From Clostridia bacterium (lineage in GTDB: Bacteria > Bacillota > Clostridia > Oscillospirales > Acutalibacteraceae): a DNA stretch of 37,965 nt. Both the position numbers and the translations under genes were made by a program. The stretch's first letter is position 1. Each line of letters starts with the position of its first letter. Below the pieces are notes generated by a model. The model did not search any database and was not told where the DNA came from. It worked only from the letters and a program-made list of their open reading frames with translations. The stretch covers positions 1-37,965 of the forward strand of contig JAFTEL010000054.1 of the NCBI GenBank assembly GCA_017453685.1, given 5' to 3'. Of the stretch, positions 1-37,965 are shown piece after piece.

Positions 1-183
1 CATCGCATCATTGCGACTGCAGGGAGCAACATCATTTCGACGCAAAGCGGAGAAGCATCATCAGCCGTCATCGGCGGCGACATCATAAACACCTTGCTTC
101 GTCAGCAAAATCAATCCAAACGATTCGAGGACGAGCGGTACGGAGCAACTCCCCACTTGACGATACCCCTGCGTTTGTGGTAA
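1..183 (+). CDS. C-terminal tail of an unidentified protein (partial)
   Basis: A reading frame is open from the first base to a TAA at 181-183 and gives 60 residues. I do not recognise the family. The residues look protein-like, with small residues early and a charged stretch before the end. The stop codon overlaps the -10 box of the promoter for the next gene. Bases 123-145 resemble the core of the tRNA-Trp tail cassette at 18955-18977, so the end of this frame may be repeat sequence and not a conserved gene. The opposite strand is also open here, but that is the shadow of the downstream flavoenzyme. Confidence 0.35.
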   Translation, partial: HRIIATAGSNIISTQSGEASSAVIGGDIINTLLRQQNQSKRFEDERYGATPHLTIPLRLW

Positions 184-186
184 TAT
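157..186 (+). promoter_or_regulatory. Promoter of the first flavoenzyme gene
   Basis: TTGACG (157-162), an 18-base spacer and TATAAT-like TAATAT (181-186) lie about 80 bases before the start codon at 265. This would leave a leader of roughly 70 bases. Confidence 0.6.
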
Positions 187-264
187 TCCATTTGGATGAT
201 TCTGCCTTCGGCAGGCATTGGTTTTTGTTTGAAAATAATACATCATACGCAGGAGGTCAGCGTT

Positions 265-2325
265 ATGGATCAAAAGCTTCAGCCCTTGTTCACGCCGTGG
301 AAGATCGGCAAATGCGAAATCAAAAACCGCATCGTGCTCACCAGCATGGGCGGCACCGACTTGTTCGGGTGGATGGAGATCAACCACTTCGACAAAGACG
401 GCGCCAAGTTCATCATGGAAGTTGCCAAAAACAACTGCGGTCTGGTGCTCCCCGGCTGCCAGCCTCTTTACAATCCCATCATGGGTCAGTGGCTGGACAA
501 GAACAATAAGATGTATAAAGACCTTGCCAAGTGGATGCCCGAATTCCACAAGACCGGCGCGAAGCTCTTTGTGCAGCTCACCGCGGGCTTCGGCCGTTCC
601 TTCACCGTGAGCAGCATGATGGAAAAGCTCTACAATAATCCCGTGCTCAACGTGCTGAGCAAGCCCGTCATGAACCTTGATAAGATCACGGCTTCCGCCT
701 CCCCTTCCGAAAACCGCTGGTCCGATCATCTCCCCTCCCGCGAGATCACAAAAAAAGAGATCGACCGCTTTGTTGAGGCGTTTGCCGTCAGCTCCCGCAA
801 GCTGATGGAAGCCGGCGTTGACGGCGTTGAGATCCACGCCGTTCACGAGGGCTACCTGCTCGACCAGTTCACGCTCAAATCCGTCAACAAGCGCACCGAC
901 GAATACGGCGGCTCGTTCGAGAACCGCTACCGCTTTGCCGTCGACGTGGTCAAGGCGATCAAAAAGGAATGCGGGCCGGATTTCCCCGTTTCCCTGCGTT
1001 ACAGCATCATTTCCAAGACCAAGGGCAACCGTCAGGGCGCGCTGCCGGGCGAAGACTATGTGGAAGTCGGCCGCGACATGGCGGAGAGCGAAAGAGCCGT
1101 TAAGTATCTGCAGGACGCCGGCTACGACATGCTCAACTGCGACAACGGCACATATGACGCCTGGTACTGGGCGCATCCGCCGATCTACATGCCCGAAAAC
1201 TGCAACCTCGCCGACGTGGAACACATCAAGCAGTTCTGCGATATTCCCGTCGTCTGCGCCGGCCGTCTTGACCCGCGCGTCGCGGCTCAATCCATCGCCG
1301 CGGGCAAGCTCGACGGCGCCGGCTTCGCCCGCCCGTTCCTGGCCGATCAGGAATGGGTCACCAAGCTGATGAACGACAAAGAAGAAGATATCCGTCCCTG
1401 CATCCTCTGCCACAACGGCTGCTTCAACATGTGCCACTACAAGGGCGTGCCGAACGATCAGGATCTGTTCGACAGCACGCACCTTGCCCGCTGCGCCGTC
1501 AACGCGGAAACCATGCAGTGGAACAAGCACAAGATCGTCAAGACCAACGCGCCCAAGACCGTGCACATCATCGGCGGCGGCATCGGCGGCATGGAAGCCG
1601 CGCGCGTGCTCAAACTGCGCGGGCATAATCCCATCATCCACGAAAAGAGCGACGTGCTCGGCGGCACCTTCATTCCGGCCTCCGCCGAAAGCTACAAGGG
1701 CAAGCTGCGCGACCTGCTCAAATGGTACCGCCTGCAGATGGAAAAGCTCGGCATTGAAGTTCACCTGAACGACGAAGTGAAGGACGTTGCCGCGTTCGGC
1801 AGCGCGCCCGTGATCGTCGCCACCGGCTCGAAGCCCATCCAGCTCAAAAAAGTGCCCGGCTATGAAAAAATGGTCGAGGGCTGCGAATACCTCAACGGCA
1901 CCAAGGAAGTCGGCGAAACGGTTGCCGTTATCGGCGGCGGTCTGACCGGCTGCGAGATCGCCTATGAGCTCGCGCTGCAGGGCAAAAAGCCGATCATCGT
2001 CGAAATGAAAGACGACCTGGTGAGCCAGAAGGGCGTCTGCCTTGCCAACTCCTCTTATCTGCGCGAATGGTTCGCGCTCAACAAGGTGCCGGTCTATCTG
2101 GAGACCACGCTGCGCGAAGTGCAGAACGGCAAGATCCTCTGCACCGATAAAGACGGCAAGAGCCTTGAGATCGCCTGCGACACCGTGCTCGGCTGCGTCG
2201 GCTACATCCCCGCGCCGCTCACCAAGGAAAAGACGAAAAACGTCTATCTCGTCGGCGACTGCCTTGCCATCGGCAACCTGCGTTCCGTCGTCTGGCGCGC
2301 CTATGACGTCGCCATGAGCATCTGA
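265..2325 (+). CDS. NADH:flavin oxidoreductase, BaiCD/BaiH- and 2-enoate-reductase-like
   Basis: A 686-residue, three-part flavoenzyme. It has an N-terminal Old Yellow Enzyme TIM barrel (about 1-370) with the FMN-barrel motifs HAVHEGYLLDQF (H191, H194) and RTDEYGGSFENR. An Fe-S cysteine set follows (C379, C382, C386, C410; CX2CX3C then C). The C-terminal half carries two Rossmann motifs, GGGIGG near 436 and GGGLTG near 556. Proteins of this build reduce C=C bonds of enoates, dienoyl-CoAs or steroid/bile-acid enones with NAD(P)H, using FMN, 4Fe-4S and FAD in the cytoplasm. The HAVHEGYLLDQF block is the kind seen in BaiCD/BaiH relatives, but the substrate cannot be read from sequence and there is no bai cluster here. 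The ATG at 265 is chosen because AGGAGG lies at 251-256. It is monocistronic, between its own promoter and a terminator. Confidence 0.88.
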   Translation: MDQKLQPLFTPWKIGKCEIKNRIVLTSMGGTDLFGWMEINHFDKDGAKFIMEVAKNNCGLVLPGCQPLYNPIMGQWLDKNNKMYKDLAKWMPEFHKTGAKLFVQLTAGFGRSFTVSSMMEKLYNNPVLNVLSKPVMNLDKITASASPSENRWSDHLPSREITKKEIDRFVEAFAVSSRKLMEAGVDGVEIHAVHEGYLLDQFTLKSVNKRTDEYGGSFENRYRFAVDVVKAIKKECGPDFPVSLRYSIISKTKGNRQGALPGEDYVEVGRDMAESERAVKYLQDAGYDMLNCDNGTYDAWYWAHPPIYMPENCNLADVEHIKQFCDIPVVCAGRLDPRVAAQSIAAGKLDGAGFARPFLADQEWVTKLMNDKEEDIRPCILCHNGCFNMCHYKGVPNDQDLFDSTHLARCAVNAETMQWNKHKIVKTNAPKTVHIIGGGIGGMEAARVLKLRGHNPIIHEKSDVLGGTFIPASAESYKGKLRDLLKWYRLQMEKLGIEVHLNDEVKDVAAFGSAPVIVATGSKPIQLKKVPGYEKMVEGCEYLNGTKEVGETVAVIGGGLTGCEIAYELALQGKKPIIVEMKDDLVSQKGVCLANSSYLREWFALNKVPVYLETTLREVQNGKILCTDKDGKSLEIACDTVLGCVGYIPAPLTKEKTKNVYLVGDCLAIGNLRSVVWRAYDVAMSI

Positions 2326-2341
2326 TCGTTTTGACTGGTTT

Positions 2342-2380
2342 CGCCCGGTTTTCATGAACGGTGAAAATCGGGCGATTTTT
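2342..2380 (+). terminator. Intrinsic terminator
   Basis: Arms CGCCCGGTTTTC (2342-2353) and GAAAATCGGGCG (2363-2374) pair with one G-U and are followed by a T run. They close the flavoenzyme transcript. Confidence 0.85.
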
Positions 2381-2392
2381 ATGCGGTAACGG

Positions 2393-2421
2393 TTGTCAAA
2401 AACAGGAAGGCAAGGTATAAT
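2393..2421 (+). promoter_or_regulatory. Promoter of the yhaM operon
   Basis: TTGTCA (2393-2398), 17 bases and a perfect TATAAT (2416-2421). The ribosome site AAAGGAG (2428-2434) follows, so the leader is very short. Confidence 0.85.
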
Positions 2422-2443
2422 AGCAGGAAAGGAGTGTTGACCA

Positions 2444-3418
2444 TTGAATTTTGAATACCACGCAAAATCCGGCGTCCACACCGGCTTTTGCCTCATCAAA
2501 AGCTGTGAACAAAAGCTGAACAAACGGGGCGAACCGTATCTGGATATGGTGCTGGGCGATTCGTCCGGCGAAATCTCCGCCAAGCTGTGGAACTACAATG
2601 AGGAGCTGCACGGCACCTTCGCGGTGAACACGGTGGTCAAGGTGCAGGGTACGATCAGCGAATTCAACGGCTCCGATCAGCTTCGCATCGACCGCATCCG
2701 CCGCGCCGTGGAATCCGACAACGTCAAGATCGAGGATTTTGTCGCTTCCGCCGCCTATGGGAGCGAAGCCATGTTTGACGAACTCATCCGCCTCACGCAG
2801 CAGTTTCAGGATAAGGAGCTGGCGCTGCTGACTTCCGCCGTTCTCAACGAGAACCGCGACACGCTGCTCTACTATCCCGCAGCGTTCAAGCTGCATCACG
2901 CCATGCGCGGCGGCTTATTGCAGCACACGCTCTCGCTGGTTCGGCTGGCGCAGAGCGTCGCCAAAATCTATCCGTTCATCAACGAAGACCTGCTGCTCAG
3001 CGGCGCCATGCTGCACGACGTCGCCAAGCTGCGGGAGCTGATTGCCGACGAGACCGGCATCGCCACGGGTTACAGCGTCAAAGGCACGCTGCTCGGCCAT
3101 TTGGTCATGGGCGCCATGATGGTGGAAGAAACGGCGAAAAAGCTGGGTATTCCCGAAGAAAAGGCCGTTTTGGTGGAGCATATGCTCATTTCGCACCACG
3201 GCGACCCCGAATTCGGCGCGGCGGTGCGCCCGCTGTTCATCGAGGCGGATATTCTCTCGGCACTCGACCGGCTGGACGCCCGCATCGTGGAAGAAAACGG
3301 CGCTCTCAACGGCGTGCAGGCAGGCGCGTTTTCCAACCGCCAGTGGGCGCTGGACAACCGCTCATTTTACAATCACGGCTTAGGTCATCCCGAAAACGAA
3401 ACCGATTTAGGACTTTGA
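2444..3418 (+). CDS. yhaM: 3'-5' exoribonuclease YhaM family (OB fold + HD domain)
   Basis: 324 residues, close to the roughly 310 of Bacillus YhaM. An N-terminal OB fold (about 10-90, with YLDMVLGDSSGEISAKLW) binds nucleic acid. An HD phosphohydrolase domain (about 150-290) follows, with the metal-binding pair in MLHDVAKL near 190 and a later ISHHGDPEFGA. Family members degrade RNA or single-stranded DNA from the 3' end with a divalent metal. The start is a TTG at 2444, 9 bases after GGAG; the earlier TTG at 2437 runs into a stop at once. It is the first gene of a three-gene operon; the next start is 17 bases after its stop. Confidence 0.88.
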   Translation: MNFEYHAKSGVHTGFCLIKSCEQKLNKRGEPYLDMVLGDSSGEISAKLWNYNEELHGTFAVNTVVKVQGTISEFNGSDQLRIDRIRRAVESDNVKIEDFVASAAYGSEAMFDELIRLTQQFQDKELALLTSAVLNENRDTLLYYPAAFKLHHAMRGGLLQHTLSLVRLAQSVAKIYPFINEDLLLSGAMLHDVAKLRELIADETGIATGYSVKGTLLGHLVMGAMMVEETAKKLGIPEEKAVLVEHMLISHHGDPEFGAAVRPLFIEADILSALDRLDARIVEENGALNGVQAGAFSNRQWALDNRSFYNHGLGHPENETDLGL

Positions 3419-3434
3419 AATGGAGGAAACCATC

Positions 3435-4481
3435 ATGTCACAGCGCAACCATGAGGTCACGACCGCTCATCCGCTTTTGAAAAAGGACGGCAGTCCGGCA
3501 GAACCCGGCTGGTCCAAGCGTCTGGTTCAGGTTTACAGCCGCGATCAGATCAAGGCACCCAAGATCCGCATCAAGGAATGGGATTACTATCTGGTCATTT
3601 CCAACAAGGAGCAGGCGGGCTTCGCCTTCACCATTTCCGACGACGGGTATATCGGTCTGCAGAGCGTTTCCCTGCTCGATTTTTCCGTGCCGTGCGAACA
3701 CACCGAAACGGTGCTCAACGCCTTCCCCATGGGCAAGATGAAGCTGCCCGCCACCTCGGAACAGGGCGACGTGTGCTACCACGACAAGCGGTTGAACATG
3801 GAGTTTTTGAAGACGCCGGGCAAGCGCCGCATCGTGAGCAATTTCAAGAATTTCCAAGACGGCAAGCTGTTCAAGTGCGACATCACGCTGGACGAACCCG
3901 AGATGGACACCATGGTCATCTGCAAGCCGTGGAAGGAAAAGAAAACCGCGTTTTATTATAATCAGAAGATCAACTGCATGCGCACTTCCGGCACCGTGGA
4001 ATTTGACGGGCGCGTCTACACCCTCGACCCCGCCGCCGATTTCGGCACCCTCGACTGGGGGCGCGGCGTCTGGACGTATGACAACACGTGGTACTGGGGT
4101 TCGGGCAACGGCGAAGTGAACGGCAAGGCGTTCGGTTTCAACATCGGCTACGGCTTCGCCGACGACAGCGCTGCGACCGAGAACATCCTGTTCTATGACG
4201 GCAAGTGCCACAAGTTAGACGAGATCGCGTTCAACATTCCCGAGCGCGACGGCAAGAAGTGCTACACCGAACCGTGGACGTTCACTTCCAGCGACGGGCG
4301 GTTTGAAATGGACTTCGTGCCGATCCTCGACCGCGCGGCGAAAATCGACTTGAAGGTCATCGTCAGCGACCAGCATCAGGTGTTCGGCAGAATGAGCGGC
4401 AAGGCGGTGCTCGACGACGGCACCGTGCTGGAAATCAAAGACCTGCTCTGCTTCGCCGAGGACGTACACAACAAGTATTGA
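3435..4481 (+). CDS. DUF2804 domain protein
   Basis: 348 residues spanning the whole DUF2804 domain. It is rich in W, Y, F and G and has DPAADFGTLDWGRGVWTYDNTWYWGSGNG in the middle (quoted in two parts: DPAADFGTLDWGRG and VWTYDNTWYWGSGNG). There is no signal peptide or membrane segment. The family is widespread but its chemistry is unknown; the aromatic-rich beta pattern suggests a barrel fold, which is inference. The ATG at 3435 is preferred over the in-frame ATG at 3420 because GGAGG sits at 3422-3426. It lies between yhaM and prmA (10-base gap to prmA) and is probably cotranscribed with them. Confidence 0.8.
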   Translation: MSQRNHEVTTAHPLLKKDGSPAEPGWSKRLVQVYSRDQIKAPKIRIKEWDYYLVISNKEQAGFAFTISDDGYIGLQSVSLLDFSVPCEHTETVLNAFPMGKMKLPATSEQGDVCYHDKRLNMEFLKTPGKRRIVSNFKNFQDGKLFKCDITLDEPEMDTMVICKPWKEKKTAFYYNQKINCMRTSGTVEFDGRVYTLDPAADFGTLDWGRGVWTYDNTWYWGSGNGEVNGKAFGFNIGYGFADDSAATENILFYDGKCHKLDEIAFNIPERDGKKCYTEPWTFTSSDGRFEMDFVPILDRAAKIDLKVIVSDQHQVFGRMSGKAVLDDGTVLEIKDLLCFAEDVHNKY

Positions 4482-4491
4482 GTGGATAACA

Positions 4492-5415
4492 ATGGACTGG
4501 ACTGAAATCATCATCACGGTAGCAAACCGCGATCTGGACAAAGCGGCGGCCATCGCGCAGGTGCTCGTGCCGGGCGTTTATATCGAAGACTACGCCAATC
4601 TGGAGCAGGAGGCCTATGAGATCGCCGGCATTGACCTGATCGACGAGGAACTGCTCAAAAAGGATCGCACGAAGTGCCTGATCCACCTTTACATCTCCCC
4701 CGAGGAAAACCCGACCGAAGCGACCGCGTTTTTGACGGAACGGCTCACGGCGGAAAAAATCGCCTTCGAGATGGACACGGCGGTCTGCCGCAACGAGGAT
4801 TGGGAGAACAACTGGAAGCAGTATTTCAAGCCCATCCCCGTGGGGCAGCGGCTGCTCATCCAGCCGATCTGGAAGGAAGCGGTCGAAGCGGGCAGCCGCG
4901 CGGTGCTGAAGATCGAACCCGGGCTGGCGTTCGGTTCGGGCACGCATGAAACGACCCGCCTTTGTCTGGAAGCGCTGGAACCGTACATCAAGCCGGGCGT
5001 GGAAATGCTCGACGTCGGCTGCGGCAGCGGCATTTTAAGCGTCGCGTCGCTTTTGCTCGGCGCGCATCACGCCGTGGGGGTGGATATTGACGCGCTGGCG
5101 GTCAAGACCGCGAAAGAAAACGGCGAACTCAACGGCTTCACCGCGCCGCAGTACGAAGTGTTCCGCGGCAGCCTGACCGAAAAAGTGAACGGACAGTTTG
5201 ACGTGATCGCCGCCAACATCGTGGCGGATATCATCATCCTGTTTTCCTCGCAGGTCGGTCCGTTTCTCAAGGACGGCGGCGTGTTCATCGCCTCCGGCAT
5301 CATCTCCCCGCGCGAGCGGGAGGTGCTCGCGGCGTTCGAGCAAAACGGCTTTGCCGTCATCGCCCGCCATGAGAAAAATGGTTGGCTGTGCTTTGAATGT
5401 AAAAGGAAAGTTTGA
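4492..5415 (+). CDS. prmA: Ribosomal protein L11 methyltransferase PrmA
   Basis: 307 residues, the usual PrmA length. The N-terminal half is the substrate-recognition region, a short linker follows, and then a class I SAM methyltransferase domain. Motif I is LDVGCGSG (about 173-180), preceded by LAFGSGTHETT, a PrmA signature, and followed by GVDIDALAV and the catalytic-loop region ANIVADI (about 239-245). It trimethylates L11 of the large ribosomal subunit. The ATG at 4492 has only a weak ribosome site, which fits translational coupling to the gene ending 10 bases before it. It is the last gene of the operon. Confidence 0.93.
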   Translation: MDWTEIIITVANRDLDKAAAIAQVLVPGVYIEDYANLEQEAYEIAGIDLIDEELLKKDRTKCLIHLYISPEENPTEATAFLTERLTAEKIAFEMDTAVCRNEDWENNWKQYFKPIPVGQRLLIQPIWKEAVEAGSRAVLKIEPGLAFGSGTHETTRLCLEALEPYIKPGVEMLDVGCGSGILSVASLLLGAHHAVGVDIDALAVKTAKENGELNGFTAPQYEVFRGSLTEKVNGQFDVIAANIVADIIILFSSQVGPFLKDGGVFIASGIISPREREVLAAFEQNGFAVIARHEKNGWLCFECKRKV

Positions 5416-5427
5416 TGCAAAAAATTG

Positions 5428-5463
5428 AAGCGGCTGAACAAAACCGTTCAGCCGCTTTTTTAT
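5428..5463. terminator. Bidirectional terminator between convergent operons
   Basis: Perfect 10-base arms GCGGCTGAAC (5430-5439) and GTTCAGCCGC (5446-5455), with an A run before and a T run after. It serves prmA (+) and the GH16-like gene (-). Confidence 0.88.
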
Positions 5464-5474
5464 GTTTTTCTTTT

Positions 5475-6425
5475 TTATTTCTGATAGATTCTTACGTAGT
5501 CCACAATGAAATCGGTGGTCACACTCGTGTCGGTCGGGAGCTTTTCCGCTTCGGGGATTTCCAGCGATACGATCACGTATTCCTCCACTTCGGAAACGCC
5601 GTCCGCCCATGCGTTGCGTGCGGTCTCCACACCGTTGACGTAGAAGATGTATTCGTCTTCCGTCCATTCCAGTCCGTAAGTATTATAGGTGTGGTAAATG
5701 TCGTTGCCCTTGAAACTGCCCAGACTGCAGGAATCAAGGGCGGGAGGCACGGTAGTCTCCCGGCAGCAGTGCACGGTCTGCGTGACCGAATTGTGCTTGA
5801 ACCGCTGCCCGTAGTTGAGCGACTCAAAAATATCCAGCTCCGCGCCGCCCACACCGCCGCGGGAAAGCGCGTCGTAGGGATGGTCGGCCTGGATCCAGAA
5901 CGCGCTCCAGAAGCCGGGCGAATCGTTGCAGATGCAGCGAATCTCATAATAGCCGCGCAGGTATTTCTGCTTGAGCATGATCATACCCACGTACCAGCCC
6001 TCGCCGTAGTTCGCGGAAGTGTCGGCAGGCAGATTGTTCTGATCGCGGTACTGCGCCGAAATATAGAGGTTGCCGTCCCTGACCTTGACCTGATCGGGCG
6101 CGTTGTAGCCGCCCCGACGGGAACCGTTGGCGCGGTAGACCCACTTGGTCGTGTCCAACTCGGCGCCGTCAAACTCGTCTTCAAAAACGAGCCGATAGCC
6201 TTTATCCGCCAGAATTTGCTCGTTGATCGGTTCGCCGCGCGGGGTGAGCGCGCCGTTGAACAGGAGCATGCCGAATACCTCGGCGATGATGAGAATTGAC
6301 GATACGATCGCCTTGGGCGAGAAAGAGGTGAAAATCTTTTTGAAAGCAGCCGCGGCCTGATCCAGCGCATAGGCTTCACGCCACGCCAGCGGCACGCCTA
6401 ATTTGAGCAAAAGCTGAGCGAGCAC
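5475..6425 (-). CDS. Membrane-anchored GH16-family glycoside hydrolase
   Basis: 316 residues. A hydrophobic segment (about 41-62, AIVSSILIIAEVFGMLLFNG) acts as a signal anchor, followed by a GH16 jelly-roll domain. The catalytic motif E-x-D-x-x-E is present as ELDIFE (E196, D198, E201), with WSAFWIQADHPY before it and FIVDYVRIYQK at the end, both typical of GH16. Such enzymes cut beta-1,3 or beta-1,3-1,4 glucans or related polymers outside the cell; the substrate here is unknown. The GTG at 6425 is chosen because AAGGAGGGG (forward 6432-6440) lies 6 bases upstream and overlaps the previous stop codon. Starting at the TTG 24 bases earlier would place the ribosome site inside the gene. It is last in a three-gene operon. 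Confidence 0.82.
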   Translation of the reverse strand: MLAQLLLKLGVPLAWREAYALDQAAAAFKKIFTSFSPKAIVSSILIIAEVFGMLLFNGALTPRGEPINEQILADKGYRLVFEDEFDGAELDTTKWVYRANGSRRGGYNAPDQVKVRDGNLYISAQYRDQNNLPADTSANYGEGWYVGMIMLKQKYLRGYYEIRCICNDSPGFWSAFWIQADHPYDALSRGGVGGAELDIFESLNYGQRFKHNSVTQTVHCCRETTVPPALDSCSLGSFKGNDIYHTYNTYGLEWTEDEYIFYVNGVETARNAWADGVSEVEEYVIVSLEIPEAEKLPTDTSVTTDFIVDYVRIYQK

Positions 6426-6438
6426 AAACGACCCCTCC

Positions 6439-7008
6439 TTATTTTTCAAACGAGCGTTCTTCGATCATTTTTTCGATCTGCGCGCACATCAGCGCAAAGG
6501 TCTGTTGACCCAAATAGCGAATGACGGCGTTGTTGTCGGCGTTGCAGAGCATGGCGAAGCTCTCGCCGATGGCTTTGTTCGCGTCGTCCTTTTTCACCGC
6601 CAGATAGTAGAAGGTGAACGAAGTGCCGCCGGAAACGGTTTCATAGAATTCATATTCGTCGCGGCGCAGCTTGTCGTAAAGCGCGTCGGAAGCCGTGGCG
6701 GCGACGAGCGGCGGCAGCAAACGGAACAGCGTATGTTCCGCCGCAAAGACCATGAGGATGCGAAGCTGCAGCTTGATATCGTTCGTTACGGAACGGTCAG
6801 CCAAAATGGCTTTCAGTTCCTCATTCAGGTCGTCGCTGTCGGGCGTCATGCCGGCTAACAGCTTGCCGAGCTCTTTCGCCTTGGCGGCGTTGCCGTTGGC
6901 CATGTTGCGCTTGAGCTCTTCCGCCAGCACGATGATGTCCAGGTCGGTGGTGTCGCGATGTTCTGTTTTGTTGCCTGCGTTAAAAATCTTCACGTCATTA
7001 TCTTCCAT
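6439..7008 (-). CDS. Unknown acidic alpha-helical protein
   Basis: 189 residues, not recognised. It is predicted helical, charged and cytoplasmic, with no signal peptide or membrane span. The middle is more hydrophobic (LRILMVFAAEHTLFRLLPPLVAA) and the end is ALMCAQIEKMIEERSFEK. The ATG at 7008 is preferred over the GTG at 7017 because the AAGGA ribosome site is only 2 bases from the GTG. It lies 16 bases after the PHP gene and its stop overlaps the ribosome site of the GH16-like gene, so the three are translated as one unit. Confidence 0.65.
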   Translation of the reverse strand: MEDNDVKIFNAGNKTEHRDTTDLDIIVLAEELKRNMANGNAAKAKELGKLLAGMTPDSDDLNEELKAILADRSVTNDIKLQLRILMVFAAEHTLFRLLPPLVAATASDALYDKLRRDEYEFYETVSGGTSFTFYYLAVKKDDANKAIGESFAMLCNADNNAVIRYLGQQTFALMCAQIEKMIEERSFEK

Positions 7009-7024
7009 GCTGCACACCGTCCTT

Positions 7025-7897
7025 TCATTCTTTCGCCAAAGCTTCCTCTTTTTTGGCCTGACGCCTTAACTTGGCTTTGTAGCCGAAAAAGGCGCTGAGA
7101 TGCTGCTGCGGTATCTCGATACCTCCCACGCCGATGGCGGCGGGCGAATACATGCCATGGAAATCGCTGCCGCCCGTGAGCAGCAGCCCCTTGCTCTTGC
7201 CGAGCTTGGCGAGCGCCTGCGTCTGCTCCTGATTATGGCACGGGTGCCAGACTTCAATGCCGTCCAGCCCGCAGGCGATCAGATCGTCGATCAGATCAAC
7301 GCAATCGGAATGCGCCGGATGGGAAAGCACGGCGACGCCGCCGGCGGATTTGACCAGTTCCACGACCTCTTTCGGCTCGGGGAAGGACGGATGAACCAGC
7401 ACGTTGGCGCTGCTTTCGGGGTCAAACAATTCGTGATACAGTTCCCCGTACAGTTCGGTGGTGATATTGCACTGCATGAGCGCGTGCATGATGTGCTGCT
7501 TGAACACATTAGTGGAGCCTGTGGCGCATTTGAGAACAAGGTCGCCCGAGATCGGGTAGCGCTGCGCCACTTTCAGGATCATATACTGGCTCGCCTTTTT
7601 GCGGGCGAGAGAATTGCGGCGGCAAAGCCCTTCCAGCCGGTCGGGGCTGTCGGGGTAATAGCACAGGATATGAACGTGCCGGCCGCCGGCGCTGTCGTAT
7701 GCCGAGAGTTCCACGCCGGGCACGACCTCAACGCCATGACGTTCGCCGATGATTTTCCCTCGAACGGTGCCTGCCAGACAATCATGGTCGGTGATGGCGA
7801 TGGTTTTGACGTCTTTTTTCTTTGCCAAAATGATCAGATCGTCGATCCCGATGGAACCGTCTGACAATTTTGTATGGCAGTGCAGATCCGCTGTCAA
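7025..7897 (-). CDS. PHP-domain phosphoesterase
   Basis: 290 residues with the full PHP metal-site set: DLHCHTKLSDG (4-14), ITDHD (about 35-39), PGVELSA (about 59-65), the mid-chain histidines VLVHPSFPEP and VLSHPAH, and GGSDFHG near 257. It matches the stand-alone YciV/RNase AM-type group, which removes phosphates from 3',5'-nucleoside bisphosphates or trims RNA 5' ends; the exact substrate is inferred only. The start is a TTG at 7897 with AAGGAGGA (forward 7905-7912) at good spacing, and the DLHCH motif begins 3 residues later, so no earlier start is likely. It is first in its operon. Confidence 0.85.
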   Translation of the reverse strand: MTADLHCHTKLSDGSIGIDDLIILAKKKDVKTIAITDHDCLAGTVRGKIIGERHGVEVVPGVELSAYDSAGGRHVHILCYYPDSPDRLEGLCRRNSLARKKASQYMILKVAQRYPISGDLVLKCATGSTNVFKQHIMHALMQCNITTELYGELYHELFDPESSANVLVHPSFPEPKEVVELVKSAGGVAVLSHPAHSDCVDLIDDLIACGLDGIEVWHPCHNQEQTQALAKLGKSKGLLLTGGSDFHGMYSPAAIGVGGIEIPQQHLSAFFGYKAKLRRQAKKEEALAKE

Positions 7898-7983
7898 AGA
7901 AAATCCTCCTTTATCGGCTTTTTCCGCATAGCCGCCCGTCAGACGGCAAATGCGGAGGAAATAACAAACACTTCACTAATATA

Positions 7984-8012
7984 ATTCTACTGCAAACATC
8001 TTCTTTTTGCAA
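7984..8012 (-). promoter_or_regulatory. Promoter of the PHP-GH16 operon
   Basis: On the minus strand TTGCAA (8012-8007), 17 bases and TAGAAT (7989-7984). The leader of about 80 bases contains CCGCAT/ATGCGG arms (forward 7932-7966 region) that could fold into a hairpin; no known riboswitch was recognised. Confidence 0.55.
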
Positions 8013-8056
8013 GTGAAAATTCAAAATAAAATAGATTTTGGCGGTATTCTTTCACT

Positions 8057-8632
8057 TTATTGATGGTCGCCGCCCTCGATCACGTCGCTCATGCCCAGCA
8101 CCTTGCGCACGGTTTTGAACAAAATGGCAAGGTCGGCGGCAACGCCGCAGTTTTCCACGTATTCTTTATCCAGCAGCGCCTTCTCCTCGCTGCTCAGGCG
8201 GTCGCGGCCGTTGATCTGCGCCAGACCCGTCAGCCCGGGACGAACGGAATAGACATTGTACTTTTGGCGCAGCTCGTGAATATCCGTCTCCTCCGGGATC
8301 AGCGGGCGCGGGCCAATCAGGCTCATGTCGCCCTTGAGAATATTAAAAAGCTGCGGCAGTTCGTCCAGACTCAGCTTGCGCAGCAGCCGACCGCCCGGGA
8401 TGATCTGCGCCTCGGATTCGGTCAGATCGCCGGAGGCGGCAACGCGCGTGCCGTTTTTCATGGTGCGGAACTTATAAATCGTGAACAGCTTTTCGTCCTT
8501 TCCGATCCGCTGCTGCTTATACAGCACCGGCGTGCCGTCCGCGATGAGGATGATCAGCGACAGCGCCAGCAGCAGGGGGCTGAGGATCAAAATAGAAATG
8601 AGCGATATGACAAAATCGGCCACTCGTTTCAT
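8057..8632 (-). CDS. Bacterial sugar transferase (undecaprenyl-phosphate glycosyl-1-phosphate transferase type)
   Basis: 191 residues: a short monotopic phosphoglycosyl transferase. An N-terminal membrane segment (about 8-32) is followed by the catalytic block with YKFRTM (about 52-57), LDELPQLFNILKGDMSLIGPRP (read in two parts LDELPQLFNI and LKGDMSLIGPRP, about 88-109) and RPGLTGLAQINGR. The family moves a sugar-1-phosphate from a nucleotide sugar onto undecaprenyl phosphate, starting a surface glycan. The sugar is unknown and no glycan cluster lies nearby. The ATG at 8632 gives the standard family N-terminus (MKRVADFVISL); upstream extension overlaps the MATE gene. It is the distal gene of the long minus-strand operon, 40 bases after the MATE stop. 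Confidence 0.85.
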   Translation of the reverse strand: MKRVADFVISLISILILSPLLLALSLIILIADGTPVLYKQQRIGKDEKLFTIYKFRTMKNGTRVAASGDLTESEAQIIPGGRLLRKLSLDELPQLFNILKGDMSLIGPRPLIPEETDIHELRQKYNVYSVRPGLTGLAQINGRDRLSSEEKALLDKEYVENCGVAADLAILFKTVRKVLGMSDVIEGGDHQ

Positions 8633-8672
8633 GGGTTTCAGCAACCTTTCCGAAAGATAGTGAGGGAACAGG

Positions 8673-10025
8673 TTATTTGACGATTCTCTTTTTCCATTTT
8701 CCGCTTCTGACATAAATGAAGCCGATGAGGATGGAACCGACCGTGGCAAAGCCCATGGCGATGCCGACGCCGTTAAAGCCCAGACCGAACTTTTTCACGA
8801 GCAGATAGGCAAGCGGAACACGGATGAAAATGGAACTGAAGAACGCGTTGAGCAAAGCAATTTGCGTGCTGCCCGCCGCGATGGCGAGCCCGTTGATGCA
8901 AAACACAACGGCGACAAACAGATAGTCGAACGAGATCCAGCGCAGGAAGGGCACGCCGACTTCCAGCAGCTCGGGCTCCGTGTCGAACAGGCGGATCATA
9001 AATTCGGGGAAAATGTTGACGATGGCATAGACTACGGCGGAGACGATCAGCGCCATGACCATGCCGACGTACATCGTCTTTTTCGCGCGTTTGAATTCGC
9101 CCGCGCCGATATTCTGCCCCGCCATGGAAGAAATGGCGGAAGAGATGGCGAGCGCCGGCAGGATGGCGAAGGAATTGATCTTGCCGCCGATGCCCTGACA
9201 GGCCGAGGCGATCTCGGCGTTGGGCAGGGAATTGACCAGCGCGGTCAGCGTCAGAAACGAAAGCGACACGACCAGGCTCTGCACGGAGGACGGCAGACCG
9301 ATCTTGACGAGAGAGCGGACCTTATCCGCTTCCAGCTTGAAATCCTTAATGGAATAACCGGCAAAGAAATTGTTTTTCGCCAGATAGATCAGCGAGATGA
9401 TAACGCTCAGCGCCTGCGCCGTGATGGTCGCCCACGCCGCGCCCGCCGCGCGCATGCCGAACTTGCCGACAAGGAGCAGGTCGAGCACCACGTTGGTGAT
9501 CGCGGCGATCAGCACGAAATAGAGCGGGCGTTTGGAATCGCCCATGCCGCGCAGCACGCCGCTGATGGCGTTATAGAGGAACATGAACACCGTGCCGCTC
9601 ATGCAGATGTTATAGTAATTCTCCGCTTCGGTGAAGGCGGAGGTGGGCGTATTGAGCACCACGAGCAGCCCGCGGCCGACCGTGAGCATCACGGCGGTGA
9701 CGATCACGCTTAAAATCAGATAGATCGTAGTCACGTTGCCGATGGTCTTGCGCTGCTGATCGAACCGCTTCTGACCGCCGTACTGCGCGATCATGACCGT
9801 GCCGCCGATGGAGAGACCCATCGCCGCGCCGGTGACGAGAATGTTGATCTGGCTGCCGATGGAAACGCCGGTGATGCCGACCTTGCCGCAGAACTGGCCG
9901 ACGATGATCATATCCGCTACGCTGTAAAGCGCCTGCAGCAGGTTCGAGAGCATGAAGGGAATGGCGAAGCGCAGCAGTTGCTTGACCACGCTGCCCTGCG
10001 TTAAGTCCTTATGAAAATTATCCAA
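8673..10025 (-). CDS. MATE family multidrug/sodium antiporter
   Basis: 450 residues with about 12 membrane helices in two MatE halves. The N-terminal half starts with FAIPFMLSNLLQALYSVADMIIVGQF (read as FAIPFMLSNLLQ and ALYSVADMIIVGQF) and holds GVLRGMGDSKRP, a family signature at the end of helix 4/5. It is expected to export cationic or other organic compounds against Na+ or H+. The start is a TTG at 10025 with AAGGAGGAAG upstream. Its first codons overlap the end of tex by 8 bases, so the two are coupled. Confidence 0.88.
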   Translation of the reverse strand: MDNFHKDLTQGSVVKQLLRFAIPFMLSNLLQALYSVADMIIVGQFCGKVGITGVSIGSQINILVTGAAMGLSIGGTVMIAQYGGQKRFDQQRKTIGNVTTIYLILSVIVTAVMLTVGRGLLVVLNTPTSAFTEAENYYNICMSGTVFMFLYNAISGVLRGMGDSKRPLYFVLIAAITNVVLDLLLVGKFGMRAAGAAWATITAQALSVIISLIYLAKNNFFAGYSIKDFKLEADKVRSLVKIGLPSSVQSLVVSLSFLTLTALVNSLPNAEIASACQGIGGKINSFAILPALAISSAISSMAGQNIGAGEFKRAKKTMYVGMVMALIVSAVVYAIVNIFPEFMIRLFDTEPELLEVGVPFLRWISFDYLFVAVVFCINGLAIAAGSTQIALLNAFFSSIFIRVPLAYLLVKKFGLGFNGVGIAMGFATVGSILIGFIYVRSGKWKKRIVK

Positions 10026-12192
10026 TCTTCGCTTCCTCCTTCGGCTTTTTCATAGTCAGCGCGATCCGTTTTTTGACGGGGTCAACGCTGACGACCCACA
10101 CGGTGACAACGTCGCCGACGGTGAGCACCTCGGAGGGATGCTTGATAAAATGATCGGTGATGCGGGAAATGTGCACCAGCCCGTCCTGATGCACGCCGAT
10201 GTCGATAAACGCGCCGAAGTCGATCACGTTGCGCACCGTGCCCTGCAATTCCATGCCGGGAACGAGGTCGTTCATGTCCATCACGTCGGTGCGCAGCATC
10301 GGCGGCGGCAGTTCGTCGCGCGGGTCGCGCCCGGGGCGGAGCATTTCCTTGACGATGTCCTCCAGCGTCTGCACGCCGACGCCGAGCCGGTCGGCGAGGT
10401 TTTCTTTGCCGATCTCATCGACTTTTTCGGAGAGCTTGCCGAGGCTGCCGTTTTTCACGTCTTTCAGTTCCAGCCCGCACAAAGCGAGCAGCGCCTTGGC
10501 AGCGTCATAGCTTTCGGGGTGAACGCCGGTATTGTCCAGCGGGTTGCGGCTCTCCGCCACCCGCAAAAAGCCCGCGCACTGTTCATAGGCTTTGTCGCCG
10601 AGCTTCGGCACCTTTTTGAGCTGCGCGCGCGAGGCGAACGCGCCGTTTTCTTCGCGGTAGAGCACGATGTTCTTCGCAACCGTCGCGTTGACGCCCGAAA
10701 CGCGGGTGAGCAGTGAGGGCGAAGCGGTGTTCAGATCGACGCCGACGTTGTTGACGCAATCCTCCACCACGCCGTCGAGCGCCTGCCCGAGTTCCTTTTG
10801 CGGCATGTCGTGCTGGTACTGCCCCACGCCGATAGCCTTGGGGTCGATCTTGACGAGCTCCGCCAGCGGATCCTGCAGCCGTCTGGCAATGGAGACGGCG
10901 CTGCGCAGCGAAACGTCGTACTGCGGGAATTCTTCGGCGGCGAGCTTGGACGCGGAATAAACGGAAGCGCCCGCTTCGCTGACCACCATATACTTCGCCT
11001 TGCTCTGCATTTCTTTGAGCAGTTCGGCGGTGAAAATCTCGGTTTCTTTCGATGCGGTGCCGTTGCCGATGGCGATGATCTCCACGCCGTATTTCTCGAT
11101 CAGGCGGCGCACGGTCTGCTTTGCCCTTTCTTTTTCGGCAGCGGAATGGGTCACGTAGATCACGCCGGTGTCGAGCACGCGGCCGGTCTCGTCCACCACG
11201 GCGACCTTGCAGCCCGTGCGGTAGCCCGGGTCAAGCCCCAGCGCCACCTTGTTCTTGACCGGCGGCTGCAGCAGCAGCGGACGCAGGTTGGCAGCGAACA
11301 CTTTGATGGCGTCCGCGTCGGCGCGTTGAGTCAGCATGGCGCGAATCTCGCGCTCGATGGACGGTTCGATCAGCCGGTTGTAGGCGTCGATCCCGGCTTC
11401 GCGCACCGTGTCGGCAAAAGCGGAGGTGTTGGAGGTGATGGTCTCATCGGCGATCACGCCCAGCGCCTTGGGCAGCTCCAGCGTGACGCTTACCTTCAAA
11501 AAGCCCTCTTTTTCGCCGCGGTCGATCGCCAGCACACGGTGGTTGGCGATGCGCTTGACCGGCTCGGAATAGTCATAGTATTGAGCATAAACGCTGTCTT
11601 TGTCGGGGTCGGCCGCCTTGGAGCTGACCACGCCCACCACGCTGAAAAGGTTGCGGATGCGGCGGCGGATGTCGGCAGAGTCGGAAATATTTTCGGCGAT
11701 GATGTCCATGGCGCCCTGCAGCGCTTCTTCCGCCGTATTTACGCCCTTTTCTTCGTCGATATAATCCGCCGCGAGCTCCAGCGCCGTGCGGTCGCTTTTT
11801 CCCTGCGCGAAGATCACGTCGGCCAGCGGCTCCAGCCCCTTGTCGCGCGCCACGCTCGCGCGGGTCTTGCGTTTGGGCTTGTAGGGACGGTAAATGTCTT
11901 CGATCTCGGAAAGGATCTCCGCCTTATCCAGCGCGGCGGCGATCTGATCCGTCAGCTTGTCCTGCGCGGCGATGGCGGCGCGCACTTCTTCGCGCCGCTT
12001 GTCCAGATTGCGCAGGTATTCCAGCCGCTCCGAGATTTCACGCAGCACCTGATCGTTCAGCGTGCCGTGCGCCTCCTTGCGGTAGCGCGCGATGAACGGG
12101 ATGGTGTTGCCCTCGTCAATGAGCTTGACGGTGTTTTCGACCTGCCATTTCTTCAGGTGGAATTCATTGGTCAGTTTTACGATAATATCCAA
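10018..12192 (-). CDS. tex: Tex family RNA-binding transcription accessory protein
   Basis: 724 residues with the whole Tex domain order: N-terminal helical Tex_N (EGNTIPFIARYRKEAHGTL near 27-45); YqgF-like RNase H fold (LGLDPGYRTGCKVAVVD near 318); helix-hairpin-helix (VNNVGVDLNTASPSLLTRVSG, read as VNNVGVDLNTA and SPSLLTRVSG); and C-terminal S1 (GTVRNVIDFGAFIDIGVHQD near 650). Tex binds nucleic acid and affects transcription and ribosome-associated processes. The start is a TTG at 12192 after an AGGAG. It follows the PTS-IIC-like gene by 27 bases and overlaps the MATE gene. Confidence 0.93.
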   Translation of the reverse strand: MDIIVKLTNEFHLKKWQVENTVKLIDEGNTIPFIARYRKEAHGTLNDQVLREISERLEYLRNLDKRREEVRAAIAAQDKLTDQIAAALDKAEILSEIEDIYRPYKPKRKTRASVARDKGLEPLADVIFAQGKSDRTALELAADYIDEEKGVNTAEEALQGAMDIIAENISDSADIRRRIRNLFSVVGVVSSKAADPDKDSVYAQYYDYSEPVKRIANHRVLAIDRGEKEGFLKVSVTLELPKALGVIADETITSNTSAFADTVREAGIDAYNRLIEPSIEREIRAMLTQRADADAIKVFAANLRPLLLQPPVKNKVALGLDPGYRTGCKVAVVDETGRVLDTGVIYVTHSAAEKERAKQTVRRLIEKYGVEIIAIGNGTASKETEIFTAELLKEMQSKAKYMVVSEAGASVYSASKLAAEEFPQYDVSLRSAVSIARRLQDPLAELVKIDPKAIGVGQYQHDMPQKELGQALDGVVEDCVNNVGVDLNTASPSLLTRVSGVNATVAKNIVLYREENGAFASRAQLKKVPKLGDKAYEQCAGFLRVAESRNPLDNTGVHPESYDAAKALLALCGLELKDVKNGSLGKLSEKVDEIGKENLADRLGVGVQTLEDIVKEMLRPGRDPRDELPPPMLRTDVMDMNDLVPGMELQGTVRNVIDFGAFIDIGVHQDGLVHISRITDHFIKHPSEVLTVGDVVTVWVVSVDPVKKRIALTMKKPKEEAKIG

Positions 12193-12219
12193 AATAGTGC
12201 TCCTGTATCGGGAAGTAGT

Positions 12220-13290
12220 TTAGATTTCCAGCTTCATATCGCCTTTTTTGATGAGCCCAAGCCTGCGCATGGCTTCCGAAACGCCGAACGCGATGGCGGC
12301 GGGCAAAAGGAAGTGAACGATCGCCATTTCAATGAGCGTTTTCGAGGGGGAAACGCCCGCTTCCGTCATGGCCTGATAGCCCATGATCTGACCGACCAGA
12401 CCCGCCGTGCCCATGCCCGAGCCGGTGGCGTTATTGACCATGCCGAGCAGCTTGGACGAGATCGGCCCCGTGACGGCGCTGGCAATAATGGCGGGCAGCC
12501 AGATGACCGGCTTTTTGACGATGTTCGGCATTTGCAGCATGCTCGTGCCGATCCCCTGCGCCAGCAGCCCGCCGAAGCCGTTGTCGCGGAAGCTCGCCAC
12601 GGCGAAGCCCACCATGTTGGCGCAGCAGCCTGCCACGGCGGCGCCGGCGGCGATGCCGCTCAAATTGAGCGCGATGCCGATGGCGGCGGAGCTGATGGGG
12701 AGCGTGAGCGCCATGCCCATGAGGACGGACACCACAACGCCCATGAGCAGCGGCGACTGCTCGGTGCCCCAGTTGATGACCGAACCGAGCCACGTCATAA
12801 ACGCGGAAATATACGGACCGATCAGCAGCCCGACGGCGCTGCCTGCGCCGATGGTGACGATCGGAGTCAACACGATATCAAGCTTGGTTTTGCCGGCGAT
12901 GAGATGACCGAGTTCAATGCCGACGAAGGCGGCGACGAACGCGCCCATCGGTTCGCCGGGACCCGCGTATTTCACGATCGCGCCGTCGAGCAGCGAGCCC
13001 TCCAGAATTTTGGCGGCGAACGCGCCCACCATGCCGCAGGTGGCGGCGGAGAGCGTGACCAGCGGCTTTTCGCCGAACTTGACCGCCACGCCGCAGCCAA
13101 TGCCCGCGCCCATGAGGGAGGAGGCGATCTTGCCCACGGTGAAGAGGCAGGCGCCGACGGTGTTTGAGCCGACGGCGGTGCCGATCTGCTGCAGGATGGT
13201 GCCGATGATGAGCGTGGCGAACAGACCGAACGCCATGCCGCTCAGCCCGTCGATAAACAGACGGTGCAGAAATTTTTTGATCGCTTTCAT
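12220..13290 (-). CDS. PTS EIIC-type (PTS_EIIC_2 family) integral membrane protein
   Basis: 356 residues with roughly 9-10 hydrophobic helices rich in Gly, Ala, Ile and Val. Features include GMAFGLFATLIIGTILQQIG near the N-terminus, GAGIGCGVAVKFGEKPLVTLSA and GTSMLQMPNIVKKP. This resembles the stand-alone EIIC-like family PF13303, which lacks fused IIA/IIB domains. No IIA or IIB gene is nearby, so a sugar-phosphorylating role is doubtful; simple transport is an alternative. Its ATG at 13290 overlaps the dnaC-like stop (ATGA) and has ACGGAGG upstream. Confidence 0.75.
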   Translation of the reverse strand: MKAIKKFLHRLFIDGLSGMAFGLFATLIIGTILQQIGTAVGSNTVGACLFTVGKIASSLMGAGIGCGVAVKFGEKPLVTLSAATCGMVGAFAAKILEGSLLDGAIVKYAGPGEPMGAFVAAFVGIELGHLIAGKTKLDIVLTPIVTIGAGSAVGLLIGPYISAFMTWLGSVINWGTEQSPLLMGVVVSVLMGMALTLPISSAAIGIALNLSGIAAGAAVAGCCANMVGFAVASFRDNGFGGLLAQGIGTSMLQMPNIVKKPVIWLPAIIASAVTGPISSKLLGMVNNATGSGMGTAGLVGQIMGYQAMTEAGVSPSKTLIEMAIVHFLLPAAIAFGVSEAMRRLGLIKKGDMKLEI

Positions 13291-14279
13291 TGGTTCTTGC
13301 CTCCGTAGCGTTTCAGTTGGCGGATATCGTGACCGAGGAACAGCAGCGAAACATAGCTGCCGGTAATGCGCGACGTGATGCGCTGGGTGTATTTCGCTTC
13401 AAATTCCGGCATGGTCAGATTGGTGGTGATGATGGTCGGCTTGCCCGCAAGCATGCGGGTGTTGATGATATTGTAAGTGCAGCTGACCGTGAACTGCGTG
13501 GCGAATTCCGCGCCCAGATCGTCGATGATCAGCAGCTCCGCCTCGTCGATCTCATCGCCGCTGAGCCCCGTGATCCCGCCCTTGCCGAAGCGTTCCCGCT
13601 CCAGAGCGGCAAACAGATTCGGCGCGCTGGCGTAGACCACGCCGTGCCCGCGTTCCATAGCGCCCGACGCGATGGCAAGCGCTAAATGCGTCTTGCCCAG
13701 ACCCGTTGCGCCGTGCATGAACAGCGACGGCGACGACAGGGAAAAATCCTCGGCATAGCTGCGGCAGAAATCCAATATTTCGCCCATGCGCTTCTTCGGG
13801 GAAACGCCGGCGGCGTCGGCCGCGTCGGGATAAAACGCCAGGGAAAAGTTATCAAAACGGGATTCCTCCAGCGGCGCGGCGGCCGCGATCTTCTTCCGTG
13901 CGGTTTCGACGAGCAGTTCCCGGAAGCACGGGCAGATGCCCTCCTCCGTCACGCCGGTATCCTTGCACTTATCGCAAACGTAATGCGCTTCCAGATAATC
14001 CGCCGCAAAGCCGCTGCTCACCAGCAGTTCTTTGCGCTGCTGCTGCGCGGCAAGGCTCTTTTCGGCGAGCGTTTTCACGAACTGTTCGGCGTTTCCGCCC
14101 TGCGCGAAGGCCTGAACGACCTGCGTACCGCACTGCGCGATCTCAGCCTGAATGGCGCGCAGCGAGGGAATGGCTTCATAGGCGCGCTCGCGGCGGTCTT
14201 CCTGCTCACTTTCGGCTTTTTGCCGCCGTGCTTCCATGGCGGCCTGTGCGGCGGCATAAGTGCTTGTGCTGTAACTCAC
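13287..14279 (-). CDS. DnaC/DnaI-type replicative helicase loader (AAA+)
   Basis: 330 residues. An N-terminal helical region is followed by a Cys knuckle (YVCDKCKDTGVTEEGICPCF, about 100-119) that probably binds zinc, as in DnaI. The AAA+ ATPase has Walker A HGATGLGKTHLA (about 189-200), Walker B LLIIDDLGAE (about 249) and sensor ITTNL (about 285). It is expected to load the replicative helicase. The start is a GTG at 14279 that overlaps the upstream stop (GTGA) with GGAGGGAG upstream. The partner just upstream is a DnaD-like protein, the usual primosome pairing in Clostridia. Confidence 0.88.
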   Translation of the reverse strand: MSYSTSTYAAAQAAMEARRQKAESEQEDRRERAYEAIPSLRAIQAEIAQCGTQVVQAFAQGGNAEQFVKTLAEKSLAAQQQRKELLVSSGFAADYLEAHYVCDKCKDTGVTEEGICPCFRELLVETARKKIAAAAPLEESRFDNFSLAFYPDAADAAGVSPKKRMGEILDFCRSYAEDFSLSSPSLFMHGATGLGKTHLALAIASGAMERGHGVVYASAPNLFAALERERFGKGGITGLSGDEIDEAELLIIDDLGAEFATQFTVSCTYNIINTRMLAGKPTIITTNLTMPEFEAKYTQRITSRITGSYVSLLFLGHDIRQLKRYGGKNQ

Positions 14280-15277
14280 GGCTGCGCTCCCTCCTTCTTT
14301 TTGTAAACGATCGGGTCCTGCGCGGCGTGCTGCAGGAACGCGTCCAGATCATAGGACGGCGTGTGACCCTCCGCCGCTTTTTTCGGTTTCACGGCGGCTT
14401 TTTCCTGCCGGAGGCGGTCAACGTCCTCGGGCGATTTGACGCCGGCCTCATGCCAGTTTTCCAAAACTTTATTCATGTAGGCAAAGCTGATCTTATCGGT
14501 GTGGTTCGCCATTTCCTCATAAGCGAGGTAGATCATGTTCATCGCGTAGCCGAAGGTCTTGCTCCACTTGTTCAGAAATTCGCTCTGCACGGCGGTCGGC
14601 CGCGGGGTGGCGATGCCGGTCAGCTCGCGCAGCTCTTTCCACAACGTGTCGCATCGCCGCAGCGCTTTGATCTTTTCATCCGCCTTTTCAATGGTGTCGA
14701 TCTCTTTTTCGCTCCAGTTTTTGGCGGTGGCGGTGATGTAGCTCACGCCGGTCTTCCCGATGGAAACGCAGTAATCGATCAGCATCAAAATCACTTCAAC
14801 GGGCAGACCGTAGGAATCGTGGATCATCAGCAAAGACGACTGCGAATCGTAGCCGATGGTACGCCCCAGCCGCTTTTGCGCCTCGTTGAACAAAAAGGCG
14901 ATCTCGGCGCTCTCACTGCCGCGCTTGGCGATCTGCTCCGCCGTCGGCCGCGTTTCGGCGATCGGCGCGAAAGCAGACTTGACCGGTTCGGCTGTCTGCG
15001 GCGCGGGCGTGATCGGTTCGCTCGGCGCCGCTGTGCCCTGTTCGACCACCAGCCCGACTTCCAGCCAGTACTGCATGGCGTCGTTCGCGTCGGCAGGGGT
15101 CATGTTCAGCGCCCGACAAAGCTGTTCCGTGGTCGGCTGTTCGGCGGCATGGCGCAGCAGCCAGAGCAGCACCTTGAGCTGCGCCGCTCCGGCGAGCTTC
15201 AGGTGCTTGTCCGTTACACTCACCGGCACGCTGAAGGAAAGCCCGAAAGCGGCCTGCGGATTGATCGTGTAATTCAT
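14276..15277 (-). CDS. DnaD-domain primosome protein
   Basis: 333 residues: an N-terminal winged-helix-like region (TDKHLKLAGAAQLKVLLWLL, helices near 21-75), a variable Pro/Ala/Thr-rich linker (about 82-115), then two DnaD/DnaB_2 modules. The first is near 120-195, with LPVEVILMLIDYCVSIGKTGVSYI (read as LPVEVILMLIDYC and VSIGKTGVSYI), and the second is near 205-290, with YAMNMIYLAYEEMANHTDKISFAYMNKVLENW in that span. DnaD-type proteins remodel DNA at the origin or at restart sites and help load the helicase. The ATG at 15277 has a weak GGGTAGG. It is the first gene of the overlapping replication/tex operon. Confidence 0.87.
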   Translation of the reverse strand: MNYTINPQAAFGLSFSVPVSVTDKHLKLAGAAQLKVLLWLLRHAAEQPTTEQLCRALNMTPADANDAMQYWLEVGLVVEQGTAAPSEPITPAPQTAEPVKSAFAPIAETRPTAEQIAKRGSESAEIAFLFNEAQKRLGRTIGYDSQSSLLMIHDSYGLPVEVILMLIDYCVSIGKTGVSYITATAKNWSEKEIDTIEKADEKIKALRRCDTLWKELRELTGIATPRPTAVQSEFLNKWSKTFGYAMNMIYLAYEEMANHTDKISFAYMNKVLENWHEAGVKSPEDVDRLRQEKAAVKPKKAAEGHTPSYDLDAFLQHAAQDPIVYKKKEGAQP

Positions 15278-15301
15278 GCGAACCTACCCCATTTTAATAT
15301 A

Positions 15302-15315
15302 TATAGATAACTATA
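15302..15315. promoter_or_regulatory. Palindrome over the dnaD -10 box
   Basis: TATAG-ATAA-CTATA (15302-15315) is a perfect 5+5 palindrome that overlaps the -10 box of the dnaD-like gene. It may be an operator; no regulator is assigned. Confidence 0.3.
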
Positions 15316-15338
15316 CACCCAATCGGGCTTTTAGTAAA
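15310..15338 (-). promoter_or_regulatory. Promoter of the dnaD-dnaC-tex operon
   Basis: On the minus strand TTTACT (15338-15333), 17 bases and TATAGT (15315-15310), about 33 bases before the ATG. Confidence 0.6.
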
Positions 15339-15388
15339 TACAAAATGTCAAACTTTTCACAATTTATTCGCAAAGTATCCCGCGCGGC

Positions 15389-15417
15389 TTGTTTTCCTGC
15401 GGCGAATGTGATATGAT
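15389..15417 (+). promoter_or_regulatory. Promoter of the EEP-family gene
   Basis: TTGTTT (15389-15394), 17 bases and TATGAT (15412-15417). It is divergent from the dnaD promoter. Confidence 0.65.
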
Positions 15418-15455
15418 GAAGAATAAGAAAATCTTAGAGCATCGGAGGCGCCCGC

Positions 15456-16403
15456 ATGACGACCCTCAAACGGTTTATGATCTCGTTCATGGCGTTCGTG
15501 TCGCTCTTCACGGCGAACAACGCCAAACGGTATGCGGACTACTGCGGCGACTATGATTTTCCGCGTATCGCCGCCGAGGAGCAGCAGGAAAACACCCTGC
15601 GCATCATGTCGTTCAACATCCGCAGCAGCGACGTGAACGGCACGCCCCTTTCCAAACGCATCGGCGTCGGCGTGCGGCAGATTCTGGAGGTCATGCCCGA
15701 CTCCGTCGGCATCCAGGAGGCGACCGCACAATGGATGAACAACCTGATCCCCGAACTGTCGCTGCTTTACGGTTGGGTCGGCATCGACCGCGACAAAGGC
15801 GGCGACCCGAGAGTCGGCGGCGAATCCTGCCCCGTGTTTTATCTGAAAGCAAAATTCAAGCTGCTTGACAGCGGCAATTTCTGGATCTCCGACACGCCCG
15901 CCGAGCCCTCCTTCGGCCCCGGCGCCGCCTGCCGCCGCATCTGCACCTGGGCGAAGCTCAAGAACCGCTCCACGGGCGAGATCTACGTGCACGTCAACTC
16001 GCATTTCGACCACATTTCGGAAGAGGCTCGCGTGCAGGGCGGACAGATCGTCAGCCGCTTCATTGAAGAGCACTTTTCCGACGTGCCCGTTGTTTTTCCG
16101 GCGGATATGAACACCGACCAGAGAAGCGAAACTTACGCGACGATGACGCAAAGCCTCATCGATGCACGACTCACTGCGGTGGACTGCGTTACCTACGGCA
16201 CCTTCCACGGCGGTCAGGATCCGAACCTGCGCGCCGACCGCTACCTGGATTATGTGCTCTGCTCGGCCGACTTTGACGCGGCCGCCTACCGCACCGTGAC
16301 CAAGGGCGTCGACGGACGCTTTTCATCGGATCATTTTCCGATCTACGCCGATTTAATATCCAAAGCAGAGACCGATCAACCGATTCAGGAGGAGACAACA
16401 TGA
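15456..16403 (+). CDS. Exported endonuclease/exonuclease/phosphatase (EEP) family protein
   Basis: 315 residues. The N-terminus (KRFMISFMAFVSLFTANNA) looks like a signal peptide or short anchor. The EEP fold shows the expected active-site order: IMSFNIRSS (about 50-58), IQEAT (about 89), HVNSHFDH (about 183-190), PADMNTD (about 211-217), LDYVLCS and a final SSDHFPI. These match the Asn, Glu, His/Asp and SDH catalytic residues of metal-dependent phosphodiesterases. The substrate may be extracellular nucleic acid, phospholipid or sugar phosphate and cannot be chosen from sequence. The ATG at 15456 follows CGGAGG at 15443-15448. Its stop overlaps the next start (ATGA). Confidence 0.85.
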   Translation: MTTLKRFMISFMAFVSLFTANNAKRYADYCGDYDFPRIAAEEQQENTLRIMSFNIRSSDVNGTPLSKRIGVGVRQILEVMPDSVGIQEATAQWMNNLIPELSLLYGWVGIDRDKGGDPRVGGESCPVFYLKAKFKLLDSGNFWISDTPAEPSFGPGAACRRICTWAKLKNRSTGEIYVHVNSHFDHISEEARVQGGQIVSRFIEEHFSDVPVVFPADMNTDQRSETYATMTQSLIDARLTAVDCVTYGTFHGGQDPNLRADRYLDYVLCSADFDAAAYRTVTKGVDGRFSSDHFPIYADLISKAETDQPIQEETT

Positions 16404-16801
16404 CAAACGTGGAAAAAATAAACGCATTTCTGGATAAAGCCAAGATGTTCTTCTTTCTGACCGCGGACGGCGCTCAGCCCAAGGGCAGACCGTTCGGCTT
16501 CCGCCTGCTTTCGGACGGGAAGCTGTATTTCGGCTGCGGCACGTTCAAGAACGTGTTTCGGCAGTTGACAGCGAACCCGCAGGTCGAGGTGCTGGCGCTG
16601 TGCGGCGATGAGTTTCTGCGCTACGACGGCACGGCGAAGGTCGTCAAGGACGACGCGCTGCTGGCCAGAGTGCGCGAAGCCATGCCCGAGATCATGGGAC
16701 TCTACGACAGCAACGGCTGGGAAATGGGGCTGTTTTACCTGGAAAACGGTCACGCGGAAATTCGCGGGTTGTTTGAAGTCAAGGAAGAATTTGATGTTTA
16801 A
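16400..16801 (+). CDS. Pyridoxamine 5'-phosphate oxidase-fold flavoprotein
   Basis: 133 residues forming a single split-barrel domain: FFFLTADGAQPKGRPFGFRLL at 17-37 (read as FFFLTADGAQP and KGRPFGFRLL), LYFGCGTFKNVFRQL, then EVLALCG and GLFEV at the end. This is the small FMN-binding PPOX group, often annotated as flavin reductases or nitroimidazole-resistance-like proteins; the true substrate is unknown. The ATG at 16400 overlaps the EEP stop and follows GGAGGAG. No clear terminator lies between it and the radical SAM gene. Confidence 0.78.
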   Translation: MTNVEKINAFLDKAKMFFFLTADGAQPKGRPFGFRLLSDGKLYFGCGTFKNVFRQLTANPQVEVLALCGDEFLRYDGTAKVVKDDALLARVREAMPEIMGLYDSNGWEMGLFYLENGHAEIRGLFEVKEEFDV

Positions 16802-16913
16802 TCAATGGGAGCACAGCGCGCCGATTCAAGAAACAGTTTTTATCGATTTTTTCACTTTTTCCATTGGTATGTAATACGCTTGGTTTCGCCATAAATCATT
16901 TCTTAGGAAAGGC

Positions 16914-16955
16914 GGCTGCGTCTGTTGCTTTGGCAATGCGGAATGCAACACAGCC
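16914..16955 (+). promoter_or_regulatory. Leader hairpin and possible short leader ORF before the radical SAM gene
   Basis: GGCTG...TGTTGC (16914-16928) can pair with GCAACA.CAGCC (16945-16955), leaving a 4-base bulge. The only good Shine-Dalgarno sequence, AGGAAAGG, is at 16905-16912, before the hairpin and more than 60 bases from the ATG at 16974. A short frame from the ATG at 16936 (13 codons) ends in TGA at 16975-16977, overlapping that start. This could be translational coupling or RNA folding control, or it could be chance. Confidence 0.35.
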
Positions 16956-16973
16956 GGTGCGTACTATGAGAAT

Positions 16974-18464
16974 ATGAAAAATATTTTATTCATCGTACCA
17001 AAATGCGGATATAATACCCTCACGCCGCCGCTCTCCCTGGGGGCGCTTTCCATTGCGTCTTATTTGAAAGCGCTGGACTACAACGTCAAAGTGTTTGACC
17101 GGTCGATCGAGTTGGAGTCTCTGAACCACCTGTTTGCGAGCTTTGAACCAGACATCGTTGGAGTCTCTGTTCTATCGCAAAACGCATTAAAAGACGCGAT
17201 CGTCGTCTCAAAGTTTTTTCACCGCAAAAGCATTCCAACCGTGTGGGGCGGGATGTTCCCCTCATCTATGCCCGATATCGTCATAAAGGAAGACTACGTC
17301 GACTATGTTTCTTTCGGTGAAGGGGAAAAAACCTGGGAGGAGCTTTTATTCGCCCTGAACCACGAAGAAGATGTAAAAAGCATCAAAGGGTTGGCTTTGA
17401 AGGAGCCGAACGGCAGCATCATCATCAACGAAGAGCGGGAACTGCTGAAGGGCGATGAGATCCCGTTTGTCGATTATTCTCTGATTGACGCCGGTAAATA
17501 CACGATTTATATGGGGGACGGGATCGGCAAACGGTTCATGTGGCTGAACTCATCGAAAGGCTGTCCTCATCACTGCGCGTTTTGTTCCAACGCCTCTTTT
17601 AATCACAGTAGCCACCGCAACAAATTAAAAAACGTCTATCTGTCGGAGATCGAATACTTGTTGACGCAAACAGATTGCGACGGCATCTATTTTGCAGATG
17701 ACACGTGGGCAATCACAAAAGAAGAAATCCATCGCAAGTGCCAGGAGCTTCAGGATATCTCTGTCCCATTCACTTGGGCTGCTTTTCTGAATCTGGGCTT
17801 TCTCAACAAAGAGGACTATGAATACTTGTATGAAAACGGCTGCCGGGTGCTGTATTTCGGCATTGAAAGCGGCTCTGCGAGTGAACTCAAGCGTGTGAGA
17901 AAGCCGCTGAAGCTCGACCGCGTCATTCCCGAGCTGGAAGCCTGCGCTTCCGCGGGCATCGTGCCGCATGCTTCTTTTGTTCTCGGCTGCAAAGATCAGA
18001 CGCTGCAAGAGGCGAAGGAAACCGCCGAGCTCATGAAAGCCGCTTCAAGATTCGCCAGACTGATGTGTTATGAGTACGTCCCTTATAAAGGTTCGGAAAT
18101 GTACAGCCAGTTGGCGGAAGAAAAACGCATTCCCCTTCCGCAATCCCTGAAGGGACTGGTCAAAAGCAAAAAACAACTGAAAAACGCCAGGATCTCCGAA
18201 CTGTCAAGGCATGAGATCAAAGTGATCCTGTCTTACGCAAGCTTATGGGGCTTGCTGCGCAATGCGATAGACCAATCGACGAACCATTTTCAATTGATCT
18301 TTCATTCACTTTCCAATATTTTCACGCACTGGCAAAAGAACGAAGAAAACCAGGTGAACATCAAATTTTTATTGGACCTGAGCGTCAAATACATTTTTGC
18401 CATATTACAAGTGTTTTTCTGCCGATACACAGCAAAGAAACTCGGCCTCAGTTTGTTAAACTGA
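16974..18464 (+). CDS. B12-binding-domain radical SAM protein (BchE/class-B type)
   Basis: 496 residues. An N-terminal Rossmann-like cobalamin-binding domain (about 1-140) includes PPLSLGALSIASYLKALDY and DIVGVSVLS, with GGMFPSSMPD and FGEGEKTWEEL after it. The radical SAM core (about 185-390) has KGCPHHCAFC, i.e. C197, C201 and C204 in a CX3CX2C cluster, and FADDTWAITKEEI and FGIESGS later. The C-terminal 90 residues end in a hydrophobic stretch (SVKYIFAILQVFFCRYTAKK) that may touch the membrane. Such enzymes methylate or rearrange unreactive carbons. Third codon positions are visibly richer in A/T than in the neighbours, suggesting acquisition. There is no adjacent ribosome site at the ATG. 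Confidence 0.83.
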   Translation: MKNILFIVPKCGYNTLTPPLSLGALSIASYLKALDYNVKVFDRSIELESLNHLFASFEPDIVGVSVLSQNALKDAIVVSKFFHRKSIPTVWGGMFPSSMPDIVIKEDYVDYVSFGEGEKTWEELLFALNHEEDVKSIKGLALKEPNGSIIINEERELLKGDEIPFVDYSLIDAGKYTIYMGDGIGKRFMWLNSSKGCPHHCAFCSNASFNHSSHRNKLKNVYLSEIEYLLTQTDCDGIYFADDTWAITKEEIHRKCQELQDISVPFTWAAFLNLGFLNKEDYEYLYENGCRVLYFGIESGSASELKRVRKPLKLDRVIPELEACASAGIVPHASFVLGCKDQTLQEAKETAELMKAASRFARLMCYEYVPYKGSEMYSQLAEEKRIPLPQSLKGLVKSKKQLKNARISELSRHEIKVILSYASLWGLLRNAIDQSTNHFQLIFHSLSNIFTHWQKNEENQVNIKFLLDLSVKYIFAILQVFFCRYTAKKLGLSLLN

Positions 18465-18470
18465 TCAGAC

Positions 18471-18560
18471 TCAGCACACAGTACTGTCCGCCGGATAAAC
18501 TTCAATGACCTTTCCGTAAGCACACGGATCGCCACTGATATTGCCCTTGACACGACGGTC
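18471..18560 (-). pseudogene. Possible frameshifted gene remnant
   Basis: The minus strand reads VKGNISGDPCAYGKVIEVY to a TGA at 18473-18471. A protein-like run ending GIAANTADDKTV lies just upstream in another frame, so one frameshift would join them. The plus strand is also open (18465-18675), so the strand of the remnant is uncertain. No family is recognised. It lies between the radical SAM gene and the tRNA promoter. Confidence 0.25.
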
Positions 18561-18602
18561 TTATCGTCGGCTGTATTCGCCGCGATGCCGGTACAAGAAA
18601 CG

Positions 18603-18640
18603 ATTCCGCCAAGAATGGAGCGTGTACATCTTGGCGGAAT
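18603..18640. repeat. Perfect 12-bp inverted repeat
   Basis: ATTCCGCCAAGA (18603-18614) and TCTTGGCGGAAT (18629-18640) are exact reverse complements with a 14-base loop. No T run follows, so it is a weak terminator candidate; an operator or miniature element end is also possible. It is the only strong hairpin after the radical SAM gene. Confidence 0.55.
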
Positions 18641-18670
18641 AACTGTTTATGCATTTTTGAAAAGAATTGC

Positions 18671-18699
18671 TTGACAACGCCTGACAATCCTGTTATAAT
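18671..18699 (+). promoter_or_regulatory. Consensus promoter of the tRNA pair
   Basis: TTGACA (18671-18676), 17 bases and TATAAT (18694-18699): a perfect sigma-A promoter 29 bases before the first tRNA. Confidence 0.92.
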
Positions 18700-18727
18700 G
18701 CAAAAGCTGTTGAAAACAGCGGCATAT

Positions 18728-18804
18728 GGGCCATTAGCTCAGTTGGTCAGAGCGGCCGGCTCATAACCGGTTGGTCCGGGGTTCGAGTCCCTGATGGCCC
18801 ACCA
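18728..18804 (+). tRNA. tRNA with CAT anticodon (Met or lysidine-type Ile2)
   Basis: 77 bases including an encoded CCA. The acceptor GGGCCAT/ATGGCCC, D-arm GCTCAGTTGGTCAGAGC, anticodon stem GCCGG/CCGGT around CTCATAA, and T-loop TTCGAGT all fit the cloverleaf. The CAT anticodon is shared by elongator Met and by Ile read through lysidine modification. The CGGCTCATAACCGG arm resembles Ile2 tRNAs, but the two cannot be separated here. Confidence 0.93.
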
Positions 18805-18818
18805 GTTTCATGGAATAT

Positions 18819-18894
18819 AGGGGTATAGCTCAGTTGGTAGAGCAGCGGTCTCCAAAACCGCGTGCCGAGGGTTCAAGTCCTTCTGCCCCTGCCA
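18819..18894 (+). tRNA. tRNA-Trp (CCA)
   Basis: 76 bases including CCA. The acceptor AGGGGTA/TGCCCCT and discriminator G, D-arm GCTCAGTTGGTAGAGC, anticodon loop CTCCAAA and T-loop TTCAAGT complete the cloverleaf. It lies 14 bases after the first tRNA on the same transcript. Its last 22 bases are repeated exactly at 19034-19055. Confidence 0.95.
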
Positions 18895-19055
18895 AAGGGA
18901 AAGAGTCACCATGTGGTGGCTCTTTTGCTTTGGGTATGGATAAAGCGGAAGGACTTGAAGGACGAGCGGCACAGAGCAAGTGTCCGGTGGACACTTGCGA
19001 CCGCGAGCGACCAAGCGCCCGCAGGCGCGCGAATCAAGTCCTTCTGCCCCTGCCA
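18895..19055 (+). repeat. tRNA-Trp tail cassette (palindromic element ending in a copy of the tRNA 3' end)
   Basis: After the tRNA terminator comes an inverted copy of the T-arm 3' strand, GAAGGACTTGA (18948-18958). Then follow GGACGAGCGGCACAGAGC, a perfect hairpin AAGTGTCC-GGT-GGACACTT (18978-18996) and a G+C-rich stretch. The direct copy of the last 22 bases of tRNA-Trp (19034-19055) ends the unit; it begins TCAAGTCCTTC, the reverse complement of the inverted copy. A second terminator follows. The same order recurs at tRNA-Arg. It may be an attachment-site relic of an integrative element or a repeat family of its own. Confidence 0.75.
18899..18927 (+). terminator. Terminator of the tRNA pair
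   Basis: AAGAGTCACCA (18901-18911) pairs with TGGTGGCTCTT (18914-18924), one G-U, followed by TTTT. Confidence 0.85.
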
Positions 19056-19060
19056 AAACG

Positions 19061-19105
19061 AAACCGCCAAAAACCTTGATATATCAAGGATTTGGCGGTT
19101 TTTTC
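19061..19105 (+). terminator. Second terminator, after the copied tRNA-Trp 3' end
   Basis: AAACCGCCAAA (19061-19071) pairs with TTTGGCGGTTT; the inner arms CCTTGAT/ATCAAGG also pair; a T run follows. Its stem is unrelated to that at 18901-18924. Confidence 0.88.
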
Positions 19106-19252
19106 TGTTCCATCAAAAGCGCGAAATTATTCAATCCAGCCCGAAGAATTCAAAGAATTTGCGTCAAAAATTGCGTCAAAATAGTCTTTTTTCTGGATGT
19201 TTCAGGTCAGAATTTCGGTCAGATTATTCGTCTTTTGTAATTGATCTTGCTA
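19106..19252. other. A+T-rich spacer with two copies of TTGCGTCAAAA
   Basis: No convincing gene. TTGCGTCAAAA occurs twice back to back at about 19159-19181. It could be leftover from an element once integrated at tRNA-Trp, but no integrase sequence is recognisable. Confidence 0.4.
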
Positions 19253-19281
19253 TTGAAAAGATTCCCTTTTCCGTGTATGAT
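19253..19281 (+). promoter_or_regulatory. Promoter of the second PPOX-fold gene
   Basis: TTGAAA (19253-19258), 17 bases and TATGAT (19276-19281), 66 bases before the ATG. Confidence 0.75.
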
Positions 19282-19347
19282 AAAAGGGCGAAGTTAAACG
19301 GCAAAGCAGAAATTGCAAAAGCGGCCTTTCAGAGAGGAAGAAGCAAG

Positions 19348-19761
19348 ATGACGCAGAAAGAGATATTTGATTTTATTGATTCTCAAAAAACAGCATTCAT
19401 CGGCTCTGTCGATGAAGACGGTTTTCCGAACATGAAGGCGATGCTGGCACCGAGGGAGAGAGACGGCACTGTCTTTTACTTCACGACGAATACGTCTTCC
19501 CTGCGTGTTAAACAATATCAGAACAATGAAAAGGCGTCGATCTATTTCTACCGCCGCGGCAGATTCCGCTACACCGGCGTGATGCTGAGGGGAACGATGC
19601 GCGTTTTGACGGATCAGGAGACCAAAAACAGGATCTGGCGAACCGGCGACACGATGTTTTATAAAAAAGGCGTTGCTGACCCCGATTACTGCGTTTTGCA
19701 GTTTACGGCAACAGACGGACGTTATTATCAGGATCTGAAAACGGAAAGCTTTGTGCTTTAA
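19348..19761 (+). CDS. Pyridoxamine 5'-phosphate oxidase-fold protein (general stress protein 26-like)
   Basis: 137 residues in one FMN-binding split barrel: FIGSVDEDGFPNMKAMLAPRE (read as FIGSVDEDGFPN and MKAMLAPRE, about 17-37), VFYFTTNTSSLRVKQYQNNEKASIYF (about 42-67) and a C-terminal YCVLQFTATDGRYYQDLKTESF. The family binds flavin, and some members bind F420 or haem; the substrate is unknown. The frame is open upstream, but the ATG at 19348 follows GAGAGGAAG (19332-19340) and gives the standard N-terminus, whereas the upstream part runs through the tRNA region. Single gene with its own promoter and terminator. Confidence 0.83.
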   Translation: MTQKEIFDFIDSQKTAFIGSVDEDGFPNMKAMLAPRERDGTVFYFTTNTSSLRVKQYQNNEKASIYFYRRGRFRYTGVMLRGTMRVLTDQETKNRIWRTGDTMFYKKGVADPDYCVLQFTATDGRYYQDLKTESFVL

Positions 19762-19780
19762 TTTCAATAAACGACAGTTA

Positions 19781-19808
19781 AAAAGCACGCCATTGGGCGT
19801 GCTTTTTT
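19781..19808. terminator. Bidirectional terminator
   Basis: AAAAGCACGCC (19781-19791) and GGCGTGCTTTT (19796-19806) pair perfectly with T and A runs on either side. It lies between the PPOX gene (+) and the aldo/keto reductase (-). Confidence 0.88.
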
Positions 19809-19834
19809 CAATCGTATGCTCGTTGCAAAATACC

Positions 19835-20749
19835 TTACGGCAGGCGGAAACCGGCGGCCAGATAGAGGGCATACCAGTCCTCGCGCGTCAGCTCGATTTC
19901 CGTTCCGGCAGCGATCTCGCGCATCCGTTCGGGTGAGACGGAGCCGGAGATCAATTGAATATTCGCCGGATGCCGCAGGATCCACGCGGCGGCGACGGCG
20001 GTGGGCGAAACGCCGTATTGCTGTGCGATCTCATCCAGCTTTTCGTTCAGCGCGGGGTACTTGTCCCGATCGCCCACAAACGGCCCTCTGAAAAAGCCGC
20101 CCTGGAACGGCGACCACGCCTGCAGCGTGATGCCTTTTAAGCGCAGATATTCCAGCGCGCTGCCGTCGTGCATCACGGATTCATCGTTTTTCATATTCAC
20201 GTTCAGCCCCGCGGTGACGAGCCCGCATTCCGGCAGGGAAAACTGCAGTTGATTCACCACGATCGGCTGTCTGACCGCGGTTTTCAGCAGCTCAATTTGC
20301 ATGGGATTATGGTTGGACACGCCGAAATAGCGCACCTTGCCGCTCTGCTCCAATTCGTCAAACGCCTCGGCGACCTCCTCCGGCTCCATGAGCGTGTCGG
20401 GGCGGTGCAGCAGGAGCACGTCCGCGTGATCCGTGCGCAGTCGTTTGAGCGACCCTTCCACTGCCTCCAGAATGTGCCGTTTGGAAAAATCGTAGCAGCC
20501 CTTGCGGATGCCGCATTTTGTCTGAATGGTGATATGATCCCGCATCGACGGATGCGCCGCCAGCCAGTCGCCGAAAACCGCCTCACACCGACCGCCGCCG
20601 TAGATATCCGCGTGGTCAAAGAAGTCGATCCCCAGTTCCAGCGCCGTGCCGATCACCCGATCCGGCGCTGTCTTTGCGTCCGCCAGCCGCATGCAGCCCA
20701 TGGCCACCGCGGAAGCCGGCAAAAGTCCGCCGAGCATTCTCTTTTTCAT
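19835..20749 (-). CDS. Aldo/keto reductase (YdhF-like)
   Basis: 304 residues, (beta/alpha)8 barrel. The catalytic tetrad is visible: Asp in GIDFFDHADIYGGG (about 40-53), the Tyr of the same motif, Lys in TIQTKCG (about 75-81) and His in VLLLHRPD (about 111-118). KVRYFGVSNHNPMQIELL and the late SGSVSPERMREI give the NADP-binding part. It reduces aldehydes or ketones with NADPH; the substrate is unknown. The ATG at 20749 follows GAGGAGGAAAAG. It is divergently transcribed from the flavoenzyme at 20907, which suggests a shared redox or detoxification role. Confidence 0.88.
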   Translation of the reverse strand: MKKRMLGGLLPASAVAMGCMRLADAKTAPDRVIGTALELGIDFFDHADIYGGGRCEAVFGDWLAAHPSMRDHITIQTKCGIRKGCYDFSKRHILEAVEGSLKRLRTDHADVLLLHRPDTLMEPEEVAEAFDELEQSGKVRYFGVSNHNPMQIELLKTAVRQPIVVNQLQFSLPECGLVTAGLNVNMKNDESVMHDGSALEYLRLKGITLQAWSPFQGGFFRGPFVGDRDKYPALNEKLDEIAQQYGVSPTAVAAAWILRHPANIQLISGSVSPERMREIAAGTEIELTREDWYALYLAAGFRLP

Positions 20750-20801
20750 ACGCTTTTCCTCCTCTGTTTCGTTCGTTTTTGTTATCGTAGCACAAGCAGC
20801 A

Positions 20802-20824
20802 GAACAATTTCAATAATTTTGTTC
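20802..20824. promoter_or_regulatory. Candidate operator between divergent genes
   Basis: GAACAA (20802-20807) and TTGTTC (20819-20824) form a dyad with an 11-base centre; another TTGTTC is at 20849-20854. It sits between the AKR and flavoenzyme promoters. No regulator gene is adjacent. Confidence 0.35.
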
Positions 20825-20843
20825 TCATTCTTTGTCAAAAATG

Positions 20844-20872
20844 TTGAATTGTTCGTTTTGTTTCTTTATACT
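20844..20872 (+). promoter_or_regulatory. Promoter of the second flavoenzyme
   Basis: TTGAAT (20844-20849), 17 bases and TATACT (20867-20872), 35 bases before the ATG. Confidence 0.7.
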
Positions 20873-20906
20873 GGAGGCATATCAGATCACACGGAGGGAT
20901 CGCTCT

Positions 20907-22883
20907 ATGAACCCGAACTATCCTCATCTTCTGTCTCCGACCAAAATCGGCGGTGTCACGCTGCGCAACCGCGTCGTGATGGCGGCGATGGGCATGAGCC
21001 AGTCGGATAACGGCTTTGTCAATCAAGCCGTGCTGAATCACTATGCCGCGCGCGCCGAGGGCGGCGTGGGCGCCGTGGTGGTGGAGGTCACCTGTGTGGA
21101 CGCGCCGCTGGGGCTGAACACAAAGGGGATGCTGGTGATCGACGATGACAAATACATCCCGGGCATGCGGCAGCTGGCGGACGTGATCCATGCGGGCGGC
21201 GCGAAGGCGTTTTTGCAGATCAGCCACACGGGCCGCGGCGCGAGGCGCGCCATCATCGGGCAGCAGCCGGTCGGACCTTCCGCGGTGCCGATGCCCTATT
21301 CCTTCATGATGGGGCTGGGCAACGAAACGCCGCGCGCGCTGACCGTGGAAGAAATCCACGAAATCGAAGAAAAATATGCGCAGGCTGCCCTGCGCGCCAA
21401 AAAAGCGGGCTTTGACGGCGTGGAGCTGCACAGCGTCGGCTATTATCTGGGGCAGCAGTTTCTTTCCTCCACCGCCAACGTGCGCACGGACGAGTACGGC
21501 GGCAGCCGCGAAAACCGCATGCGCTTTCATCTGAATATCCTTCGCCGCATCCGCGCCCTGTGCGGCGACGATTTTGCCGTGATCGTGAAAATCTCCGTGA
21601 TCGAAATGGGCAAAGACGGCGGCATTTCGCTCGCCGACGGCGTTTACTTCTGCAAACGCTTTCAGCAGGAAGGCGTGGACGCGCTGGAGATCCTCGCCGG
21701 CAAATGGTCAAGCGAAGCGGGCAAAAACGAAAAACCGGAATCCGCTTATCCCGATTGCATGGCGGTCGCGCTGTGCAGCCTGATGAAGGCCGGCATATTC
21801 CTGACCACCGGCAAAAAGGCGACCGTTCCGCTCATTGGCGGCGGGCGCGCGCAAAACCCCGCTGCGGCGGAAAAGGCGCTGAAAAAGGGTCAATGCGAAA
21901 TGATCTTCATCGGTCACGCGCTGCTGGTGCAGCCCGACCTCGTGAACCTGATCGAACAGGATCGGGAGGATGAAATTCGTCCGTGCATCGGCTGCGGTCA
22001 CTGCATCGACCACCAGCTGCAGCACGGCGGCAAAGCGATCTGCTCCGGCAACGCCGTTTTGGCTCGGGGCGAAAACGATTACACGATCCCGCCCGCGCTG
22101 ACGAAAAAGCGCGTCGCGGTGATCGGCGGAGGCGTGGCAGGCGTGGAGGCCGCCCGCATCGCCGCCAAACGCGGGCACGAAGTCGATTTGTATGAAAAAG
22201 AAAACGAGATCGGCGGTCAGATGAACGTGGCGTGTGTGCCGCCCTTCAAGCAGCATCTGGGGCTGCTCAAGCCCTGGCTGGAGCGCCAGCTTGCACTCAC
22301 GGGCGTTCAAGTCCACCTCGGGGAAGAGGTCACGCGGGAAAAACTTCTCGCGCTGCGGCCCGACGTCATCGTGTGCGCCACGGGCGTCAATCCAGCCAAG
22401 CTGCCGATCCCCGGTATTGAGCGTGCCAAACACGCCAAGCAGGTGTTGAACGGCGAAGCGACCGGCAAAAACGTGGTGGTCGTGGGCGGCGGTTCCGTCG
22501 GCTGCGAGACCGCCGAACTGCTGGCATCGCAGGGCAAGCGGGTGACGGTGGTGGAAATGCAGGAAGATCTCGCCGCCAACACGGGCAAAACCGCGCAGAC
22601 GATCCTGCTCGGGCACCTGAAAAGCCGCGGCGTGCGGCTGATGACAGGCTGTCGCGTGGAACAGATCGACGAAGCCAACGTTATCTGCCGCCAAAAGGAC
22701 GGCGGCACGATCACGCTCCCATCCGATACCGTCGTGCTCGCCGTGGGCGACGTGCCGAACGATTCGCTTTATCAATCCCTGAAGGATGACGGGATCGAGC
22801 TTTACAACATCGGCGACGCCAACGGCGGCGGGATCATCCCCAACGCGGTCTATGAAGGCTACACCGTCGGCTGCCGCATCTGA
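20907..22883 (+). CDS. FAD/FMN/Fe-S enoate-reductase-like oxidoreductase
   Basis: 658 residues with the same plan as the gene at 265: an Old Yellow Enzyme barrel (about 1-350) with RTDEYGGSRENRMRF, an Fe-S cysteine set (C360, C363, C366, C379) and a C-terminal flavin/NAD(P)H half with GGGVAGVEAAR (near 411) and GGGSVGCETAE (near 528). The cluster spacing is CX2CX2C, one residue shorter than the usual CX2CX3C. The barrel motif is HSVGYYLGQQF (H175), where the second His/Asn of most Old Yellow Enzymes is a Gly (178), so substrate activation may differ. The ATG at 20907 follows ACGGAGGG at 20891-20898. A MATE gene follows 29 bases later. Confidence 0.87.
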   Translation: MNPNYPHLLSPTKIGGVTLRNRVVMAAMGMSQSDNGFVNQAVLNHYAARAEGGVGAVVVEVTCVDAPLGLNTKGMLVIDDDKYIPGMRQLADVIHAGGAKAFLQISHTGRGARRAIIGQQPVGPSAVPMPYSFMMGLGNETPRALTVEEIHEIEEKYAQAALRAKKAGFDGVELHSVGYYLGQQFLSSTANVRTDEYGGSRENRMRFHLNILRRIRALCGDDFAVIVKISVIEMGKDGGISLADGVYFCKRFQQEGVDALEILAGKWSSEAGKNEKPESAYPDCMAVALCSLMKAGIFLTTGKKATVPLIGGGRAQNPAAAEKALKKGQCEMIFIGHALLVQPDLVNLIEQDREDEIRPCIGCGHCIDHQLQHGGKAICSGNAVLARGENDYTIPPALTKKRVAVIGGGVAGVEAARIAAKRGHEVDLYEKENEIGGQMNVACVPPFKQHLGLLKPWLERQLALTGVQVHLGEEVTREKLLALRPDVIVCATGVNPAKLPIPGIERAKHAKQVLNGEATGKNVVVVGGGSVGCETAELLASQGKRVTVVEMQEDLAANTGKTAQTILLGHLKSRGVRLMTGCRVEQIDEANVICRQKDGGTITLPSDTVVLAVGDVPNDSLYQSLKDDGIELYNIGDANGGGIIPNAVYEGYTVGCRI

Positions 22884-22912
22884 TCGAAAGACAAAACAAC
22901 AGGAGCCGTCCT

Positions 22913-24310
22913 ATGCTGCAAGCCAAACAAACCTCCATGACGGAAGGTCCGTTTTTCAAAAAGATCGTTCTGTTCGCCATCCCCGTGACGCTCACGGGGC
23001 TGCTGCAGATCGTTTATAACACCGCGGATACCGCCGTGGTCGGTCAGTTCGCCGGAAAGACGGCGCTGGCGGCGGTGGGTTCCACCGGCTCGATGATCAG
23101 CCTGATCGTGAATCTGTTCACGGGGCTTTCCATGGGCGGGGGCGTGCTCACGGCGCGGATGCTGGGCGCGCAGGACAAAGAAGGCGTTCGGCGATCCGTT
23201 CACACCGCCATGGGGCTGAGCCTGCTCTGCGGGTTTCTGATCTGCGGGCTGGGCGTGGCGTTCTCCCCCACCCTGCTGCGCTGGATGCAGGCGCCCGCCG
23301 ACACGATCATGCTTTCCACGCTTTATGTGCGCATCTATTTTCTCGGCGCGCCCGGCTCCATGGTGTTCAATTTCGGCGCCGCGATCATCCGCGCCACGGG
23401 CGACACCAAACGGCCGCTGCGTTATTTGGCGGCCTCCGGTCTGGTGAATATTCTGCTGAACCTGTTCACCATCATCGTGCTGCACTGGGGCGTGGCGGGC
23501 GTAGCCGTCGCCACCATCTCCTCCCAGTATCTCACGGCGTTTCTCGTGGTGCGCCGCTTGATGACGACCGAGGACGACGTGCATCTGACGCTGCGCAGCG
23601 TCCGCTTTTTCCGTCGGGAACTGGCGGAAATTCTGCGCATCGGCGTGCCGGCAGGGCTGCAAAACGCGCTGTTTTCCATTTCCAACGTCATCATCCAGTC
23701 CAACGTCAACTCGTTCGGTTCCGACGCGATGGCGGGCATTTCGGCGGGTTCCAACTTTGACGCCTACATTTTCACCGCGACGAACGGGTTCACGCAGGCG
23801 GGCATGAATTTCATCTCGCAGAACGTCGGCGCGAAAAAGAAAGAAAACATCCGAAAAATCTGGCTGATCTCCCTCGGCAGCGCTTCGGCGGCAGCCGCCG
23901 TGCTGGCGACGCTCGGCTTTTTGCTGCGTCTGCGGATCGTGGGGCTGTTCACGTCCGATCCCGCCGTTATCGCCATCGGCACCGAGCGAATGGCGCTGAT
24001 CATGCCGTTCTATGCGTTCTGCTCGCTGCTTGATGTGACAGCAGGCTGCGTGCGCGGACTGGGCAGATCGTTTCAGATCATGCTGGTCTCGCTCTTCGGC
24101 GCGTGCGGCATTCGCCTGATCTGGGTGTTCTTCTTCCTGCCGCTGCGCCGAACGCTCGCGTTCCTCTACATCTCCTATCCGCTTTCGTGGGGCATCACCT
24201 TCGCCGTGGCGGTCGGTCTGTTCCTGTGGCTGACCGCGCCGCGCCGCCTTGATCGGATCATGGCAGAAAAAGGCACGCAGGAAAACACAGCCAACCGCGA
24301 TCCCGCGTGA
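22913..24310 (+). CDS. MATE family efflux transporter
   Basis: 465 residues with about 12 membrane helices in two MatE halves. FAIPVTLTGLLQIVYNTADTAVVGQFAG (read as FAIPVTLTGLLQ and IVYNTADTAVVGQF) starts the first half. IIRATGDTKRPLRY is the signature loop, and QNVGAKKKENIRKIW is the matching start of the second half. It probably exports organic cations or a metabolite. The ATG at 22913 has AGGAG at 22901-22905; the internal ATG at 22937 is less well placed. It is coupled to the flavoenzyme, so the pair may process and export one compound class, which is inference. Confidence 0.88.
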   Translation: MLQAKQTSMTEGPFFKKIVLFAIPVTLTGLLQIVYNTADTAVVGQFAGKTALAAVGSTGSMISLIVNLFTGLSMGGGVLTARMLGAQDKEGVRRSVHTAMGLSLLCGFLICGLGVAFSPTLLRWMQAPADTIMLSTLYVRIYFLGAPGSMVFNFGAAIIRATGDTKRPLRYLAASGLVNILLNLFTIIVLHWGVAGVAVATISSQYLTAFLVVRRLMTTEDDVHLTLRSVRFFRRELAEILRIGVPAGLQNALFSISNVIIQSNVNSFGSDAMAGISAGSNFDAYIFTATNGFTQAGMNFISQNVGAKKKENIRKIWLISLGSASAAAAVLATLGFLLRLRIVGLFTSDPAVIAIGTERMALIMPFYAFCSLLDVTAGCVRGLGRSFQIMLVSLFGACGIRLIWVFFFLPLRRTLAFLYISYPLSWGITFAVAVGLFLWLTAPRRLDRIMAEKGTQENTANRDPA

Positions 24311-24324
24311 TCCAAAACAGACAA

Positions 24325-24362
24325 AAAAGCCGCTCAACCGTGCGTCGAGCGGCTTTTCTTTT
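24325..24362. terminator. Bidirectional terminator
   Basis: AAAAGCCGCTC (24325-24335) and GAGCGGCTTTT (24347-24357) pair perfectly with A and T runs. It closes the MATE gene (+) and the minus-strand operon. Confidence 0.9.
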
Positions 24363-24367
24363 TGTCG

Positions 24368-24832
24368 TTACGATTCGCTGAAAAAGGTATTCAAAAGGGT
24401 TTCGCACCTTTCCCGGATACCGTCGTCCGGTGCGTATAGCACAGCCTGTTTCAGCGCCGCTTTGAGTTCGCGGCGGTCAACGAAAATGCCGTCCTCCGCC
24501 GTCAGACAGTGTTTCAGGCAGTTCAGCAGCCGTTCGGCGTTGCGTGGATCGCCGTCGATCAAGCTATCCTCGATCGCGTCCATACCGTCGCGCACGGTCT
24601 CCTCGTCGATCGTTCCGAAGGGCGCGAGGTACGGGTTGTTCTCATCGATCAACTCGACCGTTTCGATGTCGCTGCGGCAGAACAGCCAGCTGCCGATCTC
24701 AAGCCCGTCCTCCTCGGGACCGATCTCCGCTTCGTTGAATTCGGCGGAATTGTATTGGCACGCGCCCTCAAACACGGAACCGTCCCTGAGCGTGACGCGC
24801 ACGCATTGATCGTCAAAAAACGACAAATCCAT
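24368..24832 (-). CDS. Unknown protein with an LSm-like N-terminal part
   Basis: 154 acidic residues, cytoplasmic. The N-terminus (FFDDQCVRVTLRDGSVFEGAC) resembles the first strands of LSm/Sm-like barrels that bind RNA or act as scaffolds; this is a resemblance only. The rest is helical (RNAERLLNCLKHCL near 97-110). The ATG at 24832 follows GGAGGAG. It lies 15 bases after the TPM gene and is last in that operon. No function can be assigned. Confidence 0.6.
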   Translation of the reverse strand: MDLSFFDDQCVRVTLRDGSVFEGACQYNSAEFNEAEIGPEEDGLEIGSWLFCRSDIETVELIDENNPYLAPFGTIDEETVRDGMDAIEDSLIDGDPRNAERLLNCLKHCLTAEDGIFVDRRELKAALKQAVLYAPDDGIRERCETLLNTFFSES

Positions 24833-24847
24833 AAGCTTCTCCTCCCG

Positions 24848-26134
24848 TCAGAATTTTCCGCCGCCGCCCCCGTGGCTTCTGCCCGAGGAGGAAGAATGGC
24901 TGCCGGCGGAATGGTAGGACGACGAACCGCCGGAGGAAGACGAGGAGGATTCGGTCTTGACCCGCTTGGTGCGGTAGACCTTGTTGTAAAGGAACTCGTC
25001 GAGCTGCTCCGTCAGATTCACGCTGCCGACCATGTAATCGCCCGCCTCGCCTTTGGAGCGGACGTAGCCGGAATAGTGTTCTTTCTTGGAATGGGTCACG
25101 CCCGCCGCAACAGCCAGACCGACGACGAGAGAAAAGACCAGCCCCACGCGCACGCTGCTCCACGCGTGATACTTGTGATCCTGCGAATAGGGCTTGTCGG
25201 TCCTGGCCTCGATCACGAAATCCTCGACTGTGTCGGCAAAAGCGTTAAAGGATTTGATGTAGTGGTTGTTGCCCAGCGCGTAATAGAAATCGGACGCGCT
25301 GATGTACTTCATAAAATAATCGTCCGACAGGGCGGTTTGGCCGTAGCCGCAGGTGGAGATCCACCAGTCGCGTTCCGCCATGCTGATGAGCAGCGCCACG
25401 CCGTCATGGTTTTCGCCGTAGCCGAAGCCATTGTAATCAAAGTAATCGTCGGCGAATTCCATGGGGGTGCGCGAGCCGATATGTTCGCAGGTGACGATCA
25501 CGACGTCGAACTGCATTTCTTCGCTGATGCGGTCGAGTTTATCCTGCAGGGCGGCTTCGTCCGCGTCGTTGAGCAGATCGGCCTGATCGACCAGCCGGTC
25601 GCCGCGCACGGGCGAAATCTCATCGGGGATGGGCACGCTGCCGGGCAGCTTCGGCGGATCGGGCAGCCTGGCGGCCGCCACGCCCGACCGTTCAGCCAGC
25701 AGGGTGTTGAGCGCGGTGTAAAACTGCACGGCGGCGGTATACTGTTCGCCGCTTTCGTCAGACGCCTTGATCGCATCGTACAGCGTGCCGATGTCGTCGG
25801 TCGTGAGCAGGTCTTTCGCTTTTCCCTGCGTGATCATGCGGTAGTTGTCGCTTGACACGGCGAAGATCATCGCATCGCCGCCGGTACGGTTCGCGTCAAG
25901 GAATTCATCGACGTAGGCTTTGAATTCATCGCCCTGACTGTAATCATAGTTGATGAGGAAAAACGCTTCCACGCCGTAGGCTTTTTGAACGGTTTCAAAC
26001 AGGGCGTCGAGATAGCCCGCTTCCTGCTCGGTCAGTTCGTTATCGAGCCGCACGGGTGAGCTTGCCGCGGCGCAGGGCAGCGCCGAAAGCACAAGAAGGA
26101 GCAAACAAAAGGAAAGCGCAAAAATCCGTTTCAT
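24848..26134 (-). CDS. Membrane-anchored TPM-domain protein, probably with two TPM modules
   Basis: 428 residues. A signal peptide (about 1-24, IFALSFCLLLLVLSALPCAAA) precedes an extracytoplasmic region. A first TPM-like module (about 38-140, YGVEAFFLINYDYS and GDAMIFAVSSDNYRM) and a clearer second one (about 195-330, QFDVVIVTCEHIGS, FADDYFDYNGFGYG and DGVALLISMAERDWWISTCG) share the same pattern. A single transmembrane helix (about 347-367) and a low-complexity Ser/Gly/His tail end the chain, as in TPM proteins of the YgcG type. The role is uncertain; envelope or photosystem-repair-type phosphatase activity is known only for some. The ATG at 26134 has GGAGG 9 bases upstream. Confidence 0.8.
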   Translation of the reverse strand: MKRIFALSFCLLLLVLSALPCAAASSPVRLDNELTEQEAGYLDALFETVQKAYGVEAFFLINYDYSQGDEFKAYVDEFLDANRTGGDAMIFAVSSDNYRMITQGKAKDLLTTDDIGTLYDAIKASDESGEQYTAAVQFYTALNTLLAERSGVAAARLPDPPKLPGSVPIPDEISPVRGDRLVDQADLLNDADEAALQDKLDRISEEMQFDVVIVTCEHIGSRTPMEFADDYFDYNGFGYGENHDGVALLISMAERDWWISTCGYGQTALSDDYFMKYISASDFYYALGNNHYIKSFNAFADTVEDFVIEARTDKPYSQDHKYHAWSSVRVGLVFSLVVGLAVAAGVTHSKKEHYSGYVRSKGEAGDYMVGSVNLTEQLDEFLYNKVYRTKRVKTESSSSSSGGSSSYHSAGSHSSSSGRSHGGGGGKF

Positions 26135-26148
26135 GTCGCCGCACCTCC

Positions 26149-27237
26149 TCAATACAGCCCGATGGCGAAGCCGAGCGCAAAGAGGATGCCGCTCACGCCC
26201 ACGGCGACCGCGCTGAACAGCGCGGCGAGCTTCGCTTTGGAAAGGGGAAGGTTGCCGATGAATTTGCCGCTCTGCCCGTTCATGGCGAAGCGATAGTTCG
26301 TGCCCATATACTGCGTGTTGAGCAGCCAGACGGGATAGAGCGCGTATTTGCTTTTTCCGGGGATGATCCTGATCTCGCTCTGCTGGGTCGAGACCCCGTC
26401 GTAACCCTTCACGGTGCCGAGCAGCGACGCGGCGGCGCTGGCGCGGGTGCGTTCATCCGCGCGTTTTTTGCACTGCTCCATATCCACATCATATTTATCC
26501 GCCAAAAAGCCCGAGAGATACGCCGAGCGGAACGGAACCGCCTGACCGAAGGCAAACGGCTCGAGCGAATCCATCAGATCGTCGGGCATTTTTTTGGAGC
26601 CGTCCACGGGGATGTTCTTAAAGCGCATATCGCCGGAACGGAACACGTCATAATAGGACACTTCCGTACAGTCGTAGTCGCCATCCCTCCAATGGCTGGT
26701 TTTTTTGCCCTCGTATTTTGCCCAGGCGTAAACGGTGGAATCGAACAGCCAGAACGGCACATAAACGCCCTTGATCTCTTTCAGGCGGTTTTCGCTGCGG
26801 AATTTGTTGGGCGCAAAGCGGTTGGATTTCACAAAATCCTTCAGCGCCTGCTTGGCTTGTTCTTCGGTGATCTTGAAGGGAATGACGTAATCGGGCTTCA
26901 GCACGCCGCTCACGCGCCCCGTGAGCACCACGGGGTTACCGCAATAGGGGCAATGGGTGGCGGCGGTGGTGTTTTCGGTGATGATCTCGCCGCCGCAGGA
27001 TTCACAGCGGTAGCTCTGCATCCGCTCGGCTTCTTCCGCCGACCAGTCCTGACCCGCGCCGCTCCATTCATCGGGCGTTTCGGGGACGGGCGTTTCGGGT
27101 TCCGGAATATTGAAATTCGGGATGCTTCCGGGGTCAAATGTGCTTTCGCAGAACGGGCAAAGCATGGTCTGCGTCGCCGCGTCAAAGTTCAGTTTGCCGC
27201 CGCATTTCGGACATTTGAATTCCTGCACGTCTGCCAT
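26149..27237 (-). CDS. Zinc-ribbon protein with a C-terminal membrane helix
   Basis: 362 residues. Two zinc ribbons lie at the N-terminus: FKCPKCGGKLNFDAATQTM then LCPFCE (C9, C12, C29, C32), and YRCESCGGEIITENTTAAT then HCPYCG. A middle domain contains GVYVPFWLFDSTVYAWAKYEG (read as GVYVPFWLFDS and TVYAWAKYEG) and a hydrophobic C-terminal helix (LFSAVAVGVSGILFALGFAI) ends the chain. Proteins like this accompany TPM genes in Clostridia, but no reaction is known; the ribbons probably mediate assembly. The ATG at 27237 has GAGGG upstream. First gene of the operon, 14 bases before the TPM start. Confidence 0.78.
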   Translation of the reverse strand: MADVQEFKCPKCGGKLNFDAATQTMLCPFCESTFDPGSIPNFNIPEPETPVPETPDEWSGAGQDWSAEEAERMQSYRCESCGGEIITENTTAATHCPYCGNPVVLTGRVSGVLKPDYVIPFKITEEQAKQALKDFVKSNRFAPNKFRSENRLKEIKGVYVPFWLFDSTVYAWAKYEGKKTSHWRDGDYDCTEVSYYDVFRSGDMRFKNIPVDGSKKMPDDLMDSLEPFAFGQAVPFRSAYLSGFLADKYDVDMEQCKKRADERTRASAAASLLGTVKGYDGVSTQQSEIRIIPGKSKYALYPVWLLNTQYMGTNYRFAMNGQSGKFIGNLPLSKAKLAALFSAVAVGVSGILFALGFAIGLY

Positions 27238-27270
27238 AGCGCCCTCACCTGCCTTTTTATTGTTTTTCAA

Positions 27271-27299
27271 AGCATACCATGATTTCCCTCAATAATCAA
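27271..27299 (-). promoter_or_regulatory. Promoter of the zinc-ribbon/TPM operon
   Basis: On the minus strand TTGATT (27299-27294), 17 bases and TATGCT (27276-27271). Confidence 0.65.
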
Positions 27300-27322
27300 G
27301 AGATGCCCTCCTGTTATCCGTA

Positions 27323-27745
27323 TCATAGCGAAATAACCGTTTTTCCCTTTTTATCGGCAAGCTGCTTGAAATTGGATGCATTACCGATCTCTCTCCGAAC
27401 ATAGGTAACCACATAGGCGCTGTGTTCCAGCATCCACAAGTTACGTTTGATGATCGCGTAGCGCTGCGGAACGGTTTCCAGCCCCTCGGGATAGATCGTG
27501 TGCGGATCGTCGGCATAGTTTGAGTTCTTCTTCGGCGGATATGCCAACACAATGCCGTACCGAATCCCGTGCGTTTTTTCCAGTTCAGATAACTGCCTGA
27601 TAACCATTTCGTCAAAGCTGCCTTGACTGCCAACGTAAAACGATCTGACGTCTTCCTTTTCGATCAGATTCAGCAAAACAGATTCAAGAATTGATTCCGC
27701 AGCCTGCGGCGTGTCCCGATGCCCAAAAAACGTACAAGCTCTCAT
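27323..27745 (-). CDS. SLOG-superfamily-like protein
   Basis: 140 residues with a Rossmann-like pattern: N-terminal TFFGHRDTP (5-13), the usual start of DUF1273/YpsA- or DUF2493-type SLOG domains, then SFYVGSQGSFDEMVIRQL (about 35-52), YGIVLAYPPKK, and a final YVRREIGNASNFKQLADKKGKTVISL (read as YVRREIGNASNF and KQLADKKGKTVISL). SLOG domains bind or process nucleotide-derived ligands and occur in signalling and defence. The ATG at 27745 follows AAGGAAC. It is divergent from a ribbon-helix-helix gene, and both -10 boxes lie inside one palindrome. Confidence 0.7.
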   Translation of the reverse strand: MRACTFFGHRDTPQAAESILESVLLNLIEKEDVRSFYVGSQGSFDEMVIRQLSELEKTHGIRYGIVLAYPPKKNSNYADDPHTIYPEGLETVPQRYAIIKRNLWMLEHSAYVVTYVRREIGNASNFKQLADKKGKTVISL

Positions 27746-27754
27746 ACAAGTTCC

Positions 27755-27817
27755 TTGATTGTGATTATGTTTTTTAATATGTTATATAATATAACATATC
27801 TTTTTGGTAAAAAACAA
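27755..27817. promoter_or_regulatory. Divergent promoters around a perfect palindrome (27777-27799)
   Basis: ATATGTTATAT, one centre base and ATATAACATAT are perfect 11-base arms. For the plus gene TTGATT (27755-27760), 17 bases and TATGTT (27778-27783) put the -10 in the left arm. For the minus gene TTGTTT (27817-27812), 18 bases and TATATT (27793-27788) put the -10 in the right half. One bound dimer or tetramer could shut both genes; the plus-strand RHH protein is the obvious candidate. Confidence 0.65.
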
Positions 27818-27843
27818 GGGACAATAATGGTGAGGTGACCGAC

Positions 27844-28041
27844 ATGGCAGAAAAACTCATCATTACCAAGAAAGCGTTCAAGGGCGAAGACGGACACAAA
27901 ACCTTTTCCATTCGGATACAGGATGATCTGGTGGAAAAGCTGGATGAACTCTCGCGGCAAACCAACCGTTCCCGAAACGACTTGATCAACACGCTGTTGG
28001 CTTTCGCCGTAGAAAACTGCGAAGTCAAAGAACAATCGTAA
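27844..28041 (+). CDS. Ribbon-helix-helix (CopG/Arc-type) DNA-binding protein
   Basis: 65 residues. The core has the RHH pattern: a beta-strand KTFSIRIQDDL (about 20-30) for DNA contact, then helices LVEKLDELSRQTNRSRNDLINTLLAFAVENC (read as LVEKLDELSRQTN and RSRNDLINTLLAFAVENC). It probably dimerises and represses its own promoter. The ATG at 27844 has GAGG at 27832-27835; the GTG at 27835 would place the ribosome site inside the gene. The SLOG-like neighbour would be its partner or target. Antitoxins share this fold, but no toxin family is recognised here. Confidence 0.78.
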   Translation: MAEKLIITKKAFKGEDGHKTFSIRIQDDLVEKLDELSRQTNRSRNDLINTLLAFAVENCEVKEQS

Positions 28042-28056
28042 CAGAAATCCTCATAG

Positions 28057-28096
28057 AAAAACGCCGAGCATACCTTGCGTATGTTCGGCGTTTTTT
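28057..28096 (+). terminator. Terminator of the RHH gene
   Basis: ACGCCGAGCATAC pairs with GTATGTTCGGCGT (one G-U), with A run before and TTTTTT after. Confidence 0.88.
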
Positions 28097-28106
28097 GATT
28101 GATAAT

Positions 28107-28162
28107 GCCTCCCTCAAAGGGAAATCTGTTTTGCGAAATCTGACAGATTTCGCAATGAAATT
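28107..28162. repeat. Palindromic repeat, possibly a divergent miniature element
   Basis: GCCTCCCTC-AAAGGGA begins like the elements at 29163 and 29672. A perfect palindrome of 12-base arms with one centre base, TTGCGAAATCTG/CAGATTTCGCAA (28131-28155), follows. It sits just past the DUF4428 stop and could also act as an mRNA 3' hairpin. Confidence 0.5.
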
Positions 28163-28165
28163 CCT

Positions 28166-29116
28166 TTACGGTCTGGGGGTGCCGCAGTTCGAGCAGAATT
28201 TCGCTGAATTCGGCGTGCCGCAATTCGGGCAGAACCACTGCGCGGGCTGGGCGTTCACCTGCGGCTGCTGAGGTGCATAACCCTGCTGCTGATAACCCTG
28301 CTGGGGCTGCTGAACGTAGCCTTGCTGCTGATAGCCCTGCTGGGGCTGCTGAACGTAGCCCTGCTGCGGGGTCTGACCGAAGCCCGTCGCGGCTGCCGCG
28401 AAGCCCTGCGCCTGATTCGGGAAACCCTGCGGCTGCTGGGCGTAGGTCTGCTGCGCCTGCTGCACATAGCCGTTCGGGTAAACGGCGCCGGGCTGCTGGG
28501 CGCCGAACGCCTGCGGCACGGGCATGCCCTTGAGCGCGGCGATGATGCGGTTGCCTTCCATGACATAGCTCTGGTAAGGCAGGGAGTTGGCGTCCTCCAC
28601 CTCGTGATTGTTGAGTTTGAAATCGATCTCGTCGAACCAGCGGTTGTTCACGGTGACGTGCATATAGAAATCATAGGTGTAGCGGTAACGGCGGGGATTG
28701 TAGCTGACGTTGTTGCCCTGCGCGTCCTTCTGATAAATCTCATCGCGGTCTTCCTTGATCTCCATCGAGCAGCTTGTGACCGAGGAAAGCGGGATCAGGT
28801 CGGGGTTATCATCCTTCCACTTGCCCATTTCGCCGGAATACACGATGAACAGCCCGGTTTTATTGTCGATATAAACCTTATAGTGGCCGCCGTAGACCTG
28901 ATCGGGGAAGAAATCGAGCAGCTTCGTTTTGTTCTGTTCGCGGTAGGCAAGGTGCTCCTTCATATCCGCGACCGTCGTGCGGCGGCGGTCGGTCATGAAG
29001 GGCGAAATCTTCTTTGCGCAGTCCTTGCACATGTTGCCGTCTTCCAGCTTGCGGTTGCCCAAAAGGCTGATCTTTTCGCCGCAAATGTCACAGAATTTTT
29101 TGTCAAACAGTCCCAT
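28166..29116 (-). CDS. DUF4428 zinc-ribbon protein with a Gln/Tyr/Gly repeat linker
   Basis: 316 residues. The N-terminal DUF4428 ribbon has [17 protein letters not shown] then CKDCAKK (C9, C12, C30, C33). A beta-rich PH-like domain follows (about 65-195). A long low-complexity linker (about 205-290) is rich in Gln and contains near-identical blocks of [15 protein letters not shown]-terminal ribbon, [19 protein letters not shown], ends the chain. There is no signal peptide. The role is unknown; the linker may vary in length by repeat slippage. The ATG at 29116 follows AAGGATG. A miniature element ends only 46 bases upstream, so its promoter may lie within that element. Confidence 0.8.
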
Positions 29117-29162
29117 AATGATTCATCCTTTCGGAAAGATTTTCTTGGTTTTCGATTCATAT

Positions 29163-29288
29163 GCCTCCCCTGTGCAAGGGGAGGTGGCACGCCGCAAGGC
29201 GTGACGGAGGGGTTGTAAGAGTAGAGTTAGTATTAACAATCCCTCAGTCATGCGTTCCGCATGACAGCTCCCTTTACACAAGGGAGCC
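29163..29288. repeat. Miniature inverted-repeat element, copy 1
   Basis: 126 bases. The left end GCCTCCCCTGTGCAAGGGGA and the reverse of the right end GGCTCCCTTGTGTAAAGGGA are alike. Each end holds two hairpins (CCTCCCC/GGGGAGG and CACGCC/GGCGTG on the left; CTCCCTT/AAGGGAG and TCATGCG/CGCATGA on the right), so the stems differ but still pair. Its right end contains the last codons and the stop of the DUF559 gene. It is non-coding and has no transposase. Confidence 0.75.
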
Positions 29289-29642
29289 TATTCTCGCTTC
29301 AATTTCCCTGTTCAAGTATTCGCAAACGCCATCGAAATTATCGTTGATCTCGCTGTTGGGGACACGGATGATCGTCAGCCCATAAGACTCAAGATAAGCG
29401 TCGCGCGCTGTGTCATATCTTTGTCCTTTTTCTTCAAAATGCTGTGAGCCGTCAAGCTCAATAACCATTTTCGCTTCTGCGGAATAAAAGTCAACAATAT
29501 ATCTTCCAAGTACCTTTTGACGTGTGAATCGAACGGCGTGATCTCTCAAAAAATCATACCACAAATGCCGTTCCTCTTTTGTCATGTTTTTTCTCAGTTC
29601 TCTTGCGTTCGGCACGAGGGTCTTATTGTGCTTGCGATCCAT
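29274..29642 (-). CDS. DUF559 endonuclease-like protein
   Basis: 122 residues covering the DUF559 domain, a relative of the very-short-patch-repair/restriction-endonuclease fold. LRKNMTKEERHLWYDFLRDH (17-36), VRFTRQKVLGRYIVDFYSAEAKMVIELDGSQH (read as VRFTRQKVLGRYIVDFYS and AEAKMVIELDGSQH) give the D...E-x-D motif, followed by RDAYLESYGLTIIRVPN. Nuclease activity is inferred from the fold. The ATG at 29642 follows GAAAGG. The stop lies inside miniature element copy 1, and copy 2 ends 29 bases before the start, in opposite orientation. Confidence 0.8.
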   Translation of the reverse strand: MDRKHNKTLVPNARELRKNMTKEERHLWYDFLRDHAVRFTRQKVLGRYIVDFYSAEAKMVIELDGSQHFEEKGQRYDTARDAYLESYGLTIIRVPNSEINDNFDGVCEYLNREIEARIGSLV

Positions 29643-29671
29643 GGCAACTGCCTTTCTTGCCGATGCTTTTC

Positions 29672-29788
29672 GGCTCCCTTGTGTAAAGGGAGCTGGCAGC
29701 CCGCAGGGCTGACTGAGGGATTGTCAAAGCCCCTCTTCAACCCCTCCGCCTCGCATTCGCTCGGCACCTCCCCTTACACAGGGGAGGC
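29672..29788. repeat. Miniature inverted-repeat element, copy 2
   Basis: 117 bases, opposite in orientation to copy 1. It starts GGCTCCCTTGTGTAAAGGGA and ends (reverse strand) GCCTCCCCTGTGTAAGGGGA. The second hairpin of its left end is CAGCCC/GGGCTG, where copy 1 has TCATGCG/CGCATGA. The two copies enclose the DUF559 gene with their GGCTCCC ends facing it. Confidence 0.75.
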
Positions 29789-29822
29789 TTAGGAGTTTTA
29801 TTTATTCTACCACATTACGCAG

Positions 29823-29858
29823 CGGGCTGCAAGCCCACAATCGTGCGTTTGCAGCCCG
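29823..29858. terminator. Stem-loop after the Cys-rich gene
   Basis: CGGGCTGCAA (29823-29832) and TTGCAGCCCG (29849-29858) pair perfectly with a 16-base loop just past the stop of the minus-strand gene. It lacks a U run, so termination is uncertain. Confidence 0.5.
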
Positions 29859-29876
29859 TAAAAGGATTCAGTTCAG

Positions 29877-31676
29877 TTACATTTCGGGGTAGAGGTTCAG
29901 CCACGGGAACAGCCAATAAAGCGAAGCGACAAAGATCGCTTTATGGGTGGTACTGCCGAGGAAGAGGATGATCGGATAAATGGGATGCCAGAACCAGGCG
30001 GTGTGCTTGGCTTCCACGGTCTCGGTGCAGCCGCAGATATCGCAGATGCGGGACTTGGTGCCGTTCTTGAAGAACTTGGCGTCGTGGTTGTAGAACCATT
30101 CGCAGAAGCAATGGTCTTCCACTTCTTTTTCGCCGCAGCGGTTGCAGGTGCGGGTGTGGGTCTCGCCGTTGCCGTCGTCAACCCAGGCGCTCCAGTCGTG
30201 GCCGAGCGGAGGAGTGAAATCGGAAACGTAGGTGTCGCCGCAGTCGGAGCAGACGTAGGTGGTGTAGCCGCCCTCGGTGCAGGTCGGCGGGGTCACGGTG
30301 CCGACGTATTTGCAGGTGGCGGAATCCTTGAAGCCGCATTTCAGGCAGATGTGGGAATGGGTGCCGTCGCAGTTCTTGTACCATTCGCCGTATACGTGCT
30401 CGTGCAGTTCAAACTCTTTCTTTTCGAGCAGCTCGCCGCAGCGGTTGCAGTGCAGGGACATCCAGCCGTTGTGGTCGGGCGTGGCTTCAAAGTCGATCTG
30501 CCAGGTGCCCTCGTCGTGATCGAGCGCTTCCAGCTCATAGGTTCTGACCACTTCGCCGCAGTCGTCGCACAAGAACTTGATGTAGCCCGCCTCGGTGCAG
30601 GTCGGAAGCTTGGAGACCACGTTGCGGGAGCCGATGTAATCCTCCAGCGTTGTGTCGGAAGTTGTTAAATAATCGTCGAGCATTGCGCTGCTGTGGCCGA
30701 TGGCTTCCAGCACAAAATGCGCGATGACTTCATGGCAGTCGATGCACAGGAAATCGACGTATCCGGCTTCGGTGCAGGTGGGCGCCTTGCCGTCAACGTT
30801 CAGAGAGCCAAGATAATCTGCCGGGTCATCATCATTGGAGAGAAGCATATCATAATAACCGTTATAGTGGCCGTTGGGTTCAAGGTCGAAGGTATGGATC
30901 GGTTCGCCGCAGACGTCACAGAGGAAAGTGACCGTGCCCTTTTCGGTGCAGGTGGGCAGAACGGTGACGACGTTATGGCAGCCGAAGTAATCTTTCAAAG
31001 GATCCGTGCTGGTCCAGTAATCCTCCAGCATCGAGTTGACGTGACCCTTCGCTTCGATCGGCTCGGTGGCAAACACGGCGTTGCAGTATTTGCAGATCAG
31101 ACCTCTTTCGCCGTCCTGCGTGCAGGTGGCGGGGCGGAGAATGATCACGCCGGAGGAGCCGTCGCCGTAGTCGCGCTCACATTCATGCTCGTGCATGGTG
31201 ATTTCTTCCGATTCGCCAAGCGATTCGCCGCAGCGGCTGCAGTATTTGGTTTTCTGACCGGGGTGGTCATCCGACGGCTCATAGTCGATCTTCCAAACTT
31301 CGGTATGACCGAGGGGTTCTTCGGTAGTCCGCGTGATCCAATCATTGCAGATGGAGCAGCGAATGCCGTAACAGCCCCAATCGGTACAGGTCGGATAATC
31401 ATAATCCCAGTACGCGTTCTCATTGATCTCGTGGTCGTTCCAATCGTCCTGGATGTCTTCGTGGATGGTGTTGGTGTAATAGTCGAGTCCCTCATCATCG
31501 CCGCACTTGGAGCAGAAATAGTGCACGAGCCCCTCAGCGTCGCAGGTCGCCGGCGTGATGACTTTCCTGACGGAATAGTCGTGGTCGCACTCTGCGCTTG
31601 CGAACAGCGCGCTGCCGGGGATCAGCAGGGCGAACGCCAGCAGCACAGCCAGCGCCTTGGTGAGCTTTTTGTTCAT
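29877..31676 (-). CDS. Exported Cys-rich protein with repeated zinc-ribbon-like modules
   Basis: 599 residues. A signal peptide (about 1-28, LAVLLAFALLIPGSALFASA) leads into at least eight CxxC-pair modules of the pattern PTCTEAGY...FLC..CGE...; examples are ATCDAEGLVHYFCSKCG, PTCTEKGTVTFLCDVCGE, PTCTEAGYVDFLCIDCHE and PTCTEGGYTTYVCSDCG. Spacers hold acidic and His-rich stretches. The C-terminus is hydrophobic (HPIYPIILFLGS and AIFVASLYWLFPWL) and may anchor it. Such modules occur in Clostridial surface proteins; metal binding or disulfides are possible, and the ligand is unknown. The ATG at 31676 follows AAGGATG. It sits directly downstream of a two-component regulator gene. Confidence 0.8.
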   Translation of the reverse strand: MNKKLTKALAVLLAFALLIPGSALFASAECDHDYSVRKVITPATCDAEGLVHYFCSKCGDDEGLDYYTNTIHEDIQDDWNDHEINENAYWDYDYPTCTDWGCYGIRCSICNDWITRTTEEPLGHTEVWKIDYEPSDDHPGQKTKYCSRCGESLGESEEITMHEHECERDYGDGSSGVIILRPATCTQDGERGLICKYCNAVFATEPIEAKGHVNSMLEDYWTSTDPLKDYFGCHNVVTVLPTCTEKGTVTFLCDVCGEPIHTFDLEPNGHYNGYYDMLLSNDDDPADYLGSLNVDGKAPTCTEAGYVDFLCIDCHEVIAHFVLEAIGHSSAMLDDYLTTSDTTLEDYIGSRNVVSKLPTCTEAGYIKFLCDDCGEVVRTYELEALDHDEGTWQIDFEATPDHNGWMSLHCNRCGELLEKKEFELHEHVYGEWYKNCDGTHSHICLKCGFKDSATCKYVGTVTPPTCTEGGYTTYVCSDCGDTYVSDFTPPLGHDWSAWVDDGNGETHTRTCNRCGEKEVEDHCFCEWFYNHDAKFFKNGTKSRICDICGCTETVEAKHTAWFWHPIYPIILFLGSTTHKAIFVASLYWLFPWLNLYPEM

Positions 31677-31728
31677 GGTTTGGTCATCCTTTCTTAATTT
31701 ATATAAAATTTTAATCTGCTATTGGGTT

Positions 31729-31757
31729 ATTATAGCAGAATTTTACCGATTTGTCAC
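31729..31757 (-). promoter_or_regulatory. Promoter of the Cys-rich gene with an overlapping dyad
   Basis: On the minus strand GTGACA (31757-31752), 17 bases and TATAAT (31734-31729). The perfect dyad TCTGCTAT (31715-31722)/ATAGCAGA (31732-31739) covers the -10 and start region and could be an operator. Confidence 0.7.
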
Positions 31758-31782
31758 ATTATTTTTCTTTGTTTGTGTTTTT

Positions 31783-32439
31783 TCACGCGTCGGGGTTGCG
31801 GGTGCGGTTGCGGTCGCTGACGACCAGACCGAGCGCGGTGGCGTGGATGGCAAGCTCCAGCCTACTTTCAAAGCCCGTTTTGGTGAGCAGGTTCTGAATA
31901 TGCCGCCGCACGGTGTTGACGGAAATGAACAGGTGCTCGGCGATCTCTTCGTTGGTGCTGCCGGCGGTCAGCTCGCGCAGCACGTCAAGCTCCCGCTGGG
32001 TGAGCTGCGAGCGCGTGACCTGCCCGAAGGGCACGTCCGCCCCGTGGAGCGGGTAGACCCGTTCGCCCGCCATGGTCCTGTCCATGACCGAAAGCAGCGG
32101 CTCGTCGCTGTATTCCTTGTACCAGAAGCTTTCGACTCCGGCGTCGCGCGCTTTCTGTTCCCAGCGCTCCTCCGCCATGGAGGTGACAAGAATGATCTTG
32201 ATCTCGGGGTGGTTTTGCTTGAGGCGCTGCGCAACGGTCAGCCCGTCGAGCCCGCGGCGCATCATGATATCGAGCAGCACAAGGTCGATCCTTTCACGTT
32301 CGCACAGCGGCAGGATATCCTCGGCGGCGGAAAGCGAAGCGACCAGCTCATACTGCACCGAAGCGGCGATGTGGAACTCAAAAAAACTGCGGGCCACGTT
32401 CTGATCGTCCGCGACCGCAACACGAACCTTCCGCGCCAA
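31783..32439 (-). CDS. NarL/LuxR-family response regulator
   Basis: 218 residues. The receiver domain (about 1-125) has VAVADDQN at the start, the phospho-acceptor Asp in LVLLDIMMRR (about 55-64) and an LVTSM Ser/Thr switch. The LuxR-type helix-turn-helix (about 150-215) has LTQRELDVLRELTAGSTNEEIAEHLFISVNTVRRHIQNLL (read as LTQRELDVLRELTAG, STNEEIAEHLF and ISVNTVRRHIQNLL). The start is a TTG at 32439 with GAGGTGA at good spacing. Extension to the ATG at 32478 would read through the ribosome site. The histidine kinase is upstream in the same direction with 182 bases between. Confidence 0.87.
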   Translation of the reverse strand: MARKVRVAVADDQNVARSFFEFHIAASVQYELVASLSAAEDILPLCERERIDLVLLDIMMRRGLDGLTVAQRLKQNHPEIKIILVTSMAEERWEQKARDAGVESFWYKEYSDEPLLSVMDRTMAGERVYPLHGADVPFGQVTRSQLTQRELDVLRELTAGSTNEEIAEHLFISVNTVRRHIQNLLTKTGFESRLELAIHATALGLVVSDRNRTRNPDA

Positions 32440-32580
32440 GCTGCTCACCTCGTTTCTCAATAAGCAATATGGTACCAAATATAGTATAAAAGAAAGGCGT
32501 CAAAAGCACAATCACCGATTCAGACCATATTCAGGCAGAAATCGGTGAAAAGGCGTTTCTATTTGTTTTGGGGATCACAG

Positions 32581-32601
32581 GGAACGCCCCCTCGGCGTTC
32601 C
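32581..32601. terminator. Short perfect stem-loop after the histidine kinase gene
   Basis: GGAACGCC (32581-32588) and GGCGTTCC (32594-32601) pair fully, but no U run follows. It could attenuate reading into the regulator gene. A weak promoter (TTGTGC, 17 bases, TATACT on the minus strand near 32510-32480) precedes the regulator. Confidence 0.4.
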
Positions 32602-32621
32602 GAAGTGCCAAGATTTCAGTG

Positions 32622-33908
32622 TTAAGAGTGATGAGCTGCCTCCGGCAGCGTAACGGTGACGCAGAACGCCGGAGCGGCGCTCACCCGCATACTGCCGCCT
32701 GCCGCCTCGATCAACTGCCGCAGCGTGCGCAGGCCGCCGCGCTCCGCGACCGGCTCTCCGGCAGCGGAACCGCTCGTGAGCGAAACCGTGACGCTCGCGG
32801 GCGACGGCGCGGCCGTGACCGTCAGCCGATCCCCGTCGCTGTGCTTGGCGGTATTGGCGGCACATTCCCCGACAGCCTGCGCCAGCAGCGCGCGCACGGC
32901 GGCGTCCTGCGGAAATTCACCGTGCAGCGTCACCTGCACGCCGATGGCTGCCGCCCGACGCACGGCGGCCTTGATCGGATCGTCGGCGGTCGGCTGCGCC
33001 TCTTCGCTCAGGAAGAAGCGGTTGGTGTACCGCAGCGCCTGCAGCAGCCGCGCCTCGTCGGTTTTTTCGGGATGATCGAAATAATATTTCTGCGCCAGCA
33101 GCGTCTGGCCGAGCTCATCATGCACCAGAATCTGCGCGTTCAGATTTTCCTTTTTCTGCACCAGCTCCGTGAGCTGCCTGCTGTGCTGCCGCATACGCGC
33201 CTGAACGCTCAGCAGCCTGGCGTTGAGTGCCTCCAGCTCCTGCGTCACGCGGTACTGCTCTGTCACGTCGTAACAGCAAAGCTGCGTGTAAGGCTTGCCG
33301 TCGATTTCGAGCGTTTCGCGAGTGAACAGCAGCGTGTTCTCGCCGCAGGGGGCGAGAATCTTATCCGCCTCCTGCTGCGTTCCGATCGCGCAGAGCGTTT
33401 GCCAGAGCAGCAGGCTGCTGTCCGGGCTGCGCCCCGTGAGCTGCCGAGACCATTCCTGCATTTGCAGGTTGGAGAGCACCACCGTGCCGTCCTCCCGGCT
33501 GAAGCTGATACCCACCGGCAGAAAGTCCACGGCTTCCTTGATCGCGTCCGGCAGCAGCACCCGCCGCCCGTAAGCCCGCACCGAAAGCAGGCCGGCCGCC
33601 GTAGGCACGAACAGTATAAGCGTCACCGCCGTCACTACCGCCCACGGCAGCGCATAAACGAAGGTGACCATGCTCGGGTAGGCACGCGGCATATCCAGAT
33701 AAGGCGTTCGGAACGTTCCGTCCAGCAGCAGGCTCATCCAGACGACGCCGACGAGCGGCTGACTGACGCAGAACGCGCGGAACCCAAGGCTCCGACTCGA
33801 CCGAAACACCGAGGCCAGAAGGAAAAGCTGCAAAAAGAGCATTCCCAGCCCCAGCAGCCGGATCGCGTGCCCGAGCGGCAGAGAAACGATCACACCAAAC
33901 GGCGTCAT
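32622..33908 (-). CDS. NarX-type sensor histidine kinase
   Basis: 428 residues. Three or so N-terminal membrane helices (about 12-35, 50-65 and 80-105) are followed by a PAS-like region (DFLPVGISFSREDGTVVLSN, about 128-147). A coiled coil and HisKA_3 dimerisation helix contain the phospho-His in ILVHDELGQTLL (about 262-273). The HATPase_c domain has the N-box ECAANTAKHSDGDRL, and GGLRTLRQLIEAAGG corresponds to the G-box. It pairs with the NarL-type regulator at 31783. The ATG at 33908 overlaps the upstream stop (ATGA), so it is translated with the multi-TM gene. Confidence 0.85.
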   Translation of the reverse strand: MTPFGVIVSLPLGHAIRLLGLGMLFLQLFLLASVFRSSRSLGFRAFCVSQPLVGVVWMSLLLDGTFRTPYLDMPRAYPSMVTFVYALPWAVVTAVTLILFVPTAAGLLSVRAYGRRVLLPDAIKEAVDFLPVGISFSREDGTVVLSNLQMQEWSRQLTGRSPDSSLLLWQTLCAIGTQQEADKILAPCGENTLLFTRETLEIDGKPYTQLCCYDVTEQYRVTQELEALNARLLSVQARMRQHSRQLTELVQKKENLNAQILVHDELGQTLLAQKYYFDHPEKTDEARLLQALRYTNRFFLSEEAQPTADDPIKAAVRRAAAIGVQVTLHGEFPQDAAVRALLAQAVGECAANTAKHSDGDRLTVTAAPSPASVTVSLTSGSAAGEPVAERGGLRTLRQLIEAAGGSMRVSAAPAFCVTVTLPEAAHHS

Positions 33909-35605
33909 GTGCGCTCACCTCCCGCCAAAACGGTAAAATAGCAAAGCCCCTCGCTTTGCTGAACGCTGACCGGCAGGGGCGTTTGCGGCAGCGGGGGCGG
34001 CGCGGCGCAGTCCGCCACCAACCGCAATCCGCCGTCATTCAGGGCAGTATGGATACGCCCGGCAAAGGGTATCACCGTTTCACAAATGATCTCAAACGAT
34101 TCATATAACAAAAATGCGTTCTGATTCGCCGCTGCTTTTTTCCGCAGGTCGGCCACGCTGACGAGCAGCCCTGCATAGGCAAAGTACTTGGCGGATTCTT
34201 CCATGGCGGCCGTCAGCGCCTCGGCTGCCGCGCCCTTGTGTTCTTCCTGAAGCAGCAACAGGTTCGTGCCGCGCTTGATGAAGGCGTTGCGCACGGCGAC
34301 CTGCGCCATGATCGCACGGAACGAAGGCTGCCCCGGCTCGGCAAGGTCGAGCAGGTCGGATATCTCGCGCTGCTTCGGGTAAAGCGTTGCGGCGATCTGC
34401 GCGTAAAGCTGTGTGCGGTAACGGGTGCGCTCCGTCTGTTCCTTCAAATCGTTTTCAGCGCGGATGAGTGTGTTTTCCTCCGCAAGCAGCTCGTTGGCGT
34501 CCTCTAATTTTTCGTTCATCCGGTGCAGGGCGCTCTCATCCTCAACGTAGAACACGCAGCCCGCCTGCAGCGCGCGGCCGCATAGCTTGTTGTCCTCATC
34601 GAGCGCAACGGGGGCTTTGAGCGCGCGCTGCATCTGCCGTTCATCCGCCGAAACACAACGCGCCGTTTGAAACCGCGTAACGAACTCGCGGTCGGTGATC
34701 CGCGCGGGCAGCTGCAAAGACGAGAAAAACCCGACGTAGTTTTCATTATAAGGGATCAGCCGGCTGCGGATGCACGTTTCCATCACGCCCACGATGCCGA
34801 ACACGGCAATTTCCGGGAAGAGAAACGGGAGCGGAACATCGTTGCGGTAGATGCGCACGATGGCCTCGGTCGCAAACAAAACCGAGGAGGTTAACCCAAT
34901 GCCCAGGGAGAGCACGGCAGAGTGTTTGCCCGCCTGATGAACCGTCGCCTTCAGCAGCAGCGCAAAGCCGGCGGCAGCCGTAACGACAGCGCAGACGAGA
35001 AACACGTAATAGAGCGCGTGGTAGCGGTAAGTACCCGGGAAGCCGGAGGTCGCGACGTAAACGGTTTCGGAAAACGCCCAATGATGGAGATCGTTCGTTA
35101 AAAAAAGCAGCGAAAAAAGCGCCGCAGGGATCAGAAGCAACTGCGGCGGAACACGCCGCCTGCCTCCTTTGATCTCAAGCCCCAGCATCAGGAACAGCGC
35201 GGGAATGAACGCGAGAGGCACATAGTAGGCGTACCAACTCAGCCGCCCCGCCGTCGGCACATCTTCAAAAATGCGGTATTTTGCCATGCGCAGCGCGATG
35301 AGCAGCAGCATAAAGCACACGCTCGCCGCGATATAACGGCGTGAACGCTGCGGCAGCAGCCGCCGGTTGACCGAGTGGAGCCAGGCGATGAGCAGCGTGA
35401 CGTAGATGGTGTTCGTGAGCAGAAACAGCGCCGTGACGGCAAAGGGAAACCATTTGTAAGCGGCGGCAAAAACTCCCGGATGATCCATCATGTAACGCAG
35501 CAGCAACCGCTCCGTCATGTGCAGCACGCCCGCCAAAAGGATCAGCGCGACCGTCAGCCACAGCGGATCGATGCGGCGCCCGACCGCTTCTGTTTTTCCA
35601 CGCAT
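33905..35605 (-). CDS. Multi-membrane-helix sensor protein lacking a kinase domain
   Basis: 566 residues. Seven to nine helices fill the first 280 residues, e.g. LWLTVALILLAGVLHMTERL, FPFAVTALFLLTNTIYVTLL and YYVFLVCAVVTAAAGFALLL, in the style of 7TM sensor domains. A soluble part follows with a predicted coiled coil (MNEKLEDANELLAEENTLIRAENDLKEQTE, read as MNEKLEDANELLAEE and NTLIRAENDLKEQTE, about 360-390) and an alpha/beta C-terminus. No phospho-His or ATP-binding motif is seen. It is probably the ligand-sensing partner of the next kinase. The ATG at 35605 follows GGGGTGA. Confidence 0.78.
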   Translation of the reverse strand: MRGKTEAVGRRIDPLWLTVALILLAGVLHMTERLLLRYMMDHPGVFAAAYKWFPFAVTALFLLTNTIYVTLLIAWLHSVNRRLLPQRSRRYIAASVCFMLLLIALRMAKYRIFEDVPTAGRLSWYAYYVPLAFIPALFLMLGLEIKGGRRRVPPQLLLIPAALFSLLFLTNDLHHWAFSETVYVATSGFPGTYRYHALYYVFLVCAVVTAAAGFALLLKATVHQAGKHSAVLSLGIGLTSSVLFATEAIVRIYRNDVPLPFLFPEIAVFGIVGVMETCIRSRLIPYNENYVGFFSSLQLPARITDREFVTRFQTARCVSADERQMQRALKAPVALDEDNKLCGRALQAGCVFYVEDESALHRMNEKLEDANELLAEENTLIRAENDLKEQTERTRYRTQLYAQIAATLYPKQREISDLLDLAEPGQPSFRAIMAQVAVRNAFIKRGTNLLLLQEEHKGAAAEALTAAMEESAKYFAYAGLLVSVADLRKKAAANQNAFLLYESFEIICETVIPFAGRIHTALNDGGLRLVADCAAPPPLPQTPLPVSVQQSEGLCYFTVLAGGERT

Positions 35606-35637
35606 GATCGCTTCACCCCGTTTCTTTTTTCTTGTTC

Positions 35638-35666
35638 AGCATAACATGTTCGCCCGGGTTTCGCAA
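35638..35666 (-). promoter_or_regulatory. Promoter of the sensor-kinase genes
   Basis: On the minus strand TTGCGA (35666-35661), 17 bases and TATGCT (35643-35638). Confidence 0.6.
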
Positions 35667-35773
35667 GTGTTCGCCCTCAATCATCGGCAAAGCGAAAGCA
35701 AAGCAAAATGAGGACACGAAAAAACGGGCGTTTTTTACCGCTCAAAGCCTTCGGTTCGAGTCCCTTCCCCAAC

Positions 35774-35814
35774 AAAAAAACATGGGAGATACCCTTTGGG
35801 TGTCTCCCATGTTT
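35774..35814 (-). terminator. Array terminator, unit 3
   Basis: AAACATGGGAGATACCC (35778-35794) and its partner (35798-35814) form a 17-base stem with one mismatch or wobble; U run on the minus strand. Confidence 0.8.
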
Positions 35815-35953
35815 GGCGCGCTGGAAGGGATCGACATAGAATTGCCCTGCAATTCTATGCGTACTCGGCTCATGCCTCGCACATTTGAGCGAAAAACGCT
35901 TCACTGAAGCGTTTTTTAACGCTCAAAGCCTCCGGTTCGAGTCCCTTCCCAAC

Positions 35954-35994
35954 AAAAACTGAGGACGACACCCTCTTGGGTATCGCCCTCAGTT
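35954..35994 (-). terminator. Array terminator, unit 2
   Basis: Arms 35957-35973 and 35978-35994 pair over 17 bases. The two imperfect positions are G-U only on the minus strand, i.e. the strand of the tRNA. U run at 35958-35954. Confidence 0.85.
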
Positions 35995-36131
35995 GGCGCG
36001 CTGGAAGGGATCGACATAGAATTGCCCTGCAATTCTATGCGTGCTCGGCTCACGCCTCGCACATTTGAGCGAAAAACGCTTCACTGAAGCGTTTTTTAAC
36101 GCTCAAAGCCTTCGGTTCGAGTCCCTTCAGC

Positions 36132-36172
36132 AAAAAATATACGGAGTATACTCAACGAGCATACTCCGTATT
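36132..36172 (-). terminator. Terminator of tRNA-Arg
   Basis: Perfect arms ATACGGAGTAT (36139-36149) and ATACTCCGTAT (36161-36171) with a six-base U run on the minus strand, directly after the CCA end. Confidence 0.9.
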
Positions 36173-36249
36173 TGGCGCGCTGGAAGGGACTCGAACCCCC
36201 GACCTTTTGGTTCGTAGCCAAACACTCTATCCAGCTGAGCTACCAGCGC
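36173..36249 (-). tRNA. tRNA-Arg (ACG)
   Basis: 77 bases including CCA. The acceptor GCGCTGG/CCAGCGC, D-arm GCTCAGCTGGATAGAGT, anticodon loop CTACGAA (anticodon ACG, read as ICG) and T-loop TTCGAGT are present. Its own 3' end is copied in the downstream array. Confidence 0.95.
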
Positions 36250-36275
36250 ATACGCAGTCTTTCAACTGCCCCGCT

Positions 36276-36304
36276 ATCTTATCACAACACAAATGAAAAT
36301 GCAA
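36276..36304 (-). promoter_or_regulatory. Promoter of tRNA-Arg
   Basis: On the minus strand TTGCAT (36304-36299), 17 bases and TAAGAT (36281-36276). The rest of 36305-36418 is A+T-rich with no gene seen. Confidence 0.7.
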
Positions 36305-36418
36305 GCAAAAAATTCAAAAAATCTGAAAAAATTCCAAAACCGCCGAAATCTCTTTTATTTTAGTATTATCAACAAAATGTTGCGCGCATAGATGTGGTGT
36401 TTTATGGAAAAAATGGTA

Positions 36419-36447
36419 TAGACACGACCATGCGCCTGTGTTATAAT
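36419..36447 (+). promoter_or_regulatory. Promoter of pyruvate phosphate dikinase gene
   Basis: TAGACA (36419-36424), 17 bases and TATAAT (36442-36447), leaving a leader of about 85 bases. Confidence 0.7.
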
Positions 36448-36538
36448 GTGTCGTAGCGTGACTGTATGTGTTGGATTATACCCTGCGCAGCGGCGCGTGT
36501 TCAAATTCAGTAATCATTATCATTGGAGGTTGATTCAA

Positions 36539-37965
36539 TTGGCTCACAAATACGTATATCTGTTCTCCGAAGGCAACGCCAACATGCGCGAGCTCCTCGG
36601 CGGCAAGGGCGCGAACCTTGCTGAAATGACCAACATCGGTCTGCCCGTTCCCCAGGGTTTCACCATCTCCACCGAAGCCTGCACCAAGTATTATGAAGAC
36701 GGCAGAAAGATCAACGATGAGATCATGGCTCAGATCGATGAGTACATCGTCAAGATGGAAGAGATCACCGGCAAAAAATTCGGCGACGCCGAAAACCCGC
36801 TGCTCGTTTCCGTGCGTTCCGGCGCCCGCGCTTCCATGCCTGGCATGATGGACACCATCCTCAACCTCGGCCTGAACGAAACGGTCGTTGACGTCATGGC
36901 GAAGAAGTCCAACAACCCCCGCTGGGCGTGGGACTGCTATCGCAGATTCATCCAGATGTATTCCGACGTCGTGATGGAAGTCGGCAAGAAATACTTTGAA
37001 CAGCTCATCGACGCGATGAAGGAAGCCAAGGGCGTCAAGTACGACACCGAGCTTACCGCGGACGATCTGCACGAGCTCGCCGATCAGTTCAAGGGCGAGT
37101 ATAAGAAGCAGCTCGGCAAGGATTTCCCCGACGACCCGAAGGAACAGCTCTTCGAGGCGATCAAGGCCGTTTTCCGTTCCTGGGACAACCCCAGAGCGAA
37201 CGTCTACCGTATGGACCACGACATCCCGTATTCCTGGGGCACCGCGGTCAACGTTCAGATGATGGCGTTCGGCAACATGGGCGATACATCCGGCACCGGC
37301 GTTGCCTTCACGCGTAACCCCGCCACCGGCGAGAAGGGACTCATGGGCGAGTTCCTCGTCAACGCGCAGGGTGAAGACGTCGTCGCGGGTATCCGTACCC
37401 CGATGCCCATCGCTCAGATGGCGGAAGTTTTCCCCGAAGTCTTCAAGCAGTTCAACGAGGTCTGCTCGATCCTCGAGAACCACTACCACGATATGCAGGA
37501 TATGGAGTTCACGATCGAAGACCGCAAGCTCTATATGCTCCAGACCAGAAACGGCAAGCGCACCGCCGCCGCCGCTATAAAGATCGCCTGCGACCTGATC
37601 GACGAGGGTCAGATCACCGAAGAAGAAGCCGTTATGCAGATCGACGCCAAGAGCTTGGATATGCTGCTGCACCCGACCTTCGACGTCGAGGACCTGAAGG
37701 CCGCCGATAAGGCCAACGTCATCGGCAAGGGAATCGCCGCTTCGCCCGGCGCCGCCACCGGTACGATCGTCTTCACCGCCGAGGACGCCGTCGAGCACGG
37801 CAAGGCCGGCGAGAAGGTCATCCTCGTCCGCCTCGAGACCTCCCCCGAGGACATCGAAGGCATGAAGTACTCCCAGGGCATCCTGACCGTCCGCGGAGGC
37901 CAGACCTCCCACGCGGCGGTCGTCGCCCGCGGAATGGGCACCTGCTGCGTTTCCGGCTGCGGCGA
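36539..37965 (+). CDS. ppdK: Pyruvate, phosphate dikinase (N-terminal half; runs off the window)
   Basis: 475 residues of a protein normally near 875. The N-terminal ATP-grasp/nucleotide-binding domain has YLFSEGNANMRELLGGKGANLAEM (read as YLFSEGNANMRE and LLGGKGANLAEM), VSVRSGARASMPGMMDTILNLGLN (read as VSVRSGARASMPG and MMDTILNLGLN) and FTRNPATGEKG. The phosphohistidine domain ends the window with GGQTSHAAVVARGMG; its His carries phosphate and the preceding Thr is the residue regulated in plants and some bacteria. The enzyme interconverts pyruvate+ATP+Pi and PEP+AMP+PPi, common in glycolysis of gut anaerobes. The start is a TTG at 36539 with GGAGG at 36524-36528. Confidence 0.95.
   Translation, partial: MAHKYVYLFSEGNANMRELLGGKGANLAEMTNIGLPVPQGFTISTEACTKYYEDGRKINDEIMAQIDEYIVKMEEITGKKFGDAENPLLVSVRSGARASMPGMMDTILNLGLNETVVDVMAKKSNNPRWAWDCYRRFIQMYSDVVMEVGKKYFEQLIDAMKEAKGVKYDTELTADDLHELADQFKGEYKKQLGKDFPDDPKEQLFEAIKAVFRSWDNPRANVYRMDHDIPYSWGTAVNVQMMAFGNMGDTSGTGVAFTRNPATGEKGLMGEFLVNAQGEDVVAGIRTPMPIAQMAEVFPEVFKQFNEVCSILENHYHDMQDMEFTIEDRKLYMLQTRNGKRTAAAAIKIACDLIDEGQITEEEAVMQIDAKSLDMLLHPTFDVEDLKAADKANVIGKGIAASPGAATGTIVFTAEDAVEHGKAGEKVILVRLETSPEDIEGMKYSQGILTVRGGQTSHAAVVARGMGTCCVSGCG

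Follow-up and report, generated by a model that had tools for sequence, protein, structure and literature searches.

tRNA genes are landing sites of bacterial mobile DNA. The classical layout of tRNA-integrating elements is a duplication of the tRNA from the T-loop to the CCA end together with a terminator, and such an integration classically leaves behind a displaced tRNA 3' end and a terminator supplied by the element. Another group of short repeats, REP/BIME with RAYT, consists of extragenic palindromes without a preferred gene type. Finally, casposons insert at tRNA 3' ends and duplicate 14 bp of the target (PMC6977970). Here, we describe a widespread class of non-coding structured units found where a tRNA transcription unit ends, immediately past the terminator of its last tRNA.

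The window, i.e. the whole stretch of 37,965 nucleotides that was analysed, contains an array of such units 3' of a tRNA-Arg(acg) gene; the gene and all array parts lie on the minus strand, and the array is therefore found at lower coordinates than the gene. The tRNA is intact (36173..36249; ARAGORN; Rfam RF00005, 64.5 bits), and the arms of the array derive from its T-arm and 3' end. Starting from the CCA end, a first terminator-like hairpin (36139..36171; inverted repeat I7 with 15-nt arms, fold and sequence), with a T-run after it at about 36132-36137, is followed by the reverse complement of the tRNA T-arm, termed T' in the following (GAAGGGACTCGAACC; 36114..36128; inverted repeat I6, 100% complementary), by the core of unit 1 (36015..36113; fold, repeats I1, I2 and I9), and by the tRNA 3' end in a second copy, which extends from T-loop to CCA and closes the unit (35993..36014; direct repeat D3, 18 nt at 100%, and sequence). 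T' and the copy of the tRNA end form the closing stem, within which the core folds into three hairpins. The next terminator-like hairpin (35958..35993; sequence), with a T-run at about 35954-35958, differs from the first one (19/49 in the terminator comparison, row L001) and leads to T' of unit 2 (35934..35949; inverted repeat I4, 16 nt at 100%), its core (35835..35933; direct repeat D1, 92%) and the tRNA 3' end copy closing it (35813..35834; direct repeat D3). After a third terminator-like hairpin (35778..35814; inverted repeat I5), the array ends with T' of a broken third unit (35753..35768; inverted repeat I3, 16 nt at 100%) and the truncated start of its core (35720..35752; direct repeat D2 and sequence), which is not followed by a second tRNA copy.

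The direct repeats of the array extend over 162 nt with 92% identity at a spacing of 180 nt, in agreement with the 180-bp period and 2.2 copies reported by TRF for the window. The 18-nt copies of the tRNA 3' end lie at 35813, 35993 and 36172, the last one being the tRNA itself, and the T' copies of 15-16 nt are 100% complementary to tRNA-Arg(acg). The fold of one unit reached z = -10.2, and 0 of 200 shuffles were equally stable. These results bear out what a sequence-only reading of the locus had described, namely two full units and a broken one after the tRNA, closed by tRNA 3' ends in the same orientation, with an inverted T-arm copy and the shape of a large palindrome bounded by tRNA sequence. 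The order of the parts given there had to be corrected, since the inverted T-arm is tRNA-proximal and the direct 3' end distal in each unit, and the description has to be extended by a terminator-like hairpin with a T-run between the units, whose sequence is different each time. The interval 35720..36249 that had been assigned to the array does cover it, but also takes in the tRNA gene itself. Because terminators 1 and 2 are alike at only 19/49 positions and the 162-nt repeats at 92%, we conclude that the segment from CCA to T' evolves apart from the core. Elsewhere in the window (28281-28385), there is a short tandem repeat with a best period of 39 bp and 93% matches.

The same layout was found at many other tRNAs, a full unit comprising T' of the adjacent tRNA, a folded core, the second tRNA copy from T-loop to CCA, and a terminator. 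A second tRNA 3' copy was located at most 400 nt away in 85 of the 119 tRNAs with T', and in these 85 loci the unit length ranged from 90 to 326 nt with a median of 162 nt. The inverted GTTCRANYC lies at a median of 53 nt after CCA (43-60 nt for the middle 90%), beyond a terminator-like hairpin. Another tRNA followed within 120 nt downstream of just one of the 119 tRNAs with T', compared to 47 of the 68 tRNAs without T', from which we conclude that the units are located at the ends of tRNA transcription units. Tandem and truncated copies occur. Since the start of the tRNA copy, as judged by eye, ranges from T54 to A58 among core families, no single cleavage site is visible. An array behind tRNA-Cys inside a 4.8-Mb contig (L323) has no core at all: each of its three 92-bp copies consists of tRNA end, terminator, spacer and T', with two bases between T' and the next tRNA end (T'-CT-T). 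A second type of repeat after several tRNA terminators (L143, L145, L147; L031, L037, L027) consists of strings of short hairpins with linkers like GTGAAAT or ATGATAT, in which no inverted T-arm was seen.

Tailoring of T' to the local tRNA was tested with 180 distinct tRNAs, mostly gathered for having T' and thus not random, 117 of which were anchored by a TYGAAC 20-115 nt downstream. The match was scored at 14 positions near TYGAAC, 12 of them left free by the search pattern, and amounted to 0.598 for the own tRNA of each T', compared to a mean of 0.449 and a maximum of 0.487 for permuted tRNAs (1000 permutations, 117 anchored tRNAs). The excess spans approximately tRNA positions 51 to 65, i.e. 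the T-arm, and fades into the acceptor stem. At positions where the tRNA and the second copy of the unit differ and T' sides with one of them, it sided with the tRNA in 37 cases and in none with the unit, a count that is biased because T' was located by its similarity to the tRNA over positions 53-61. In addition, T' matched nearly as well without a second tRNA copy (0.761, n = 34, including a few false anchors) as with one (0.833, n = 78). Taken together, T' appears to be coupled to the tRNA rather than just to the closing stem. The earlier picture can thus be refined in that the inverted piece is restricted to the T-arm, follows the adjacent tRNA and not the unit's own second copy (with the bias of the count just given), and sits after the terminator of the last tRNA.

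The cores, on the other hand, are shared between tRNAs. In genus g80, one core family accounted for 21 matches in genome G281 and 13 in G206, distributed over 10 and 8 tRNA ends, respectively, and for 29 of the 34 matches a tRNA on the same strand lies at most 1 kb upstream, with 0 on the opposite strand. Two of the remaining five follow a tRNA-Leu end that is cut by the contig start, one is an orphan, and two lie further along what is apparently the array of the same tRNA beyond inserted DNA, 2.6 kb after tRNA-Met and about 10 kb after tRNA-Leu, with matching tRNA-end copies. Cores at different tRNAs within a genome had a mean identity of 0.89 (n = 65), compared to 0.91 for the same tRNA in different genomes (n = 7) and 0.89 when both tRNA and genome differed (n = 204). 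With about 89% identity, cores at different tRNAs must be the result of copying from locus to locus. One core thus stands behind many different tRNAs, and T' is rewritten to each local tRNA. Arrays with mixed cores were also found (L144, L146, L148); their inter-unit segments are near-identical in the spacer at a tRNA-Pro (L144), alike in the first and third position at a tRNA-Ser (L146), and different at another tRNA-Pro (L148).

An alignment of 28 units from four genomes revealed one stem closed by T' and three hairpins. Double changes were present in 10 of 24 pairs, five of these in the core, and 97.6% of the cells were paired compared to 89.3% in shuffles, 0 of 500 shuffles being as high. 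Between genera, the cores differ greatly, and the tRNA-Cys array mentioned above has none. One core type contains the hairpin AAACAGTYC-RGT-GRACTGTTT, which is scattered in many bacteria, mostly away from tRNAs. As a marker of tRNA units this hairpin was discarded, since of the matches listed (at least 124) only 15 have a tRNA on the same strand no more than 400 nt upstream, 9 of them together with T'. A viral contig (L283, positions 3049-6912) contains the hairpin AAACAGTCCAGTGGACTGTTT four times, with similar flanks and at distances of 0.9-1.8 kb. In Bacteroidota (Cyclobacterium and Algoriphagus; L205, L226), the same hairpin is located behind tRNA-Ser in opposite orientation, in tandem in L226, and no tailored T-arm copy was seen in these hairpin units.

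The spread of the architecture was estimated with the pattern GTTCRANYC-N(50-80)-GRNTYGAAC, i.e. T-arm, gap and inverted T-arm, and with the reversed pattern as control, so that the following figures are pattern counts and not verified units. Within the genus, 8 of 11 genomes contained the pattern and one the reversed pattern. In the family, the pattern was present in 206 of 398 genomes, at up to 15 places per genome, with at most 2 matches of the reversed pattern per genome. For the class, 151 of 391 genomes (reversed pattern at most 3 per genome) represent an upper bound including false positives, because the match list contains neighbouring tRNA genes and coding matches. Inspection of 30 loci from the class search, ten returned by the search (L321-L330) and the others hand-picked from its list (L331-L350) and hence not a random sample, revealed T' together with a second tRNA copy in 13 of them, from the further family codes f30, f50, f74, f89 and f105. 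Among viral contigs, the sole set searched beyond the class, a stricter pattern matched 10 stretches; L351, L358 and L359 contain full units, and L354 and L357 T' but no second copy. The surveyed genomes are presumed to be Clostridia on the basis of named records that show this layout. Among the matches listed in the hairpin search, nine named records have a tRNA and T', and their titles are Oscillospiraceae, Clostridia, Eubacterium or Eubacteriales. In general, the sample contains one genome per species, many assemblies are fragmented, and the loci were mostly gathered by the pattern under study.

Searching by sequence gave a much narrower result. BLAST with the window unit matched 3 of 59 genomes including its own, and the exact core pattern of this unit was confined to its own genome among 398 family genomes (a draw without G007-G010), so that the extent of the family is underestimated when searching by sequence. 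In contrast to the architecture, the core sequence is local. Presence is patchy: two congeneric genomes (G002, G006) had neither the architectural pattern nor a BLAST match to the window unit, and tRNA-Glu and tRNA-Leu, which lack a unit in L107, carry one in another species (L097). The sequence-only reading had staked its case on the array not being unique to one assembly and on T-arm matches shared by other tRNA loci. Indeed, the pattern is found in genomes of the genus, the family and the class, and T-arm matches are common to many tRNA loci of related genomes.

Both sides of single units carry near-identical terminators, as judged by eye, in L030, L081, L086, L094-Glu and L098, and the homology ends in the T-run or at most about 5 nt past it, as would be expected for the remnant of a duplication from the T-loop to the transcript end. 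In 37 of 51 loci, however, the stretches before and after the unit share less than 60% by the measure of the script, and many look unrelated, from which we conclude that terminators diverge fast, get replaced or are brought in. In two cases, parts of what is apparently the array of one tRNA are separated by accessory DNA of about 9.6 kb (G281:C15) and about 2.2 kb (G281:C9; loci L160 and L140), the first with what we take by eye to be two-component and ABC-transporter-like ORFs, the second with a presumed amidase-like and a membrane-protein ORF. No integrase was seen by eye among the ORFs between these array parts, and a cargo-bearing autonomous element was rejected on this basis. Neither did L035, L058 and L358 qualify as cassettes; they look like truncated units followed by other genes (presumably NYN-like, phosphotransferase-like and AlbA-like, respectively, as recognised from translations or DNA) and are not closed by a tRNA copy. 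According to our reading of L358, a provirus is apparently inserted further 5' in the tRNA, and the array is intact beside it.

In addition, the genomes were scanned for an engine, and the loci for known RNA families. Y1_Tnp (PF01797) was detected in 7 of 15 element-rich and in 7 of 16 element-free genomes, with no match in G281, G197, G274, G380, G313, G384, G081 and G199. Since it shows no association with element richness, IS200/RAYT was rejected as the engine, and in this respect the units also differ from REP/RAYT. Among 28 element-bearing genomes, just 7 contained a reverse transcriptase (RVT_1) and just 8 an IS110 transposase (PF01548; 6 over the cut-off), which sets the units apart from retroelements and from IS110/bridge-RNA elements; both enzymes were dismissed as engines as they are missing from many element-rich genomes. 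The scanned genomes are 95-99% complete, so that a gene may be missing from an assembly. Tyrosine recombinase (PF00589) gave a single match each in G281, G206 and G545, as if these genomes used a single-subunit Xer, and the matches of G281 and G206 lie far from the array positions. A strong tyrosine-recombinase match with an open frame of 335-361 aa was present in 12 of 14 genomes. No Rfam family reached its gathering score over the units in the window or in 13 unit-bearing loci, a few sub-threshold matches touching unit regions (e.g. atpB RNA with 22.5 vs 37.4 bits in L033), and none was found over seven loci with the AAACAGTYC-RGT-GRACTGTTT hairpin, which are not tRNA units. Between 5S rRNA genes and a unit-bearing tRNA-Leu (L034, 326-397), there is a match to Gut-1 RNA below the gathering score (43.4 vs 50 bits).

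Our favoured reading, which we put forward tentatively and with somewhat less than even confidence, is that the array is a non-autonomous structured insertion element with arms templated by its target. The core would act as the element, its insertion would duplicate the stretch that begins at the T-loop of the tRNA and ends with the T-run of the terminator, and the inverted T-arm would be copied from the target at insertion. The array would later grow via tandem duplication, and template switching during replication would probably keep T' matched to the tRNA afterwards; an enzyme, if there is any, would act in trans or might have been lost. Tailoring, the sharing of cores and the mixed arrays would all be accounted for by insertion with copying of the T-arm. 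The dissimilar flanks of most loci, however, are not predicted by a simple target duplication. We infer mobility of the units from the occurrence of a single core at many tRNAs, their patchy distribution and the truncated copies; among genomes sampled at one per species, no insertion event was observed. The sequence-only reading had proposed a non-autonomous family that targets tRNA 3' ends or grows by copying them. It holds as far as a family at tRNA 3' ends that contains copies of them is concerned, with no cargo or recombinase, for which a typical unit is too short, but the movement or growth by copying was not borne out, as neither an engine nor a strain-level event was seen. A more far-reaching proposal, which we consider doubtful, is a mobile class that makes its own target-specific ends. 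Each new tRNA would provide the template for an inverted T-arm and a duplicated tRNA tail, whereby one core could colonise many tRNA genes of a genome without losing the match, the engine being a so far unrecognised activity that is probably host-encoded or horizontally supplied.

The main rival explanation does without a mobile element and is, in our view, rather unlikely. According to this explanation, the inverted T-arm and the tandems would arise at highly transcribed tRNA genes through template switching and unequal crossing-over, which would also keep the arms matched, and REP-like hairpins would then settle in the loop between T' and T. Template switching in replication can create and repair inverted repeats and hairpin arms, as documented in PMC8794818, and needs no enzyme, consistent with the outcome of the four scans for an engine. 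Moreover, the core-less tRNA-Cys unit is just such a T'-T palindrome with a 2-nt loop, T' stays matched without a second copy, and one core type carries a REP-like hairpin that is common, mostly away from tRNAs. However, T' is confined to the T-arm and scarcely reaches the acceptor stem, the layout is identical at many tRNAs and in several families, and the highly similar cores at different tRNAs imply copying between loci.

Alternatively, the units could be scars or satellites of tRNA-integrating elements, i.e. attachment ends with the middle lost or a mini-element moved by integrases in trans, which we regard as quite unlikely. The duplicated segment with its terminator fits the classical layout, and the interruption of arrays by accessory DNA and the often differing terminators on the two sides of a unit also speak for this reading. 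The classical layout, however, does not include an inverted T-arm, some single units are flanked by near-identical terminators, and the provirus in L358 apparently lies beside an intact array, apart from the lack, as judged by eye, of an integrase ORF between array parts and the distance of the only tyrosine-recombinase match from the arrays in G281 and G206.

An improbable explanation is a functional RNA device, in which the read-through transcript from T' over the core to the second tRNA 3' end would fold and act in tRNA 3' processing, in termination or in binding of the tRNA by T'. The covarying structure, the uniform orientation behind the last tRNA, and the complementarity of T' to the tRNA even without a second copy would be expected for such a device, but not the patchy presence between congeneric species, the tRNA-Glu and tRNA-Leu genes that carry a unit in one species and none in another, or truncated units, interruption by other DNA and strongly variable cores. 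An assembly or annotation artefact or chance is practically negligible: several arrays do lie at contig ends of fragmented assemblies (L018, L020, L022, L055), but arrays inside 3.1-4.8 Mb contigs (L065, L066, L323), reversed-pattern controls of at most 2 to 3 per genome and the permutation test refute it. The observation of the tRNA-tailed array is thus confirmed as real, and chance is excluded because the same design recurs at many other tRNAs and in other genomes, including these long contigs.

When compared to known systems, the units resemble REP/BIME in being short, folded, intergenic, non-coding and arranged in arrays, and one core type has its hairpin in common with repeats of many bacteria. 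They differ by their position behind tRNA terminators, which in the one core family followed in two genomes holds for nearly all matches, by arms rewritten to the local tRNA, and by the second tRNA 3' copy. With tRNA-targeting integrative elements they share the tRNA 3' end duplicated from T-loop to CCA and the restored terminator, but a typical unit is too short for an integrase or cargo, no own integrase was found near the attachment site, and the inverted T-arm, the tandem units and one core at many tRNAs are different. CRISPR arrays and casposons are alike in logic, with a segment (here T-loop to terminator) duplicated around inserts, casposons in addition being found at tRNA 3' ends; the repeat of the tRNA units, however, is about 80 nt long and includes an inverted T-arm, and the inserts are recurring structured cores instead of unique spacers. 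Similarly, integron attC arrays alternate folded sites with variable short segments, and their arm sequence is free as long as it pairs, whereas in the tRNA units the arms follow the tRNA, most of the alternating segments are terminators, and attC-like features in the cores are limited to GTT/AAC. No description of inverted T-arm units behind tRNAs was found in the open-licence literature, subscription journals lying outside this search, and the accessible parts of PMC8040213 and PMC2267715 describe no such family. The comparisons placed the units in none of these systems, CRISPR/casposon and integron arrays being compared by layout.

If the arms are templated by the target, the units would be repeats that have their recognition sequence rewritten wherever they are located, and if replication slippage alone keeps the arms matched, they would provide a large natural record of template switching. 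The arrays complicate tRNA annotation and break assemblies. They also occupy the segment used by integrases and may thereby change where islands land.
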